Source: Bradyrhizobium quebecense (GTDB lineage Bacteria > Pseudomonadota > Alphaproteobacteria > Rhizobiales > Xanthobacteraceae). Taken from it: a DNA stretch of 64,000 bases. The stretch covers positions 1 through 64,000 of the forward strand of contig NZ_CP088025.1 in NCBI RefSeq assembly GCF_013373795.3. Reading direction: 5' to 3'. Shown here piece by piece: positions 1 through 64,000 of the stretch; position 1 is the first letter of the stretch; each line of letters opens with the position of its first letter. The notes beneath the pieces are model-generated. The model had not been told where the DNA came from and did no database searches. It saw only the letters and a list, made by a program, of their open reading frames with translations. Both the position numbers and the translations under genes were made by a program.

Positions 1-35
1 ACGGTGCGAGAGGGCCACGACTTGGCGCGGACGGC

Positions 36-680
36 CTACGCACCGCGCTTGAAGCGTATAGGCATCCAGAACTGCCGCAGGGCCTCAACGGCTACGGGAA
101 TGTCGCGCCGGACGTTTTGAGCGACGGGCAGCGTTCCCAGCGTGTGCCGGGCCGGGGGTAGCAAGGGCCGACCGGCGTCGTCGATGCAATGGACCAAGAT
201 CGGCCGCAGCATAAGGTGTTCGGTTCCGTTCGGGGAGAGAAGCCGCGACCAGACGAGAAGCCGAAGCTTCATGACGGCGTAGAAGCCCATGCACCAGGGC
301 TGCGGGTCGACTTCGCCGTCCGGTGATCGCACGAACAGCGGCTCGAAGCTCTCCGGTCCCGTCGACAGCGTCTCGCTGATTGCGTTGTGGCGCATCAGCG
401 TGGCGGCGATCGCCGAGAACTCCTCGGTGTCGTGATTGAAGGCGTCGCGATCTACGCCGAGGAGCGGGCACACCCATTCCTCGGACGCCATCGAGACCGG
501 CCCGGCAACGACCGCGGCCACCGCGCCGTCGAGCATGGAGAGCGACGTCGCCCGCGGACGCCGAAGCGTCGGCGACCTGGCGCGCTCGCTGATCCATTGC
601 CCGAGCCGTTCGAACGACATGGCATAGTCCGCCATCGTCGTCTTGGCCCGTTTTCCTCGCCGTTGCTTCGGCTTCGTCAT
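36..680 (-). CDS. UPF0149 (YecA-like) passenger protein of IS66 element
   Basis: A 214-residue protein resembling the UPF0149/YecA-type proteins that form the last gene of many rhizobial IS66 elements. No biochemical role is established for these passengers. Its ATG overlaps the TGA of tnpC in an ATGA at 677-680, so the two are translationally coupled. The N terminus is strongly basic (KPKQRRGKRAK) and is followed by mixed helical sequence. I see no C-terminal cysteine/histidine SEC-C tail like that of YecA. The reading frame is intact. The family call is by pattern only. Confidence 0.6.
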   Translation of the reverse strand: MTKPKQRRGKRAKTTMADYAMSFERLGQWISERARSPTLRRPRATSLSMLDGAVAAVVAGPVSMASEEWVCPLLGVDRDAFNHDTEEFSAIAATLMRHNAISETLSTGPESFEPLFVRSPDGEVDPQPWCMGFYAVMKLRLLVWSRLLSPNGTEHLMLRPILVHCIDDAGRPLLPPARHTLGTLPVAQNVRRDIPVAVEALRQFWMPIRFKRGA

Positions 681-2219
681 GCCACGGCCCGCTTTTCGGC
701 TTCGCGTGCGGCCTTCCAGTTCCAGGCCAGAAGTTCGTGCAGCTGGTTGGTCTTCGTGGCGCCGCTCACCATGCGATCGAGAACGTCGATGAGATACGCC
801 TCGGGGTCGAGACCATTCAATTTCGCTGTGTTAAGAAGCGAAGCGAGTATCGCCCAAGTCTCGCCCCCGCCTTCGTCACCACTGAACAACGAGTTCTTTT
901 TTCCGATCGCAATGGGCCTGATCGATCGCTCGACCGTGTTGGTGTCCGGCTCGAGCCGCCCGTCATCCAGGAACGCCGTCAGGCCCTGCCAGCGTTCGAG
1001 CATGTAGTCGATCGCCTTGATGAGCGTCGAGCGGCGGGAGATCCCGTCCTTCACCGCGATCAGACGGATCCTCAACGCTTCCATCAGCGGCTTCGTCTCG
1101 GCCTGTCGCGTCGCGCGGCGTTCCCCGGCGTCGAGACCGCGGATCCTCTCCTCGATCGCGTAGACGGCCGCAATGCGCTCGATGACCTCCGCGGCGAAGG
1201 GTGAGTTCGTCGTCTTGTGCACCCTCACGAAGTTGCGGCGCGCGTGAACGAGACAATACGCCAGCTGGATCTGGCCCGACATCTTCGCATCGCCCGCCAG
1301 CGAGGCGTAGGCGGCATAGCCGTCGACTTGCAGCACGCCTTCGAAGCCGGCCAACTGCGCCACGATCTCCTTCTTGCCGCGACCACCTGCGAACACGTAG
1401 GCGACCGCCGGCGGCGCCGGCCCCTTCCACGCCCGATCGTCCGTCGCGTGCGCCCAGAACTGGCAGATCCTCGTGCGGCCGCGTCCCGGATCGAGCACTG
1501 GCATCGGCGTCTCGTCGCAGAACAGCCGCTCGAAGCCGTGCATAGTCTTCAGTTGCAGATCGTAGAGGCCCCTGACCAGCCACGCCGCGCTCCCCATCCA
1601 GCGCGCCAGCGTCTGACGGTCGACGACGACACCCTGACCCGCCAGGATCTGCGTCTGGCGGTAGAGCGTCGATTGCCAGGCATATTTGGCCGCGGCGATA
1701 TGCGCGATCAGCGCCGTCGTCGCCATGCCGCCCTCGACGAGCCGCGCCGGTGCCGGGGCCTGGACAATCGCGCCCTCACAGGAGCGGCAGGCGTATTTTG
1801 GACGGATCGTGCGGAGCACACGCAGCCACCCGATCGAGCGCTTCGCTGCTCTCCTCGCCGATCCGATGCATCTGACCCGTGCAGCACGGGCACCGCGTGG
1901 ACGCCGGCTCGATCACCCGCTCGATCCGGGGCAGATGCGCCGGCAGTGCGCCGATGTTGCGCCTCGCTTTGCGCCGCTTCGGTCTCGGCGCGTCCGGTTT
2001 GTCGTCATTGGCCGGGAGCTGTGAGCCGGCGGTCGGTTCCAGATCAAACGCGATCTGTTCGGCGCAGACGATCGCCGAGCGCTCCGATCGTGCGCCGAAG
2101 ATCAGGCTCTTCAACGTGGCGATCTCTGCGCGCAGATCATCGTTCTCGCCTTCGAAAGCCAACACCATCTCGGCAAGAGCTGCAGGGTCACAGGGGAGAT
2201 CTTCGGGGCGAAGCGCCAT
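677..2219 (-). pseudogene. tnpC: IS66 transposase tnpC, frameshifted
   Basis: DDE transposase of IS66. The N-terminal 147 residues (start at 2219, with a CPCC zinc-finger-like motif) and the C-terminal 380 residues (677-1819, beginning LRTIRPKYACRSC and including FCDETPMP and NTVERSIRP) are in different frames. In intact relatives the segment between LDRV and VLRTIRP is about five residues longer. Here only five bases separate the two GTG codons near 1822-1835, which implies a deletion of about 10 bases. A full-length transposase cannot be made. The C-terminal frame is otherwise open and well conserved, so the damage looks recent. Confidence 0.85.
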
Positions 2220-2269
2220 ATCGCAGAGCTACACGAACACACTCACAATCGCCAGCAAAACAAGACGCG

Positions 2270-2626
2270 TCAGGCAACCTTCGTCGGCCGCTTCGTCACC
2301 TTGGGGACCACACGCGACCACTCCGCAAGACCTTCAATCAGCATCGCCAGTTGCGCCCCCGTTACCGGCATCGTACCCTCGTGAACAGGTGGCCAGGCGA
2401 AGCCCCCATTCTCCAGCCACTTCGTCGCTAGAACCATTCCCGAGCCGTCAAAAACCAGTAACTTCAAACGATCCGATCGCTTCGATCGGAAGACATAAAC
2501 GTCACCGCTGTAGGGCTTGCCGCCCAATCCCTCCGCTACCAGCGCGACAAGGCCATGAACGCCTTTACGAAAGTCAATCGGCTGCGTCGCGACGAACACA
2601 CGGACCATTGGACCGAAAGAGATCAT
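2270..2626 (-). CDS. tnpB: IS66 accessory protein TnpB
   Basis: A 118-residue protein of the IS66 Orf2/TnpB family, recognised from the pattern IATQPIDFRKG near residue 13 and VYVFRSKRSDRLK near residue 44. TnpB is required with TnpA for IS66 transposition, although its biochemical role is unclear. The start overlaps the tnpA stop (ATG within 2623-2626). It appears intact. It ends 50 bases before the tnpC start. Confidence 0.9.
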   Translation of the reverse strand: MISFGPMVRVFVATQPIDFRKGVHGLVALVAEGLGGKPYSGDVYVFRSKRSDRLKLLVFDGSGMVLATKWLENGGFAWPPVHEGTMPVTGAQLAMLIEGLAEWSRVVPKVTKRPTKVA

Positions 2627-3045
2627 CGCGTCGATCTCACCGCCGCCAGCACGCGCTCCAGCGTCGCAGTGTCGACGCGGACAGGCACGCGCACCGTCGC
2701 GCCCGCGATCATCACCTCGATCCGCTCGGCCGGCCCCGTCAGAACATGCGCCTTATCGATCGCGTTCGGCTGCGCCTCGACGGCGGCGTCGAGCCTGACT
2801 TGCACGAACTGCGGCGCTTCGCTCGACGCGAGCCGCGCCTGGCGCCGCCACACACTGAGCAGTCCCCGGTTCACCCCGTTGCGTCGAGCCACCTCGGAAA
2901 TGCTCGTCTCCGGATCGGCGCTCTCGGCCACGATCCGCGCCTTCTCCGCATCGCTCCAACTGCGCCGTCGCCTTTCCCCTGTGATCACCTCGATCCGTTG
3001 ATAGGAGGCGGCATCATGCCTGTCTTGATGTCTGTCTTGATGCAT
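2623..3045 (-). CDS. tnpA: IS66 accessory protein TnpA (helix-turn-helix)
   Basis: A 140-residue IS66 Orf1/TnpA protein. The N-terminal half has the transposase-type HTH pattern RRSWSDAEKARIVAES, then SISEVARRNGVNRGLLSVWRRQ. The C-terminal third matches the usual IS66 Orf1 tail (VRVPVRVDTATLERVLAAV). The first residues contain a short tandem repeat (HQDRHQDRH). It heads the tnpA-tnpB-tnpC run and looks intact. Confidence 0.9.
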   Translation of the reverse strand: MHQDRHQDRHDAASYQRIEVITGERRRRSWSDAEKARIVAESADPETSISEVARRNGVNRGLLSVWRRQARLASSEAPQFVQVRLDAAVEAQPNAIDKAHVLTGPAERIEVMIAGATVRVPVRVDTATLERVLAAVRSTR

Positions 3046-3127
3046 GGAACGAGCGTCCCTCGCGTTGTCAAATCCACGCGCGAGTCTCGCTCATCCCGTC
3101 CACTTAAACGAGGTGGGGTTGTCGTAC

Positions 3128-3956
3128 CGCTATCGATAGACGAAGCCTTGCGCCATCGGGATGTAGGTGATGTCCATCGCCCAGACCTGGTTCGGACGCG
3201 TGATCTCCATACCACGCAGCAGGTACGGATAGATCTTGTGGCCGGGCTCGGGTTGCGTGGTGCGCGGACGGCGATAGAGCGCCTCTATCCCCATCCGCCG
3301 CATTAGCGTTTTGACATGCCGGCGGCCGATCTTGCACCCCTCGGCAGCCAGCAGGCCTCGCAGCATTCGCGAACCGGCGAAGGGAAACTCCAGATGCATC
3401 CGGTCGAGCCTTTGCATCAGCGCGAGGTCTTTGGGCGGCACTGGACGCGGCAGATAGTAGACGCTGCCGCGGCTGATGTTCAGAGCTTCCGCCTGCTTGC
3501 CGATCGGCAGATCGTGTTCACGGTCGATCATCGCTTTGCGCTCAGCAATCCCGCCTTGGTGAGCGCTCCTTCTAAAAAACTGAGCGGGCGCTGCGCGCCC
3601 CCTGTGGGATATAAACGGGCGTCAACTCGCCGATCTTGGCATGCAGCGACTTCACGTCGACGGTGGGTTCGGCGATCCGACTCCCGCCGCCCGGACCGAA
3701 AACATCGGCAGCGCGGCCTTCGAGCTGGCCCTTCCACGATGTGATCTGATTGGGGTGAACGTCGAACTGCTCCGCTAGTTGCGCCAGCGTGCGGTCACCC
3801 TTGACGGCGGCAAGCGCCACCTTCGCCTTGAAAGCCGGAGTGTGGTTCCGCCGTGCTCGTCTGCTCATCGTCTCTCCTGATTCGCGGGTCAATCTTGCCC
3901 GCCGTCAGGCAGAAACTCCACTTATCGCACTGTTCAGATTTGCGGGACCGGCTCAA
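3128..3956 (-). pseudogene. IS3-family remnant (orfA and N-terminal half of orfB)
   Basis: orfA (start 3892) shows the IS3 HTH pattern FKAKVALAAVKGDRTLAQLAEQFDVHPNQI. orfB is present as its N-terminal 133 residues (3130-3531), with the HTH_21 region and the first part of the rve domain ending WAMDITYIPMAQGFVYR. The frame then stops where the IS66 element begins. Between orfA and orfB about 40 bases around 3590-3632 do not match the family sequence, which usually reads ELTLENDFLEGAL there, so the frameshift window is disrupted as well. The rest of orfB should lie left of the window if IS66 inserted here. Confidence 0.75.
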
Positions 3957-4006
3957 TCCTCGAATGGCTCGGAATAAAAACGTCAAAATCACTGTGATGA
4001 ACCACT
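3957..4006. mobile_element. Right-end remnant of an IS630 element
   Basis: About 50 bases are the same as the right end of the complete IS630 at 8890-8939, including the tail of the LexA-like passenger frame and the 24-bp terminal repeat ending GATGAACCAC. The rest of this copy is gone, replaced by the IS3 remnant. It ends 75 bases after the asparagine-synthetase-like gene. Confidence 0.85.
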
Positions 4007-4080
4007 AGCGAGAACGCCCAATTGCAACCCTTCTCCACTGTAGCAGGTGTTCTGACGCGTGATCGTTCGTCATAACGCAA

Positions 4081-5667
4081 TCAACAGAGTTGTCGAACGA
4101 AACGTTCCGCCCATAAAAAGCGAGCCAAGGTGCTTGTTGCGGAAAATTCGTGTGTTGTTATCACCCTGTTCAAGAGCGCCATGACAGCCTCTTGCGAAAC
4201 CAAGCCGAAGTCGGCCAAGGCGCAAGAAGCAAGCTGTGATGAAATTATGTCCGCACGAGCCGCAATCGCCTTTGGCAGTACAAGCGCGAAAGTCTCCTTT
4301 GCGTATCCGTGTGGAAATACGTCAGAGCCCAAGCGCTCACGCAAGTAAGAACGGAGGAGTTCCTTGCCCGAGCGAAGTGCAAACGGAAGCTTCGCTCCAA
4401 AATTGATCAATCTCGGATCGCCGAATGGGCGGACGGGCCAAAGACCTCGCGTCGCGAGTGGGCGAGCATGACAAAGACTTGCGAGCAGAGTTGTGGATAG
4501 AGTGGCGCTGAGGGGGGCGCTAAAAAGGAAGGATGAACGAGCGGCGTCGAGCCCACGTTTCGTCAACAGGTCTTCTGCAACCCCAAGCGCGATATCCAGA
4601 TGCGGTGAAGAGGGAGATCTGGGTTCCCCCTCGTCGCTGCTGAAGCGAGCGCAAAGCTCGTCTCCTCCTATGCCGGACCAGATTATTTCGCAGCCATCGC
4701 CGCGAAACCGATCCCAGAGTGACCCGAACGCCTCAAGGTAATACTCTGAATTGAGTGGCAGGCGTCCTTTCAGGTCAAGATCTAGATCAATCGCCGGCAT
4801 GTGGGCGCACATTTCAACTTTGTGATCGCGGCAGTTCAGTGCGCTCAAAGTGCTCGCTCGGCGATCAATCTGCTTGGGGCTACTCCCGTCGCCCAATAGT
4901 ATCCCGCCACATGCTAGCGATGCTACGCTCTCGCCAACAGCAATTGCGACGGAAGCGGAGTCCATTCCTCCGCTCAGCTCCACAGCGCTTGCGCAGAAGG
5001 TCGTCGGCCGCGAACGAACAACCGCCTGAAGAGTATCAGAAAACTCAAGGACATGATCGCCCTCCTCTCGTCCGGAGAGCTCAGGAGCTGATGAAGTTGT
5101 CGCGCCGTACTCAAATGACGTTTCCGATCTGTCGACGTACAAGGTGGAGCCAGCAGTCAGCAGGTTAACGCCAACGCAGGCCTGTCGCGCAGAGTAGAAC
5201 GTTCTCATCGACAGCTGATGCGCTATAATCTCTGCATCAATCGCTCGCGATTTATCCAAAAACTCGACAAAATCCCAGGAGAGCGTAACCGTGCGAGCGC
5301 GCTCCTCCACGTGGAAGTAAATTGGGAGGCTGCCAATATGGCCTGCTCGTACACGCAACCGAGGACCCCGGCGAGCGGCCTCGATCACGATAAAATCGAG
5401 CGGCCAGTGCATGCATTTCTGGTAGTGCTGACGAAACTGATCTGTAGACGCATGGTCTATTACGACCGAATGAACGCCAGCCCCGTCCGCCGCTCCTTGA
5501 CGCTCACGTATGACGAAGAACCATTGCTCAGTGCTCTTCACTAACGAGCTCTCAAGACTCTTATGTTGGAAAGGCCAGATGCAGCTTTCACCAAACTCTA
5601 TCGAACAGCCTTTGACAACAGGATCGAAGTTTTCCAGGTCGGCTATTTTCAGAGTGGCCTTGAGCAT
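4081..5667 (-). CDS. Asparagine-synthetase-like ATP-dependent amidotransferase (lasso-cyclase-like)
   Basis: A 528-residue protein of the asparagine synthetase B superfamily. The ATP-binding PP-loop reads SGGMDSAS at about residues 232-239, and a second synthetase-domain motif, SGIGGDELCA, lies at 331-340. The N-terminal 200 residues correspond to the glutaminase-like region but there is no Cys at position 2, so glutamine hydrolysis is not expected. That is also the case for lasso-peptide macrolactam synthetases (McjC type), which adenylate an Asp/Glu side chain and close the ring onto the N-terminal amine. The start is preceded by GAGGAA. A 47-residue ORF lies directly upstream on the same strand, with a strong hairpin between, and an ABC exporter is divergent from both. 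No leader protease or PqqD-like B gene is visible; the sequence downstream is cut by IS debris after 75 bases. A role in peptide maturation is inference. A plain amide or beta-lactam-type synthetase is the alternative. Confidence 0.8.
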   Translation of the reverse strand: MLKATLKIADLENFDPVVKGCSIEFGESCIWPFQHKSLESSLVKSTEQWFFVIRERQGAADGAGVHSVVIDHASTDQFRQHYQKCMHWPLDFIVIEAARRGPRLRVRAGHIGSLPIYFHVEERARTVTLSWDFVEFLDKSRAIDAEIIAHQLSMRTFYSARQACVGVNLLTAGSTLYVDRSETSFEYGATTSSAPELSGREEGDHVLEFSDTLQAVVRSRPTTFCASAVELSGGMDSASVAIAVGESVASLACGGILLGDGSSPKQIDRRASTLSALNCRDHKVEMCAHMPAIDLDLDLKGRLPLNSEYYLEAFGSLWDRFRGDGCEIIWSGIGGDELCARFSSDEGEPRSPSSPHLDIALGVAEDLLTKRGLDAARSSFLFSAPLSATLSTTLLASLCHARPLATRGLWPVRPFGDPRLINFGAKLPFALRSGKELLRSYLRERLGSDVFPHGYAKETFALVLPKAIAARADIISSQLASCALADFGLVSQEAVMALLNRVITTHEFSATSTLARFLWAERFVRQLC

Positions 5668-5685
5668 TTGTTCCTCGACTTAAAC

Positions 5686-5715
5686 GTTACCGCCTCTCGT
5701 GTGAGAGGCGGTAAC
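5686..5715 (-). promoter_or_regulatory. Perfect 13-bp stem hairpin between candidate precursor and cyclase-like gene
   Basis: GTTACCGCCTCTC at 5686-5698 pairs perfectly with 5703-5715 around a 4-base loop. On the minus strand it follows the small ORF stop by 17 bases and precedes the synthetase start by 19 bases. Only a weak T tract (GTTTAAG) follows, so it may act as a partial terminator or 3' stabiliser that gives more precursor than enzyme. Such stem-loops between A and the maturation genes are known in lasso-peptide operons. Confidence 0.75.
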
Positions 5716-5731
5716 AGAGTGAAGAATGATC

Positions 5732-5875
5732 TTAAAGGTAACCTTCGTTAGCGCTGTCGCTAGGGAAGGGGCCCTTCGGATACGAAGTAGTGGGAGGTGG
5801 CAGCACCGGTAAGGGGAGGTCAGTTGTATCGGGCCGCGATGGCCGCTTAGACGTGTCTGCAGTTGCGCTCTTCAT
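5732..5875 (-). CDS. Candidate precursor peptide (47 residues)
   Basis: ATG at 5875, preceded by AGGAAC at good spacing, opens a 47-codon frame ending TAA at 5732. The peptide is polar at the N terminus, proline-rich in the middle (LPLPVLPPP, residues 20-28) and ends YPKGPFPSDSANEGYL. There is no signal peptide or transmembrane stretch. It sits in tandem with the synthetase gene. If Thr30 is taken as the leader residue at -2, as in most lasso precursors, the core starts at Tyr32 and Asp40 falls at core position 9, a ring size known for lassos. A glycine start at Gly35 would put Asp at 6 and Glu at 10, which does not fit. The peptide may belong to another class, or be a non-peptide-product gene. 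The function is inferred from position only. Confidence 0.55.
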   Translation of the reverse strand: MKSATADTSKRPSRPDTTDLPLPVLPPPTTSYPKGPFPSDSANEGYL

Positions 5876-6085
5876 GTCGTGTTCCTATTGATAGCGTGAT
5901 CGGGCTTCTCGTCGCGTGGCGCGGCAGCGTGTCGAGCCACTCTATAGCGTCTCTCATGTGAGAAGCCGGGCGACAACCTACCAAGATTTGCGGGTTGGAT
6001 GACGGTGCTGGACAGAATTGGGTTGGAGCTTAGTAACGGTAAACGGCAGCAAATTCCGCAGAGCCGCATCTTTACGTGAGATCGT
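5876..6085. promoter_or_regulatory. Divergent intergenic region of the peptide-like locus
   Basis: This 210-base interval separates two divergently transcribed units (small peptide plus synthetase leftwards, exporter rightwards), so both promoters should lie here. A loose dyad of GGCTTCTC at 5903-5910 and GAGAAGCC at 5960-5967 could be an operator. I could not define -35/-10 boxes with confidence. Confidence 0.4.
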
Positions 6086-7479
6086 ATGGAATCCAGATCG
6101 CAAGGCCATGTCGGCTCTCTCAGTGCAAGCAAAGCCCCATTCCCTGGATCCGCCGCAGATCAGGTCAACGACAGCACATTGTCGCCGGTTTCCGAACTTC
6201 TGCATGCGTACTGGCGATCCGATCGGCGCTTGCTTCTCATCGTTGCCACAGTGGTGCTGATCTCCAGCACGAGCAGCGTCGCAGCCCCCTATGTATTTTC
6301 GGGTCTCATTGATCGCCTCCCGCGGGGGGAAGGCATGTCGGCGTTTGCCTGGGGATTCGCCGGCTATGCGGTCCTGCTCGGCATAGCCTCCGCATTGCAG
6401 CGCATGCTGCAGTATCTTTTCTTCATGACAGCCGAGAACCTGGGCTTCATCGCTGCAACTCGCTTTTTCGATCGCATCCTGAGAAAAACCTCAGCCTTTC
6501 TTCTTGAGCACAATCCCGTGGAGATACAGAGTGCGGCTGCGCGCGGGTGCAGCGCGTTGACGACGTTGGTCCAGCTTGGAATTATGATATTCATCCCGGC
6601 TGCAGCGCAGCTTCTGCTTACGCTCGCTATTCTCGGTGTGCTCGTCAATATCCAGATCGCTGCAATCGTCGTCGCTTATGGGGCTGTCGCGATTACATTG
6701 GGGTGGAGTTCCACGCGTCGGGCGCGCGTGTTTCTGGACCGGGCCATCGAAGCCGGACAGGAGAATGCGCGTTTCGTCGGCAACGTCATGAACTCCATGG
6801 ACACGTTGCGCCATTTCGGCAGTCATTCCTGGACGAGCCAGCGCTTTACGATGAAGGCGCGGGAAGTGCGCGATAACTGGCGAACCTACGTGTTTCAACG
6901 ATTGGCCTACATAGCCGTGCTCGGCTTAGCCATCGCGCTACAATTTGCCGTCACACTTCTCCTTCTAATACCTGAATACCGGGCCGGCGCGGTCACGATC
7001 GGCGATATTGTGCTATTCAACACGCTTCTACTCCAACTCAATATGCCCTTCGAGATGGTCGCGCGCGCGATCTCTGACGCGGCGCGGTCGCGAGCCGACC
7101 TCATTCCTCTCGCCAGACTGTGGGTCGCACCAGAAGAGCGGCGAACATCTCATGCTCATGATTTCACGCCCTCCGCTGGCCAGCTATCCTTCGAGGGCAT
7201 TGGTTATGCCTACAACAACGGTCGTGGCGTTACGAATGTCTCGTTTCTGGCTAGGCGCGGCGCCATTACCTTCCTTGTCGGCGAATCCGGATCGGGGAAG
7301 TCGACAATATTCAAGCTCGTCCTGAAATCGATTGAGCCAGACTGCGGCCGTATTCTGGTCGATGGAACCGATATAGCGACCATCGATCACACGGATTGGT
7401 ATGCCGCAGTTGCTGTTGTGCCGCAGGAGGTGATGTTGCTCAATGAGTCGCTAGCCGACAACATTCTGCTAGTGGTTCA

Positions 7480-8610
7480 TCACAGTGATTTTGACTCTTT
7501 GACGACGGCCGGATAGGCGCGGCGGAGTTTGGCGCGGGCTTTGTCGGTTGTGAACATCCACTTGATGCGGTCTTGCGCCTTGTTTCGCTGCCGTTGCCAT
7601 GCCGCGATCTCGTTTCGGAGCTTTTTGGGGTCGTCGATGCGGCGGCCGAGACACTGGCGCTGCAGCACGCTGATCTCGCGCTCAACCATGTTGGGCCAAC
7701 TGGCGTGTTTCGGGGTGTAGTGGAATTCGAGGCGGCGCAGGATGCGCCGGGCTTCGGCGGGCGCAAATGCTTGATACAGCGCACCGGCGGTATGGATCGA
7801 CAGATTGTCCTGCACGACACGGATGCAGGCGGCTTCGGGATAATGGACGTCGACGAGTTCACGCATGCAATGGGCGTAGTCGACGGCGGCGCGGCGCTCG
7901 GTCGCCTTCACGTTGCGCCACCCCCGATGTGGATCGAAGGTAACGAAGAGATTGACGGTGCCATTGCGGCGGTACTCGTAATCGTAGCGCTCGCGCTGTC
8001 CGGGCTTGGCGGAGACCGGCTGGCGCACCTCGCCGATCAGCTGGACCGGGGTCTCGTCGAAGCAGACCAGCGGCCGGGCCGGATCCGGCCTCTCGGCGTA
8101 GAGGTCAAGCACGTCCTCCATGCGGGCGACGTATTCGCCATCGACATGAGGAATGCACCACATGTCCCTGCGCCATGGCTTGAGGTCGTTCTCCGCCAGC
8201 CGGCGGCGCACGGTCTCGCCCGACAAGCTGTCGTGATCGGTGAGCTTGACCATCGCGTTGGCCAGCAGCGTCAGCGTCCAGCGTTTGCGGCCGGCCGGCG
8301 GCTTGGCGCATGCGGTCGCCACCAGCAGGGCCTCCTCCTTGCCCGTCAGCTTGCGTTCCGCCCCTGGACGCGGCTCCTCGCTCAGGGCCCGCTCCAGATT
8401 GCCTTCCACGAAGCGGCGCTTGGTCCGATAGACGGTGGAGAGGCTGACACTTACGGTCCGGGCAATCCCCTCGTCGCGGCGCCCTCCATCGGCCGCCAGC
8501 AAAATCTGCGCCCGCTTGAGCTTGCGGGCGGCGCACTTGCCGCCGCCGAGCATCGCCGTCAGTTCGTCTCGCTCGGCTTGGCTCAATTCGACCCGATAAC
8601 GGACATTCAT
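7480..8610 (-). CDS. IS630-family transposase
   Basis: Intact DDE transposase. I take the start at 8610 (MNVRYRVEL); an upstream in-frame start at 8658 would add 16 residues. An N-terminal HTH region (RTVSVSLSTVYRTKRRF) is followed by the catalytic triad context: CFDETPVQL, VVQDNLSIHT and FHYTPKHASWPNMVERE. The stop lies within the left inverted repeat. No frameshift was seen, so this copy is probably active. Confidence 0.93.
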   Translation of the reverse strand: MNVRYRVELSQAERDELTAMLGGGKCAARKLKRAQILLAADGGRRDEGIARTVSVSLSTVYRTKRRFVEGNLERALSEEPRPGAERKLTGKEEALLVATACAKPPAGRKRWTLTLLANAMVKLTDHDSLSGETVRRRLAENDLKPWRRDMWCIPHVDGEYVARMEDVLDLYAERPDPARPLVCFDETPVQLIGEVRQPVSAKPGQRERYDYEYRRNGTVNLFVTFDPHRGWRNVKATERRAAVDYAHCMRELVDVHYPEAACIRVVQDNLSIHTAGALYQAFAPAEARRILRRLEFHYTPKHASWPNMVEREISVLQRQCLGRRIDDPKKLRNEIAAWQRQRNKAQDRIKWMFTTDKARAKLRRAYPAVVKESKSL

Positions 8611-8649
8611 CCTTTGCCTCCTTGTCGGAAGACCGGGACGAATCGATCC

Positions 8650-8931
8650 ATGAGTCAAAAATCAGGCGCGCGCTTCACCCAGAAGCAGGGGCACTACCTC
8701 GCTTTCATCTACACATATTCCAACATGTTCGGACAGCCGCCCGCCGAGAAAGACATCCAGCGCCACTTCCGCGTCAGCCCGCCTTCGGTCCACCAAATGA
8801 TCGTAACTCTCGAACGAAACGGATGCATCCGTCGTCAACCCGGCGTCCCAAGGAGCATCGAAATTCTCGTGCCGCCGGAAAGCTTGCCGATCCTCGAATG
8901 GCTCGGAATAAAAACGTCAAAATCACTGTGA
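8650..8931 (+). CDS. LexA-type winged-helix passenger of the IS630 element
   Basis: A 93-residue protein transcribed divergently from the transposase. The pattern KQGHYLAFIYTYSNMFGQPPAEKD, then VSPPSVHQMIVTLERNGCIRR, is that of the LexA N-terminal DNA-binding domain. No LexA peptidase half follows. The gene ends inside the right inverted repeat, so it belongs to the IS. Its last codons also survive in the remnant at 3957-4006. It may regulate the divergent transposase promoter; that is inference. Confidence 0.8.
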   Translation: MSQKSGARFTQKQGHYLAFIYTYSNMFGQPPAEKDIQRHFRVSPPSVHQMIVTLERNGCIRRQPGVPRSIEILVPPESLPILEWLGIKTSKSL

Positions 8932-9371
8932 TGAACCACTAGGACGGCCCCGCGACGAGGTGCGCCTTCGCGGTGCATCGGAAAAAGCCGCTATTCTCCC
9001 CATTATCGAGGCTCTGCCGGAAGGATTTGAAACAACCGTTGGAGAACGCGGTTTGAAGCTTTCAGGCGGGGAGCGCCAGCGTATTGCTATTGCCCGCGCG
9101 CTCTATGGCGAGCCGGCGATCCTTCTTCTCGACGAGGCCAGCTCCGCGCTTGACGAACGAGCCGAGCGGGACATTTTGGACCATATTCGCAGCCTAGCGG
9201 AAGATGTGACCGTGCTGGCAATCACTCATCGCAAAGGGGTCATTTCTACAACCGACGTCGTGGTCGAGCTGACCGACTGCGGCTTGTCCTTGACATAGGC
9301 GAAGGGGATGATCAGCCCGGCGCGTTGATTGTCTGCACTGCAGGCGCATTGCTGGACGAGATGTGACCTTG

Positions 9372-9570
9372 CCCCCAGATTTTATCCAGTTCTGAGTTCG
9401 CTCAAGCCATTGGATTTGCCCAGTTGGGCGGTGGTAGCGACGGGAGCTGGCGCGGAGCCATCGGCATAGCGCAGCGCCAGATCCCGGCGCGGGTGGCAGG
9501 TGAAGGCGAACTCGGAGGGTGTCTTCCATCCGAGCTGTGAGTGCGGTCGTGTGTAGTTATACAACAAGGC
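9372..9570 (-). pseudogene. IS3-family orfB, C-terminal fragment
   Basis: About 60 residues starting LYNYTRPHSQLGWKTPSEFAF, the typical C-terminal end of an IS3 orfB transposase after the third catalytic residue. The N-terminal part is absent; the break lies at the YN codons, where the serine-recombinase cassette begins. Confidence 0.8.
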
Positions 9571-9573
9571 TCA

Positions 9574-10151
9574 AGAACGCCCACAGGACCGTTCTTCGCG
9601 AGGTTCTTTATCGGCATCATCCCTGGTTTGGTCGCCGAGTTTGCGTTCATGGGGCGGTCGACAAGGTTGACGATGTCGTTTTTCGCTGCACCCTGGACGG
9701 ATCGCAAGCAGACCGTTGGCTGGAAGTTCCAGCATGGATGTTCGACCGGACGGCCTGCCCTGACGCCGAGCTTCTGACAGCTCAGCCGTTTGTTAGCATC
9801 GATGCACTTGCGGCGCTCGCTGCGCTTCTCGATCTGGCGTTGAAGGATCGAACGCCATCAGCTGCCCCGCTTTCTGGCGCATCCAGAGGCTCTCACGACC
9901 AGAATCGGGGAGCGACTCATGTCACGCGAGACGGCAATGCCAGGGAGCGGATACCGACACAATCGACAACCGCGGTTGCAGCAGCAGATGGATCTGTTCG
10001 GGGGCGGCCTGTCGAACGGCGCCCTCGGCGCGCCGGCATGGTCGGAGCTGCCGGGGGAAGCGCGGGCGGCCCTCACAAGCCTGATGACGCAGTTGATGCT
10101 CGACCATGCTGCGATGACAGCGACGCCGCCCGCGAAGGGGGGCGATCATGA
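9574..10151 (+). CDS. DUF5372-like protein upstream of serine recombinase
   Basis: The conserved core lies at about 9600-9840: HPWFGRRVCVHG, then WLEVPAWMFDRTAC and PFVSIDALAALAALLDLAL. A protein with the same core (HPW or YPW, VPxWMFD, VSIxxL) precedes the recombinases of the other two cassettes in this window. The open frame runs to 10151, across the next gene, which is longer than expected. I suspect the authentic C terminus has been shifted or lost near 9880. The start is not certain; no clear ATG with a ribosome site was found upstream of the core. Its role is unknown, presumably in the recombinase element. Confidence 0.5.
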
Positions 10152-10158
10152 TCTCTGA
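9919..10158 (+). CDS. Small conserved protein between DUF5372-like gene and recombinase
   Basis: A 79-residue hydrophilic protein with the segment QQQMDLFGGGLSN and a helical C-terminal half (LTSLMTQLMLDHAAM). It overlaps the recombinase start by 11 bases. A protein of similar size and position (21601-21792, with MQLGLDLRLRIP) occurs in the second cassette type, which supports a real gene. Function unknown. Confidence 0.6.
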   Translation: MSRETAMPGSGYRHNRQPRLQQQMDLFGGGLSNGALGAPAWSELPGEARAALTSLMTQLMLDHAAMTATPPAKGGDHDL

Positions 10159-12217
10159 CAAGGTCAGGCCTCATCATCTGGAGCGTAAGGCGATTCTTTA
10201 CGTGCGCCAATCCTCAGCACATCAGGTGTTGCACAATCGCGAGAGCAGCGCATTGCAATACGCCATGCGGGACCGGCTGACGGCACTCGGGTGGTCAGAG
10301 ATCGAAGTGATCGATGATGATCTCGGTCGTTCAGCCGCCGGTGGCGTGCAACGCGCCGGTTTCGAGCGAATGGTAGCGGAGGTTTGCCTCGGTAAGGTCG
10401 GTGCCGTTTGCGCCCGCGAGGTCTCGCGCTTCGCCCGCAACAGCCGGGATTGGCAGCAACTCATCGAGATGTGCCGCGTGGTCGATACCGTTCTGGTCGA
10501 TCAGGAGACTATCTATGCGCCAAGGCACGGCAACGACCGCCTGCTGCTCGGGCTCAAGGGCAGCCTCAACGAGTACGAACTGGATTTGTTGCGCCAACGC
10601 TCGCTCTCGGCCCGCTACGAGAAGGCGCGCCGGGGCGAGTTGGTTGTGGCGGCGCCCGTCGGCTTCGTGAAGGCCGGCGACCATTATGAGAAAGATCCGG
10701 ATCGGCGTGTCCAGGAAGCGATCAAGCTGGTGTTCGACAAGGTCGACGAACTGGGCAGCGCGCGACAGGCGCTCTGCTGGCTCCACGAGTACAATCTCGA
10801 TCTACCAGTGAAGCAGTCCAACGGCGACACAGCCTGGCGGCGACCGAGTTACTCCGCCATCCACCGGATCATTGAGACCCCGGTCTACGGCGGCGCCTAT
10901 GCCTATGGTAAGACGGCTGTGGCGGCGGGATACAGCGCCGGGGGCGTGAGCGTGAAGATCCGCCGCAAGACACGGAACGAATGGCTGGCGCTGAAGCCCA
11001 ACACCCACGACGGGTATGTGAGCTGGGAGAGGTTCGAGGCGATCCGCACCATGGTCAGCAGCAACGTTCCCACCGGTCGGCATCACGGCGCACCCAAGCA
11101 TGGTGACGCGCTGCTGGCCGGTCTGATCCGGTGCAAGCGCTGCGGCCGCAAGCTCACACTCCGGTACTCCGGCATGAAGCACCATATCCCACGCTACAGC
11201 TGCAGCCGCGCCTGGATGGACAATGGCGGTCCTCACTGCATCGCCTTCGGCGGATTGCGTGTCGATGATGCAATCGAGGAAGCACTGCTTGGCGTCGTCG
11301 GTCCGGGCGCTATCGCCGCTGCAACCGCTGCCGCCAAGGAAGCCAGGGAACGGCGGGATCAGGTGCGCGATGCGCTCAGTCGCGATCTGGAAGCGGCGCG
11401 CTATGCCGCCGACCGGGCTTTCCGGCAATACGATGCCGCTGACCCCGCGAACCGGTTGGTGGCGAGTGAGCTGGAAGCGCGCTGGAACAGGGCACTCGCT
11501 CACGCGGCGGAGGTCGAGGGCAAGATCGCCATGCATGATGCGGCCACGCCCGCACCCATTGCCGATCCAGCTTCGCTCGGCGTACTGGCCTCGAACCTCA
11601 AAACGGTCTGGGATGCGCCGACGACGGATGCTCGTCTCAAGAAGCGCATTGTACGCACCCTCGTCCATGAGGTCGTGGCCGATATAGACGACGCGGCGTC
11701 CGAGATCGTTCTCATCGTCCACTGGGTGGGTGGCGCTCACAGCGAGTTGCGCTTGCCCAAGCGCCGGCGCGGACAGCGCAACAGCACTTCCGCCGATATT
11801 ATCCAAGCCGTGCGTCAACTGGTGCTGATCGCCAGCGACGATCTGATTGCCGGCCTCCTCAACCGAAACGGCCTCAAGACGGGCAACGGCAATCGCTGGA
11901 CCCGCGAGCGCGTCACATCGATGCGCTCGAGCTACCACCTCCCGGTGTTCAAGCCCGCCGATGACGGGATCGAACCCTGGCTCAACCTGAGCAACGCCGC
12001 AAAGCTCCTGAAGGTCGCGCCCAAGACGCTCCGGCTGGCCGCGGAAGCAGGCGAAATCGCAGCCATCCATCCGCTATCGGACGGCCCGTGGATCTTTGCT
12101 CGCGCCTCGCTGATAACAGCTGCCGCTCAGTCTATCGCCGAACGAGCGCGACAGAACCCAAGATACCCCACAGGATCGCATCCCGATCAGCAAACTCTCT
12201 TCTCTTCAACAACATAG
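10148..12217 (+). CDS. Large serine recombinase
   Basis: 689 residues. The resolvase-type catalytic domain has its nucleophile motif YVRQSS at residues 18-23 and the arginine motif VSRFARNSRDW near residue 95. Next come the recombinase domain (about residues 165-290), a zinc ribbon (LIRCKRCGRKL with a later YSCSR) near 325-355, a coiled-coil stretch near 400-460, and a C-terminal region with a DNA-binding-like segment (LNLSNAAKLLKVAPKTLRLAAEAGEI). It is full length and intact. The enzyme would cut and rejoin DNA at short core sites. It is the only undamaged recombinase of the three in this window. Confidence 0.88.
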   Translation: MISDKVRPHHLERKAILYVRQSSAHQVLHNRESSALQYAMRDRLTALGWSEIEVIDDDLGRSAAGGVQRAGFERMVAEVCLGKVGAVCAREVSRFARNSRDWQQLIEMCRVVDTVLVDQETIYAPRHGNDRLLLGLKGSLNEYELDLLRQRSLSARYEKARRGELVVAAPVGFVKAGDHYEKDPDRRVQEAIKLVFDKVDELGSARQALCWLHEYNLDLPVKQSNGDTAWRRPSYSAIHRIIETPVYGGAYAYGKTAVAAGYSAGGVSVKIRRKTRNEWLALKPNTHDGYVSWERFEAIRTMVSSNVPTGRHHGAPKHGDALLAGLIRCKRCGRKLTLRYSGMKHHIPRYSCSRAWMDNGGPHCIAFGGLRVDDAIEEALLGVVGPGAIAAATAAAKEARERRDQVRDALSRDLEAARYAADRAFRQYDAADPANRLVASELEARWNRALAHAAEVEGKIAMHDAATPAPIADPASLGVLASNLKTVWDAPTTDARLKKRIVRTLVHEVVADIDDAASEIVLIVHWVGGAHSELRLPKRRRGQRNSTSADIIQAVRQLVLIASDDLIAGLLNRNGLKTGNGNRWTRERVTSMRSSYHLPVFKPADDGIEPWLNLSNAAKLLKVAPKTLRLAAEAGEIAAIHPLSDGPWIFARASLITAAAQSIAERARQNPRYPTGSHPDQQTLFSSTT

Positions 12218-12390
12218 ACAGATGGGTGTTCTGATGCGCGGTTGTAGAAGTCGAGGTATCGGCCAATCGAGGCTCGAGCTTCGCTGACGTTCTCGTAGGC
12301 CCGCAGATAAACCTCCTCGTATTTGACGCTGCGCCACAGCCGCTCGACGAACACGTTGTCCCGCCAGGCGCCCCGGCCGTCCATACTGAT
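12207..12390 (-). pseudogene. IS3-family orfB fragment
   Basis: Reads MDGRGAWRDNVFVERLWRSV, then RYLDFYNRA, the region around the catalytic glutamate of an IS3 orfB. The match is lost right after the YN codons where the recombinase cassette ends. At its other side it is fused in frame to an IS110 fragment. Confidence 0.8.
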
Positions 12391-12540
12391 GGCGACTAGG
12401 CAAGGTACGAGCGAGGAGAAGAACGACACGATCTCGCCTGGCCGGAGGCGTTGGCGACAGGCCACTTGGCCTTGGCCATCAACGGCATGGATGTGAAATA
12501 CGTGCTTCGAAACGTCCAACCCAATTGTCGCGACTTCCAT
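12391..12540 (-). pseudogene. IS110-family transposase, N-terminal fragment
   Basis: Fifty residues starting MEVATIGLDVSKHVFHIHAV, the DEDD-type RuvC-like N terminus of IS110 transposases (GLDVSK motif). The rest has been replaced by the IS3 fragment, giving a meaningless in-frame fusion. Confidence 0.8.
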
Positions 12541-12615
12541 TGGTGAACTGCTGCTGTTAGCGGGTTCGTCCATCGCCAGCATATCGCCGGCGCCGAGGGA
12601 GCGGGCCGTCTTCCC

Positions 12616-12711
12616 CATCAATGGCCGGATGCGCGATGAGCTGCTCAACGAGACCCTGTTCTTCGATCTTGGCGGTGCCCGCGCCAAGATCGAAGAACAG
12701 GGTCGACGATG
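12616..12711 (+). pseudogene. IS3-family orfB scrap containing a fold-back palindrome
   Basis: Thirty codons read INGRMRDELLNETLFFDLG, the IS3 orfB motif after the catalytic glutamate, then GARAKIEEQGRR and a stop. The last codons are the reverse complement of the preceding ones; see the repeat at 12652-12704. Confidence 0.75.
12652..12704. repeat. 23-bp perfect inverted repeat with 7-base spacer
   Basis: The arm 12652-12674 (GACCCTGTTC...GGCG) is the exact reverse complement of 12682-12704. In related IS3 genes only about the inner 11 bases (CGATCTTGGCG / CGCCAAGATCG) would be naturally self-complementary, so the outer 12 look added by copying of the opposite strand. Confidence 0.9.
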
Positions 12712-13796
12712 ACAATCTCCGGCAGCCTCACTCGTCGCTGTAATATGTTACCCTCCGCGGCCTATGCAGCCCACCTCACCGCAACGGACGATCGGCTACG
12801 CAACCCCGACCAGCTTCGCCGATCGTTCGTTGCTCCAACCGCGCCACTTGGCGTCCAAGATCCCGACACTCTAATGCCGCTGGATGAAATTTCAGTGGCA
12901 GGTCCATTCGTGAATCCATGATCGCTCCTCCAGATTGGTTAGAAGCCGACATTGTGGTTCGATAGATGCACAACTTAAATTCCGATTCGAGTTTTGCAGG
13001 TGTCAGGGTTGCAGTCGCGCGTAAGCGCGCAATCAATCTGCAACCCCGCACACTCGGATCAGCGCATTCGGTCAAGCTTAGAAGCACCAGGCCCCCCCGT
13101 TTCATATGATGATGCCACGGCTCAGTTTGATAGAGGCAGTGATACGCCTCATTCACCGTCGTCGAGCGAGTCGTTCTTGGCCCGGCTCGGTACTTTCGAA
13201 CGAGCAGTTCACTTGTCGATTGGAGACACCCAAGGCCAGAGGCGCGGAACGTGCCAACATCAACATCAATACGGTGGCGCAAAGTTCGCTACGCCCAGGG
13301 GAGGGGTCAATCGAGCCGCGCGATCAGGCCGATCCAAGGGGATTGGCGGAGACAGATGCCCCACGTGGGCGACGGAAGTCGTACAGCGGAAAACCGTGGC
13401 CAACGACAGGATAGATCGGGGCCGTCTGTATAAAATTGCTCATCGCCAGAAAAAGATTGTTGGCGGAGAGCAATGGGCGCTTGGAACCATCGATGAACCG
13501 GAACCATTAGAATTGTTGGGTGCCTTCCCGCGCTGGGGCGTGCCCGGGGCGGTCCCGGTTTTTGCCCCCCAGCCCCGACCGGGACCGTTCACTTAAAAGC
13601 TGGCTTCAGCCAGACAAATTTAGCTTGTGCGTTTGCGCCATAATACCGCATTTTTCGCCGGCAATCCCCCGCTTTCCCGGGCCAGTCGTCAGATGGATAG
13701 GGCAGACCGGCAGCCGCTTAGTCTTACTGCGTCACAAATCATGACGGCGCATCGACCTGGATTTGGACTGCGCAGCACGGACATCTACGTAGCCGG
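12712..13796. other. About 1.1 kb without a supported gene
   Basis: Open frames of 170-200 codons exist on both strands (for example 12994-13596 plus, 12776-13282 minus) but none shows a recognisable domain, and their composition looks like random high-GC frame. Probably decayed sequence between IS copies. Confidence 0.5.
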
Positions 13797-15137
13797 CTAA
13801 CCAATGCGCTGGTAAGGCGCCGCCGCATGGTAGCGATCGAATTCGGAATATGACGCTCGGTTCTGAGCGGTAGCGCCCCGCGGCTTTTGATTTTTGGGAA
13901 GCGCAAATTCTTTGACGAACGCGGGCCGACGAGGTCGTGAGGGGGGAATCGTCTCCCTTTCGGAGATCAGGAAGCCGTAGGCGGCGATGCATAACGTGGC
14001 GTGGTGATGGAAGCCGCGCCAACCACGCCCTTCATAATGCCCCAGGCCGACCTCCTGCTTGAGCTCTTGGTAGTCGCGTTCGATGCGCCATCTGAGCTTG
14101 GCGAAGTTGACCAGGGCGCGGAAGGAGATGTTTTCAGGCAGTGTCGAGAACCAGTATTTGGTCGGCTCCGCCTCGCCGTCAGGCCATTCGATCAACAGCC
14201 ATTCCTCCGCACGGGGCTCGCTCAGCCAGTAATCGCGATTAGCGGGACGGACCCGAACGCGTGCAAAGCGCGAGGTCAGCCAATCAGCACTGCCTTCGCG
14301 CCATCTGACATTGCGCCAGGCCGTTCTCGGCAGCGCGAGCGCGAGCGCCTTGACTGAGCAGGGCTTATTTTTGTCGTCGCGCCGGATCAGCTTTGGCGGC
14401 CGCCCATTCCCAGACCATCGCTTTGGTGGCAGCGGTCTCGTGCCTGGTGGCCAGACAGAGGTGTGCGGCAAGATACCGGCAACATAGCGCAACCCCAGTG
14501 CCGTCACTTCCCCGCGCAGCGCGGTATCGGCCCCATATCCCGCATCCATCAGCACAACACCGCGTGCAATGCCCGCTGCACACGCCGACCGGATCTGCTC
14601 CAGCGCGATCTCAGGCTTGGTCTTGAAGGTGACATCCTTTGGTACGCCCGCCTTCTCTCGGCGATCCTCATCCTCGGCCCAACTTTCCGGCAGGTACAAA
14701 CGGTAGGCGATCGGCAAACTCGCATGATGATTGGCAATCGATAGCGAGACCGCCACTTGGCAATTGTCCTGCTTGCCAAGCTGACCGCAGTATTGCCGTG
14801 CCACGCCAACCGAATGCCGCCCTTTCTTGGGAAAGCCAGTATCATCGATGATCCAGGCCTCGATCGGACCGTGTCGCTCGATCTTGGGCTGGACCATCTC
14901 TCGCACCTTGCTCAAGACCTTCTCGTCCGACCATCCGCCCGCGCCGACGAAATGCAATAATGATTGATGCTGGGCCGCCGTTCGCTCCGGGGCTGTTATC
15001 GCCGCCATCGGCTCGACGCTTTTGCGATCCCCGGGCAGCATCAGGCCAACACAGTAGTCCCTCAGCGGTCTCGTCCGATCCGCGTGCCCGATCACGCTCG
15101 CCAAACCCTCGACATTAGGCCGTAAATCGCGATTCAC
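13797..15137 (-). CDS. IS701-family transposase
   Basis: 446 residues, full length for the family, without interruption. It shows the IS701 DDE pattern: AWIIDDTGFPKKGRHSVGVARQY (first Asp), VVLMDAGYG (second Asp) and LRWRIERDYQELKQEVGLGHYEGR (Glu). A possible passenger is absent and I could not find the terminal repeats. It is probably an active or recently active copy, since neither stops nor shifts are present. Confidence 0.9.
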   Translation of the reverse strand: MNRDLRPNVEGLASVIGHADRTRPLRDYCVGLMLPGDRKSVEPMAAITAPERTAAQHQSLLHFVGAGGWSDEKVLSKVREMVQPKIERHGPIEAWIIDDTGFPKKGRHSVGVARQYCGQLGKQDNCQVAVSLSIANHHASLPIAYRLYLPESWAEDEDRREKAGVPKDVTFKTKPEIALEQIRSACAAGIARGVVLMDAGYGADTALRGEVTALGLRYVAGILPHTSVWPPGTRPLPPKRWSGNGRPPKLIRRDDKNKPCSVKALALALPRTAWRNVRWREGSADWLTSRFARVRVRPANRDYWLSEPRAEEWLLIEWPDGEAEPTKYWFSTLPENISFRALVNFAKLRWRIERDYQELKQEVGLGHYEGRGWRGFHHHATLCIAAYGFLISERETIPPSRPRRPAFVKEFALPKNQKPRGATAQNRASYSEFDRYHAAAPYQRIG

Positions 15138-15315
15138 CCTGGTTACCGCTTCGGCTACCCATTCCAGCTCCCCCTCGCGTGAGTCCCTCGGGTAGCCGAT
15201 TCGTCGTCAAAAACGTCCGCGACTTTCTGACTCAGTAAGATTAGGAGGCCGCGCAGATTCGGTGGAAAAACGGGTGCCGGACTATTCACGCTCGCTACGT
15301 CCGCGACGCCACATG

Positions 15316-15610
15316 CAGGTCGTTCGGATAGGTCTAGATCTGGCGAAGTATGTCTTCGAAGTTCACGGCGTCGAACAACCACGGGAACGTCGTTGTGCGA
15401 AAGAGGTTGCGTCGCGATGATGGCCAGCTTTTTCGCCAGGTTACCGGCCTGCCTGGTCGGCATGGAGGCTTCCAACGGGGCGCGTTATTGGGCGCTCGCG
15501 TGCTCACGGAGCTTGGCCATCAGGTCCGACTGATCAGTTCGTGACGCCCGACAAGCGGAAATCGTCAGCGCAGCAGAAGCTGGAGGAGTGCATACAAACC
15601 GGCCACGCCT
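15316..15610 (+). pseudogene. IS110-family transposase, degraded N-terminal fragment
   Basis: Fragments in two frames: VVRIGLDLAKYVFEVHGV near 15318-15370, then VVVRKRLRRD, and SFFARLPACLVGMEASNGARYWA near 15425-15490, followed by LGHQVRLIS. These are consecutive pieces of an IS110 N-terminal domain separated by small indels. Confidence 0.75.
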
Positions 15611-15786
15611 ACGCCGAAACGAATGCAGAGACCGAAGACAGATCAAATTGACCTTGAACGGAGACCGATTAAACGACCCACAAGTGCTTGCTTTAATTGC
15701 GGGGGCTTCGATCGAAGACTCTTGAATCAGATGAATCGCTTGTGATTCATTGTTGAACACCTGAATCGCGACGGCGAGGTGCTTTC

Positions 15787-16517
15787 ATGTGTTCAAGCGG
15801 TGCGACATTCGTCGATCGACCGGCTCGAATAGTCGCCAGAATGATCGTGATGAAAGCACCCGCCAACGGGCGCGTAGAGAAAGCCGACATTCTCAGCGGC
15901 CACTTCGCCGCCACGCGCACGCGTTACGATGATTGTGCAGGCCCGATTCTCCTCATTCAGGAACACACGGCGCAGCGCAAGAACAAGATCAACCCGACCC
16001 GCGTTCTCATCGAGAAGAAGGAGAGCATTCGTTGACTCGACAGTCTCAGACAATCGATCGATCGGTTCGGACAACCGGAGTATTGCATTCATATCGGTGA
16101 CCGCGAAAGCGACATCTGTGAATTTACCTGACGCAAGACCTTGGCGCTCACTTCCTTCTCCGCGCCTGCGTCGATTCGTTGGTGAGCGATGGCGGCCATA
16201 CGATTACGGCCGAGATGGAAGAGACCAGCGTCAAAGGCCTGCATTACATCGACGTTCGGGACGACAAGGGTGCGATGATGAAAGCCGCGCTGGAAATTAA
16301 GTTCAAGCGGATTGCCGAGATGGTGTTGACGGACACCGAGATCGCATTCGATGAACTCATCAGCGACGCCGACAATCGACGATGTCGCCCTGGGACCCTG
16401 GCATTCTACCTTACCAAACTTGCCCGATTGGGTGGCCACCTGGCCAGGAATGTTGTCATCTGGCGCGGCCTCTCAAGACTCACCGATATCGAACTCGGCG
16501 CGGCTGGAAATGTGTAA
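15787..16517 (+). pseudogene. IS4/Tn5-like transposase, degraded
   Basis: Consecutive pieces of a Tn5-type DDE transposase: ILSGHFAATRTRYDDCAGPILL near 15880-15955, GDRESDI near 16095, VSDGGHTITAEME...VKGLHYIDVRDDKG near 16180-16280, and the tail LAFYLTKLARLGGHLARNVV to the stop at 16517. The middle, with the usual YxxR-E catalytic region, is missing and several frame changes are present. Confidence 0.75.
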
Positions 16518-16549
16518 TTGAAAGCTTCACCGGACGGATACCCGGATCG

Positions 16550-16890
16550 TCACCCTGCTGCCAGAGCGTGAGCCAGCGAACCGCACAAGCCTGGCTCGAC
16601 GTTCATCCCACACGCGCGATCGTCGCCCGCGATCGCGGCGGGGATATGGCGAAGCTGCGGCAAAGGCTCTGCTGCACGCGGTTCAAGTCGCAGATCCTTG
16701 GGAGAACGCCACTCGAGCATTCCTCGATGCCGTCCGCAAATCGAGGCGCCAGATTCCGCAGTCAATCGGAGCGACAACAATCGATCCAAACTGCTCACGA
16801 TCCGTGAAATCCGCACCCTGTCGAAAAGCGGAACGCCAATCAAGCAGATCGTTCGCCGAACTCTTGACGGAGCACAAGGAAGATAGAGGC
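16550..16890 (+). pseudogene. ISL3-family transposase, degraded fragment
   Basis: Pieces such as ARDRGGDMAKL, the VQVADPWENA and AFLDAVRKSRRQIPQSIGATTI-like stretches, and LSKSGTPIKQIVRRT match the central part of an ISL3-type transposase. They are spread over different frames with deletions. No start or catalytic core remains. Confidence 0.65.
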
Positions 16891-17117
16891 TGCTCGATTA
16901 GCGTCGTCCGACCCGGAATTCGCGTCAAACCTCCACTCGGCTCCTTCGCCGTTTCCGCAATAGCGATGGCGTTTCTCAGCTTCGCGATGCTTCCCGTATA
17001 AATCTGCTACGGCTCTCATCCTGTGATGAGGATTGGCTCGGACCGCCCGAGCAACCCTCGGACGCGCAGCGTAGGGCGAGCCACCTCATCGGCAGAGGCG
17101 GACATACGGGCTTACGC

Positions 17118-17840
17118 TCATTCGGGCGAGCGTACTTGACAAACAGATAGGGTCAGCGGACAAGATGCTGGCTTTCGGACCGCGAGGGCCAGCACATGCT
17201 GCGGACTCGGCCGCTGCTCGATGAACTGCCATTGAGGCGCATCATCGGCCTCGCCCTGGCTAAACGAGATGGAAGCCGGATTCAGCGAGAAGGAAAAACT
17301 GTCGAGTGGGCGACTCAATCCCTCGCCGGTCGCCTTGATGAAAGCCTCCTTCAGGGTCCAGAGACGGAAGAAGCATTCGGCTTGCTCGTCTGGCGGTGCG
17401 CCGCGCAAGATGGCGACCTCCGACGGGCTGAAATAGCGTTCAGCGATATCGAGGCTCGCCCGGCTCGGCGTGAGCGTCTCAACGTCGATCCCGACGTCGA
17501 CGCCCACGCTGACCGCACAGGCAACGAAGCCCCTGGTATGCGACAGATTGAACCGAAGTTCGGACCGGCCGAGGGCTCGATCGATCTTGGGCTTGCCATG
17601 CTCTTCGACGATGAAACGCCAGTTCGCGGGCGGCAAGTTGCCTACCGATGCAAGCGCGCTACGAACCAGCCAATGTGCTGCGACGTATGTCGATCGATCG
17701 GCCTGGACATAGAACTTGTCCGCCTGTGCCTGCTCAGAAGGGTCCAGACAAGCACGCCATTGCTTGACAGCTGCGGCCGAAGGAGAGCCCAGCCTCATCC
17801 ACCACACCGCGACTTCGGTCGATCTCGAGGTGCAGATCAT
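17118..17840 (-). CDS. 4'-phosphopantetheinyl transferase (Sfp type)
   Basis: Transfers the phosphopantetheine arm from coenzyme A to carrier domains of NRPS/PKS or related proteins, in the cytoplasm. The motifs are complete: FIVEEHGKPKI, RFNLSHTRGFVACAV, VGIDVETL (magnesium-binding Asp and Glu) and FFRLWTLKEAFIKATGEGL. I choose the ATG at 17840 (MICTSRSTEVAVWW), which follows AGGTGA; an upstream start at 17888 would add 16 unlikely residues. The frame is intact, about 240 residues. The degraded 3' end of a carrier-enzyme gene lies directly upstream on the same strand, so the two were probably one operon. No intact carrier substrate lies in the window. Confidence 0.92.
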   Translation of the reverse strand: MICTSRSTEVAVWWMRLGSPSAAAVKQWRACLDPSEQAQADKFYVQADRSTYVAAHWLVRSALASVGNLPPANWRFIVEEHGKPKIDRALGRSELRFNLSHTRGFVACAVSVGVDVGIDVETLTPSRASLDIAERYFSPSEVAILRGAPPDEQAECFFRLWTLKEAFIKATGEGLSRPLDSFSFSLNPASISFSQGEADDAPQWQFIEQRPSPQHVLALAVRKPASCPLTLSVCQVRSPE

Positions 17841-18033
17841 TACTTCACCTGACGCGAGCGGGACCGGCCCGCCACGATCACGCCGCACTTCCGGCCGCAG
17901 GCGTCTGGAGGTGCCCGCCGTTCGAGTGCGAATCCCGGCAACCGGTCAGATACGTCGATAACAGCAAAACGTCATTTTCGGAAATCCGGTCAAGCCCGAA
18001 TGCCGAGCCAGGAGAAATTGTCGTATTGGCGGC

Positions 18034-18470
18034 TCAATGGAAGGATCTGACCCGAGGAAGAAATTCATTGTCGATGAAATGTGATACGCAGGTTGAGAGC
18101 AAACCTCGATCGATTGACGGACACGAGATATCACTGCCAAAGAGGCCGGCCAACGTATTCTGGCAGCTGATGGTGACCGGAAGATCCGCACCTTGGGGGT
18201 ATTCCTCCGAGCAACGGCGCGATCCAAAAAAGGCCGCGCTCACACCACGTTGCGAACGGGACAACTGAAACTGATACCCGTAGCTACCGAGCACCTCGAG
18301 GATCGAGATCCAGCGACAGACGCGCCGTTGGCAAGTGGAATGTCTGTCCGGACAAAAGCTGCCAAGCGACAGGTGACGATGGCTTTGCTCGCATAGTCGA
18401 CGGGAATAACGTTCACCGGGCTGTGTTTCGGCATGGATGCCGATAGGGGGGTCCCAGTCAAACGCCGATT
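18034..18470 (-). pseudogene. C-terminal remnant of NRPS/PKS thioester-reductase domain
   Basis: Separate frames give consecutive pieces of a thioester-reductase (R) domain: VNVIPVDYASKAIV near 18375-18420, WISILEVLGSYGYQFQL near 18265-18315, then CQNTLAGLFGSDISCPSIDR and LLSTCVSHFIDNEFLP, ending at 18034. Such tails terminate NRPS or PKS proteins and release the product as an aldehyde or alcohol. At least one frameshift lies within it, and the rest of the gene is lost at the IS256 at about 18480. It precedes the phosphopantetheinyl transferase on the same strand. Confidence 0.65.
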
Positions 18471-18493
18471 GACACATAAAGGAGAGCAGCGCC

Positions 18494-19510
18494 ATGACGA
18501 GAGATATCACACCGGCTGGTTGGCCGGCGACCGGGGCGGTGGACGAAGCGTTTGCAGAAGTACGGGCGAGCTTCGATCGGTTCTGCCTTGCGGCAGGGAT
18601 CGAGGCGCTCGGCACGATGATGGAGGCGGATGTTGTGGCGGGCCGCGCCACGATCGCGAGGCGGCGCGGCGGACGCACCTTGGGCCGAACGCGGGGACGG
18701 ATCGGCTTCCACGGCGGCAAGATCGAGGTCGAGCGCCCGCGGGTCCGGGGCGTGGATGGCGGCGAGGTCACGATCCCGAGCTGGGAAACGGCGGCGCAGG
18801 AGGATTGGCTCGGTCGCGGGGCGATGAACCTGATGCGGATCAATGTGTCGACGCGCCGGTTCAGCCGCGCCGTCCGGCTGCCCGAAGGTGACGTGCCGGT
18901 ACCGCCCGGATCGGGGGTTTCGAAGTCGGCGGCCTCGCGGAGGTTCGTAGCGCTGTCGGCGGCGCGGCTGGCTGACTTCATGGCTGCCGATCTGTCCACG
19001 CTCGACCTTCTGGTGGTCCAAATCGACGGGCTGCATCTCGGCGACGATCTCGTGCTGGTCGCCGCAATCGGAGTTGACGGCGAAGGCAGCAAGCATCCGC
19101 TGGCGCTGGTGGAAGGGGCGACCGAGAATGCCGCAACGGTTCAGGCCCTGCTGGACAACCTGGTCTCGCGCGGGCTCGACCCGACGGTGCCAAGACTGTT
19201 CATCGCCGACGGCGCGAAAGCGTTGTCGAAGGCGATCCGCCGCACCCTCGATTCGGCCGCTGCGATCCAGCGCTGCCAGATCCACAAGGCACGCAACATC
19301 ATGGAACGCCTGCCGAAAGAGCATCATGCGGCCACCCGTCGGGTGCTGCGCCAGGCCTGGCAGCTCGATGACGCCGACAAGGCTGAAAAATTGATCCGCA
19401 ATCTCGCGCGTCGACTCGACCAGCAATGGCCCGGCGTAGCGGCCAGCATCCTCGAAGGCCTCGACGAAATCCTGACTGTCGTCCGGTTGAAGCTGCCGAA
19501 GGAGCTTCGT
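18494..19510 (+). pseudogene. IS256-family transposase, C-terminally truncated
   Basis: Mutator-type DDE transposase with the first two catalytic aspartates in context (LLVVQIDGLHLGDDL and PRLFIADGAKALSKAI) and the zinc-like CQIHKARNI motif. The match ends at about LKLPKEL near 19505; the region with the catalytic glutamate (usually NIIENxxG) is missing. The frame runs on to 19675 through unrelated sequence. Confidence 0.88.
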
Positions 19511-19755
19511 CCACGAGACAAGCGCCATGCGCGCCGATGTTCGGGGGACACGCAGCGCGCAACGCACGCCGAATTTCCGGACGTTCGCATCGATTGTCAA
19601 CAGTTCGACCTTCACGCGGCGCGGTCGTCTGGGCTCGTACCCCCAATCAGCTCAAGCCGTGGTGGTTGCGCGTAGCTATCGCGCCAAGCCCGTAGAGGAT
19701 GCTGATCGGCACATCATAGGTGATGGAGGGCCGGCACATCGTGAATCTATCGCCT

Positions 19756-19965
19756 TCAGATATCCATGTTCCTTAGGGCCGTAATTGCTTTGTTGAGCGC
19801 GTTCGAGGCTTGCTTGAGGCCGTCCACATATTCGGTTGTGACAACGGCCTCGGAGCCACCCACCGCATGGACACGGACTTGGCGACCTCCAAGACCTGCC
19901 CAAAGCTGATCAATGTTCGCTCGCTCTCGCTCCAACTCTTCAATGATCGAACCATGTTTTGCCAT
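19756..19965 (-). CDS. Small hypothetical protein
   Basis: 69 residues, start ATG at 19965 after AAGGAAG. Charged and helical (EELERERANIDQLWAGL...LKQASNALNKAITALRNMDI), with no membrane segment. It lies 16 bases downstream of the membrane protein gene on the same strand and is probably co-transcribed with it. I do not recognise the family. Confidence 0.6.
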   Translation of the reverse strand: MAKHGSIIEELERERANIDQLWAGLGGRQVRVHAVGGSEAVVTTEYVDGLKQASNALNKAITALRNMDI

Positions 19966-19981
19966 CCCGCTTCCTTACTCC

Positions 19982-20773
19982 TCAGGTTTGACTGTTGTAC
20001 TCGCGGCCACCGTTAAACTCGACGAACCGGCGTGTTCGCTCATCGTATCGCCAGCACGCTCGGGTGGTGTGTCCGCTTGTGAACGTGCCGCGATACCGAA
20101 TGAAGCCCCAGAAGAACAGACGCATGCCGCCGAAATCGGGGGGGGGGGCACCTTCGTAGTCATCAAGCTCCACATCATTCCACGCAAGCCCCTCATCCAG
20201 ATCGTTGCGGGGCTCGCCAGGCACGAGGACAGCAGAGATCGCAGGGGGATGGTTGTGGTCGTAGTTGACCGGAGCTGGCGGCTCTGCGTGCACGCTCAGG
20301 CTTACTTGCATAGCTTCGATGACGGCAGGGAGCTTCCCATAGTTTGCGACCGAGTAGGTGACGGACAACCTCACACCCTCGGTCCCGTTTTCCCAATCCT
20401 CCCAACGTACGATTTTGAGAGAGCTCACATTGAAGACGAAGCCATAAGGGCGCTCGATCTTGGCGAGGGCGTCTTCGGCAACACGAGCTTGCCGAGTGGC
20501 CGCCTCAGATGCGACCTTGGCGTCATCCAAACTGAGCTTGATCACACGAAGCTGATAGAAGAAGAGTGCCGCTTGGACTGTCGCGACAACGACTTGCACC
20601 GAAGTGAAAATGCCACTCGCATCCTTGGTGAACCAACTGAGCAAGGGTTCGCCTGCTCTCGCAGACGGCATGAAGACCATTCCCACCGCGAAAGCGGCGA
20701 CCGTGAGCAAGCAACCTATAACAACCTCGGGCACTCGGAACTTCATGCTCGCTCGTCTGTTGAGAGGTGCCAT
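19982..20773 (-). CDS. Hypothetical membrane-anchored protein
   Basis: 263 residues. Two hydrophobic segments lie near the N terminus (about residues 16-34, VVIGCLLTVAAFAVGMVF, and 55-73, IFTSVQVVVATVQAALFFY), followed by a coiled-coil-like stretch (DDAKVASEAATRQARVAEDALAKIE) and a soluble C-terminal domain with a conserved-looking RPYGFVFNVSSLKIV start. A second ATG at 20746 is also possible. This architecture, two membrane segments plus a beta-rich domain, is common in uncharacterised proteobacterial proteins. It forms a two-gene unit with the next gene. Function unknown. Confidence 0.7.
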   Translation of the reverse strand: MAPLNRRASMKFRVPEVVIGCLLTVAAFAVGMVFMPSARAGEPLLSWFTKDASGIFTSVQVVVATVQAALFFYQLRVIKLSLDDAKVASEAATRQARVAEDALAKIERPYGFVFNVSSLKIVRWEDWENGTEGVRLSVTYSVANYGKLPAVIEAMQVSLSVHAEPPAPVNYDHNHPPAISAVLVPGEPRNDLDEGLAWNDVELDDYEGAPPPDFGGMRLFFWGFIRYRGTFTSGHTTRACWRYDERTRRFVEFNGGREYNSQT

Positions 20774-20962
20774 TATCCGTACCAGTAACGCAATCTAAGG
20801 ATGCTGCACCAAACGGTGGTTCAATTGAATAGCTGGCTTCCAGCCCGATCCGTATTGGGATTTGGTTGCGGGAGGACGGACCTTCTCCCCGCGATGCGTC
20901 AACGAGATATTCCGCAGGTTGAGCGTGCTAACGTCTAATGGCTTCGCCGTCAGGTTGGCACC

Positions 20963-21128
20963 TATGCAGACAAGTAGGTGTGCCGCGCCTCGCAGCGGAC
21001 GCCCCGTGAAGTGCTGGAACTGTGTAGTGCGTGGCGACTTTCCGTTGATCGCATGCGTCATTTTGATAGGACCAGATCGCCTTAGCGGTCGCAATATTCA
21101 TCCAATGAGGCGGCCGACCCTCGTGTAG
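20963..21128 (+). CDS. Small protein with CWNCVVRGD motif
   Basis: 55 residues from ATG 20963 (preceded by AGGTTGG). The core is KCWNCVVRGDFPLIACVILIG. The same core with synonymous and conservative changes (SCVVRGDLPYLGCVIFMGL) is found at 39682-39903, which argues that the strand and frame are right. The hydrophobic end could be a membrane segment. Function unknown. Confidence 0.4.
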
Positions 21129-21144
21129 AGCCGCCTTGTCCGAT

Positions 21145-21286
21145 GCCGGTGCCGATCTGAAGATTTACATCGCGACGCGGCCGATCGACTCCGCTGTGGC
21201 CACGATGGGCTTGCGGCGAAGGTGCGGGAGATGCTTCGTCTCGACCCGTTCAGCGGCGCAGCCTTCGTGTTCCGATCGAAACGAGC
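21145..21286 (+). pseudogene. IS66 tnpB N-terminal fragment
   Basis: In two frames it reads DLKIYIATRPID, then REMLRLDPFSGAAFVFRSKRA, the first 55 or so residues of IS66 TnpB. The match ends just after FRSKR, at AAACGAGC (21279-21286), where the recombinase cassette begins. Confidence 0.8.
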
Positions 21287-21289
21287 CCA

Positions 21290-21585
21290 ACGCCCGACAT
21301 TCTGCATACAGTCTTCGAAGCGCGACAATTGCATATCCGTGGCTTCCCCGTTTTGGACGAACGCTTCAAGTCGCACCGTTCCGACGCGGCAAGGATTTGA
21401 AGTGCATCTACACGGAGGAACGCCGTGGGTTTATTCGTGAGGTACCCAACTGGATGTTCGACAAAAGCTATTGCTCCGGCATGGCGCTTGGACCGCCGTG
21501 GGTCAGTATTGAGGGGCTCAACGAATTTGCTGCTGTTCTGAAGCTTCTGGGCGCGACTCAGGCGTCGGGTCCCGTCCTTCTTTGA
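21290..21585 (+). CDS. DUF5372-like protein of recombinase cassette 2
   Basis: The recognisable protein is YPWLPRFGRTLQVA, then KCIYTEERRGFIREVPNWMFDKSYC and PPWVSIEGLNEFAAVLKLLG, ending at 21585. It shares the YPW/HPW, VPxWMFD and VSIxxL positions with the protein at 9574-10151. The start is not clear because the frame is open into the tnpB fragment upstream. The gene ends 16 bases before the next small gene. Confidence 0.55.
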
Positions 21586-21600
21586 AGAGGGAGAAAGGAC

Positions 21601-21792
21601 GTGCGGAGAAAAAGCCAATATCGCGAGCCGATGCAACTGGGTCTGGATCTGCGTCTTCGGATTCCCCAGAACCCGCTGGGCGCCAATCCCAAAGGTCTGA
21701 TCGAGGCGCTCGCCGATCTGTTGCTGGAAGCGGCTGGCGTCGAACCCGCTCAGATGTCGGGAGGTGACCATGAGTGTCAAGATCACACGTGA
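21601..21792 (+). CDS. Small protein of recombinase cassette 2
   Basis: 63 residues, probably using GTG at 21601 after GAGGGAGAAAGG. The sequence has MQLGLDLRLRIPQNPLG and a helical tail (LIEALADLLLEAAG). It overlaps the recombinase start by 23 bases. It is equivalent in position and size to the gene at 9919-10158. Function unknown. Confidence 0.55.
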   Translation: MRRKSQYREPMQLGLDLRLRIPQNPLGANPKGLIEALADLLLEAAGVEPAQMSGGDHECQDHT

Positions 21793-23503
21793 TCACCTCG
21801 ACCGCGCCGCCGTCGTCTATGTTCGCCAATCGACAATGTCCCAAGTTATGGGGAATCTCGAAAGCCAGCGGCGGCAATATGACCTGGCGCAGGCCGCGGA
21901 AACCGCCGGATTTAAGTCGGTGGCGGTAATTGACGATGATCTTGGCCGCTCAGGCTCTGGCAGCACTCAACGGCCCGGATTTGAGCGGCTTGTGGCGATG
22001 GTTTGTTCGGGTAACGTCGGTGCCGTTTATTGCATTGAGGCGTCGCGGCTGGCGCGCAATGGACGCGACTGGCATCACTTGATCGACCTATGCGCCCTCG
22101 CGGGCGCGTTGGTCATTGATCCCGACGGCGCCTATGATCCGCGGCTTGTCAACGACCGCCTGCTTCTCGGACTGAAGGGAACGATGTCGGAGTATGAGCT
22201 GAGCCTGCTTCGCCAACGTGGAATCGCCGCTCGGGACTCTAAGGCCAAGCGCGGCGAGTACCGCTTCATGCTTCCACCTGGATTTTGTTGGAGTGAACTC
22301 GGCAAGATCGAAATGGATCCCGACGAACATGTGGCGGGATTGGTTCGACTCGTCTTCACGAAGTTCCGCGAGCTCGGTAGCGCCCGGCAGGTCTTTCTTT
22401 GGCTGCGTGCTGCCGACATCAAAATGCCTGTGGTTCTAAAAAACGTTCAAATCTACAAGCTCAGCTGGAAGGCGCCGGCCTATCACACGGTGATGCAGAT
22501 CCTGCACAATCCGCTCTATGCTGGCGCCTATGCGTTTGGCCGAATCGCCCAGAAGACACGGATCGTGGACGGTCGCGCCCGCAAGGTCAGCGGGTTCAAA
22601 AAGCCGCGGGAGGAATGGAATGTTCTCCTGCGCGACAATCATCCCGGCTATGTCAGCTGGCAGGAGTATGAGGACAATCAGAGGCTGCTGCTGGAAAACG
22701 CCCACATGAAGAAGAACTGCTCGCGAAAATCGGCGCGCGGGGGACGCGCACTTCTGACCGGATTGATGCGGTGCGGCCATTGCGGGCGGATGATGCGTGT
22801 GTTCTACGGCCAGGCCAAGGGGAATGCCCATCGTTATCAATGCCGCGGCGATGACGCCCATGTCGGCGCTGGCCTATGTATCGGCATCGGCGGGGTGCGG
22901 GTCGATCGTGCGGTCGCGCTGCAAATCCTTGAGGCCGTCTCCGATCGGGCTGTTGAAGCAGCGATATTGGCGTCCGACCAGGTTGAGCGCTCAAGACAAG
23001 AGATCATCACGGCCGTCGAACGGGAGCTTGAAGTCGTACGCTACGAAGCGTCTCTTGCGGCACGCCGATACGAGCTTGTGGATCCGGCCAAGCGCCACGT
23101 TGCCCGCGAACTCGAGGCGCGCTGGAATGGCGCATTGGAGCGGGTTGCCGAGCTTGAAGGTCGTATAAAGGAGCTGCGCACCGCATCGGCGGAAAGTCCC
23201 AAGATCGACCGCGCCCTGCTTCTGCAACTTGCGCATGATCTTCCGCGGGTTTGGAATGCACCGTCCACGGACACGCGCACCAAGCAGCGGCTGGTTCACA
23301 TTGTGGTCCGAGAGATTGTTTGCGATCTCGATGAGGACACCAACGAGGCCGTTCTGCTCATCCACTGGACCGGCGGCCGGCACACGGAGGTTCGCGTTGC
23401 TCGCGTTAAGACGGGCCGATATCCGGGGGATATGGCGCCCACTGCCGTCGAGCCGGTCGACCCGGTCCCTGGCGACGCGAACTGCTTCGACCATTTCTTG
23501 TAG
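21770..23503 (+). pseudogene. Serine recombinase, C-terminally truncated (cassette 2, left copy)
   Basis: Catalytic domain intact: VVYVRQSTMSQV holds the serine, EASRLARNGRDWH the arginines, followed by the recombinase domain and a zinc ribbon (LMRCGHCGRMMR...YQCRG). After about 23427 the frame leaves the family sequence and ends in unrelated codons from an IS110 fragment. The full-length version, as in the right copy, carries about 150 further residues. The catalytic part could still fold, but loss of the C-terminal DNA-binding region makes activity doubtful. Confidence 0.85.
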
Positions 23504-23690
23504 CGCGATCTGATGTGCGGGGTGGTCGAACTGTTGTTCCTGGAGCCAACGCAAATAGCGCATCGTCCAGCCCTTTTTGCGGGGGTAGCTGCGGCCATGC
23601 TTGAGCATGAAGGCGCTCACCTGCTGCCGGTGGATCCGCAGCGTCTCAACGTGAGCGTCATGCGGAGACCACGCGCTGAGGGTTGATCTG
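23430..23690 (-). pseudogene. IS110-family transposase, middle fragment
   Basis: Reads HVETLRIHRQQVSAFMLKHGRSYPRKKGWTMRYLRWLQEQ... in pieces, then DHPAHQIALQEMVEAVRVARDRVDRL, the region linking the two domains of IS110 transposases. Both ends are lost. Its junction truncates the left recombinase. Confidence 0.75.
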
Positions 23691-23734
23691 GTCGGCTAGG
23701 AAGATCTCGCGGAATGGTTTGTCGCGAGGTCACA

Positions 23735-24177
23735 ATGTCAAAGGATAGTCGTAAGGATAGCGATAAGGATAGGCATATGCCTATCCTCGAACACGGCGCC
23801 GACACGCTGCAGCGTGTCGAGATCATCACCGGGACGGGCCGACGTCGGCGCTGGTCGACCGATGCGAAGGCGGCGATTGTTGCGAAGAGTTTTGCGCCGG
23901 GTGCAAGCGTGTCCGCAGTGGCGCGGCGACACGACATCAGTCCAAGCCTGTTGTTTCTCTGGCGTCGCCAGGCTACGCGGGCGCAGGTCGCGAGCGCGGG
24001 GACAGAGGCATGCCACCTGGCTTTGTGCCGGTCGCGATCACCGGCTGTGGGCGCCCGAGTGAGGAGCAGGCGGCGATCGAGATCGAGGTCGGCGCGATTC
24101 GCATCCGTGTCAGGGGGACAGTGGACCGGGAGGCACTGTGCGAGGTGCTGGCGGCGGTCGGGACGGTTGGTCGATGA
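23735..24177 (+). pseudogene. tnpA: IS66 tnpA, frameshifted
   Basis: The N-terminal part reads RVEIITGTGRRRRWSTDAKAAIVAKSF, then VSAVARRHDISPSLLFLWRRQ. After a frame change near 24000 the C-terminal part continues MPPGFVPVAITG...VDREALCEVLAAVGTVGR to the stop at 24177. It overlaps tnpB in an ATGA. Confidence 0.8.
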
Positions 24178-24336
24178 TCGGGCTTCGAGCTGGGTTGTCG
24201 ATCTGGATTGCGACGCAGCCGGTCGATTTCCGCCGCGGCATGGACTCGCTGGCGATGCTGGTGAGCGAGGCCTTTGGAGCCGATCCGTTCGACGGCGGAC
24301 TTTATGTCTTCCGCTCCAAGCGCCGACAGCTCGTTT
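24174..24336 (+). pseudogene. tnpB: IS66 tnpB, N-terminal fragment
   Basis: Reads LSIWIATQPVDFRRGMDSL...FDGGLYVFRSKRRQL, then loses similarity. As in the left arm of the inverted repeat, the break comes immediately after the FRSKR codons, here at GCTCGTTT (24329-24336). Confidence 0.8.
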
Positions 24337-24353
24337 CATTGTACGTCCCTTTG

Positions 24354-26446
24354 TCAGATGCCGGGTAGGCGGATCATTCTATCATATTGATAATCAATGT
24401 AGTTTCTCGGCCGACGCTCGATCACGCGCTGCACCGCTATACGTACTGTTTCCGAGCTCAGCGCGTCGACAGGAACCAACCATTGCGGGCCCTTGATTGC
24501 TTGTGTGGCCGGCAAGATGTCCTTCAGCACCAAGCTCTTTGCTGATCCGACGCAAAATCCAAAGTGTGCCGCAGCCTTCGCAAGGCTGATCATTTTGCCG
24601 TCGGACGATGCGGGGTCGTATTCCGGCAAGCCCAGGCGTTCGCGCATTTCCCGCACGCGAACAGTCGTCCAGGTCTCGCCGTCGCCGGTCTTGCAGCGCA
24701 TCCGATTGAGCGACACGGCGAGCTCTCGATCAGGCCAATGACCAGCGAGTTTACGAAGTGCGTCAACGGCAGTCGGTGCCATGTCGCCCGGATATCGGCC
24801 CGTCTTAACGCGAGCAACGCGAACCTCCGTGTGCCGGCCGCCGGTCCAGTGGATGAGCAGAACGGCCTCATTGGTGTCCTCATCGAGATCGCAAACAATC
24901 TCTCGGACCACAATGTGAACCAGCCGCTGCTTGGTGCGCGTGTCCGTGGACGGTGCATTCCAAACCCGCGGAAGATCATGCGCAAGTTGCAGAAGCAGGG
25001 CGCGGTCGATCTTGGGACTTTCCGCCGATGCGGTGCGCAGCTCCTTTATACGACCTTCAAGCTCGGCAACCCGCTCCAATGCGCCATTCCAGCGCGCCTC
25101 GAGTTCGCGGGCAACGTGGCGCTTGGCCGGATCCACAAGCTCGTATCGGCGTGCCGCAAGAGACGCTTCGTAGCGTACGACTTCAAGCTCCCGTTCGACG
25201 GCCGTGATGATCTCTTGTCTTGAGCGCTCAACCTGGTCGGACGCCAATATCGCTGCTTCAACAGCCCGATCGGAGACGGCCTCAAGGATTTGCAGCGCGA
25301 CCGCACGATCGACCCGCACCCCGCCGATGCCGATACATAGGCCAGCGCCGACATGGGCGTCATCGCCGCGGCATTGATAACGATGGGCATTCCCCTTGGC
25401 CTGGCCGTAGAACACACGCATCATCCGCCCGCAATGGCCGCACCGCATCAATCCGGTCAGAAGTGCGCGTCCCCCGCGCGCCGATTTTCGCGAGCAGTTC
25501 TTCTTCATGTGGGCGTTTTCCAGCAGCAGCCTCTGATTGTCCTCATACTCCTGCCAGCTGACATAGCCGGGATGATTGTCGCGCAGGAGAACATTCCATT
25601 CCTCCCGCGGCTTTTTGAACCCGCTGACCTTGCGGGCGCGACCGTCCACGATCCGTGTCTTCTGGGCGATTCGGCCAAACGCATAGGCGCCAGCATAGAG
25701 CGGATTGTGCAGGATCTGCATCACCGTGTGATAGGCCGGCGCCTTCCAGCTGAGCTTGTAGATTTGAACGTTTTTTAGAACCACAGGCATTTTGATGTCG
25801 GCAGCACGCAGCCAAAGAAAGACCTGCCGGGCGCTACCGAGCTCGCGGAACTTCGTGAAGACGAGTCGAACCAATCCCGCCACATGTTCGTCGGGATCCA
25901 TTTCGATCTTGCCGAGTTCACTCCAACAAAATCCAGGTGGAAGCATGAAGCGGTACTCGCCGCGCTTGGCCTTAGAGTCCCGAGCGGCGATTCCACGTTG
26001 GCGAAGCAGGCTCAGCTCATACTCCGACATCGTTCCCTTCAGTCCGAGAAGCAGGCGGTCGTTGACAAGCCGCGGATCATAGGCGCCGTCGGGATCAATG
26101 ACCAACGCGCCCGCGAGGGCGCATAGGTCGATCAAGTGATGCCAGTCGCGTCCATTGCGCGCCAGCCGCGACGCCTCAATGCAATAAACGGCACCGACGT
26201 TACCCGAACAAACCATCGCCACAAGCCGCTCAAATCCGGGCCGTTTTGAGTGCTGCCAGAGCCTGAGCGGCCAAGATCATCGTCAATTACCGCCACCGAC
26301 TTAAATCCGGCGGTTTCCGCGGCCTGCGCCAGGTCATATTGCCGCCGCTGGCTTTCGAGATTCCCCATAACTTGGGACATTGTCGATTGGCGAACATAGA
26401 CGACGGCGGCGCGGTCGAGGTGATCACGTGTGATCTTGACACTCAT
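24354..26446 (-). pseudogene. Serine recombinase, frameshifted (cassette 2, right copy)
   Basis: Has the complete C-terminal region missing from the left copy, including a segment ISLAKAAAHFGFCVGSAKSL that may bind DNA. However, near 26246 the run CTCAAAACGG replaces CTCAACGG of the left copy, a 2-base insertion that separates the first 60 or so residues (with the catalytic serine in VYVRQSTMSQV) from the rest. The two copies are complementary in damage: recombination between the arms could rebuild a whole gene. Confidence 0.88.
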
Positions 26447-26615
26447 GGTCACCTCCCGACATCTGAGCGGGTTCGACGCCAGCCGCTTCCAGCAACAGAT
26501 CGGCGAGCGCCTCGATCAGACCTTTGGGATTGGCGCCCAGCGGGTTCTGGGGAATCCGAAGACGCAGATCCAGACCCAGTTGCATCGGCTCGCGATATTG
26601 GCTTTTTCTCCGCAC
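26424..26615 (-). CDS. Small protein of recombinase cassette 2 (second copy)
   Basis: Same 63-residue protein as at 21601-21792, in the right arm of the inverted repeat, upstream of and overlapping the frameshifted recombinase. Intact. Confidence 0.55.
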   Translation of the reverse strand: MRRKSQYREPMQLGLDLRLRIPQNPLGANPKGLIEALADLLLEAAGVEPAQMSGGDHECQDHT

Positions 26616-26630
26616 GTCCTTTCTCCCTCT

Positions 26631-26926
26631 TCAAAGAAGGACGGGACCCGACGCCTGAGTCGCGCCCAGAAGCTTCAGAACAGCAGCAAATTCGTTGAGC
26701 CCCTCAATACTGACCCACGGCGGTCCAAGCGCCATGCCGGAGCAATAGCTTTTGTCGAACATCCAGTTGGGTACCTCACGAATAAACCCACGGCGTTCCT
26801 CCGTGTAGATGCACTTCAAATCCTTGCCGCGTCGGAACGGTGCGACTTGAAGCGTTCGTCCAAAACGGGGAAGCCACGGATATGCAATTGTCGCGCTTCG
26901 AAGACTGTATGCAGAATGTCGGGCGT
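26631..26926 (-). CDS. DUF5372-like protein of recombinase cassette 2 (second copy)
   Basis: Same sequence as the copy at 21290-21585, with VPNWMFDKSYC and PPWVSIEGLNEF. The open frame continues to 27113 through the inverted tnpB fragment. Start uncertain. Confidence 0.5.
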
Positions 26927-26929
26927 TGG

Positions 26930-27071
26930 GCTCGTTTCGATCGGAACACGAAGGCTGCGCCGCTGAACGGGTCGAGACGAAGCATCTCCCGCACCTTCGC
27001 CGCAAGCCCATCGTGGCCACAGCGGAGTCGATCGGCCGCGTCGCGATGTAAATCTTCAGATCGGCACCGGC
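26930..27071 (-). pseudogene. IS66 tnpB N-terminal fragment (second copy)
   Basis: Reverse-complement copy of 21145-21286, lying outside the GCTCGTTT boundary of the recombinase cassette. Confidence 0.75.
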
Positions 27072-27400
27072 CGCGCGATTACCTGGTGCCCAGGTGTCCG
27101 AGGTGGCGCGCAAGCTCTCATTCCGTCATCACCCAGGTTCCCGCATAGCTCACGCTGCCTGAGCGGCTCAGCGTGGCGCTTACGCCCCATTGCGGAAATG
27201 GTCGGTTTTAAGGGCGCGCGCCGTAAACCTTCGTATCGTTCCGTGGCCCCCTTGGATGCCCGACGATTACCTACGTTCAATTGAGTCTCTGATCGCAATC
27301 GTCCTAGGCTGCAGCGTTGGAAAAGCGGACAGGCTCATGAAGTAGGAGGTGAAAACGGACGATCGACGAACAGGGACGATAATACCAAGAGGAGACTACA
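27072..27400. other. Interval without a supported gene
   Basis: No recognisable coding sequence. A short direct run CTGAGCGGCTCAGCGTG near 27165 is partly self-complementary. The interval ends in the ribosome-binding region of the Cys-rich ORF. Confidence 0.4.
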
Positions 27401-27514
27401 ATGCCCAATTGCTCCGATAATCTTGGATCTGGTAGAGCCGCGCGATGCGCAGGTTGTGATGGCACGTGTGGTCTCGTCCGGTACTACTCATGGCGCCCCA
27501 TTTGTTCCAAGTAG
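27401..27514 (+). CDS. Small Cys-rich protein, possibly cut by an amber codon
   Basis: ATG 27401 follows AAGAGGAGA at ideal spacing. The 37-residue product contains RCAGCDGTCG, then WRPICSK and a TAG. Beyond the TAG the same frame stays open for 34 codons (CFDRFRTRRASDRGW...) to a TGA at 27617-27619. The cysteine after the stop and the basic tail suggest that the original protein was about 72 residues, perhaps a small zinc-binding protein. Function unknown. Confidence 0.5.
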   Translation: MPNCSDNLGSGRAARCAGCDGTCGLVRYYSWRPICSK

Positions 27515-27648
27515 TGTTTCGATCGCTTCAGAACGCGCCGGGCAAGTGACCGCGGTTGGCTACCCTGGCGCCACATCGCCTTAGACCAGGCGCCTGAGAA
27601 CCGCGCGAGGGCTCTGTGATGTTCCAGACACAAGGAGAGCCGCGTCGC

Positions 27649-27870
27649 ATGACCATTTTCACCGGATTGCTGTTCGAGATGATCTCCTTGTCCTGGGGGC
27701 CGATGTGGAGCGCGCTGGCGGTAGGCTATGCGGTGATTGGCTTGGATGGCCAAGTTTATCTGACAGATGCGGGCGCGGAATACCTAGCGTGGGCGGGAGC
27801 TTCAGCTTACAACGAGGCAAGGAATACTTACAAACCGCATAGACTTTGCTCCGCGCTGCCCAAACCATGA
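27649..27870 (+). CDS. Small hypothetical protein
   Basis: 73 residues from ATG 27649 (MTIFTGLLFEMI), preceded by AAGGAGAG. The segment YAVIGLDGQVYLTDAGAEYLAWAG resembles the wing of a small winged-helix protein. The stop overlaps the next start (ATGA at 27867-27870), suggesting an operon. Confidence 0.5.
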   Translation: MTIFTGLLFEMISLSWGPMWSALAVGYAVIGLDGQVYLTDAGAEYLAWAGASAYNEARNTYKPHRLCSALPKP

Positions 27871-28142
27871 CCGACCGAGCGATTGCGGGTCAGCTTAAAG
27901 CCCTAGCTGACGACTACCAGTGGCGAGCTGAGAAAGCGTCGCGTGTTGATGCTGCCAAAGCACTGGTTCGCTCACCTGCCAGCGCTGAACGCGATGCCCG
28001 TGGGGTCTCGTGGAGTAACGGCGTGTCTGGGCGTGAGCCTCAGGCCGATGCAAATTTGATTTCGGCGTTTGCGTTGACGATCGGCGGCGCGTTGGGTGCC
28101 GGCCTCCCGATGGCGTTCCTGATTATTTGGCTCTGCTCCTGA
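27867..28142 (+). CDS. Small hypothetical protein with C-terminal membrane segment
   Basis: 91 residues. The N-terminal half, MTDRAIAGQLKALADDYQWR, then AEKASRVDAAKALVRSPASAER, is like short helical proteins frequent in Bradyrhizobium. The C terminus (FALTIGGALGAGLPMAFLIIWLCS) is a hydrophobic membrane stretch that may come from a different frame, because the usual short proteins end earlier. Convergent with the autotransporter relic. Confidence 0.5.
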   Translation: MTDRAIAGQLKALADDYQWRAEKASRVDAAKALVRSPASAERDARGVSWSNGVSGREPQADANLISAFALTIGGALGAGLPMAFLIIWLCS

Positions 28143-28149
28143 AATGTCC

Positions 28150-29655
28150 CTGACAGCGCCGCACCATGCATCACATTGATCTGGCTCGCATAACCATTCT
28201 CTGACATGTACATCGCTGCATAACTGCCAGCCAGACGTCCGGTCAGGTCGAACGTGCTGACGATCGGACCGTGGATTTCGTCGAGCATCGGGGCCGGCTT
28301 GCTGTCCATCGTGCGAATATACAAGCCACGATATTCGAAGTTATTGCCAGCGGGTTGTTGCCAAAGTCGAAACTTGCCTCGCCGAGAGCCTGCACGTTGC
28401 CACGCTGGGTGAATGTGTGATCCTTGCCATAGGCGAACATGACGCCGCGCGCATAGGCGCCGTCCGCATAGACACGGGTCCCGGGCAGGATTGTTATCGA
28501 ATTGTTTCCGCCATCTACACGGATGCCAGAGCCCCCGGCTCCGCCTGAAAGCAGGTCGGCGCGCTGAACCACGGTGTTGCTACTGCCATAAACGTGCAAT
28601 CCTAGTCCGAGCGTGGCCGTGTTGTAGGTATTCGCGAGATAGGCGGTGCCGTCAGCGTTACGGGCGAAGAAGGGGTCATCATTCACCAGAGTCTGGCCGT
28701 TGCCGTAGATGGAGTAACTGAAGAAATTGCGCTGATCGATGATGTAGCCGAGATCCTGCAACGTTGCGATCTCCGCCTCCATCAGATAGGTGTAGTTCCG
28801 GTATCTCTGGTGGCTCATCAAACTGTTCTTATGCTCGGTATGCGACGCGAACGGTATATCCGGCTGACCATTCTCCCTCATCGCTCGCACCGGAATGCCG
28901 GGCATGGCCACCGGCTAGCACTTCATTCACATGCTTCCCGGCGAAATAGCCTTGATCGTGCCACAGATCAAAACCTCGTCAGCTGGCGAGTTCGCGCAGC
29001 CGGAACAATAAATCGCCTGTCCCGGCTTAGCCTGCTTGCCATTGTCATCGTACAAATGGCTCGTCCAAGCATTTATCGCGTCAGGGAAATACGGTGAGTG
29101 TGCAAAATAGGCGAAAATACTACTGCCGATACCGAGCTGATGTGCGCCCTCGTGAAACACAACGGCTGTCAGATTCGCCTGCGGCGTCATCGACAATTGC
29201 GATGGGATACATGCCTCGGATGAAACACCCATCTCGCCGATTGTTATCATGCCATGCGCCCCATAGATCGGTTTGCCCGGATCCTGACCGGTGAGTGCCG
29301 CCTGCACCTTGGTGCCGGCACCCTGTATATCGCTGGACGTATGGATAGAGGCATGTGCGTTGTTATCGAGAAACCCGCCGATATTGACACTGGCCGGCGA
29401 TTGACCATGTACGACCTTGATGATTTCAGCCCAATCCCGAATTGCCGCCAGTGATTGATCTATTTCCCCTCGCGACAGATTGCGCAGTGAAGCCTCAGGC
29501 TTCCTAGTTTCACCGCAACAGTAAGGGCCGTCGCCGGTACCGAATATCCGCACCCGCATGAACGGCACACCGTTCGAATCCCTGATATCGTAGGTTTCAA
29601 TGGCCTGGCCGGGCGTGGCGAGTAACGCGTGAACTGCAACGGCTGTGGCCGTCAT
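28150..29655 (-). pseudogene. Autotransporter-like secreted protein, multiply frameshifted
   Basis: Starts at 29655 with a signal peptide (TAVAVHALLATPGQA). The first part has HEGAHQLGIG near 29150, like the zinc motif HExxHxxGIG of zincin proteases. Near 28925 two frame changes are needed to pass from the first ORF (ending ISPGSM) through HVNEVLAGG to [20 protein letters not shown] third near 28330 leads to [21 protein letters not shown]...SENGYASQINVM. Repeated beta-helix-like passenger sequence ([26 protein letters not shown]) lies between. The match is lost at about 28150, so the outer-membrane barrel is missing. Confidence 0.75.
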
Positions 29656-29728
29656 TGCGATTTTCTTGGTTTTTAAATCATAAACTTCCAGCTGGGGACT
29701 AGTTGTGCATCAGCGTGTTTTTGCTATC

Positions 29729-29947
29729 TCACTGCGACCGTGTGTGCACGTTGACCGCCCGCGACCTACCGCTGCGGGCGTCATTGGTGACATCGTAGGT
29801 TACGCGCGTGCCTTCCTGAGGCTCCGAGCCGAGTGGCAGCGCTTTAATATGCAGGAAGACATCGTCGCCCCCTGAGTCGGGCTTGATGAACCCAAAGCCG
29901 CGATCGGCGACCCACTTCGTCACTATTCCTGATTGCCTTGATCTCAA
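29729..29947 (-). CDS. Cold-shock-domain protein
   Basis: 72 residues forming one CSD. The RNA-binding strands read GIVTKWVADRGFGFIKPD (RNP1-like KGFGFI with Asp-Arg replacing the usual lysine) and DDVFLHI (RNP2). The family chaperones RNA or single-stranded DNA in the cytoplasm. The length suits CspA. The sequence departs from the commonest rhizobial CspA (for example LPLGSEPQEGTRVTY), so it is an accessory paralogue. Intact. Confidence 0.88.
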   Translation of the reverse strand: MRSRQSGIVTKWVADRGFGFIKPDSGGDDVFLHIKALPLGSEPQEGTRVTYDVTNDARSGRSRAVNVHTRSQ

Positions 29948-30290
29948 CTTCCTTCCCCTCGAAGCTAAGCCGCCTCAGTTGGCGGCTCGGAGTGCTGTTG
30001 ACCGGAGTCTCTATTGAGATGAGTGAGCTTCAGTGGACAATCCGACAAAGCAGAGGAACTGCAGGCTGTTGGCAAGTAGTGCAGCAAAAACCGAGCCAAT
30101 CACCTGACGGTCCGCGCAGGCGCAGTAAACTTGACGCACGGCGCAAGGGGCACGCACGGTGGATGCTTTCTGTCTGAAAGCAAGCCAACACTTGTTCGGC
30201 GCCCGCCAACGATGTCGCGAGCTCGACATTGCATACGAAGTACGACAACTCGCCGCACGTATGCGTGAGATGAGCAAGGCTCCTAGCTAG

Positions 30291-31735
30291 GAGCTTGTCT
30301 GGATAGTCGCTGTTCAAATCTGGTCGGGTCTGATTCAACATTGGGCGATGAGCAAGTATTTTCGGCCTTGGAACGTCGATCAGACGCTGCTTCTGCCGCC
30401 GAATGTGCAGGACTTCGTGCCGAAAGGCCATGTCTCGCGGTTTATGGTTGATCTGGTGCGGGAGAGCCTCGATCTCAGGGAGATCGTGGGCAGCTATGTG
30501 AGCGGGCTTGGGCAGCCGCCGTTTGATCCGCGGATGATGGTGGCGCTGCTGCTGCATAGCTATGCGAGTGGGCTGTATTCGTCGCGTCGGATTGCCAAGG
30601 CCTGCCGGGAGCGGAACGATTTTGTGATGATCGTGGCGCTGGATGCGCCGGATTTTCGGACGATCAGCGACTTTCGCAAGCGACATTTGAAGGCGCTCGG
30701 CGCGCTATTCGTGCAGGTTCTGAAGTTGTGCGAGACGGCCGGGCTGGTCAAGCTCGGTCATGTCGCGCTGGATGGTACGAAGATCAAGGCGAACGCGTCG
30801 AAACACAAGGCGATGAGTTATGAGCGCATGAAGAAGCGCGAGGCGGAATTGAAGGCCGAGGTCGCTCGCATGCTGGCGGCCGCCGAGGCGGCGGATGCCT
30901 CGGAGGATGAGACTTTCGGCAACAGCGACGAACTGCCGGACTGGACCGTCGACAAGCAGAAACTGCTGGCGAAGATCCAGCAAGCGATGGCGGCGCTGGA
31001 AGCGGACGCCAAACTGGCGGCGGAGCAAGAGCACCGCATCGAGGCCGAAAAGGAACAGCAGCGCCAGGCCGAAGGCCGCAAGAAGCCGGGCAAACCGGCG
31101 GCGCTGCCATCGGAGGAACCCAATCCCAAGGCGCAACGCAACTTCACCGATCCGGAAAGCCGCATCATGAAGTCGAAGGATAGCTTCGTTCAGGCCTATA
31201 ATGCCCAGGCGGCCCGTCGATGCACATGCCCAGATCATTGTCGCGCAAGAACTGACCCAGCACGGCAGCGATCAGGGCCAGTTGGTGCCCCTGATCGAGG
31301 CCATCGAGAGCAATCTTGGCCGCAAGCCGCGGCAGGCCTCAGCGGATTTCGGCTACTGCAGCGAAGCCAATCTCGAAGCGCTCGACACACGCAGCATCGA
31401 TGGCTATGTCGCGCCCGGACGCGCCAAGCACCCGACAGTAGCGAACGGAAAAGTCGGCGGCCCGCTGACACAGGCCATGCGAAAGAAGATCGACGATGGC
31501 GGCTTCGAAACACCCTACCGATTGCGAAAGCAAGTGGTGGAGCCGGTGTTCGGACAGATCAAACAGGCAAGAGGCTTCCGCCAGTTCCTGTTGCGGGGCA
31601 TCGAGAAAGTGCGCGCCGAGTGGACAATGATCTGCACCGTCCATAACCTCCTCAAGCTGTTCAACCTCGCAAACGCAGCCTGAGCCTGCTACTCTACAAC
31701 AAATGCCCGTCACGAAAACATATCTGGACGGGCTC
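30291..31735 (+). mobile_element. IS1182-family element with CTAG target duplication
   Basis: Ends GAGCTTGTCTGGATA (30291) and, read inward from the right, GAGCCCGTCCAGATA (to 31735) form imperfect inverted repeats. CTAG flanks both sides at 30287-30290 and 31736-31739, the 4-bp palindromic duplication typical of IS1182. Confidence 0.88.
30348..31683 (+). pseudogene. IS1182 transposase, single-base frameshift
   Basis: DDE transposase with N-terminal DUF772-type region (RPWNVDQTLLLPPNVQDF...PFDPRMMVALLLHSYASG), HVALDGTKIKANASKHKAM, FTDPESRIMKSKDSFVQAYNAQA and the C-terminal ADFGYCSEANLEAL and VVEPVFGQIKQARGFRQFLLRG. The two frames join at about 31214, where the run GGCGGCCCGTCGATGC has one C more than needed to read AQAAVDAHAQI. 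The rest is intact, so the mutation is recent. Confidence 0.9.
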
Positions 31736-31736
31736 C

Positions 31737-33216
31737 TAGCACTACTTTGGCAGATTTATTCACGCCGTTGCTTTTCGCCGATTTGTCTTCTGCAGTACGG
31801 GCATCGCTGAGGTCGTGGTCGAACGATGAGTTCGACGATGGTTTGGCGCACGGCCGGCAGGCTCGGTTGAGGCGGAGGACCGCTGATTCTTTGTTTCCGC
31901 CCCGCTTGTGCGAGACGGCGATACTGGAGGAATGCGTAAGCGATCATGGTCATAAGAGCATGACGATGGAGGCCTTGCCAGGACCGTCCCTCGAAGTGAT
32001 CGAGCCCCAGTTCCTCTTTCAACTGCTGATGGGCCTGTTCGCCACTCCATCGGGCTTTGATCGTGGCAGCTAACGTGCGCAGGTCCGTTTTGGTCGGCAG
32101 ATTGGCGAGATAATACTTCGTCTCTCCCGACGCCCTGTGTTCACCGATGAGCCACGCTTCGTCTCCCGGACGATGCTGCTGGCCCATGTCCTTGATCCGC
32201 TGCGGAGGTCCATCCGCGGTCCGCACGCGAACCGCGGCGAAGCGAGCTTCCAACCTCCCCTTGGTCCCGTTTCGCCAACTCACATTTTGCCACTTGGCAT
32301 TGGCCAGCATGTCTTCGGCCGCCGTCGACAATACATCGGGAATGTGCCGCTTGCGGGGACGACCTCGACCGGCGACCGGCCAGATCAGTTTAACCCGGAC
32401 CGGATAAACCTTCTGGTGACGAGGGATACCGACGGCCCAGGCCAGGCCGCGTGTCGTGAGCCCCTGACGGAACGGCGCGCTGAGACCGTATCCAGCATCT
32501 GCCAGCACACAGCCAAAGCGAACACCGGCTGCGATCACGCGATCAATCTCGGCCAACGCGATCTCTGGCTTGGTTCGCGCTACGCGATGCTCGACTGGAA
32601 CACCGGCGCGGTTCAAACGCACCGGATTACTCGTCCAACTCTCGGGAACGAAGAGACGTCATGCCACCATGACCGGCACTTCACCCCGCGCAAGCGTCAG
32701 CGACACCAATGTTTGGCAATTGGCCGTCTTGCCGAGAGACGAGGCATATTGCGGAGCGACACCAACCGAACGATCGCCCTTCTTCGGCATCGCGGTGTCG
32801 TCGATGACCAGCACCGCATCTTTGCCGCCGACCAGGCGATCGGCCTAAACCAGCAATTCCGACTCCAATGGCGTCGCATCCCAGACGCCATCAGCGATGA
32901 AGTGGTGCAACTGGTTATAGTCACCCGGTGCCAGACGCGCCGCCATCCGCTGGATGCTCGTGCGATCGCCTGGTCCAATCAGTCCCGAGATATAAAGCGG
33001 ACACATCCTTCGCCGAGCCCTGTGACCCAAGCGATCCAGGAATGGCTTGAGCCAGCGTCCAAGCTCGTCTTCCCACTTCGGCGTCGTGTTCACCATGGTC
33101 GGCCCTCCAAAAGCCGACCGCCCATGAATCATTGAAAATCCGATTCGGGAATCTGGAGGGTTCTGTGAGGTCGCGCTCACGCGAGGGCGCGGCAGGCGCT
33201 TATGACGCGACCTCAT
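31737..33216 (-). pseudogene. IS701-like element with transposase carrying two nonsense codons
   Basis: The transposase frame 33096 to 31756 is continuous apart from a TAG at 32845-32847 (after LESELLV) and a TGA at 32659-32661 (after EVPVMVA); no frame change is needed. The catalytic context is present: [33 protein letters not shown] and ARWSGEQAHQQLKEELGLDHFEGR. The left end begins GCACTACTTTGGCAGATTT next to the IS1182. A right terminal repeat was not found. Confidence 0.85.
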
Positions 33217-33511
33217 TGAAGCCGGATTGAACGAAGGCGCGGGAGGCTATTCGCGGTTTTGCAGCTATGGGGATTGTTCGAGATCGCCATGCCCGATCTG
33301 CTGGCTCGGCGCGTGAGGCAGAGACACAGGAGTGCGCATCCTGGAAGAGTTGAGATCAGACGCGCTTCGCCTGAGATCGCGATAGGCCTTTTGCTGCATC
33401 GGACGGTTGTTGTCGCGCAGTGTGACAGCACGGATTCGACATCGTCCGCGATGATCGAGACGCTGGGAGCGAAATGACGAATGATGATCGTCGTGCACGA
33501 CATGACTTGGC

Positions 33512-34762
33512 TCACGATGTGTCGCATCGGAACGGTGATGTTCGAGGGCTGGGGCGTCTGAAGCTATGTCGAAAGCGCTCAATGATGCGCATGACGCCAC
33601 CACAATCGGGACAGGCAGGAACCTCGGCCCAGGTTTGAGCCTCCGAATCCACAGGCGACGGCTGGCCATCGTTTGGGGCTGTTCGCTCATGATCGAGAAG
33701 TTCGCGGCAAAGGGCGAGCTTGGCAGCGCGATGGCGGTTGGCCATGAAGCCGAAGTGGCGGATGCGGTGGAAGCCGTCAGGCAGCGTATGAAGCAGGAAA
33801 CGGCGAATGAACTCATCGGGCTTGAGATTCATGATCTTTGTCGCGCTGTTTTGGCGATAGTCCTTCCATGAGAAGGCGACATGATCGTCGTCGAGTGCGA
33901 CGAGCCGGCTGTTGGCGATCGCGACGCGATGGGTGTAGCGGCCGAGATAGGCCAGGACCTGTGCGGGTCCGCCGAAGGGCCGCTTGGCGTAAACAACCCA
34001 GTTGATGCGTCGCATGGCGTCGAGGTGGGCCGCAAAGGCAGCCGGCTCGGCCAGAGCTCCGAGATCGCCGAAGAAACGCAAGGCACCGGAGTTGAAGGCT
34101 GCCGACAGACGTTTGAGAAAAAGTGTGCGAAATAGTCTGGACAACGGTTTGACGGCCAGGAAGAAGTTCGGTCGGCAAGCGGTCCAGCGCGCGCCATCGG
34201 GCGAGAGGCCGCCACCCGGAACGACGCAATGGACGTGGGGATGATGCATCAGCGTCTGTCCCCAGGTGTGGAGGACGGCGACGCCGCCGATCGCACCGCC
34301 GAGCCGGCGTGGATTGGCGGCGAGCGTCGTCATCGCCTCGGCGGCAGCCTTGAACAGGATGGCATAGACGACGGCCTTGTTCTGGAAAGCGATCGCGGCG
34401 ATCGGTGCGGGAAGTGTAAAGACGACGTGGAAATAGGGAACCGGAAGCAGGTCGGCTTGACGCGCGGCGAGCCACGCGGCTCGGGCTCTCCCCTGACACT
34501 TCGGACAGTGCCGATTGCGGCAGGAATTATAGGCAACGCGTGTCGTGCCGCAGTCGTCGCAAGCCTGCATGTGGCCGCCGAGCGCCTCGGTCCGGCACGC
34601 AACGATCGCGCTCATTACGCGCCGCTCGACCCGCCCCAGATGACCGGCATGTACACGGCGATAGGCGTCGCCATGCCGGCGCAGAATATCGGCAATCTCG
34701 ATGGCGGGCCTGTTGGAGCGGATGTCGGAGCGGGTCATGACCCGCATCCCGCTGCGGGTCAT
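33512..34762 (-). CDS. IS91-family Y2 (HUH) transposase
   Basis: 416 residues. The N-terminal zinc-binding region has CDDCGTTRVAYNSCRNRHCPKCQG, the HUH motif is HPHVHCVVPGGG, and the two tyrosines occur in AYLGRYTHRVAI. These are the features of rolling-circle IS91 transposases, which nick single strands and move by one-ended replication. The C terminus has a second CPDCGGVMR cluster. The start overlaps the integrase stop (ATGA at 34759-34762). Complete; may be active. Confidence 0.92.
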   Translation of the reverse strand: MTRSGMRVMTRSDIRSNRPAIEIADILRRHGDAYRRVHAGHLGRVERRVMSAIVACRTEALGGHMQACDDCGTTRVAYNSCRNRHCPKCQGRARAAWLAARQADLLPVPYFHVVFTLPAPIAAIAFQNKAVVYAILFKAAAEAMTTLAANPRRLGGAIGGVAVLHTWGQTLMHHPHVHCVVPGGGLSPDGARWTACRPNFFLAVKPLSRLFRTLFLKRLSAAFNSGALRFFGDLGALAEPAAFAAHLDAMRRINWVVYAKRPFGGPAQVLAYLGRYTHRVAIANSRLVALDDDHVAFSWKDYRQNSATKIMNLKPDEFIRRFLLHTLPDGFHRIRHFGFMANRHRAAKLALCRELLDHERTAPNDGQPSPVDSEAQTWAEVPACPDCGGVMRIIERFRHSFRRPSPRTSPFRCDTS

Positions 34763-35619
34763 CCAGGTGGCGTCACCTCCAGCGACAGGCGATCGAGCGG
34801 GCTCTGCGTCGCTCGGATCGTATCGGTGGCGACCTGCGTGTAGCGCGCTGTCGACGACAAATTATTGTGCCCGAGCAAGACCTGGATGATCCGGATATCG
34901 GTTCCGTTCTCGAGAAGATGTGTCGCGAAGCTGTGGCGCAGCGTGTGCAGCGTGACGCGCTTGGTCAGGCCCGCAGCCTTCACCGCCGACCGGCAGGCGG
35001 CATGCAGCACGGTCTGATCGATCGGATGATCTTCGTCACGACCAGGGAACAGATAAAGCCGCGGCCGGGCGAGCCGCCAGTAGGTGCGCAGGATGCCCAG
35101 CAGCTGGGGCGACAGCATCACGTTGCGATCCTTCGCGCCCTTGCCGTGGCGCACCTGGATGACGCCGCGGGCGCTGTCGATGTCTTCGATCCGCAGTCCC
35201 GCAACCTCCGAGGCCCTGAGCCCGGCCGCATAGGCGGTGGTGAGCGCGGCGCGGCTCTTCAGGCTCGATACCGCTTCAAGAAACTGAACCACTTCGTCGG
35301 CGCTGAGAACGACCGGCAGCTTGCGCGGTTCTCGCGCATAGGGAATGCGCTCTGGGATGAGCGCCTCGCCGAGCGTGACGCCGTAGAAAAACCGTAGCGC
35401 ACAGACGATCTGGTTCAGCGCCGGCCATGAGATGCCGGTCGAGACCAAATGCACCTGGAAGGCGCGGACGTCTTCCAGCTCTAACCGGTCAGGCGATCGG
35501 CCAAAATAGCGGCTGAACTTCGAAACCGCGCTGATGTAGGATCTTTGCGTCGCCGGCGACAGATTGCGGACGGTCATGTCTTCGATCAGGCGGCGGCGAA
35601 GAGGGCTCAAATCGGCCAT
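34759..35619 (-). CDS. Tyrosine recombinase (XerC/D-like) of the IS91 element
   Basis: 286 residues from the preferred ATG at 35619, after AGGAGTATCGAG; a start at 35661 would add 14. An N-terminal SAM-like core-binding domain (LSPATQRSYISAVSKFSRYFG) precedes a catalytic domain with Arg in AAGLRASEVAGL, HTLRHSFATHLL and LGHNNLSSTARYTQV (nucleophile Tyr). Such integrases accompany a branch of IS91 elements. It is upstream of and coupled to the transposase. Intact. Confidence 0.9.
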   Translation of the reverse strand: MADLSPLRRRLIEDMTVRNLSPATQRSYISAVSKFSRYFGRSPDRLELEDVRAFQVHLVSTGISWPALNQIVCALRFFYGVTLGEALIPERIPYAREPRKLPVVLSADEVVQFLEAVSSLKSRAALTTAYAAGLRASEVAGLRIEDIDSARGVIQVRHGKGAKDRNVMLSPQLLGILRTYWRLARPRLYLFPGRDEDHPIDQTVLHAACRSAVKAAGLTKRVTLHTLRHSFATHLLENGTDIRIIQVLLGHNNLSSTARYTQVATDTIRATQSPLDRLSLEVTPPG

Positions 35620-35769
35620 CTCGATACTCCTGTCTGAGGGGGTGGGCTCCAACACCCACATCCTCTCAGCCAGGAGGCGATCTATGCCACCTTGCCCCCT
35701 ACGCCGCGGCAGCGGCTTAGTTCAATCAATTTGTGGCTGCTTGCGAGCAATCTGCCGACCGCTAATATA

Positions 35770-35945
35770 CTAGGTCCCTTCAATGACGGATCGATTGTGA
35801 ATGCTTCGTTGACGTGCGACTCGGTACCGGCGCTGCAACCCATACAGGATTTCGCGATGCCCATCATCTCGTGAGCATCAGCCAGATTGTGATCCAGGGC
35901 CAAGGCTCGCTTGCACTCAGCCACGCCTTGGGTCACCCGCTTCGT
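35770..35945 (-). pseudogene. TPR-repeat fragment
   Basis: About 50 residues, GVAECKRALALDHNLADAHEMMGIAK, then ETESHVNEAFTIDPS, form one and a half tetratricopeptide repeats of the type found at the C terminus of rhizobial adenylate-cyclase/wHTH-TPR proteins. No start or further repeats are present; cut by the IS91 end. Confidence 0.6.
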
Positions 35946-36216
35946 AATAAGCGCGCTCGATTGCACAGCCGGTGAGTGTCTCGGTGCGGTCAACAACGTC
36001 CCGCAATATGTGACAGTCGAGGGCGCGGGCAAGCCGAGGGTTGGGTGCGAGAGTGAGCAACGCGTCTTCCGACCCAGCATGCTGGCAGTAGAGTTGCCGA
36101 CGCCATATTGGCTTTTTCCGGTCCCGGTCGTTGCAGGCCGCTGCGGGATGACTGCCGATTGTGCTCGCGAGAAGGTATACTCTGACGATTCGTTCAACCC
36201 AGTCGGAGAATGCCAG

Positions 36217-36399
36217 ATGGCCAAAAAGCCACCGTCTACCTCGCCCTTCAAGACCGTACACCCAATCACTTCATCGAAGATCAAGCGCCTTGCAGGCGTT
36301 GCGACGGCCACGCCGAGCAAGCTATCGAACAAGCAAACCCAGGAACTCGGAGCATCCGTGCTGCGACACATTGAGCCGAGAGGCGGTAAGGTGAAGTAA
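36217..36399 (+). CDS. Small basic hypothetical protein
   Basis: 60 residues from ATG 36217, preceded by GGAGA. The pattern MAKKPPSTSPFKTV, then SSKIKRLAG, TPSKLSNKQTQELGASVLRHIEP, is one I associate with a short protein widespread in Bradyrhizobium. It is basic and lacks cysteines and membrane segments. The open frame extends far upstream but the ribosome site and the family start point to 36217. Function unknown. Confidence 0.6.
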   Translation: MAKKPPSTSPFKTVHPITSSKIKRLAGVATATPSKLSNKQTQELGASVLRHIEPRGGKVK

Positions 36400-36469
36400 C
36401 AGTATAAGCCCTTTTTCATTTGAGCATTAGCTGGGCCGCGCGGGCCATGTCCGCTCGGTCTACCGCTTT

Positions 36470-36509
36470 CGGTAGGTTGCAACCCTCAGCGGGGGTGTGC
36501 AACCTACCG
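36470..36509. terminator. Hairpin with 12-bp stem
   Basis: CGGTAGGTTGCA (36470-36481) pairs with TGCAACCTACCG (36498-36509) around 16 bases. It lies 70 bases after the 60-residue gene and 32 before the next ORF. No T tract follows on the plus strand, so it may be rho-dependent, or an operator for the small membrane-protein gene. Confidence 0.5.
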
Positions 36510-36541
36510 GGACTTTGATCCCCGCGGAGAGGCGTACGCCC

Positions 36542-36631
36542 ATGAAGCGAATGTCGGCCCGTGAAGCGATCATCGCTGTCTCCCTCTTGGTCGTCTTCGC
36601 GCTTGCGATTTGGTTTGGCGCTATGCCGTGA
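36542..36631 (+). CDS. 29-residue single-pass membrane peptide
   Basis: ATG 36542 lies 9 bases after GGAGAGG. The peptide is MKRMSAREA followed by a hydrophobic stretch (IIAVSLLVVFALAIWFG) and AMP. It has the positive-inside N terminus and one membrane helix typical of bacterial small membrane proteins. The start is very well placed, so I regard it as real. Function unknown. Confidence 0.55.
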   Translation: MKRMSAREAIIAVSLLVVFALAIWFGAMP

Positions 36632-36829
36632 AGGCCGAGCACGCGGCGATCGGCCTCGATGGCCACACTTCGACCGTCAACGAAAAATAGCCGGCAGGCT
36701 CGGATGTATGGTTTGCCGGGTGTCTGAGTCGGCCGCTGTGCCTGCCACTCAGGCGGCTTCACACTCTTGCGGGAGCGGGCGCTCCACCGCGACCGGATCA
36801 CGGTCGATAATCGTCAAATAGGCGCGCTC

Positions 36830-37035
36830 GGTCTGATCAGGAGCATATTGCCCTTGCTGCCGATCTCGCAGGATCGGCCAGCTTTACAGAGAAGCGCAGG
36901 GCAAATCCCTCCTGCGTCAGTCCGACCTTCTTCCGAATCCTGGCGCATCTGCAGGACATGGTCCCTGCCTACATGTCCGGGCGCGAAGATCTTGCCGAGA
37001 TCGCCGAGTACATCGCGAAGAAGCGGGAAACGGTG
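36830..37035 (+). pseudogene. Unidentified coding fragment
   Basis: An open stretch reads SDQEHIALAADLAGSASFTE, then SPTFFRILAHLQDMVPAYMSGREDLAEIAEYIAKK. It looks like real protein, the end being reminiscent of a small c-type cytochrome C terminus, but no start, heme motif or full domain is present. Probably a remnant. Confidence 0.3.
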
Positions 37036-37069
37036 AACGAGACAGAATCCTGCGCAGCGCGTAGGGCGC

Positions 37070-37420
37070 TTGCCAGCGCGCTACTTTTGGTCGCCATTTT
37101 TGCGTCAAGGTTGTGCGGGATTAGAGTCCGATATAATCGCGTCAGAGAGCCTGGGAATGCGTTCCCCGACAAAGTGTCGCCGCGTGGCATTGGAGGTTAG
37201 CTATGAAACCACGCGCCGCTGGGGACGGAAATTCGGCAACGTGCTCTCTGACCGCGTCCGCCAGCGCGCTCTCGATCGCGGGCGGACAACATTGGCTCTG
37301 GTGCGCTGTCAATCACAATGGCTTCGTTCTCGACGTCTTAATTCACCCGATACTTCTTCTCGATATAAGCTCAAGCACATCTCAATCTGGAAAGTGTGAC
37401 GAACTGCGCCAAAGCATCCG
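37070..37420 (+). pseudogene. IS6-family transposase, degraded fragment
   Basis: Pieces in different frames: VSYETTRRWGRKFG (the IS6 GLxVSYETIRRWxxKFG motif) near 37197-37240, LSDRVRQRALDRG, and WCAVNHNGFVLDVLI near 37300-37345. These run in the IS6 order with several indels. Confidence 0.7.
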
Positions 37421-38105
37421 CCCGCTCAGCGCTCAGCACCGCCGTCGAATCGACCTTGTCTTTTCGACCGCAGCAACTGATTAGGGAGCTTTGGCCTCCA
37501 CAAAGACCACTATTGCTATTTCTTGACGAGCAAAGGGTGTGCCAACGAAGATTGCGCAGTGAATGCTCAATGGCGATAGAAAAGGTGTGCCTCGCTGGTG
37601 CGGGCTTCGATCGCGTCGGCCTTGCGGCAACGGCGCCGACTGAAACAGTGACGATGACGGCGCCAACGGGATTTCATCCATGTCTGAGCTGCAGCGAAAG
37701 AGTCGCTTGCACGGGTCGATGATTGCGGAGAGGATAAGGTCAACATGACGCCGCCGCGGCCAGGCCTGAGTGCAAGGACCACAACCTGAGTAAGTCGCAA
37801 AGCAGACAAAGCCAACACAAATACGGTACGAACTGTCGACTATTGCCTGGCACGAAGAATGCTGACCCTCGACGTGCCGAGGGCACCCTCCCTCAGGCAT
37901 GGCTACCATCGCAAGTTGAGGCCGTGGCTGGCCAGTGAGGTTAGCGGCGCGTGACATAAGCCAAGGACGGCGTCTGCTCGGCCGATACCGACGGGCGTCT
38001 TGTCACGTCGCTGCTAACTTTCAATGCTGCGTAACAGCGTGTTTGTGATCCGCGTAGGATTAGTGCCTCACAGAGAGAACAGATGGATCCGGGCGGCAGG
38101 TGAAA
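37421..38105. other. Interval without a supported gene
   Basis: Several overlapping frames occur on both strands but none contains a recognisable motif or a convincing start. Probably decayed sequence between the IS6 remnant and the next gene. Confidence 0.45.
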
Positions 38106-38555
38106 ATGGCAAGAAAACGCGTGCTGTGGTTCTGTCTCGGCCTCTTGCTGGTCTGTGTGGCTGACTCGGCCCTCAGAAGCAACGGTGTTCGCGCCAACGA
38201 CAATCCCCTCATCCATAAAGTCAAATCGATCTGGCGAGCGCAGAACGGACAGACCGTCGAACGCATTATCTCGAAGCTCTCGAAAGTAGCGCACTTGGTC
38301 CCCCAAACCTGGGGCATTGCTGGAGGAGGATGCTTGACACCTTGCTGGCTCGAAAAAGCAGGTGGATCGAAGTCGGGAGGTCTTGGAGAGAACTGGCCGA
38401 TGCCAACCTTACTCCCAGTGCTCTCAGGGATAGGAACTTCTCGCAGATCGCAGTGGGAGCAAACCCCGGTTGATAATTGCTGTGGGACGACCGAGCGATT
38501 TCGGCAATGCGCGGGCGAGGGAGCGAGATGTCCAATGAGGACAGGCGTACTATGA
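38106..38555 (+). CDS. Hypothetical exported protein
   Basis: From ATG 38106 the protein begins MARKRVLWFCLGLLLVCVADSALR, a good Sec signal peptide with likely cleavage near SNGVRA-ND. The next 45 residues are polar and plausible. After about residue 75 the composition changes (Gly/Cys/Pro-rich), so the authentic end may have been lost by a shift near 38330. No known domain recognised. Confidence 0.45.
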   Translation: MARKRVLWFCLGLLLVCVADSALRSNGVRANDNPLIHKVKSIWRAQNGQTVERIISKLSKVAHLVPQTWGIAGGGCLTPCWLEKAGGSKSGGLGENWPMPTLLPVLSGIGTSRRSQWEQTPVDNCCGTTERFRQCAGEGARCPMRTGVL

Positions 38556-38711
38556 CGCGCCGCTTTCGGAGCCGGCCGAGCGGCAGCGTAGAAGAGGTCC
38601 GCTAAAATGAAGCAAATCGCCGCACAAGGAGCCGATCGGAATCATGATGCCAGCGTGAGCATGGCGGAGGTTTGCAACTTGATTGATATCAAACCACGGA
38701 GTGATTTAGCA

Positions 38712-39226
38712 ATGAGTCCAGACCAGAGCGAGACACCACGAAAATCCGGCAAGGGCAACCCGAACGCGGATCGGCAGAGCGACGAAACTGCACAGCAGAG
38801 GCGGAAATCGGGTCAACAAGAGGGCCCGCCGCCAGATCAATTGCAGCACACGCGAAGGAGATCGGCGCGCAGTTCGCGTCAACTGACACCTCTTCGACTG
38901 ACACCTCTTCGAACGGCCGGATCGTATCAGCGGAAACAACGCCGGTCAGCTATCAAGAAATCGCAAAAACCTATGCTGACTATGTCAAAAAATCCTTCGA
39001 ACACACCAAGTCGTTTTTCGAGAAGTTGGCGGGCGCGCGATCGTTTTACGAAGCTCTTGAGCTTCAAACCGATTTCCTGAAACAGACTCATGAAACTCTC
39101 ATTGCTGGCTCTCAGAAGATCCATAGGCTCCACGGGGAATTGGCCAAGCAGACGATAATGCGTTTGCAGGGGTTAGGGCCCAAGACAAACCTGCCACGCT
39201 CTACAGACGTGCGACCGGGACAGTAA
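38712..39226 (+). pseudogene. Phasin-family protein, frame-disrupted
   Basis: The C-terminal 120 residues (frame ending 39226) read VSYQEIAKTYADYVKKSFEHTKSFFEKLAGARSFYEALELQ in consecutive pieces, then TDFLKQTHETLIAGSQKIHRLHGEL, matching phasins, which coat polyhydroxybutyrate granules. A likely start (ATG 38712, MSPDQSETPRKSG) is in another frame, so a shift near 38815 must be assumed, or a different start used. Between them is a Ser/Thr-rich linker with a duplicated 15-base unit (TDTSSTDTSS, 38882-38911). Confidence 0.55.
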
Positions 39227-39429
39227 TCCTGCGAAACAGCGAGTAACGCAAATCGCGGTTCCGACGATCGTGGCCGGCTTGCGCTGGAAGTCGTACCTTC
39301 GCGGCGGATGATCCTGGAAGGACCGGGAGTTTCCGCCAAGCTCAGCGCGCCTCTGCGTTCCGGAGGAAGGCGTTGGAGAGGTGTCATTCGCTTTGCGGCC
39401 GCAAGCAGCCTCCTGTCATCGAGAAACCG

Positions 39430-39660
39430 ATGGAAACCCGTTTCGAGCTGGACGTCGTCGTGCGTCAATTGCGCGAACGAGCCAATGAGGTCTCTGCTCA
39501 GTTACTATTCGACATTCGCTACGTGCTGCAGATAAAGCCGCGGTTTGGTCCTAAAGTCGAGGATTACCTCAAAGTCAGAGGCAGTCCGGCATCCAAATGC
39601 TGCAGATATCCAGGGTTCGCTTTGGAATTCGACAAAGTTGCTGAAGCCCAGCTTCGCTAG
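39430..39660 (+). CDS. Small hypothetical protein
   Basis: 76 residues from ATG 39430 (METRFELDVVVRQLRERANEVSAQLLFDIRYVLQ), a charged helical start followed by a Cys-containing tail (SKCCRYPGFAL). The open frame extends upstream without a start that fits better. The first half looks genuine; the second may be from a decayed frame. Not recognised. Confidence 0.4.
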   Translation: METRFELDVVVRQLRERANEVSAQLLFDIRYVLQIKPRFGPKVEDYLKVRGSPASKCCRYPGFALEFDKVAEAQLR

Positions 39661-39681
39661 GGCGGCGTTGTCGTCCGGGCC

Positions 39682-39903
39682 ATGCACCTATGCAAGCCAG
39701 TAGTTGTTGGGACTCGGATTGCCGTGTCAGGCTGTCGAACGCAGCGGGCCGAATTGTGCAGGTTGATCGTGTCCCCGGAGTGCACGCTCCGTCCTCGCGT
39801 CTGGAGCTGTGTAGTGCGCGGCGACCTACCGTACCTAGGCTGCGTGATTTTCATGGGCCTGGTCTCCATCGGCATCATAGTAGTCGCAATACTTATGCAA
39901 TGA
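39682..39903 (+). CDS. Small protein with SCVVRGD motif (paralogue of 20963-21128)
   Basis: 73 residues. The C-terminal half VWSCVVRGDLPYLGCVIFMGLVSIGIIVVAILMQ ends in a clear membrane helix. The DNA upstream of both copies shares GCACCTATGCA, but in this copy the ATG inside that motif (39690) is in a different frame, so the start or an internal indel is unresolved. The VVRGD core is conserved at protein level between the copies. Confidence 0.42.
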   Translation: MHLCKPVVVGTRIAVSGCRTQRAELCRLIVSPECTLRPRVWSCVVRGDLPYLGCVIFMGLVSIGIIVVAILMQ

Positions 39904-39945
39904 GGTGAAGACAACGCCTACTTCGCGTTCCCGGAGCGCAGCAAG

Positions 39946-40206
39946 ATGGACGGTTGGTTAGTGACTGCTGCTGTCTTCAAGGAAGATGGCGACGACGAAG
40001 AATTCAGACACGTAGTATACGCGGTTGCCGTCGCTGACCCGGCGGAAGCGGTGAGGATGACGATAGCCGACTGCGGCGCAAGGGCCGGAATGCTTAACTG
40101 TCCGCTTCAAAAAGAGCAGTTACAAAAGCTCGGTTTGGAGCCCGGCGAACTGATCGCGATACACGATGGCAATCATCCAATCCCCGCGCCCTCTCGGCGT
40201 CATTAG
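39946..40206 (+). CDS. Small hypothetical protein (paralogue of 45821-46087)
   Basis: 86 residues, start preceded by GGAG. Reads MDGWLVTAAVFKEDGDDEEF, HVVYAVAVADPAEAVRMTIADCG, LQKLGLEPGELIAIHDG. The protein at 45821-46087 has the same plan: GWMVTIGVPKDDG, YVTYAVAIADAAEAV, LKGLGLRAGELVTIYD. This proves a real family within the window. It looks like a compact alpha/beta domain. Function unknown. Confidence 0.65.
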   Translation: MDGWLVTAAVFKEDGDDEEFRHVVYAVAVADPAEAVRMTIADCGARAGMLNCPLQKEQLQKLGLEPGELIAIHDGNHPIPAPSRRH

Positions 40207-40391
40207 CCACGTCTGGTTTCGTTCAAACGGCGTCGGGTTGACTGCGTGCATGTCTGAAAGTCGCACGAGAAGTGCACCGGGATTGCGCCGTTTACTCTCC
40301 GGTCGTCTGGCACGCGCGTTGCTGAGCAGTCTATGGCTTGGCCGCTTATTGATTGACCCTCGTGAGGGCCAGGTCTGTTTGAGGTGCGACG

Positions 40392-40429
40392 GCGTGCGGG
40401 CGGTCGTCAGCAGTCGCCCGCACGCTTTT
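40392..40429 (+). terminator. Rho-independent-type terminator
   Basis: Perfect 11-bp stem, GCGTGCGGGCG (40392-40402) with CGCCCGCACGC (40415-40425), 12-base loop, then TTTT. Confidence 0.7.
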
Positions 40430-40577
40430 CCGTCGCGTCGGCCTCACTGTGCTCTGTCGATACCGCGCCGTTTGGCTCTACTTCTGCACGGTGCCGTGGC
40501 ATGCGAGTTGTTGAGAGGCTTATCGGCTTGGCTGTTTATCTTCACGCAACACGGACCAAGCTTGACGTAGCAAACTC

Positions 40578-40612
40578 CGCGCGGGCGGTCTCCAAATGCC
40601 CGCGCGTTCTTT
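40578..40612 (+). terminator. Terminator-like hairpin
   Basis: 9-bp stem CGCGCGGGC (40578-40586) with GCCCGCGCG (40598-40606), followed by TTCTTTC. Confidence 0.5.
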
Positions 40613-40663
40613 CGGAGTCGCAGGCCGCGCGGCCGGCCACAGGGGGGCTGTGGAGATTGTTCC

Positions 40664-40819
40664 GTGACCCGTGATGAGGCTTTAAAGAACGCGATAGAGG
40701 CGCTGAAGGGATGGTCCGAAGGAAAGGCCGATACGAGCGTCGTACTTGCCGCGATTGCGGAGCTTATGGCGACCAGGCCGCCACCAAGGCCGCCTTCAAA
40801 ACCGGAGCTTTCTTCATAA
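40664..40819 (+). CDS. 51-residue hypothetical protein (paralogue of 48283-48402)
   Basis: GTG start at 40664 after TGTGGAGAT. Reads TRDEALKNAIEALKGW, ADTSVVLAAIAELMATRP, then a Pro-rich tail. The ORF at 48283-48402 has the same ribosome site and TREGALKIAIEALTQW, TAVVLAAIAKLEAR, so a small protein family is supported. It is helical and soluble. Function unknown; it leads a run of short genes like those of prophage remnants. Confidence 0.6.
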   Translation: MTRDEALKNAIEALKGWSEGKADTSVVLAAIAELMATRPPPRPPSKPELSS

Positions 40820-40832
40820 GGAATGTGTTGCA

Positions 40833-41045
40833 ATGGACAGGCTGGAATTTATACCGGCTTTCGAGGCAGCTATTCGCTCCGCCGACCCTGAGAAGCTGGC
40901 CGCACTTCGGGAGATCGTCCGCCAGCAAGGAGGCCCGGACGAGTTCGCGAAGACGAGCACAGAGCTTGTACGCAAACATCCGCTTACACTCTTTAGGTCG
41001 ATCAAGATCATCTGCGACGCGGCGCATCAGGAGCCTCGCTCATGA
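40833..41045 (+). CDS. 70-residue hypothetical protein
   Basis: ATG 40833, 13 bases after the previous stop, with AAGGAATG upstream. Reads MDRLEFIPAFEAAIRSADPEKLAALREIV, then RKHPLTLFRSIKIICDAAHQ; mostly helical and soluble. It follows the 51-residue gene closely and is probably co-transcribed. I do not recognise the family. Confidence 0.55.
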   Translation: MDRLEFIPAFEAAIRSADPEKLAALREIVRQQGGPDEFAKTSTELVRKHPLTLFRSIKIICDAAHQEPRS

Positions 41046-41189
41046 GAGGGCAAGCCGATGAACGGTAAGCTCGACAATCGCGCTTTGTTCGTTGATGACT
41101 TGGTCAGGGTGGCTGCGAGCGACGACAGATAGCAATGACAACATCATCCCGGACGTCGGACCGCCTTCCATCGACCTGACCGGAATTAC

Positions 41190-41587
41190 ATGACAGCGGT
41201 TCAATTGGCCGCGCACTTCAAGATTACACCTGCAACGATCGTCCGTTGGGCGGAACGGCCCAACTTCCATGCGCGAGCACTTCCGCCGGAGAGGCAGCTT
41301 GGCTTGTGACAGACGTGCAAGAATGGAACCGCCAGCGTAAACGCGCATACCGCGCCGCGCTGCGAGCCCAAGAGAAGGCGGTCGAGACGGCCGTGGAGAG
41401 AGCTCGTCACCGCCAGCGCTTAATCGCCGCGTTTGCTCGCACATGTCCGCCGCAGGTCGGGCGATCGGCTGTTCCGCTGTCGGGCGCGCCTCTTTCGCGC
41501 AAGATGATCGTCCAAGCGGATGGTTCCCTTGCGCCTGCGCCCAGTGAGCAGCATGACCGGCGCACGATGCCCAAAAATAGCCGCTGA
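41190..41587 (+). pseudogene. Small helix-turn-helix (excisionase-like) protein, frameshifted
   Basis: The N-terminal frame from ATG 41190 reads MTAVQLAAHFKITPATIVRWAERPN, a helix-turn-helix of the excisionase/MerR type, and stops after RQLGL at 41311. Shifting one frame at that point continues as AAWLVTDVQEWNRQRKRAYRAALR to 41587, the usual order in such proteins (HTH, then WxVxDVxxWxxxR). A one-base indel near 41300 is the simplest explanation. Confidence 0.6.
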
Positions 41588-41714
41588 TCGTACCAGATCG
41601 GCGACCACAGAGAGGGCGCACGCAGTTAATCGCATGCGCTACAGTCGATCCACAGCCCAACGCCGCCCGCTTGAAATACATGCGGACGGCGTTGGCTCTA
41701 GCCCAGGAGGGTGT

Positions 41715-41798
41715 ATGCAAAATCCTGACTTGGACAAAGTATGGATGAGGGGGCGCGCCTTCGCCATCCGTATGACTCCGGTACTCCCCAATGAGTAG
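41715..41798 (+). CDS. 27-residue small ORF
   Basis: ATG 41715 stands 5 bases after CAGGAGG, a strong ribosome site. The peptide starts MQNPDLDKVWMRGRAFAIRM and ends in TPVLPNE. It is soluble and basic. The strong ribosome site is the main support; it is not recognised. Confidence 0.4.
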   Translation: MQNPDLDKVWMRGRAFAIRMTPVLPNE

Positions 41799-41974
41799 GG
41801 GAGCTGTGCCGCGAGGTCTAGGGTCGCGGGCGACTAAGTTACTCCGGCCTCAGCCTATGCCGGGGCGACCCAGACAATGGTAACCGAGTCGAGTGCGGTA
41901 ATTGATGGAGCCGGCGCGGAGATCGCCCCGCATGTCGTTGGTGGCGTGAAGCTCCATGGCTAAGCGTTCGGCGT

Positions 41975-42349
41975 TTAGGACTTTAGGCGCCGATTCAGCG
42001 CTTCAGCCAAGCGTCGTTCGAAATCGGCCTTACGCTCCGCAATGGGGCGATCGAAAAAGTTGTCACGGACAACAATTCCGCGAGCCTCGTCTGCGTCGAT
42101 ATGATCGATGTTGCAGTCCTTGAACGTGCAGCCGGTGAAGGCGAGTTGTTCGGCGCTGCTATCAAGCACGATGGTGCATTTCACGAAGGTGCAGCCATCA
42201 AAGCGGGCAAAATGAACCTGGCCGCGGAAATCAAATATCTCGGCGTGAACGGTATCATTCCAGAATACGCTTCTTCGTGGATATCGGTCACTGTTTCGCC
42301 TTTTAGCCCTCCGTGCCGCTGAGTTGCCTTCCGTCGAGCCCTTCGACAC
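41975..42349 (-). CDS. Pentapeptide-repeat-like protein
   Basis: 124 residues. The central part, FRGQVHFARFDGCTFVKCTIVL, then LAFTGCTFKDCNIDHIDADEA, repeats aromatic-x-x-Cys/Thr units of the loose pentapeptide-repeat type that forms short beta helices. Basic N terminus (RRAKRRNSDRYPRR), charged C-terminal helix (AERKADFERRLAEALNRRL). Function unknown; it may be a complete small protein. No obvious partner. Confidence 0.6.
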   Translation of the reverse strand: MSKGSTEGNSAARRAKRRNSDRYPRRSVFWNDTVHAEIFDFRGQVHFARFDGCTFVKCTIVLDSSAEQLAFTGCTFKDCNIDHIDADEARGIVVRDNFFDRPIAERKADFERRLAEALNRRLKS

Positions 42350-42947
42350 GCACCGTCAAATACCTTGAACCGACCGCGAAGCTGTGGGCCAGCTTGACGC
42401 TCCCGAACTCCTCGGCGAAGCGTGAGGTTCGCGACCGCTTCAAACTCTTCGGCAGCGAGATTGCGGCCGCGATTCCTGTTCAATTCGCTGAGCAAGTCTT
42501 TACGGTCACGCCTCACGTTTCTTTAGCCCGTCAGTCATTGCTCGCGCGCTTCACCGGCCTAGTTTGCACGTCGTTCTCACCGGAAGATTGTCGATCAGTG
42601 AGCGGCGCCTTGAAGAGCGTTTTGGTCGATCCTGCGCCATTCCAGATCGACATCGGGAAGATCTCTCGGAACCAATGTGGCAGTGAGGCTCCGCAATTGC
42701 GATGCCGCACGCCTGTATGCCTCCGACAAATCCAGGGCGACGCGATGATCGTTTTCCGAATGCAGTTGCTTCCCCCAAGACTTGGTAGTTGAAGTTTGTT
42801 GGATAGCGCCCTTTGATAACCAATGATCCGATGGCCTGCAGGCCGAACCTGCAGGCCGAAAGGCAAGCCCAGGTTTGCCGGAAAAGGCGCGGATTCCGGC
42901 GAAAGTTGCCTCGGGCTGTTGCGACAATGGAAGCGGTAGGACACACG
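42350..42947. other. Interval without a supported gene
   Basis: On the minus strand short stretches look coding (ALDLSEAYRRAASQLRSLTATL near 42665-42740; LLSELNRNRGRNLAAEEFEAVANLTLR near 42425-42500) but lie in different frames without a start; possibly one decayed gene. The plus-strand frame 42313-42792 has no recognisable motif. Confidence 0.4.
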
Positions 42948-44741
42948 ATGCTCCGCACTCTCTTTCTGATCGCCTTAACGTTTGTCGTCACGACAAAATC
43001 GGATGCTCAAGGCACCGACGCCAATCCCATCTATCTTGACCAGGGTGTGGATTGGACCGCGGCAGCGAGAGCTGACTTCTATTCGCGCGATCAGGGCTCG
43101 CGTTTGATTACGTTGTCTTGGATGCAGGCGCTGAAGCAAAGGAACGGACAGCCATTCCTCGCGGATGGTTTGTCACGGTACGGCTATCTACCGAATCCTG
43201 CAAACACGGCCAATCTTCCCGTCGGCTTTCACGCTTCTGGCCCTCAAGACTTCCAGGTCGTCGGAATGACCTGCTCAGCCTGTCACACGCGCCAGATCGA
43301 AGCTGATGGCAAGATGTATCGGGTGGATGGCGGTCCGGCGTTTGTAGACTTCTACGCATTGCTTGGCGATCTGGACAAGGCTGTGGGCGACGTGATTGCC
43401 AGTGACAGCTCGTTCGCTCCGTTTGCTGCAGCTGTCCTGCGGTCCACAACGCCGGACGCGGCCGACGTTGCGGATCTTCGTCGGCAGGTCGAGGGGTGGT
43501 ACTTGCGGTTTCACACGCTTATTGTGCGCGCGCTGCCCAAGACCGGCTGGGGAGTTGGCCGTCTGGACGCTGTGGGGATGATTTTCAACCGCATATCCGG
43601 ACTGGACATAGGCCCGCCGCCCGACTTCATGATCCCGGGAAACATGAAAACCGCGGACGCTCCCGTGAGATACCCATTCCTCTGGAATTCGCCGCGGCAA
43701 GATAAGACGCAATGGCCTGGCTTCGCAAAAAATGGAAATGACATCTTGGGGCTGGCTCGGAACGTTGGCGAGGTTCTGGGAGTATTCGCTACGTTCGAGC
43801 CGAAGCGCCAGGGCGCGATCATCAATTTTCTTGACAATAATTCCACCAATTTCGACGGCCTGAGCCAGCTTGAAAACCTGGTGAAGCGGATCGGCCCTCC
43901 GAAATGGCCCTGGACGATTGACGCTGCTTTAGCCGCGCGCGGCAAAGCGATTTTTGAAAGGGATTCCGCTGAAGCGGGATGTAGCGGTTGCCACGGGATA
44001 GAAGACGGAGAGCAACGCTTTCCATTTGTCAAAACATGGCGAACTCCGGTCCAGAACGTTGGTACCGATACACGAGAATACGACATCCTCGCCTGGAAAG
44101 CGAATACGGGCGTGCTGAAGGGAGCGTACATTCCCTTCGCGACCGCCCCCCTAAAGGAGAACGATGAGATTCTTAACATTCTTGCGACCTCGGTCATTGG
44201 TTCGATCGCGGAACACCTGTTGGCCGGCGGCGCCCCTTCAACCAATGCCCGGGTGGCAGCGGCGCCAGATCCGGGCTCGTCGGACACACCGGAGTCTCTG
44301 GGGCTGGTGCGGCTACCGCCAACGCTGCAGGATCTGCTAACGGCTTTCGATACTGTCAGCACCTCGGAAGCAATCAAGAAGGCCAGGCGGCAGGGAGCAG
44401 AACGAGCGTCTCACGCTCAGCTCCCTCCGTGGGGCTCCTACGAGGCCCGTGTTCTGCAGGGTATTTGGGCCGCCGCACCTTATCTCCATAACGGCTCGGT
44501 CCCGACGCTGGCGGAATTGCTCAAGCCATCAGGGCAGCGCAGATCGCAGTTTAGCGTCGGACGGAAATACGACATTGAAAACGTTGGTCTTGCTGCTACC
44601 CAGGAGCCGCTGAGCGACACTCTATCCGTGACGGACTGCAGCAATATCAACTCTGGAAATAGCCGATGCGGCCACGAGTACGGGACAAGTTTGAGCGATC
44701 AGGACAAAAAGGCGTTGCTTGAATACCTCAAGACACTGTGA
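42948..44741 (+). CDS. Di-haem cytochrome c, RoxA/MauG-superfamily-like
   Basis: About 597 residues from ATG 42948, with a signal peptide (LRTLFLIALTFVVTTKSDA) for export to the periplasm. Two haem c motifs are seen, CSACH near residue 109 and CSGCH near residue 345, and a distal motif APYLHNGSVPTL near 515. The plan (YLDQGVDWTAAARADFYSRDQGSRL, YGYLPNP, then the first haem) resembles the di-haem proteins that include the rubber oxygenase RoxA and bacterial cytochrome c peroxidases. A redox enzyme on an organic substrate or peroxide is likely; the substrate cannot be told. An earlier in-frame ATG at 42927 exists. Intact and probably monocistronic. Confidence 0.82.
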   Translation: MLRTLFLIALTFVVTTKSDAQGTDANPIYLDQGVDWTAAARADFYSRDQGSRLITLSWMQALKQRNGQPFLADGLSRYGYLPNPANTANLPVGFHASGPQDFQVVGMTCSACHTRQIEADGKMYRVDGGPAFVDFYALLGDLDKAVGDVIASDSSFAPFAAAVLRSTTPDAADVADLRRQVEGWYLRFHTLIVRALPKTGWGVGRLDAVGMIFNRISGLDIGPPPDFMIPGNMKTADAPVRYPFLWNSPRQDKTQWPGFAKNGNDILGLARNVGEVLGVFATFEPKRQGAIINFLDNNSTNFDGLSQLENLVKRIGPPKWPWTIDAALAARGKAIFERDSAEAGCSGCHGIEDGEQRFPFVKTWRTPVQNVGTDTREYDILAWKANTGVLKGAYIPFATAPLKENDEILNILATSVIGSIAEHLLAGGAPSTNARVAAAPDPGSSDTPESLGLVRLPPTLQDLLTAFDTVSTSEAIKKARRQGAERASHAQLPPWGSYEARVLQGIWAAAPYLHNGSVPTLAELLKPSGQRRSQFSVGRKYDIENVGLAATQEPLSDTLSVTDCSNINSGNSRCGHEYGTSLSDQDKKALLEYLKTL

Positions 44742-44958
44742 CCCGCTTAGGCGCCCCTCTTTGACCGGCTTCCAGCCTGCTGCCGGTTCCAGTATCGTTT
44801 GCGCAAAAGACCCTCATTCACCGAGTTCTCGCTGCCCGCGCGAGCATTGGAGTGGACATCTGATCCAGCGCAGCTGCTCAAGGTCGCACAAGTGATGGCC
44901 CACCAACGTTTGCCCCTCTGCCGTACGCGTCGCTTGTGTGTAAGAAAAGAGGTTCCAC

Positions 44959-45177
44959 ATGCTCCCAAGCTCAACAGTGCATCACAAAGAATGCGTTCGC
45001 TGTGGTTCTGGATTAGTGACCCTTGAGTGGCACGAGCTCGTCAACGCGAATGAAGCTCAAGATCTTTGGCGCTGCTGGAACTGCAAACACCAGTTTGTCT
45101 CCGTCGTCACTTCAGATGAGAGGGAGCCCTCAGCCGCAGAGATCACAAGACCATTCTTTACGAGCCTGCTGGTGTGA
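44959..45177 (+). CDS. Small zinc-ribbon-like protein
   Basis: 72 residues, ATG 44959 preceded by AAGAGG. Two CxxC pairs, ECVRCGSG and RCWNCKHQF, are 24 residues apart, as in zinc ribbons. The pattern is familiar from short Bradyrhizobium proteins. It could bind zinc and possibly nucleic acid or protein. Intact. Confidence 0.65.
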   Translation: MLPSSTVHHKECVRCGSGLVTLEWHELVNANEAQDLWRCWNCKHQFVSVVTSDEREPSAAEITRPFFTSLLV

Positions 45178-45204
45178 CCAATGACGCCGGAGCAGGTCGA
45201 CCTT

Positions 45205-45373
45205 GTCAGGACTGCTAGGCCACGCCGTGCCCGGCATCAGCGGGCGCTATATCGGCGAGCTAGCCATGCTGCGCTCGACTGAGTTACGCGAGGCGCAAGA
45301 GAAGATCAGCGCTCACGTGTTCAAGCTTCTCGGGTTGAAGCTTCCACGGGGTACGATGAGGGCCGCCGGCTAA
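45205..45373 (+). pseudogene. Tyrosine integrase, C-terminal remnant
   Basis: One frame reads GLLGHAVPGISGRYIGELAMLRSTELREAQEKISAHVFKLLGL to a TAA at 45373 (quoted here in its consecutive parts: LLGHAVPGISGRYI, then the helical tail). LGHxxPxxSxRYI with Tyr is the last catalytic motif of phage-type integrases. The rest of the gene is missing. Confidence 0.55.
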
Positions 45374-45573
45374 GTCGGGGGCCTAAGCACGGACGATCTA
45401 ATCCAATCTGCCAGGTGAGCGGTCACTTGATACTCGCGCGCTTTGCGCAATATCGCGTCGCGCTTTGCGCATGCCGGCATTTGGTCAGCGCGGCTCCTTA
45501 AGCGCGCCGCCTCTTCCAACAGGCGGTCAGTAAGGGGCTTTGTTAGCTTGAAAAGCCTCCGGTGTTTGGTCAT
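45370..45573 (-). CDS. Small hypothetical protein
   Basis: 67 residues, start ATG 45573 after GGGAGAACG. Reads KLTKPLTDRLLEEAARLRSRADQM, then RDAILRKAREYQVTAHLADWI, an amphipathic helical pattern I associate with a short protein common in Bradyrhizobium. Soluble. Function unknown. Confidence 0.6.
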   Translation of the reverse strand: MTKHRRLFKLTKPLTDRLLEEAARLRSRADQMPACAKRDAILRKAREYQVTAHLADWIRSSVLRPPT

Positions 45574-45820
45574 GCACGTTCTCCCCGGATGTGTACCTTA
45601 GACCATGCGATCTCTGCCGAGAGAAACCTATGCTGGGTCGCTGGCAACACGATACGCGGGCGGGTTGGAGCGGACCGCCCGCGCTAGTTCTCACTTTGAC
45701 GTTAGTGTCCCGCGACATCGGGGCCAAGCAACCAAGCCCAGCAACTAGCGTGCCAAACAATCGCACGCGGCCCGAAAAGGCTCTGGTCAGCCGTGCCTTG
45801 AGGATTGGGGCGGCTCGATC

Positions 45821-46087
45821 CTAGCCGGTATCAGGACGCCACGTCCGCGAGATCAGCGGATCAATCCGATCATCGTATATGGTCACAAGCTCGCCGGCTC
45901 TTAGGCCAAGGCCCTTCAAGTCGGCTTCGCGGAGTTCGGAATTCGAGATCGCTGCTTCGCCCGCGCTGGCCGCCAATGAAGCCTTTACTGCTTCTGCCGC
46001 ATCGGCGATTGCGACCGCATAGGTTACATATCGAAGCTTGCCGTCGTCTTTGGGGACGCCGATCGTAACCATCCATCCTGCTGCCAT
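45821..46087 (-). CDS. Small hypothetical protein (paralogue of 39946-40206)
   Basis: 88 residues from ATG 46087, which follows GGAGGAG; an upstream ATG at 46105 is less well placed. It shares the fold pattern GWMVTIGV, YVTYAVAIADAAEAV and LGLRAGELVTIYDD with its paralogue. Likely a compact alpha/beta domain. Function unknown. Confidence 0.65.
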   Translation of the reverse strand: MAAGWMVTIGVPKDDGKLRYVTYAVAIADAAEAVKASLAASAGEAAISNSELREADLKGLGLRAGELVTIYDDRIDPLISRTWRPDTG

Positions 46088-46300
46088 CACTCCTCCGATA
46101 TTCAAGACAGGCGGTTACTCTACGCATTCACCCCTAGCAGCCACCTCCCAATAACGGCAGGATTGCAAATCCGTGGCGGCCCAGTCCGCAAGATCACGGG
46201 ACTCTCTTCCATGCGTGGCGCGAGCTGCGCTGGACTGCGACTTGGAGGAACGCCGCAGTGGCGAGCAAGTTTGAGCGGATCGACACTGTCGCGCGGCCGG

Positions 46301-47631
46301 TCAGGCGGCGGCGGTTATGGGCTGACGGTCAGTCGGTTTGGCGATGACCTCGATCCCGTCGTTGAATGTCACACCGAGAACGAGTTTTGGCAACTGGTTG
46401 TGGCCATCGAGACGACGCCAGCTTTTCTGCGCGGCCTCAAGCAGTTTGAAGACCATCGCGAGCGCCGTTCTGTTGGACAGGCAGCCCTTCGATCGGATCG
46501 TGCGGTGGCGCACGGTAGCGAAGGTGCTTTCAATGGGATTGGTGGTCCGCAGGTGTTTCCAGTGTTCGGCCGGGAAGTCGTAGAACGCCAGTAGCGTGTC
46601 CCGATCCTTGCTCAGGCAGTCGGCCGCCTTCTCGTATTTGGGCGTGTAGCTCTCGATGAAGGCGTCGAACGCCAGCTCGGCGGCGGCCTTGGTTTCGGCC
46701 ATCCAGATCTCCTGCAACGCGCGTTTGGCTTTAGGCTGCTGGCTCTTCGGCAACTTGGCGATCACGTTGGCGGTCTTGTGTACCCAGCAGCGCTGCTCGC
46801 GCGTTTTCGGCCAGACCTCGCCGGCGGCCTTCCAGAACCCGAGCGCGCCGTCGGCGATGGTGAGCCGCGGCGGCACGCCGAGCCCGCGCCGCTTCAGGTC
46901 GAGCAGCAGATCGCGCCAGTCCTGCGCGCTCTCGCGGGCGCCATCGGTGAAGCCGACCAGTTCCTTGCGGCCTTCCGGCGTCGCGCCGATCAGCACCAGG
47001 ATGCAATGCTTTTCGTCTTCGAGGCGTGCTTGGAGATGGATGCCATCGGCCCAGATGTAGACGTAGCGCTTCGCCGACAGATCGCGCCTCTGCCACGCGG
47101 TGTGTTCGTCAAGCCAACCGTCCTTCAGACGGCCGATGGCGGATGCCGACAACCCGGCAGCATCCTTGCCGAGCAGCGCCGCCAGAGCCTCGGAGAAGTC
47201 GCCGGTGGAGATACCCTTCAGGTAAAGGATCGGCAGCAGCGTCTCGATCGATTTCGAGCGGCGCATGTAGGGCGGCAGGATCGACGGAGAGAACCGGATG
47301 CGGTCGGGATCGGTAGCCTCCGCCTCGCGATCGCGTACACGCGGCTGGCGGACGCCGACCGGACCGATACCGGTCATCACCTCGCGTTCCGGCAGGTGAC
47401 CGTGGCGCACGAGCGCTGGTGGCCGTCCGCAGTCTTCAAATCGGCATGCTTGCCGAGAAAGTCCGCGACCTCGGCCTCGACCGCCTGGGCCAACAGAGCA
47501 CGCGCCCCATTGCGCAAGATTTCGGTGAGTTGATCGTCGACGTTTCCTGGCTGAATCAACTTGATGATGTTATCTTTGGACACGGCATATCGCTCCTTCG
47601 GTGGAGAAGTGGAGGCGTCAAGCACCCCCAC
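46301..47631 (-). pseudogene. IS256-family transposase, single-base frameshift
   Basis: Start at 47631 (MGVLDASTSPPKERYAVS; an inner start at 47580 also fits). Catalytic context complete: YIWADGIHLQARLED, PRLTIADGALGFWKA and NPIESTFATVRHRT. The first 75 residues and the remaining 365 are in different frames. At about 47406 the text CAGCGCTCGTGCGCC lacks one C needed to read HQRLVRHGHLPERE. Everything else is intact, so the loss is recent. Confidence 0.88.
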
Positions 47632-47725
47632 GATATGCCGCCTTCCCGATTCCCGCCGTCACCAACTTTCAGCGATAGCTCGTCTCCGTGCGCGCCAAAG
47701 CCATCCTCGCCGGGATCATCGATCG

Positions 47726-48233
47726 CTAGGGGGCGCCGGGGGCAGCGCAGCAAATAGCCAAATCAAGCATCGGGCCGTACAGCCTGCCGGCTCCGATCAA
47801 TAGTTCTTCCGCGACAATTTCGATAGCGCGCCAGCTTTCCGCCACGAGCGTCTTTGCTTTCGCCTCATAGTGCTCGCGCGGCTCCGGCAATTGCGTCATT
47901 GCGCTGGTGATGTTGGCTTCGTCATCGCCAGCACAAAGCAGCCGGCCGGTGAAGCGAGCTTCCGCGAATGGCCCTGCCATCGTGATCAAGATTTCAGTCT
48001 TGGGGCTGGCCTTCTCGTGCCACATGTGCCCATGTGCGACCCATAAAAGGAATGATGGCAACACACGCGACCTCTATGTCTAGTGCGCGAGCAATCACTG
48101 CATGACCCGCCTCGTGATATGCAGCGATCTCGCGCTCTTCGAATACTTCGGTGTACTCCTGCTCGATATCCGGAGGATGGCAGCGCGACCCCAGGGGCCT
48201 GACATTGCTAGGGCGTAACTTTAACGCGCGCAT
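47726..48233 (-). pseudogene. M41-type zinc-metallopeptidase-like protein, frameshifted
   Basis: From ATG 48233 it reads EREIAAYHEAGHAVIARALDIEV, the HEAGH zinc motif of FtsH-type (M41) peptidase domains, without any AAA domain. After a shift near 48010 it continues SPKTEILITMAGPFAEARFTG, where the conserved AGxxAE supplies the third-ligand region. Small stand-alone proteins of this kind are common in rhizobia. The shift makes a full product unlikely. Confidence 0.65.
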
Positions 48234-48282
48234 CCGCGTTATGGAAGAGAGCTTCCGTTTTGGAGGCCGCCTAGGTGTCGGC

Positions 48283-48402
48283 CTACGCGCTTCGAGCTTC
48301 GAGCTTCGCGATCGCGGCAAGCACGACGGCCGTTGCGACCTTCCGTTGAGACCATTGTGTGAGCGCCTCAATGGCGATCTTCAACGCCCCTTCACGGGTC
48401 AT
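48283..48402 (-). CDS. 39-residue hypothetical protein (paralogue of 40664-40819)
   Basis: ATG 48402, preceded by TGTGGAGAT exactly as in the paralogue. Reads MTREGALKIAIEALTQW, then VATAVVLAAIAKLEARSA. Upstream of the peptidase-like gene on the same strand. Soluble and helical. Function unknown. Confidence 0.55.
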   Translation of the reverse strand: MTREGALKIAIEALTQWSQRKVATAVVLAAIAKLEARSA

Positions 48403-48444
48403 GGCATGATCTCCACAGCGTGCACCAACCAGAGCATTTTCCGA

Positions 48445-48880
48445 TCACGTCCAGCATGGAGCTGCCAAAGCCCATCCGGCGAAGTCATAGGCACCGAAAG
48501 GACTCGGCATGGCCAGGGCAACCTCTGCGGTCACGTCGGTTGTGCGCGTCACGAGGCCGCGGTCCGGATGGTAAGATGCCGCAGCAGCGCGGCGATCTGT
48601 GGCCATATCATTGGGCCGGCGTCCGGCTCGATCTCCGAGCCAACCGCCCAAGGGTGCAGCAGCAATTCCTACTGCATTGCTGACGACCGTGCTCGCAAAG
48701 GCGAGAGGCGGCAACTTGCAGGACGTTTCGGGCAGGACACTGCGCAACCAAAATCCGAACGGCAGCGTACCGGCACCGAGCAGAAACGCGATCCGCCATC
48801 CGTACGCGTCCAGCGCCTCGCTTGTTATGGCGACGGAGAGTATTTCTCCGACCAGCGCTCCGCGCCGTTTCTTTCGCTCC
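48445..48880 (-). pseudogene. Major-facilitator transporter fragment
   Basis: Two membrane segments are recognisable: EALDAYGWRIAFLLGAGTLPFGFWLRSVLPET and VVSNAVGIAAAPLGGWLGDRAGRRP. The second has the GxLxDRxGRRP loop motif of MFS proteins (metabolite:H+ symporter type). The segment between and after them is missing, and IS91/IS701 pieces begin at 48887. Confidence 0.65.
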
Positions 48881-48886
48881 GCCTGA

Positions 48887-48908
48887 CTAGCACTACTTTG
48901 GCAGATTT
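48887..48908. repeat. 22-bp match to the left end of the IS701-like element
   Basis: CTAGCACTACTTTGGCAGAT and the next two bases (48887-48908) are identical to 31736-31757. No transposase follows here, so it is a solo end. Confidence 0.75.
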
Positions 48909-48936
48909 TGGCGATTGATCGGCGAAACTGGATTGA

Positions 48937-49425
48937 ACGAAGCCGCTGCCGCGGCGTAGGGGGCAAGGTGGCATAGATCGCCTCCTGGCTGAGAGGATGT
49001 GGGTGTTGGAGCCCACCCCCTCAGACAGGAGTATCGAGATGGCCGATTTGAGCCCTCTTCGCCGCCGCCTGATCGAAGACATGACCGTCCGCAATCTGTC
49101 GCCGGCGACGCAAAGATCCTACATCAGCGCGGTTTCGAAGTTCAGCCGCTATTTTGGCCGATCGCCTGACCGGTTAGAGCTGGAAGACGTCCGCGCCTTC
49201 CAGGTGCATTTGGTCTCGACCGGCATCTCATGGCCGGCGCTGAACCAGATCGTCTGTGCGCTACGGTTTTTCTACGGCGTCACGCTCGGCGAGGCGCTCA
49301 TCCCAGAGCGCATTCCCTATGCGCGAGAACCGCGCAAGCTGCCGGTCGTTCTCAGCGCCGACGAAGTGGTTCAGTTTCTTGAAGCGGTATCGAGCCTGAA
49401 GAGCCGCGCCGCTCGGGGAATACGC
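48937..49425 (+). pseudogene. IS91-element end with truncated tyrosine integrase
   Basis: About 490 bases match 35245-35725 in reverse complement: the element end from GATTGAAC, the leader, and the first 140 residues of the integrase (start 49039, MADLSPLRRRLIEDM). The match stops after LKSRAA at 49425, where an IS1380 fragment begins. No catalytic residue remains. Confidence 0.88.
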
Positions 49426-49579
49426 AGGACAACTTCGCGGCCAAGCCGAGGCGCCGGTCCGCCATGGCCAGAAGCATGACGCCGCCATCCGACGTCAGCT
49501 TGCCGCCGTCGAACGAGGCTGTGATCTTCTTGCGGGAAACGGCTGGAAATGAGAACGGCAGACTCGTATCGTCGGTCAT
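49425..49579 (-). pseudogene. IS1380-family transposase, N-terminal fragment
   Basis: About 50 residues from ATG 49579: MTDDTSLPFSFPAVSRKK, FDGGKLTSDGGVMLLAMADRRLGLA. This is the conserved IS1380 N terminus. The rest is lost. Confidence 0.78.
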
Positions 49580-49984
49580 GGCGAGTGTGGCGGCCCGGAT
49601 GCGCGGAGGGTGGGTGTCAGCAACCGAATCCTACGCCATCTCAGCGGCTTACGCCACGCTCGCCAGCCTCTCAACAAGCCGCTGATGAATAAGACGGGCT
49701 AGCCGAGCTAGGCCGCGGACAGTGGATCCCCGATTTCACCGCTTGAGGGGTTCCGGGTTTTCCTTGTGTATCCTGATGAGCTCCATCAGGTTTTCGATGC
49801 CGAAGCCGGTGAACGCCATGACGCCTTCGTCACCTATGCCGTAAACCCAGATGACGCCGTCCTCCGGATCGGAAGCAGGAAGCGCGACGCTGCTGCGCCG
49901 TCCGCCGGCGGCGCCATCCGCTTGTCCACGCAGACCAGCTGCAGCAGCTCGGCCATCGCGCGCTCGCCGGCCTCCGCCAGGCTA

Positions 49985-50584
49985 GCGCCGCTGATGATTA
50001 CGGGCGGCAGCGCTCTTCCAGTTCTTCAGTCGCTGCAGAACTTCTCTAACTTCAAGATTGGGGCCGTTCCGTTCAGCGTCCTTATTGCGGCCGGTCTGGT
50101 CGCGGTGGTTTCGATCCTGATCAATGGCACCATCGTTGGGCGGCGCTATATCGCGGTAGGTGCCAATCCAGCGACGGCGCAATCATCCGGCATCAAGATT
50201 TTGCGGTATCAGATTGGTACATATGTGGCGGCGGCCATTTGCTACGCGATCACCGGAATTCTTCTTGCAGGCTTTGTCGGCTACGCCTCGCCTACCGCAG
50301 GAAGCGACTACCTCTTGCCAAGCATTGCTGCAGTCGTCGTGGGAGGCACTCCGTTCACAGGCGGTCGTGGAAGCGTGATCGCAAGTGGCGCCGCAGCCTT
50401 GTTCATGGCGCAACTGGGACAGATGGTGCTCGCGCTCGGGGCGGGACCGGCTCAGCAATTGCTCGTTCAGGCCGCAACAATCGTCTTGGCGACCTCGATC
50501 CGCAGAATTCCGGTCAAATCGCTGCTGCCGTTCACGAACTCTCGCATGGCAGAGCAATCGACTGGTTCCGATGCGAGGGGTTGA
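49985..50584 (+). pseudogene. Sugar ABC transporter permease, C-terminal half
   Basis: About 195 residues with several membrane helices: FSVLIAAGLVAVVSILINGTIVGRRYIAVGANPATA, QIGTYVAAAICYAITGILLAGFVGYASPTAG, LPSIAAVVVGGTPFTGGRGSV. GxNxxAAxxSGI and GGTxxxGGRGS are the hallmarks of RbsC-type permeases for ribose-class sugars. The first helices are absent and the upstream frame is unrelated, so the gene is truncated at its 5' side. No ATPase or binding protein lies next to it. Confidence 0.75.
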
Positions 50585-50912
50585 CGACCGAGAAAGTCGC
50601 ATCGGCGGGCGCCCACTTAGGCGTGGAGAGGACGAGCTTGACGGTTCATCAGCAACACCTTCCGAAAAACGACTATGAGCCTTCCCAGCACCATTGCTGA
50701 AGTCCCCCAACATAACCGCCGGCTGTGGGTGACGAATGAGAGGTAATATATTGCTTACACTCGAGCGATCCTGTCTCGGGCGACTTCCGAGGGACGGCGA
50801 AGACAGCGGATGGCGGCGCGTACGGACAAGTGAACTTGGCGCTTGCAGGCTAGTAGGGGATGCTCCACTCAACTAGAATTGAAGAGGCTCGAACATGGTT
50901 GGAGGCTTCATC
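50585..50912. other. Upstream region of the cobalt operon
   Basis: No gene recognised. I looked for a cobalamin riboswitch (B12 box GCCACTG and the AGGGAA segment) and did not find one. GAAGAGGCTCGAACATGG supplies an alternative start at 50895; the family start MAAITSLP at 50913 is preferred. Confidence 0.4.
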
Positions 50913-51122
50913 ATGGCCGCGATTACTTCACTTCCGATTGCTCGTCCCGTCGCGATCCCCCTGCGGGAAATCTTGCCTTGGGCTGTCTTCGGAGGCTTGT
51001 TGCTTGTTCTCGGTATCTACTTCATCGGCGTGGAGCAGGGCGCGACAGCATTGTTCAACGGCACCTATGTGCATGAGTTTGTCCACGACGGGCGTCACCT
51101 CCTCGGCTTCCCCTGCCACTGA
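50913..51122 (+). CDS. cbtB: Cobalt transporter subunit CbtB
   Basis: 69 residues. One membrane helix (ILPWAVFGGLLLVLGIYFIGVEQ) and the diagnostic C terminus VHEFVHDGRHLLGFPCH, whose histidines probably bind cobalt. CbtA and CbtB form a predicted B12-regulated cobalt uptake system in the inner membrane of many proteobacteria. It lies 75 bases upstream of cbtA on the same strand. Intact. The frame opens at 50895 but the start at 50913 fits the family length. Confidence 0.92.
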   Translation: MAAITSLPIARPVAIPLREILPWAVFGGLLLVLGIYFIGVEQGATALFNGTYVHEFVHDGRHLLGFPCH

Positions 51123-51197
51123 GCATCGCTTTCGTCCGACGAGTTTCCAGGATGCTCGTCGGATTTGGGCAACGTTCGCCTGGCGAAGCGAATATCG

Positions 51198-51971
51198 ATG
51201 ATGGGAAAGCTCCTTGCGCGCGGGATGATTGTCGGCCTCGTCGCCGCGCTTCTCTCGTTTGGCTTTCTCAAGGTATTTGGTGAGCCGTCGATCGAGCGGG
51301 CGATTGCCTTCGAAAAGGTGATGGAGGCGGCCGCGGCGAAACAGGCCGCTCACGAAGGGGCGCTACCGCCGGCGGGCGAGAGTGAACCGGAACTCGTTAG
51401 CCGGGGCGTTCAGTCTGGCATCGGATTGCTGGTTGGCTTGTGCGTCTACAGCGCGGCCTGCGGTGGTCTCTTTGCCCTCGCGTTTGCGCTAGCCTATCGA
51501 CGCATGGGCGATTTTAGTCCTCGAGCTACGTCGGCTTTGCTTGCGGCTGCGGGATTCATCAGCGTTTACGTGACGCCGATGCTCAAATATCCGGCCAGTC
51601 CGCCGTCTGTCGGCCTGCCGGAGACGATCGACATGAGAACGAGCCTCTATTTTGCAATGGTCCTGATCTCGCTTGCAGCGATGATCGCGGCGGGAGTGCT
51701 GCGGAGGCGCGTCAATAGCCGCTTTGGCGAGTGGAATTCGGCGCTAATCGCGGGGGGGGGCTATGTCGTCGTGATGATCTTTATTTCGCTAGCGATGCCC
51801 GCACTCGATGAAGTACCCGACGGTTTCCCGGCCACGTTACTTTGGCAGTTTCGCATCGCGTCGTTTGGTGGCCAAATCGTCATGTGGGCAACGCTGGGTC
51901 TGTTGTTTGGCGTAGCGGCCGAGCGAGCGCTTGTCGAGCGGCGACTACCTTTACGCGACGCGATGGTATGA
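51198..51971 (+). CDS. cbtA: Cobalt transporter subunit CbtA
   Basis: 257 residues from ATG 51198 (MMGKLLARGMIVGLVAALLSF). Five or six membrane helices, with the family pattern FGEPSIERAIAFE in the first periplasmic loop, GVQSGIGLLVGLCVYSAACGGLFALAFALAY and YVTPMLKYPASPPSVG. It acts with CbtB in cobalt entry. The next gene's ATG follows its TGA directly (51969-51974). Intact. Confidence 0.92.
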   Translation: MMGKLLARGMIVGLVAALLSFGFLKVFGEPSIERAIAFEKVMEAAAAKQAAHEGALPPAGESEPELVSRGVQSGIGLLVGLCVYSAACGGLFALAFALAYRRMGDFSPRATSALLAAAGFISVYVTPMLKYPASPPSVGLPETIDMRTSLYFAMVLISLAAMIAAGVLRRRVNSRFGEWNSALIAGGGYVVVMIFISLAMPALDEVPDGFPATLLWQFRIASFGGQIVMWATLGLLFGVAAERALVERRLPLRDAMV

Positions 51972-52565
51972 ATGGTTGCGCGCCGGACCGGCACGATCCG
52001 CCTTCATCTGCTGTGTTCAGCCTCCACATGCTCACGCAATGCTGTTGCATTCGCATCCGACGGTTCTCTCGATTCTAGCGTTCGAGAGGGACTGTCTAAG
52101 CTTCCCGGCCATCTCTCCTTCTTCAATGCTGTTTTGCGCAGCCCGTCACTTTGCGCGGGCCAGACTGCGGAGATGCTTGGCCTCGAGGCAGCAGTCCTGC
52201 CGCAGTTGCGGGACTGCGATTTCGGCTCCTGGATAGGGCTATCCCTTGAAGAAGTTCGACTAAAGGCCCCTGAGGGTCTTGCCGTCTGGCTACGAGATCC
52301 ACGTGCCGCACCGCACGGAGGAGAGTCGTTCGTGGATGTGGTGAGGCGCGTCGGCCAATGGATGGACGGGTTGTCCTCCAATCCTCGGTCAATCCTTGCA
52401 ATTTCGCACACGTCGGTCATCCGCGCAGCAATCGTGCATGCTCTTGGAGTCGGCCCTGACTCTTTTCGGCACATCGACATCGCGCCGTTGACGCGAGCCG
52501 AACTCTCAGCATTTGGCGAGCGCTGGACATTCTCGGCGCTGGTGCCCTTGAAGGATGTGCGATGA
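51972..52565 (+). CDS. Histidine-phosphatase-superfamily protein, first catalytic motif altered
   Basis: 197 residues of the phosphoglycerate-mutase-like fold, close to proteins that accompany cobalt and B12 genes (CobC-like alpha-ribazole phosphatases). The second half is normal: LRDCDFGSWIGLSLEEV, PHGGESFVDVVRRV and AISHTSVIRAAIVHAL with the second catalytic His. The first motif, normally RHG or CHG after the first strand, reads LLCSAST here, so the phospho-accepting His is replaced by Ser. Either the protein is not a phosphatase or the start region is damaged. It overlaps the next gene by ATGA. Confidence 0.75.
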   Translation: MVARRTGTIRLHLLCSASTCSRNAVAFASDGSLDSSVREGLSKLPGHLSFFNAVLRSPSLCAGQTAEMLGLEAAVLPQLRDCDFGSWIGLSLEEVRLKAPEGLAVWLRDPRAAPHGGESFVDVVRRVGQWMDGLSSNPRSILAISHTSVIRAAIVHALGVGPDSFRHIDIAPLTRAELSAFGERWTFSALVPLKDVR

Positions 52566-53227
52566 CCAGTCGGCTCGAGAGAATGTTGGCCAATGCGGGG
52601 TGCGTATGGCTCTTCACCGTCGCCTCTTGGCTCGCGGTCTGCGCACCAGCCTGGGCACATCATCAAATTGTGCGAAAAGGCCCTGTGGTCGGGATTGCTA
52701 TTCCTGCTATTGCTCATGGAGAAATGCTCGTCATTGCCAAATATCGTGCCACGATCCTCGATCAGGCCACTCACCATCTGCAAACGGATCCGATCTTCCT
52801 CCGGCTCGCGGGTTTCGTCAGCCTGCAATACTTTGCGTGTGTTTGGGGCCTTGTTCCGGGCAGTCTGACCGATGAGGGTAGTCCCTTCAATGAATGCTCG
52901 CACGCCTATCTCGCAGGCGCACGTGCGCTCTTGGCGCACATGGCAGAAATGAGTGACGGTCAATCGGCTGCGAAGGCTCTTCAAGAACGGATCAACACTG
53001 AGCTCAGCAGTGACCCCGCCTTTGGCGCCATCTGCTCGAACAGTGCCGAAACCTTCGATAGCGGCGTCATCGTTTGGCCGGACTGGGGCATTGCATTCAC
53101 GCATTCGCCCACCGTCCTGATGCTTTCCGGTTTGTCGGCGCTCGCCGTCATTGGACTCTGGAGTCTTCATTTTATCTTCAATCTGAAAAGAAGGGCGACG
53201 CGTGCCTCGAACCTAATCCCCTTTTGA
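52562..53227 (+). CDS. Exported membrane-anchored protein of the cobalt operon
   Basis: 221 residues. Signal peptide or first helix GCVWLFTVASWLAVCAPAWA, then a periplasmic domain with AHHQIVRKGPVVGIAIPAIAHGEM and conserved-looking cysteines (ACVWG, NECSH, GAICSN), and a C-terminal helix (VLMLSGLSALAVIGLWSLHFIF) followed by KRRATR. Translationally coupled to the phosphatase-like gene. The His/Cys content and the operon suggest metal handling, but I do not recognise the family. Confidence 0.75.
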   Translation: MTSRLERMLANAGCVWLFTVASWLAVCAPAWAHHQIVRKGPVVGIAIPAIAHGEMLVIAKYRATILDQATHHLQTDPIFLRLAGFVSLQYFACVWGLVPGSLTDEGSPFNECSHAYLAGARALLAHMAEMSDGQSAAKALQERINTELSSDPAFGAICSNSAETFDSGVIVWPDWGIAFTHSPTVLMLSGLSALAVIGLWSLHFIFNLKRRATRASNLIPF

Positions 53228-53524
53228 GTTGTGGGCAGACTGGAGATCGCTCAGCTTGCCATCATCGACGAATGAAACCGATGTTTTCCGGACAAGCACA
53301 ATGACGGCCGCGATAGAAACGATGACCAAGAGCATTGACGTGGAGATCGATCAGCGTGACGTTCACGCCACGCCAATGATTCCCTCTAACCTTCGGCGGC
53401 GTTGTGGCAAATCGTCCTCTGTTTGCGGGAATGACTTCAAGTGCGTTCCGCGAAGACCTGCGAGCGTGATCTCAAACGTCGCTCGAATTTCCAATCCACC
53501 CGTACAACCCAGCTAATGCAATGG
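53228..53524. other. Interval without a supported gene
   Basis: Short frames only (for example from 53301). Nothing recognised; probably the end of the cobalt transcription unit and a decayed junction with IS21. Confidence 0.4.
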
Positions 53525-53776
53525 TCACCCAGTCGCCCGCACCAAATGCGCCTTGCTCTCATTCCCTGCCAGCAACCGATCAAGCTCGGCACTCCAGGCA
53601 CCCATCTTCGGGAGCGGCTGCGTCTCGCGCTCGTACCGGAACTCCGTCGCTTGAGAACGAATGACCTTGCGAACCACCTTCCGAGATACGCCAAGTTCTC
53701 GGCAGATCGCCTTGATCGGACGACCATCAACAAAGTAGGCGCGACGGATCTTACCAATCGTCTCCACCACCAGCAT
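53525..53776 (-). pseudogene. istA: IS21-family transposase istA, N-terminal fragment
   Basis: From ATG 53776: MLVVETIGKIRRAYFVDGRPIKAICRELGVSRKVVRKVIR, the IS21 N-terminal HTH in consecutive parts, then EFRYERETQPLPKMG and LLAGNESK. It stops at 53525; the catalytic rve domain is missing. The frame also opens at 53794. The text AAGGACCCCGTTTTCGGGGT and following bases near 53860 resembles the terminal region of such elements. Confidence 0.8.
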
Positions 53777-53864
53777 CCCAACCTCGGCTTCCATGACTCG
53801 ATGGAAGCCACTGTGGCCCTTATCCCGGGGTCCCGATTAGATGCCGATCACCCCGAAAACGGGG

Positions 53865-53985
53865 TCCTTATTCCATGCCGAAACACACCGCTGGGCGGCA
53901 AAGCCGATCATCTCGCGCAACAGATCGGCATCAGGGGGCTTCTCCACGAGCGTCCGCAGGTTCATCATATCGTCGGTCATCGGTG
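53865..53985 (-). pseudogene. IS256-family transposase, N-terminal scrap
   Basis: Thirty-five residues from ATG 53985: [29 protein letters not shown], the conserved start of an IS256 transposase. Cut by the IS21 end. Confidence 0.7.
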
Positions 53986-54046
53986 GTTCCTCGGTTGCGT
54001 TGGCGTGTCGCAACCCGATCCTACCGGAGAACTGCCGGTGACCACC

Positions 54047-54102
54047 GCAAAGCCGCCCGCCCGCTACGGCGCTATTTGAGGCGCGCGTGCGGGCGGCTTT
54101 GC
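54047..54102 (+). terminator. Strong hairpin, 14-bp stem
   Basis: GCAAAGCCGCCCGC (54047-54060) pairs perfectly with GCGGGCGGCTTTGC (54089-54102). The stem itself ends in a run of T as in bidirectional rho-independent terminators. Confidence 0.6.
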
Positions 54103-54151
54103 TCTACCGACCGACACCATCACTGAGGACACGACCAACGTTCGGTCTCGG

Positions 54152-54204
54152 CACGCTACGAGAAGGCCCCGCGAACTGGTTGTGGCCACGCCCGTCGGCT
54201 GAGC
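54152..54204 (+). pseudogene. Scrap of cassette-1-type serine recombinase
   Basis: About 50 bases match 10612-10667 (CGCTACGAGAAGGC, GAACTGGTTGTGGC, GCCCGTCGGCT) with small differences. Nothing else of that gene remains here. Confidence 0.6.
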
Positions 54205-54297
54205 ATGAGCACAAACGGCTTGAAGCGCACGTAGCGTCAGGTTGTACGATCATAGGTGTTTGCGAACGGCCCTAGAGCCGTTCATCGAGGAGTAAAA

Positions 54298-54414
54298 ATG
54301 CTTCGATTCTCAAATGGAGATCCACTTAGCCTTACTAGCGCGGCGGCGCGAGCGATTGAGCTCGGTGAGCTGGATGCCTGTTATCGCGAGCTCACAGGCC
54401 GCCAGCGTCCGTAG
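54298..54414 (+). CDS. 38-residue hypothetical protein
   Basis: ATG 54298 stands 6 bases after CGAGGAG, a strong site. Reads MLRFSNGDPLSLTSAAARAI, then ELGELDACYRELTGRQRP. Helical, soluble. It precedes another small gene by 51 bases on the same strand. Not recognised. Confidence 0.5.
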   Translation: MLRFSNGDPLSLTSAAARAIELGELDACYRELTGRQRP

Positions 54415-54465
54415 AACAGAAGAAACGGCTGCTTATTTCACGATGCAAGTAGCGAGAATGAGTGA

Positions 54466-54810
54466 TTGAGCGACGATCTCCATCTTGAAGAGAAAGCCAT
54501 CAAGGCGGTACTGTTTTACCGAGAGGCTCTTACCGCTGCCGAGAAGTCTGAAACCGTGCAAGCGCTCGCACATCGAGCGCTCATGAACATGCTGCCCGAG
54601 CTCGAGCGCGCAGTTCTCGAGGATCGATCTCCATCAATACGGAGCAAGCTGTTTGATGCCGGTGCGAAAGCGGTCGTTCGATTGAATGAGGCGCGGCAGG
54701 TCTTGGATGAGGCGACCGCACGGTTAGAGGGAGCTCGCCAGGCCCTGGCGGCTCTCGAGGGGCAGCTCGGATACATTCCAAATGTTCCGGCGACAGCAAA
54801 TCGAATTTAG
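54466..54810 (+). CDS. Helical hypothetical protein
   Basis: 114 residues with a proposed TTG start at 54466 (SDDLHLEEKAIKAVLFYREAL). Long amphipathic helices, including LNEARQVLDEATARLEGARQALAALEGQ, suggest a coiled coil. A short frame from ATG 54442 (MQVARMSD) runs into a TGA just upstream, so a small indel at the start is possible. Not recognised. Confidence 0.55.
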   Translation: MSDDLHLEEKAIKAVLFYREALTAAEKSETVQALAHRALMNMLPELERAVLEDRSPSIRSKLFDAGAKAVVRLNEARQVLDEATARLEGARQALAALEGQLGYIPNVPATANRI

Positions 54811-55121
54811 ATGACGGCTGCGTGAGCACTGTCGTGAACTGACGGAGAAGATCTGGATGGCTCGCGTCGCGAGCGGGCATCTGAAAGTTGAGCCCGCAAT
54901 GTAGCGGGGTCTATCGCGTCAGTACGTCAATTTCGCTGCTCGACCGTTGGACAATGCGGCGCCTCCGATCTGCTCGCATTCCTGAGGCAACCACGATGCT
55001 CGGCCCGGCGCGCCGCCGAAGTGTCTCGCGGAGAATGCGCAACGCTCTTAAGAAATTGATAGTGCAGCAAAATCATGTTGGAACTCGATAGACAAGTCGC
55101 TGATTGCGCTCGTTAGAAATG
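54811..55121. other. Interval without a supported gene
   Basis: No frame with a recognisable motif. Ends at the ISNCY remnant. Confidence 0.4.
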
Positions 55122-55985
55122 TCACCGCAAGGCCCGGCGAGGAGGGCGCACGGACGCGAAGCTGGCCGGGGTTGCGCAGCGGCCGGGCGCCCGGATGAGA
55201 GCCCCAATGCCAGCGACGGCGACTGGTCGACTTCCGGGTTTTAGCCCGCCTTGAACAAGCTCGGACCTTGGCCACGTCTTCGCGGAGCCTTCTGGCTGCG
55301 GCTGAAGTCGAGCAGCTTCTGCTGCTCGGCAAGTGTACGCCAGAACCGACCCTAACCGCTTGTTCTCGACGATCTCCGCCTGGTCGACTTGTCGCACCTT
55401 GTCGAACGTCCGGTAGGGCGGCGCACGGCCCCTGTGCTTGATCACAAGCCGCCCGTCCGGATGGTCGAACACGGTGACGCGCTGGCGGGCGAGGGTCCTC
55501 GTAATCTCGTTCGGCTCGAGGATGAACAGCATCTTGTCGTATTGCAGCGTCAGACTCTGCGATACCGTGCGCTCTTCCTTCCAGGCAAAGGCATCATCGA
55601 CGACGTCGTGCTCAGTCAGCGGTCGATGCACGTCCTTGTCACTGAAGGGAGGCTTCGCAAACCGCCGATTGTAGCCTTCCATGAACGCGGGCAAAAATGC
55701 GTTGCCGGCCTCGATGGTTGAGATTCCGGCCAGCCGCATCTCCTTCAACAGACGATCTTGCAGCGTTCCATTGGCTCGTTCGACGCGACCCTTCGACTGC
55801 GGAGCGTTGGCACAGATGATATCGATGTTGAGCTCGTGCAACGCCCGGCCAAACTGGGTCATGCCGTCACCCCCGGGCGCCCCGACCCTTGTTTACCCGG
55901 AACGTCGCGTGCTTATCCGAGTAGAATGCGATCGGCTTGCCGTAGCGCTGCAAATAGGCGCGCGTCGCAGCTCTTCTAACGGTGG
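55122..55985 (-). pseudogene. ISNCY-type (integrase-core) transposase, C-terminal part
   Basis: The rve-domain pieces RYGKPIAFYSDKHATFRV (55900-55955) and FGRALHELNIDIICANAPQSKGRVERANGTLQDRLLKEM, with catalytic Glu, lie on either side of a small frame change near 55875 (run of CCCCCG). The C-terminal part (EERTVSQSLTLQYDKMLFILEP, RLVIKHRG, DQAEIVENKRLGSVLAY) is good until about 55330, then the frame departs from the family. The N-terminal HTH half is missing. Confidence 0.78.
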
Positions 55986-56123
55986 TCTATTGCTCGCATA
56001 ACATAGATTATGGAATATATTCCTAGATGGATTTTGAGAAAAGCGAGGCCGGCGGCGTTTCGAACAAGTGGCGGCGCATCGGCTCACAGTCCAAAGCGTA
56101 AGGGGCCCAAAAGGGCCCCTTAC

Positions 56124-56387
56124 TCAGCCGAGAACACGAACACCCGCCTGCACACTGCCGCCATATCCTCCGAGATCGACGGCAACATGCCAATGGCCAG
56201 CGCTGGGCACCTGCAAACGAATCGGAGACTGCTTCGCATGACCACCAAAAAAGCGATGTTGGCCACCTTGACGATAGTTGGCGAAATTTGAGCTATCCAT
56301 GAGCTTGACGTTGGCCTGACTCGACAACGTCACCTCGACCAACTCGCCGCCACGCAGCAATCCGAGGTCATTGTGGACGAACTGCAT
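56124..56387 (-). CDS. DUF1883-domain protein
   Basis: 87 residues forming one DUF1883 domain: MQFVHNDLGLLRGGELVEVTLSSQANVKLMDSSNFANY in consecutive parts, then the family end PSAGHWHVAVDLGGYGGSVQAGVRVL. Function of the domain is unknown; it is often fused to TIR or found beside small signalling proteins. It lies 3 bases downstream of the duplicated-motif gene on the same strand, so the two form an operon, divergent from the XRE regulator. Intact. Confidence 0.8.
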   Translation of the reverse strand: MQFVHNDLGLLRGGELVEVTLSSQANVKLMDSSNFANYRQGGQHRFFGGHAKQSPIRLQVPSAGHWHVAVDLGGYGGSVQAGVRVLG

Positions 56388-56390
56388 CTG

Positions 56391-56609
56391 TCACTTCTCC
56401 TTGACCGTGGTGTTCGGATGGGACTTGCCGAAGCTGTTGCTGACGTACTGGCCGGATTTGGCGCTCCGGTAGTGCGGTCCGCTCGATCCGCTCGGACCGG
56501 CAGCTTCGCGAACCGTTGTGCTCGGATGGCGGTTGCCATACGAGTTAGAAACGTACTGGCCAGAAACGGCACTGCGGGTGTGGGTACCCGAACCTTTGTT
56601 CTTCGACAT
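56391..56609 (-). CDS. 72-residue protein with a duplicated 25-residue motif
   Basis: ATG 56609 follows GAGGAATG. Two copies of a motif, TRSAVSGQYVSNSYGNRHP-STTVRE and YRSAKSGQYVSNSFGKSHP-NTTVKE, are joined by a Ser/Gly linker. Each is rich in Ser, Tyr, Asn and Thr with a basic middle. I know similar short repeats from uncharacterised proteobacterial proteins but no function. First gene of the DUF1883 operon, next to an operator-like palindrome. Confidence 0.7.
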   Translation of the reverse strand: MSKNKGSGTHTRSAVSGQYVSNSYGNRHPSTTVREAAGPSGSSGPHYRSAKSGQYVSNSFGKSHPNTTVKEK

Positions 56610-56636
56610 GGATCATTCCTCAGCCCCCAATGGGCT

Positions 56637-56673
56637 ATTGCTATGTAGGCATTCAATTGCTATATAGCAATTG
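56637..56673. promoter_or_regulatory. Operator-like palindrome and half-site between divergent operons
   Basis: CAATTGCTATATAGCAATTG (56654-56673) is a perfect 20-bp palindrome. A related half-site, ATTGCTATGTAG, begins at 56637, 19 bases before the matching bases in the palindrome. The site lies between the DUF1883 operon and the XRE gene, where an XRE protein would be expected to bind and repress both units. Confidence 0.7.
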
Positions 56674-56716
56674 CGGCGTCATTCGGGCATCGCAACCGCA
56701 GCAGACAGGAAATTTA

Positions 56717-57070
56717 ATGGCTTCTGGAAAGTTCGATGGGGAAGGCTTCTTTGCCGCTATCGACAGCGTGCGCATCGCACGCAACCTCAATTGGAAAAAA
56801 GTGGCCGAGCAAGCTGAAGTACCCGCTTCAACGCTTACCCGCATGTCTCAGGGCCGCAAACCGGACGTCGATAGTCTCGCTTCGCTGTGCGCCTGGTCCG
56901 GCTTGAAAGTCGAGGATTTCACGCTCGGCATGACCAAGAAGAAGGTAATGACGGAGCCCTTAGCGGAATTGACGGCGCATCTGCGTGCCGATCCCAAATT
57001 GTCCAAGGAAGGCGCCAAAGCGCTCGAAGCACTTATCAAGACTGCTTATCAGCAGTTCAGAAGGTCATGA
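56717..57070 (+). CDS. XRE-family regulator
   Basis: 117 residues from ATG 56717 after AGGAAAT. The HTH covers about residues 10-65: IDSVRIARNLNWKKVAEQAEVPASTLTRMSQGRKPDVDSLASLCAWSGL in consecutive parts. The C-terminal 45 residues are a helical extension (LTAHLRADPKLSKEGAKALEALI). It likely binds the palindrome upstream. The next gene, an ImmA/IrrE peptidase, starts 9 bases downstream; such pairs control mobile elements and toxin-antitoxin or defence units, with the peptidase cleaving the repressor. Confidence 0.85.
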   Translation: MASGKFDGEGFFAAIDSVRIARNLNWKKVAEQAEVPASTLTRMSQGRKPDVDSLASLCAWSGLKVEDFTLGMTKKKVMTEPLAELTAHLRADPKLSKEGAKALEALIKTAYQQFRRS

Positions 57071-57079
57071 GGCGCATTG

Positions 57080-57643
57080 ATGGCCTTGCGCCGGGGATTC
57101 AAGTCTGAAGCAAACTGGCTGGCGCGCGATGTGCGCGACGAACTCGGAATAGCTCCGCATCTGCCTCTGTGTCCTTGGCGGCTGGCGGAGCTGCTTGGGT
57201 TTCCGGTCGTCGCGCTGAGCGAGTTCGCAGATAGCAACCCTGACGCCGTCATCTATCTGCGATCGTCAAAGGGGCAGCGCGATTTCTCCGCCATAACGCT
57301 GTTCAACGGCAATTCCCGCATGATCATTCATAACGACGGCCATCAGTTGAAACGACAGGCTGCAAACATCGCGCACGAGCTTGCCCACGGCCTGCTGCTG
57401 CACCCGCCAAAACCACCTTTTGATGGCGAAGGTTCGCGCCACTACGACCCGACGATTGAAGAGGAAGCGAACTGGCTGGGGCCCGCCTTGCTGGTATCCG
57501 AAGAAGCCGCCAATCACGTCGCCCGCATGAGCCTTCCGCTTGCGAAAGCTTCAGACGTTTACGGCGTGAGCGAGGATCTGATGCGCATGAGGCTCAATGT
57601 AACCGGCGCATTGATAAGGGCCTCCCGACGCGCAGCCAGCTAA
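57080..57643 (+). CDS. ImmA/IrrE-family metallopeptidase
   Basis: 187 residues from ATG 57080. The zinc motif IAHELAHGLLLHP lies near residues 97-109 and the downstream IEEEANWLGPALLVSEE supplies the further ligand region, as in ImmA and IrrE (M78 family). The N-terminal part CPWRLAELLGFPVVAL, then DAVIYLR...AITLFNGNSRMIIHND, is typical. Likely activates the system by cutting the XRE partner. Complete and co-transcribed with it. Confidence 0.88.
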   Translation: MALRRGFKSEANWLARDVRDELGIAPHLPLCPWRLAELLGFPVVALSEFADSNPDAVIYLRSSKGQRDFSAITLFNGNSRMIIHNDGHQLKRQAANIAHELAHGLLLHPPKPPFDGEGSRHYDPTIEEEANWLGPALLVSEEAANHVARMSLPLAKASDVYGVSEDLMRMRLNVTGALIRASRRAAS

Positions 57644-57673
57644 TGCCGGTAAAGACAGCAGCGAGATGCTCTT

Positions 57674-58076
57674 ATGACGTCACCCATCGTTGTCGACGCC
57701 TATTTTGATTCCCTCTTAGCGCGCGCGTCCTCAGCGGTCACCGTTCCGCTCATGCCAATTGCCTACACCGAGGCCGACTTCAATAACTGCCATACCAACG
57801 CCGAAAAATGGGTCGCTGAACATCCTCAATACGTGGTGGTCAGGGGATGGTTTGTGGCCACAGGCGGGACCGCCCCACCTGCTTCATGCGCATTCAGTGA
57901 TAAGCGGACCGGTGGGGCTTGAAGACGTAACTCCACTCCGCGATCCAGGACTTCATTTTCTCCGCCACGAGGGAAGCGAGCAGGAATTCTTGGCGCTGGC
58001 CAAGAGCCATGCCCAACACATCCATGGCCTCGACTTCACTCTTGCTGTTCCACCCAGAATGGAAGATTGGCCATGA
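57674..58076 (+). pseudogene. Hypothetical protein, frameshifted
   Basis: ATG 57674 opens MTSPIVVDAYFDSLLARAS, then ADFNNCHTNAEKWVAEHPQYVVVRGWFVATGG. After about 57880 the sensible frame moves to HSVISGPVGLEDVTPLRDPGLHFLRHEGSEQEFLALAKSH, ending at 58076 in an ATGA overlap with the next gene. The joined product would be about 133 residues. The overlap and conserved feel of both halves suggest a recently broken member of this operon. Not recognised. Confidence 0.55.
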
Positions 58077-58567
58077 ACAAGGATGCGAAACGGGTAGAAG
58101 AAATACTTGCCGCGGTGAAGCCGCTCGCAGCTGAATATTACCGGCTCACCAATAAGCCTCTCGGGGTCACCGGCGAGGTTGCGGAGTACGTCGCAGCCCA
58201 GAAACTTGGGCTGACACTCGCGCCGCCACGGACCTCCGGTTACGATGCCATCCGCAAGACGCCGTTAGGCGACGAGCGCATCCAGATCAAGGGGCGCGCG
58301 TTCGGCGAGACCTCCACGCCAAGTCAGCGGCTGGGGTCGATCAAGCCGGGGGCGGCCTGTGACACCGTGTTGCTCGTCATCCTCGACAACGCAACGCTTG
58401 AGCCAACGGGCATGTGGGAAGCACCCTACCCCAAGGTTATCGCCAAACTCGCCGAGCCTGGTTCAACCGCTCGCAATGTCCGGGGTTCGTTGAGCATTAG
58501 CGCCTTCAAGCAACTGGCGCGTCCCATCTGGAGCGTCAACCCGCCCAAAACGCCTTCCGTTCGGTAG
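58073..58567 (+). CDS. Restriction-endonuclease-fold-like protein (DUF6998-like)
   Basis: 164 residues from ATG 58073. The pattern GVTGEVAEYVAAQKLGLTL, TSGYDAIRK and ERIQIKGRAF has Glu, Asp and QxK in the order and spacing of a PD-(D/E)XK nuclease core; I associate it with DUF6998-type proteins. Whether it cuts DNA is not known. It overlaps the frameshifted gene by 4 bases and is likely the last gene of the XRE-ImmA operon. Intact. Confidence 0.6.
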   Translation: MNKDAKRVEEILAAVKPLAAEYYRLTNKPLGVTGEVAEYVAAQKLGLTLAPPRTSGYDAIRKTPLGDERIQIKGRAFGETSTPSQRLGSIKPGAACDTVLLVILDNATLEPTGMWEAPYPKVIAKLAEPGSTARNVRGSLSISAFKQLARPIWSVNPPKTPSVR

Positions 58568-58862
58568 CTCCTGCATCCCTCATTGCTCATCTCACCGGCG
58601 CGGCCTGACCTTGCACTCAGGCTGACCTGACGGAGATCTCCGTTCGCCGCAAGGTGCAAGCCCTCGCGCAAGCGCGCCCTTCGGGTGCAGCGCCCGTCTC
58701 TCTAAGTGACTGCACGCCAGACCCTTGTGACAGCCAGCTGCGAATCGCGCATTTTCATCAATGGCTGTCATTTGCTCGCTGGTATAAAAATTCTGAATCG
58801 TTGCCCCTGATCGATTCGATAATTTAATTGGACGGCCGTTTCGGCAGCTGCGATTCTGACGC
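58568..58862. other. Interval without a supported gene
   Basis: No recognisable gene. An AT-rich stretch near 58790-58830 (TATAAAAATTCTGAATC, ATAATTTAATT) probably holds the promoter of the WGR gene. Confidence 0.45.
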
Positions 58863-59126
58863 ATGTCCGAACTCACGGTGCAATACCTCGTGCTCGAACG
58901 CTGCGATCCGGCCCGTAACATGGCGCGGTTCTATGTGCTCACGATCGAGCCGACACTGTTTGGCGATACTGCATTGGTGCGCGAATGGGGGCGTCTCGGC
59001 CAGCGCGGCCGGCGGCGCCTCGATCTGTTCGCTGGGCGGGTGCAGGCCATCGAGGCGCTCGAGACGTGGCTCGTGCGCAAAGCACGTCGCGGCTACGTCC
59101 GGCGAAATTCAACAGCTTCACCTTAG
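58863..59126 (+). CDS. WGR-domain protein
   Basis: 87 residues consisting of one WGR domain: LERCDPARNMARFYVLTIEPTLFGDTALVREWGRLGQRG in consecutive parts, with the central WGRxGxxG. WGR domains bind nucleic acid ends in PARPs and occur in short bacterial proteins of unknown role. Intact, monocistronic. Confidence 0.88.
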   Translation: MSELTVQYLVLERCDPARNMARFYVLTIEPTLFGDTALVREWGRLGQRGRRRLDLFAGRVQAIEALETWLVRKARRGYVRRNSTASP

Positions 59127-59308
59127 AGTCTATTCCCCGTTCGGCAGGAAGAGGCTTCAGTGCTGTTGCCGGGTTCTGTTCGTGTATGTCGAGACGGCTT
59201 CCGCTAAAGACGAACAGGCGGATCCTTGCACCGTGGCTCGCGAGAATTCAGCTTCGGTGTGACGAGCCTCTGCGCGTTAAACAACATGCCAGGTATGACG
59301 CGTCGCGA

Positions 59309-60496
59309 TCACTGCCCTCCCCCATAAAGCCGTGGAAACCAGCGATCGACCACGCTGGCCGGAAATCCCAGCCGCACCGGGCTACGGGTGGTCTCGGAAA
59401 TGAGATAGCCTTGATTGATGAGGCCGTTCAGCACGGTGCGTGCCTGCCGGGTCGCATAGCCAGTAATATCGGCCGCGTCGCCACGGGCGAACTCGCCATC
59501 GAGGACCGCCATGCGCAAGATGGGCCATGAGCCCTTCGGTAGCCGCTTTGCCGCCGTCTCTTCCTTTGCCCAGATCTCCATGCGTCGCAGCAGTTCAGAA
59601 GGCTCCAGGAGGCCCTCCATGAAGTCGATTTGGTCGATGCAGGTTGAGAGGAAGTAGCGGCAGAATTCCGTAAGGCCTGCCATAGTGAGATTGCCACGGC
59701 CGTCGAGGTCGCCGCGTCGCGGCTCGTCCGCGGCCTGCAGCATGGTCTTGTAGTTGTCGACACTCCGCGCAAGGCCACGCGAAACCGACCAGAGCTCTGA
59801 TCCCACATCCAGTTCGCGCAGCAGCGCGTGCGAGAACAGTCGCGCAACGCGGCCGTTGCCGTCTAGGAAGGGGTGGATCCACGCCAGGCGATGGTGGGAT
59901 GCGGCGACGCCGATGATTTTACGCAGCCTCGAAAGGTTGGGCGACGTATAGCCTTCGGCGAACCGCTTGATAAACGCCGGCAGGTCGACCGGGTCAGGCG
60001 CGACATGTCGGCCAACGCGGACATGCTCGGATCTCAGCACGCCCGGCGCCATGGTGATCTTGCGGCCGGACTCTGGATTTTCGACCACCAGCATTTCTGC
60101 CGGCAGGCGTTCGCAGAAGTTGCGATGCGTCCAGGTGATGAACGCTTCGGACATGACTGGGCTGGGCCCGTCCCCGCGGTCGATCATCCGTTGCACTTCA
60201 ATATGCGCGCGCGCCTCGAGCTGGAGGTTGCGCCGCTCCGGCTCTGTTGCTAGCTCGTTGTTCATGGCGCGGTCGATATCGACCGGCAGTGTGTTGTGCC
60301 CCTCAATGAGGTTGGAGTAGTAACAGTTCATTGAGCGCACCAGGTCGCCGACGGACGCGCGCAGCACTGGATGCAAGCGGGTGGCAAGGCCGCTGGCCTT
60401 AGCCACCAGGTCAGTCGCCAGGTCCTCAAGTTCCTTGTTATCGTCGGGAAGAAGCGGCTCCATCGCTGCAATTGTGGTCATTTTTGCCGCTTCCAT
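59309..60496 (-). CDS. Fic-family protein (AMP transferase type, class II-like)
   Basis: 395 residues (a start at 60481 would give 390). N-terminal Fic_N region, with the inhibitory-type motif SNLIEG near residue 61 preceding the Fic core, as in class II enzymes where that Glu blocks ATP. Core motif HPFLDGNGRVARLFSHALL near 209. The C terminus has a winged-helix segment (ADITGYATRQARTVLNGLINQGYLI). Fic enzymes attach AMP to target hydroxyls. All catalytic residues are present. Alone on its strand; target unknown. Confidence 0.9.
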   Translation of the reverse strand: MEAAKMTTIAAMEPLLPDDNKELEDLATDLVAKASGLATRLHPVLRASVGDLVRSMNCYYSNLIEGHNTLPVDIDRAMNNELATEPERRNLQLEARAHIEVQRMIDRGDGPSPVMSEAFITWTHRNFCERLPAEMLVVENPESGRKITMAPGVLRSEHVRVGRHVAPDPVDLPAFIKRFAEGYTSPNLSRLRKIIGVAASHHRLAWIHPFLDGNGRVARLFSHALLRELDVGSELWSVSRGLARSVDNYKTMLQAADEPRRGDLDGRGNLTMAGLTEFCRYFLSTCIDQIDFMEGLLEPSELLRRMEIWAKEETAAKRLPKGSWPILRMAVLDGEFARGDAADITGYATRQARTVLNGLINQGYLISETTRSPVRLGFPASVVDRWFPRLYGGGQ

Positions 60497-60804
60497 TGCC
60501 GGTTATTTATTCAGCAAAGATAGGGCATTAGGCCCTAACGCGTCACCCTACTTTGCCGCTTTTTTTGCCGCTTCCACAGGGCATTTCAAATAGCTTGATC
60601 CCGTTTTGTTCTTATTTAGAATACATTCCTAGCTCAACAGCTTCTGCAGCCAGGGCTTTGTCGACACCTCAACCATGCGGGGTTTCGGTGGAAAACCGGT
60701 GACCAAGTCGATGTTCGGCTAGCCGCATGTGGACATCCAGCGCCGCGACATCGCAATCGCCGGCAGATGATGTTGAATCCGGCCGTACCAATGAGGGGAA
60801 ATTC
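60497..60804. other. Interval without a supported gene
   Basis: Divergent promoter region of the Fic and DUF2130 genes. Contains repeated TTTGCCGCTT (60481-60492 region and near 60550-60573) and a GAATACATTCCTAG at 60619 that resembles one at 56013. Confidence 0.45.
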
Positions 60805-62109
60805 ATGAGTCTCAGAGCAACCGGCGCCGGCGCTTCGCACGAGCCCACCCTGCATTGCCCGAACTGCAACCACGAAATCAAGCTCACGGAATCGCTGGCT
60901 GCTCCCCTCCTTGAGGAAACACGACAGCGCTTTAATGAGCAGCTGGCCGCCAAGGACGCAGAGGTCGCCAGGAAGACCGAGGCGCTGCGCAAGGAGCAGG
61001 ACGCAGTCGCGCGGGCGCGCGAGCAGATTGAAGATCAGGTGGCGCAGCGGCTGACGGCCGAGCGCAGCCAACTGGTGGCGGCCGAGGCCAAAAAGGCCCG
61101 TGAAGCGGTTGCGGGGGATATGCAAGCCAAGGCGGCAGAGACCGCCGAATTGCGCAAGAACCTTGAAGCCAGCGATGCGAAGCTGGCTGAGGCGCAGCAG
61201 GCTCAGGCCGAGGTAATACGCAAGGAGCGCGCGCTGGCTGACGAAAGGCGTGAAATGGACCTCACGATTGAAAAGCGCGTCCAGGCCTCGGTTGACGACA
61301 TCCGGGCGAAGGCCAAGCAGGAATCCGATGAGGCTGCGCGCCTGAAGGTCGCCGAGAAGGACCAGACCATTGAGTCAATGTCGCGCACGATCGAGGAGCT
61401 GAAGCGCAAGGCCGAGCAAGGCTCGCAGCAGTCCCAGGGCGAGGTTTTCGAGGTTGAGCTCGAGGAGCTTCTGCGAGGCAAGTTTCCGATGGATGCCATC
61501 GAGCCGGTCGCCAAGGGAGAATTGGGGGCCGATGTTATTCAGCAGGTCAACGGCTCTGTCGGGCAACCCGCCGGCATGATCCTCTGGGAATCCAAGCGGA
61601 CCAAGGCCTGGAGTGATGGTTGGCTGGCCAAGCTCCGTGAGGACCAGCGGCGCTGTGGCGCCGACGTTGCCCTCATCATTTCGCACGCCCTTCCCAAGCA
61701 CATCGAGCATTTTGACCTGGTCGCCGGCGTTTGGGTGGCGCACCCGCGTTGCGCACTGGCCCTGGCGGTTGCGCTGCGTCAGTCCCTCATCGAGATATCG
61801 AGCTCGCGGCTGGTCCAACAGGGACAGCAAACCAAAATGGAGCAGGTCTACGAGTACCTGACAGGCACGAGATTTCGCCAGCGGGTCGATGCCGTCGTCG
61901 AGAAGTTCAACGACATGCGTGAGGATCTAGACAAGGAGCGCAAATTCATGGGTCGCCAGTGGGCCAAGCGAGAAACCCAAATCGTTGCGGTCATTGAATC
62001 CACTGTTGGCATGGTGGGCGACCTGCAGGCGATCGCCGGCAAGGCGATGCCGGAAATAACCAGCCTCGACACGCCGATGCTTGAAGGGCCAGGAGCAGCC
62101 GCGGCCTAG
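60805..62109 (+). CDS. DUF2130 coiled-coil protein
   Basis: 434 residues from ATG 60805. N-terminal single zinc-finger-like pair CPNCNHEI, long charged coiled coil (about residues 35-225), then the DUF2130 domain with GEVFEVELEELLRGKFPMD, VNGSVGQPAGMILWESKRTKAWSDGWLAKL, RRCGADVALIIS. The E-x-K in WESKRTK suggests a PD-(D/E)XK-like fold related to RmuC-type proteins; nuclease activity is unproven. The frame opens at 60727 but 60805 fits the family. The next gene follows 173 bases later on the same strand. Confidence 0.85.
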   Translation: MSLRATGAGASHEPTLHCPNCNHEIKLTESLAAPLLEETRQRFNEQLAAKDAEVARKTEALRKEQDAVARAREQIEDQVAQRLTAERSQLVAAEAKKAREAVAGDMQAKAAETAELRKNLEASDAKLAEAQQAQAEVIRKERALADERREMDLTIEKRVQASVDDIRAKAKQESDEAARLKVAEKDQTIESMSRTIEELKRKAEQGSQQSQGEVFEVELEELLRGKFPMDAIEPVAKGELGADVIQQVNGSVGQPAGMILWESKRTKAWSDGWLAKLREDQRRCGADVALIISHALPKHIEHFDLVAGVWVAHPRCALALAVALRQSLIEISSSRLVQQGQQTKMEQVYEYLTGTRFRQRVDAVVEKFNDMREDLDKERKFMGRQWAKRETQIVAVIESTVGMVGDLQAIAGKAMPEITSLDTPMLEGPGAAAA

Positions 62110-62282
62110 TGCAACCCACCCCAGATAGGACGAGGGGGAAATCCCCTCTCCCAAGGAAACCACCCTCGGGCTCTACCTTCAAAATTGCGAAGAACGGAAG
62201 CTATCCCCTCGCGCGACTGCCAAGATGATAATTGAGCAACTGCAGGACCTTTTTCCCGAGCTGAAACGATGATGGGCCTACA

Positions 62283-64000
62283 ATGGATAACGAGACGAAC
62301 AGCGACGCAGAACCACAGCGCAGTGAGCCGGCGGACACCCTTCCGCCGGTTTGGTTGCGCGCCACGCTCGCCGATCTTGTGGGCCTCGAATTCGAGAGTC
62401 CGATCGCAGACTCGAAAAGCGCAGACAGCCAGGAACTCGCCGATCTGCTTCGGAAAGCCGCCGATGAAACGGAAGATACCCCCGCCGCGCGCGTATTTCG
62501 TATGCTGTCGGCTGTTGCCGGGATGCTGTTCCGGCCCAAGGATCGAAGTGAGCCGTTCGGTGCCATGGTGGTGTGGGCCGATGGTCGCCGGTCGCCCGTT
62601 GCTGCCGACTTTCGGGGGCCGCCCGTCGAAGTTCTGGCCGCCATGGCTCAGCGCGCGACGCATCCGGCTTTGCGGGCACGCCTTTCTGATCTGTGCTGGT
62701 TTCTCGAACGAAAACGAGTCGACCTGGGCACTGCGGCGGTAGCCGCTTACGCCGAAATCTTGACGAAGGTCGATAGCGGAGCGCTTACATTCCGTTTCGA
62801 CGATGACAAGGGGGCACTCAAGCACGACGCCCGGGATCTGCTTCGACGCGCCCTGCAAATTGGCCGGGCCGTGGGATGGGATAAGCCCGAAGCGATGGCC
62901 GCTCGGACGATGGCAAGCGAATTGCGCACGAGGGCTATTCAAAGATCGCTCGTCATTCCTGCGCTTTGGTTTAGCGAACTTGAGCTGGACTTCGGTATTT
63001 CCGATCCGGCTGCGATCGGAAAAGATATCGAGGATTTGATTGCGGCCCTGCCCGCTGAAACCGACGCACACAGCATCGTTGAACTCTGGCGGCTTGGTGC
63101 ACGTGCCTACCACCTCGCCAAGCAACCTGACGACCAGCACCGCTGTCAGTCAGCCGCAGCCGACCAGTTTGTCTCGATGGCCGACCGCCAACCGGTGGCG
63201 ATGATGAGCTCGTCGATGCTGGCGAATGCCATAGCCGAGCTTCACGGCGTTCCCGGAAAGAAGGACAGGCGAAAAGAACTGAGGCACCGGCTTATTGATG
63301 CCCAGGCGGGCATCGGCGAGGAAATGTCTGGATTTTCCATTCCGTTCAATCTGGAGGATATGGCTCGGCAAATTGAACAAGGCGTGAAGCGCCAGCCGAC
63401 CCTCCGCGACAAGCTGTTTGTCTTTGCCGCTCTCGAAAACTCGCCTGATCCTGCCGAGCTGGCCGAAGCAGCCTCCCAGTCAATCCGCGAACATCCGTTG
63501 ACGTCGCTTTTTGGCACGTCGCATCACGACAGCGAAGGCAAAGTCGTTCACCGGACTGGAGGGGCCGGGTTTGGCGATGACGGTGACACTAGTGCCATTC
63601 AACATCAAATTGCTCAAGACGAGCGCATTCGCCGTCAAGTCGCTGCGGCTGGCAAGATTGAGACTGCCCGTCAGGTGATCGGGACTGATCATTCCTTATC
63701 GGACGATATCTTCGCGCGAATTCTCGTTCATAGCGCATTTGTTCCAAACGACCTGGTCAGAACGTTCAGCCGCGGCTTCCTGCGCTTCTTTCAGGGTGAT
63801 TTCGTTAGCGCGCTATACATTCTGACGCCCTTGCTGGAGAATTCGCTGCGCCATGTGCTGAAATCGCATGGGCATGATGTGACTATCTTCGACGATGCGA
63901 CACAGACGCAGCAGGATCGCACAATCTCCTCCCTGTTTGAGCAGATGAGGAGCGAACTGGACACGATATTCGGTACGCCCATCACGGCCGATATCGAGCG
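62283..64000 (+). CDS. Large DUF4209-like protein (runs past window end)
   Basis: An open frame from ATG 62283 runs 572 codons to the end of the window without a stop. It starts MDNETNSDAEPQ and is helical throughout. Near 63800-63960 it reads SALYILTPLLENSLRHVLKSHG, then RTISSLFEQMRSELDTIFG, the pattern I know from DUF4209 C-terminal domains, which have a HEPN-like helical fold. HEPN proteins are often RNases in toxin or defence systems, but the catalytic RxxxxH is not visible in the part seen. Same strand as DUF2130; perhaps one unit. Confidence 0.7.
   Translation, partial: MDNETNSDAEPQRSEPADTLPPVWLRATLADLVGLEFESPIADSKSADSQELADLLRKAADETEDTPAARVFRMLSAVAGMLFRPKDRSEPFGAMVVWADGRRSPVAADFRGPPVEVLAAMAQRATHPALRARLSDLCWFLERKRVDLGTAAVAAYAEILTKVDSGALTFRFDDDKGALKHDARDLLRRALQIGRAVGWDKPEAMAARTMASELRTRAIQRSLVIPALWFSELELDFGISDPAAIGKDIEDLIAALPAETDAHSIVELWRLGARAYHLAKQPDDQHRCQSAAADQFVSMADRQPVAMMSSSMLANAIAELHGVPGKKDRRKELRHRLIDAQAGIGEEMSGFSIPFNLEDMARQIEQGVKRQPTLRDKLFVFAALENSPDPAELAEAASQSIREHPLTSLFGTSHHDSEGKVVHRTGGAGFGDDGDTSAIQHQIAQDERIRRQVAAAGKIETARQVIGTDHSLSDDIFARILVHSAFVPNDLVRTFSRGFLRFFQGDFVSALYILTPLLENSLRHVLKSHGHDVTIFDDATQTQQDRTISSLFEQMRSELDTIFGTPITADIE

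Follow-up and report, generated by a model that had tools for sequence, protein, structure and literature searches.

A conserved precursor, synthetase and exporter cassette in Bradyrhizobium and its predicted Lys-Asp macrolactam peptide

What kind of product is specified by a compact locus in which a gene for an asparagine-synthetase-like enzyme (C) follows that of a short peptide (A), and an ABC exporter (D) is encoded divergently? The DNA analysed here is a stretch of 64,000 nucleotides from Bradyrhizobium quebecense (hereafter the window), which comes from contig C4 of a four-contig, 9.17-Mb genome (G000). Stretches near-identical to the window come from Bradyrhizobium plasmids, and the A-C-D cassette, of soybean-rhizobium origin and also on a plasmid, spans positions 4081-9298 (Table 1). 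The first-pass annotation had read the locus as a lasso-related or new ribosomal-peptide system whose leader protease (B) might have been lost at an IS junction downstream of C or might not be needed by the class.

Table 1. Features of the A-C-D cassette and its surroundings (window coordinates).
Feature	Position	Strand	Basis
A: 47-aa precursor peptide MKSATADTSKRPSRPDTTDLPLPVLPPPTTSYPKGPFPSDSANEGYL	5732..5875	-	ORF; homologous frames in related loci
Lys34-x5-Asp40: predicted crosslink pair of A	5756..5776	-	motif comparison across precursor groups
RNA hairpin, 14-bp stem, in A-C spacer	5685..5716	-	folding of 64-base spacer
C: asparagine-synthetase-like enzyme, predicted macrolactam synthetase, 528 aa	4081..5667	-	ORF, PP-loop, no N-terminal Cys
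D, first part: ABC exporter membrane domain and ATPase start	6086..7468	+	PF00664 and PF00005
IS630-type element splitting D	~7469..8942	.	alignment and transposase annotation
Transposase of the D-splitting IS630-type element	8658..7480	-	ORF; IS630 family annotation in near-identical plasmid
D, second part: remaining ATPase domain	8943..9298	+	PF00005 profile 99-136; aligns to intact copies
A/D intergenic region, divergent genes; presumed site of both promoters, predicted	5876..6085	.	position only
End of second IS630-type copy below C	3956..4008	.	matches IS end in L048

The ATG of A is preceded by AGGA and that of C by GAGGA. A strong hairpin was found in the A-C spacer in all three copies folded (z -8.2 in the window, -5.9 in L006 and -7.2 in L009), and it is predicted perhaps to set the A:C dosage. 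The transposase of the IS630 family is annotated as such in a near-identical B. quebecense plasmid, and the end of the second element of this type lies 72 bases below the stop codon of C. On contig C1 (8.7 Mb) there is a second A-C copy (L006), whose C is 91% identical to that of the window, and about 10 kb away L007 holds a D of the full 580 aa next to a frameshifted A and remnants of C. Strain G000 has, that is, a broken D on the plasmid and an intact D with a second A-C copy on its largest contig.

The conserved unit is A-C-D, i.e., a short precursor, an enzyme of the AsnB/beta-lactam-synthetase fold without a glutaminase Cys, and an ABC exporter. When 242 sampled Bradyrhizobium genomes were searched with C, 17 matched, and 14 of these held real copies or remnants (the matches in G169, G183 and G220 were weak AsnB-like hits). 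Since full-length C occurs in 10 of the 242 genomes and an intact A frame stands just before it in all 10, the coupling is more than chance. The intact A homologue lies upstream of C in L006, L009, L012-L016 and L047-L053, and also before the decayed C of L054. Aligned to window positions 3000-9999, L012, L016, L047-L051 and L054 match across C, A and D. The alignment reaches from C to the beginning of D for L009 and L013 and takes in C and A for L006; for L052 and L053 it is confined to C (70-71% identical), and L055 is rearranged. Wider searches (A1, 41/397 genomes; A3, 53/397 in a like sample and 43/279) gave mostly rows of AsnB or lasso length with weak E-values; membership was judged by E-value, and the new C members by this measure were G325 and G1005 only. 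The phylum sample contained no C member beyond G000 at E 1e-9, and both this sample and the Bradyrhizobium search scored three to six first-look candidates per genome, so that members may be hidden. The first-pass view of the locus as compact and RiPP-like, with its AsnB-like enzyme, a same-strand precursor with its ribosome site and a divergent exporter, was borne out, and that A-C-D is a ribosomal-peptide (RiPP) system is well supported.

Comparison of the precursors disclosed a fixed pair of residues. K-x5-D was present, mostly near the C terminus, in all nine of the divergent groups first compared, while a tenth group, L141, has K-x5-E. The nine do not represent as many independent lineages: three of them are Streptomyces, and Xanthomonas clusters with Mesorhizobium. 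The rule was drawn from Bradyrhizobium, two Mesorhizobium, R. leguminosarum, X. sacchari, B. japonicum and one Streptomyces (L045). The upstream ORF of Aminobacter is identical to that of one of the two Mesorhizobium, and the motif of L045 was overlooked at first reading. Loci fetched after the rule had been written (L087, L088, L089, L091 and L092) fit K-x5-D, with L088 belonging to the same group as B. japonicum L046; the strict form failed in one of six later cases, the blind case L141, where Glu replaces Asp. L086, L090 and L093-L096, which are near-copies of other loci, also fit. With the motif free to lie anywhere in the peptide, the product of the per-peptide shuffle chances over the nine groups was 3.5e-7. 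Among all other residue pairs, with gaps of up to 15, none was found in more than six of the nine groups, and shuffled precursor sets reached a maximum of eight groups with one pair (in 4 of 200 sets). A set of 18 loci held 2061 distinct ORFs with lengths of 30-60 aa, precursors of this size included, and 19 of them (0.9%) had K-x5-D followed by a tail of 6-10 residues.

These counts depend partly on the choice of ORF. The upstream ORF is unannotated and the analyst's choice in L087, L088, L091 and L141 (the last two from unannotated genomes), and it is likewise the analyst's choice in L046, where the annotated small ORF is another one; that of L091 was picked with the motif in view. The rule leaves out the precursors that go with the Cs of Cupriavidus, Burkholderia, a metagenome and further Streptomyces proteins. 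The tail after Asp is 26 residues long in L041 and 30 in L053, and three Bradyrhizobium leaders hold a second, unconserved K-x5-D. The dN/dS of A was mixed, with dS > dN in 16 of 21 pairs and dN > dS in the other five, and therefore no simple purifying selection is claimed.

Enzymes of the AsnB fold adenylate a carboxylate; the amidating ones draw ammonia from Gln through a Cys domain, and the lactam-makers of this fold, such as beta-lactam synthetase and the lasso cyclases, have no Cys and take the amine from the substrate itself. The C of the window has the PP-loop of the superfamily (SGGxDS, here SGGMDS) and the two-domain AsnB fold, and scores 27.9 bits with Pfam Asn_synthase (PF00733). 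As first annotated, it is a PP-loop synthetase without the glutaminase Cys: none of the 24 family rows compared had Cys at residue 2, the C of L046 being read from a truncated annotated start and that of L087 having Cys at residue 3. The identity of C as an ordinary AsnB was rejected on its tree placement and on model scores (TIGR01536, 19.0 bits against a cut-off of 267.1). C formed its own branch with members from Bradyrhizobium, Mesorhizobium, Rhizobium, Xanthomonas, Burkholderiales, Streptomyces and another alphaproteobacterium, remote from the proteobacterial lasso cyclases, in a quick tree that left out L141, the actinobacterial lasso cyclases and BLS, and in which long branches (L091) leave the inner placement unsure. 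Its seven lasso rows included six adjoining a PF13471 match and two checked with NF033535. The Foldseek and VIA lists for C had no lasso cyclase among their entries and are uninformative either way.

The best match of C in a PDB profile search was beta-lactam synthetase (E 3.8e-5), and its nearest fold was TsnB9, which presumably does not act on ribosomal peptides. Beta-lactam synthetase has a catalytic Tyr at the GYGAD motif, and the corresponding position in the C family varies (I, V, Y, T, S, F or M). Both matches would suit a Lys-Asp pair that serves as a binding motif only, with C forming a lactone or beta-lactam or releasing a small molecule from a carrier peptide. However, several groups have related ABC exporters alongside C, and the positions that flank the fixed pair differ between copies; such a function seems very improbable. 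C might also amidate the Asp carboxylate or add an external amine to it, like AsnB, TsrC or PesC, with the Lys as a recognition residue. There are AS-like enzymes by which RiPP C termini are amidated or converted to nitriles (PMC13060819), but C has no N-terminal nucleophile Cys, the target would be an internal Asp and not the C terminus, and the fixed Lys-Asp spacing would be left unexplained; we regard this activity as distinctly unlikely.

The lasso peptides require closer comparison. Their product is a threaded N-terminal macrolactam, and their features, as given in PMC10368454, are a PF13471 leader protease, Thr(-2) (rarely Ile or Val), a small residue 1 and Asp or Glu at ring position 7-9. 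PF13471 (the transglutaminase-like B protease) had no match in G000 or in any of 12 further genomes that carry C or remnants of it (including G325 and two with decayed C, G010 and G192), an absence that leaves room for another protease. The same search in genomes of the order matched 21 of 249, 18 of them over the cut-off. With NF033535, the lasso cyclase model (cut-off 525), the C of the window scored 20.8 bits and five of six other members 16.4-35.7 (the score of the sixth, L044, is not listed), while lasso cyclases of the same order scored 791 (L076) and 782 (L062). No conserved Thr(-2)/Gly1 ahead of the Lys was found across the precursor groups. Five of the PF13471 loci of the order were opened as lasso controls, picked with a lasso-shaped pattern. 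All five have a precursor-like ORF with ITQ, then Gly1 and Asp9, before a 636-641-aa cyclase, and none of the candidate ORFs listed for them has K-x5-D with a tail of 6-10 residues. Membership in the lasso class, one of the options of the first pass, was therefore rejected, although a lasso-like reaction was kept as a mechanistic rival.

For such a reaction, an unlinked or unrelated protease would cut directly ahead of the Lys, C would then close the ring between Asp7 and the newly freed N-terminal amine of Lys1, and the tail would be threaded. The core counted from the Lys would mostly have 13-17 residues and a 7-residue ring, a size known for xanthomonins (a title cited in PMC10368454), and C is distantly related to the lasso cyclases. 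This is nevertheless unlikely, given the PF13471 result in all the carriers searched and the lasso precursors of the order, which have T(-2)Q(-1), Gly1 and Asp9 together with a PF13471 gene, whereas here no residue before the Lys is conserved across groups and the Lys itself is invariant. The Asp would take a ring position of 7-9 only in a core that starts at the Lys (D7) or, in some Bradyrhizobium precursors, at Gly (G1-D9); the Gly1-Asp9 ring was dropped because the Gly is missing in the window copy and outside Bradyrhizobium.

The proposed loss of B at the IS junction did not hold. The downstream flanks of 13 other C copies (up to 6 kb each, 1.6 kb in L016; matches of at least 100 bases; the window being comparable only to the junction) have no stretch common to all, and matches are shared by no more than two or three copies at a time (727 bases in L009/L013, 182-188 bases in L006/L009/L013 and in L012/L050, and 5.5 kb in the closely similar L050 and L051). 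Further matches, dispersed among L009, L013, L014, L047 and L052, look like mobile DNA. Because nothing past C is common to all related loci, nothing suggests a lost B; no leader protease of the lasso type was found beside C or elsewhere in the carrier genomes searched, and the first-pass idea that B may be dispensable for the class agrees with these results.

Given a C without the N-terminal Cys, no leader protease found, and one Lys that never varies and keeps its distance from an Asp/Glu, a side-chain lactam is the simplest product. Judging from sequence, we consider it probable that C forms a putative Lys-Asp side-chain macrolactam on the uncleaved precursor and that D exports the product. 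C would bind the N-terminal leader of A and adenylate the side-chain carboxylate of Asp with ATP. As C would have no ammonia source, an amine of the peptide itself would attack, predicted to be the Lys side chain because this is the only conserved amine in the precursors. The resulting macrolactam would link the side chains of Lys(i) and Asp(i+6), leave a short tail at the C terminus and still be part of the uncleaved precursor; D would export it, and some other protease would trim it.

Intact 580-aa copies of D were present in six loci (L007, L012, L016, L047, L048 and L049), and B. stylosanthis BR 446 carries an intact D. Exporters of the ABC type stand near C in L087, L088, L091 and L141 and share 45-50% identity with the D of L012. 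The Cs of the same four loci share only about 24% with that of Bradyrhizobium, and for this reason the exporter seems to be a dedicated part of the system. Streptomyces ABC proteins match the L012 D over the ATPase only, and no exporter is annotated nearby in some loci (e.g., L043 and L046). Other neighbours of C are an APH-family kinase with GNAT (L041, L042, L087, L088 and L093; Pfam run for L041 and L088), the kinase alone (L040 and L046), a methyltransferase (L089) and a formyltransferase-like protein (L091 by Pfam, L141 by homology). In some groups the kinase with or without GNAT, the methyltransferase or the formyltransferase-like protein may decorate the product or protect its maker. 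Several C loci of the R. leguminosarum group adjoin rhiA and/or an acyl-homoserine-lactone synthase.

Instead of lasso peptides, A-C-D seems to represent a family of peptide natural products that has been little explored. No literature on the C family was found among the matches listed from the open-licence PMC literature, nor by terms in the review PMC13352647. A 2026 preprint (PMC13060819) counts about 3,800 RiPP-linked AS-like candidates; lasso systems account for about 3,500, and about 300 have no known reaction, among which the C family may lie. The precursors give a specific, testable prediction, i.e., one Lys and one Asp at fixed spacing and a change of -18 Da. If the prediction is true, side-chain stapling evolved in the AsnB fold as well as in ATP-grasp ligases; the enzyme may work without leader cleavage and without a partner protein, which would be useful for making lactam peptides; and nodule bacteria would have a new secreted peptide, encoded in the R. 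leguminosarum group beside rhi/quorum-sensing genes.

Among known systems, the lasso systems (A, B, C and D) resemble A-C-D in the short precursor, the Cys-less AsnB-like C and the ABC exporter, and carboxylate activation with amide closure is expected in both; they differ in that no B and no conserved Thr(-2)/Gly1 were found here, a Lys is conserved, and C lies on another branch, hundreds of bits under the NF033535 cut-off. Beta-lactam and carbapenam synthetases share the fold over the whole length of C; they have no glutaminase Cys and form an amide intramolecularly. Their substrates are small molecules, whereas C is genetically coupled to a peptide. In graspetides of the microviridin type, an ATP-grasp enzyme forms a Lys-Asp/Glu side-chain lactam on an uncleaved precursor, the kind of product that is predicted here. 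PMC13060819 covers as AS-like RiPP enzymes the lasso cyclases, two amidating enzymes (TsrC and ScdTA) and a nitrile synthetase (PesC). Like C, TsrC, ScdTA and PesC are AsnB-like enzymes acting on a ribosomal peptide, but they modify a C-terminal carboxylate (PesC with Gln or ammonia), whereas in the C family the Cys is absent and an internal Lys-Asp pair is kept. The macrocyclase of graspetides (microviridin type; cf. PMC13097080) is of the ATP-grasp type, while C is a PF00733 protein with a PP-loop and the AsnB/BLS fold. The balance tilts slightly, then, towards a separate RiPP class in rhizobia, Xanthomonas and Streptomyces (and Burkholderiales, by the synthetase alone), in which an AsnB-like enzyme and not an ATP-grasp ligase would form a Lys-Asp macrolactam on the intact precursor, dispensing with the leader protease of the lasso systems.

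Dense mobile DNA occupies two stretches of the window, and the largest contig (C1) of the same genome (G000) carries a further version of the locus, with precursor peptide (A), asparagine-synthetase-like enzyme (C) and ABC exporter (D), which was split in two by mobile elements. This second version might complement the broken exporter on the plasmid.

Coordinates of mobile DNA, the second copy and neighboring genes
Feature	Location	Remark
Dense mobile DNA	window 1-3900, 7469-15137
IS66-family genes	same stretches	annotated in near-identical stretch L011
IS630-type element	within same stretches
Recombinase-family protein	window 10148-12217
Additional transposase-like ORFs	same stretches
Second A-C-D version (L006 + L007)	G000:C1, about 5,823,500-5,837,000
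L006	part of second version	A, intact C
L007	G000:C1, ~10 kb from L006	intact D adjoining frameshifted A
Formyltransferase-like protein	L091:8528-9331
Formyltransferase-like protein	L141, reverse-complement 11630-12436
Xanthomonas sacchari locus	L043:2199-13938

In the R. leguminosarum group (L044, L086, L090, L094, L095, L096), rhiA and/or an acyl-homoserine-lactone synthase lies close to the peptide-synthetase pair, which suggests quorum-sensing control. An APH-type kinase and a GNAT protein, found downstream of C in several groups (L041, L042, L087, L088, L093), could tailor the Ser after Asp or provide self-protection. Two distant alphaproteobacteria each have a formyltransferase-like protein alongside C and the exporter, with 35% identity between the two proteins. 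The X. sacchari pair is flanked by an oligopeptide symporter and two peptidases of the S9 family; known lasso isopeptidases are among the S9 enzymes.

When the window precursor (5732-5875) was compared with those of the Bradyrhizobium loci L006, L009 and L050-L053, the three residues preceding Lys were highly variable (SYP, QGE, EGE, KTP, KWP), while Lys-x5-Asp and much of the leader were kept, the same pattern as in diversifying RiPP cores.
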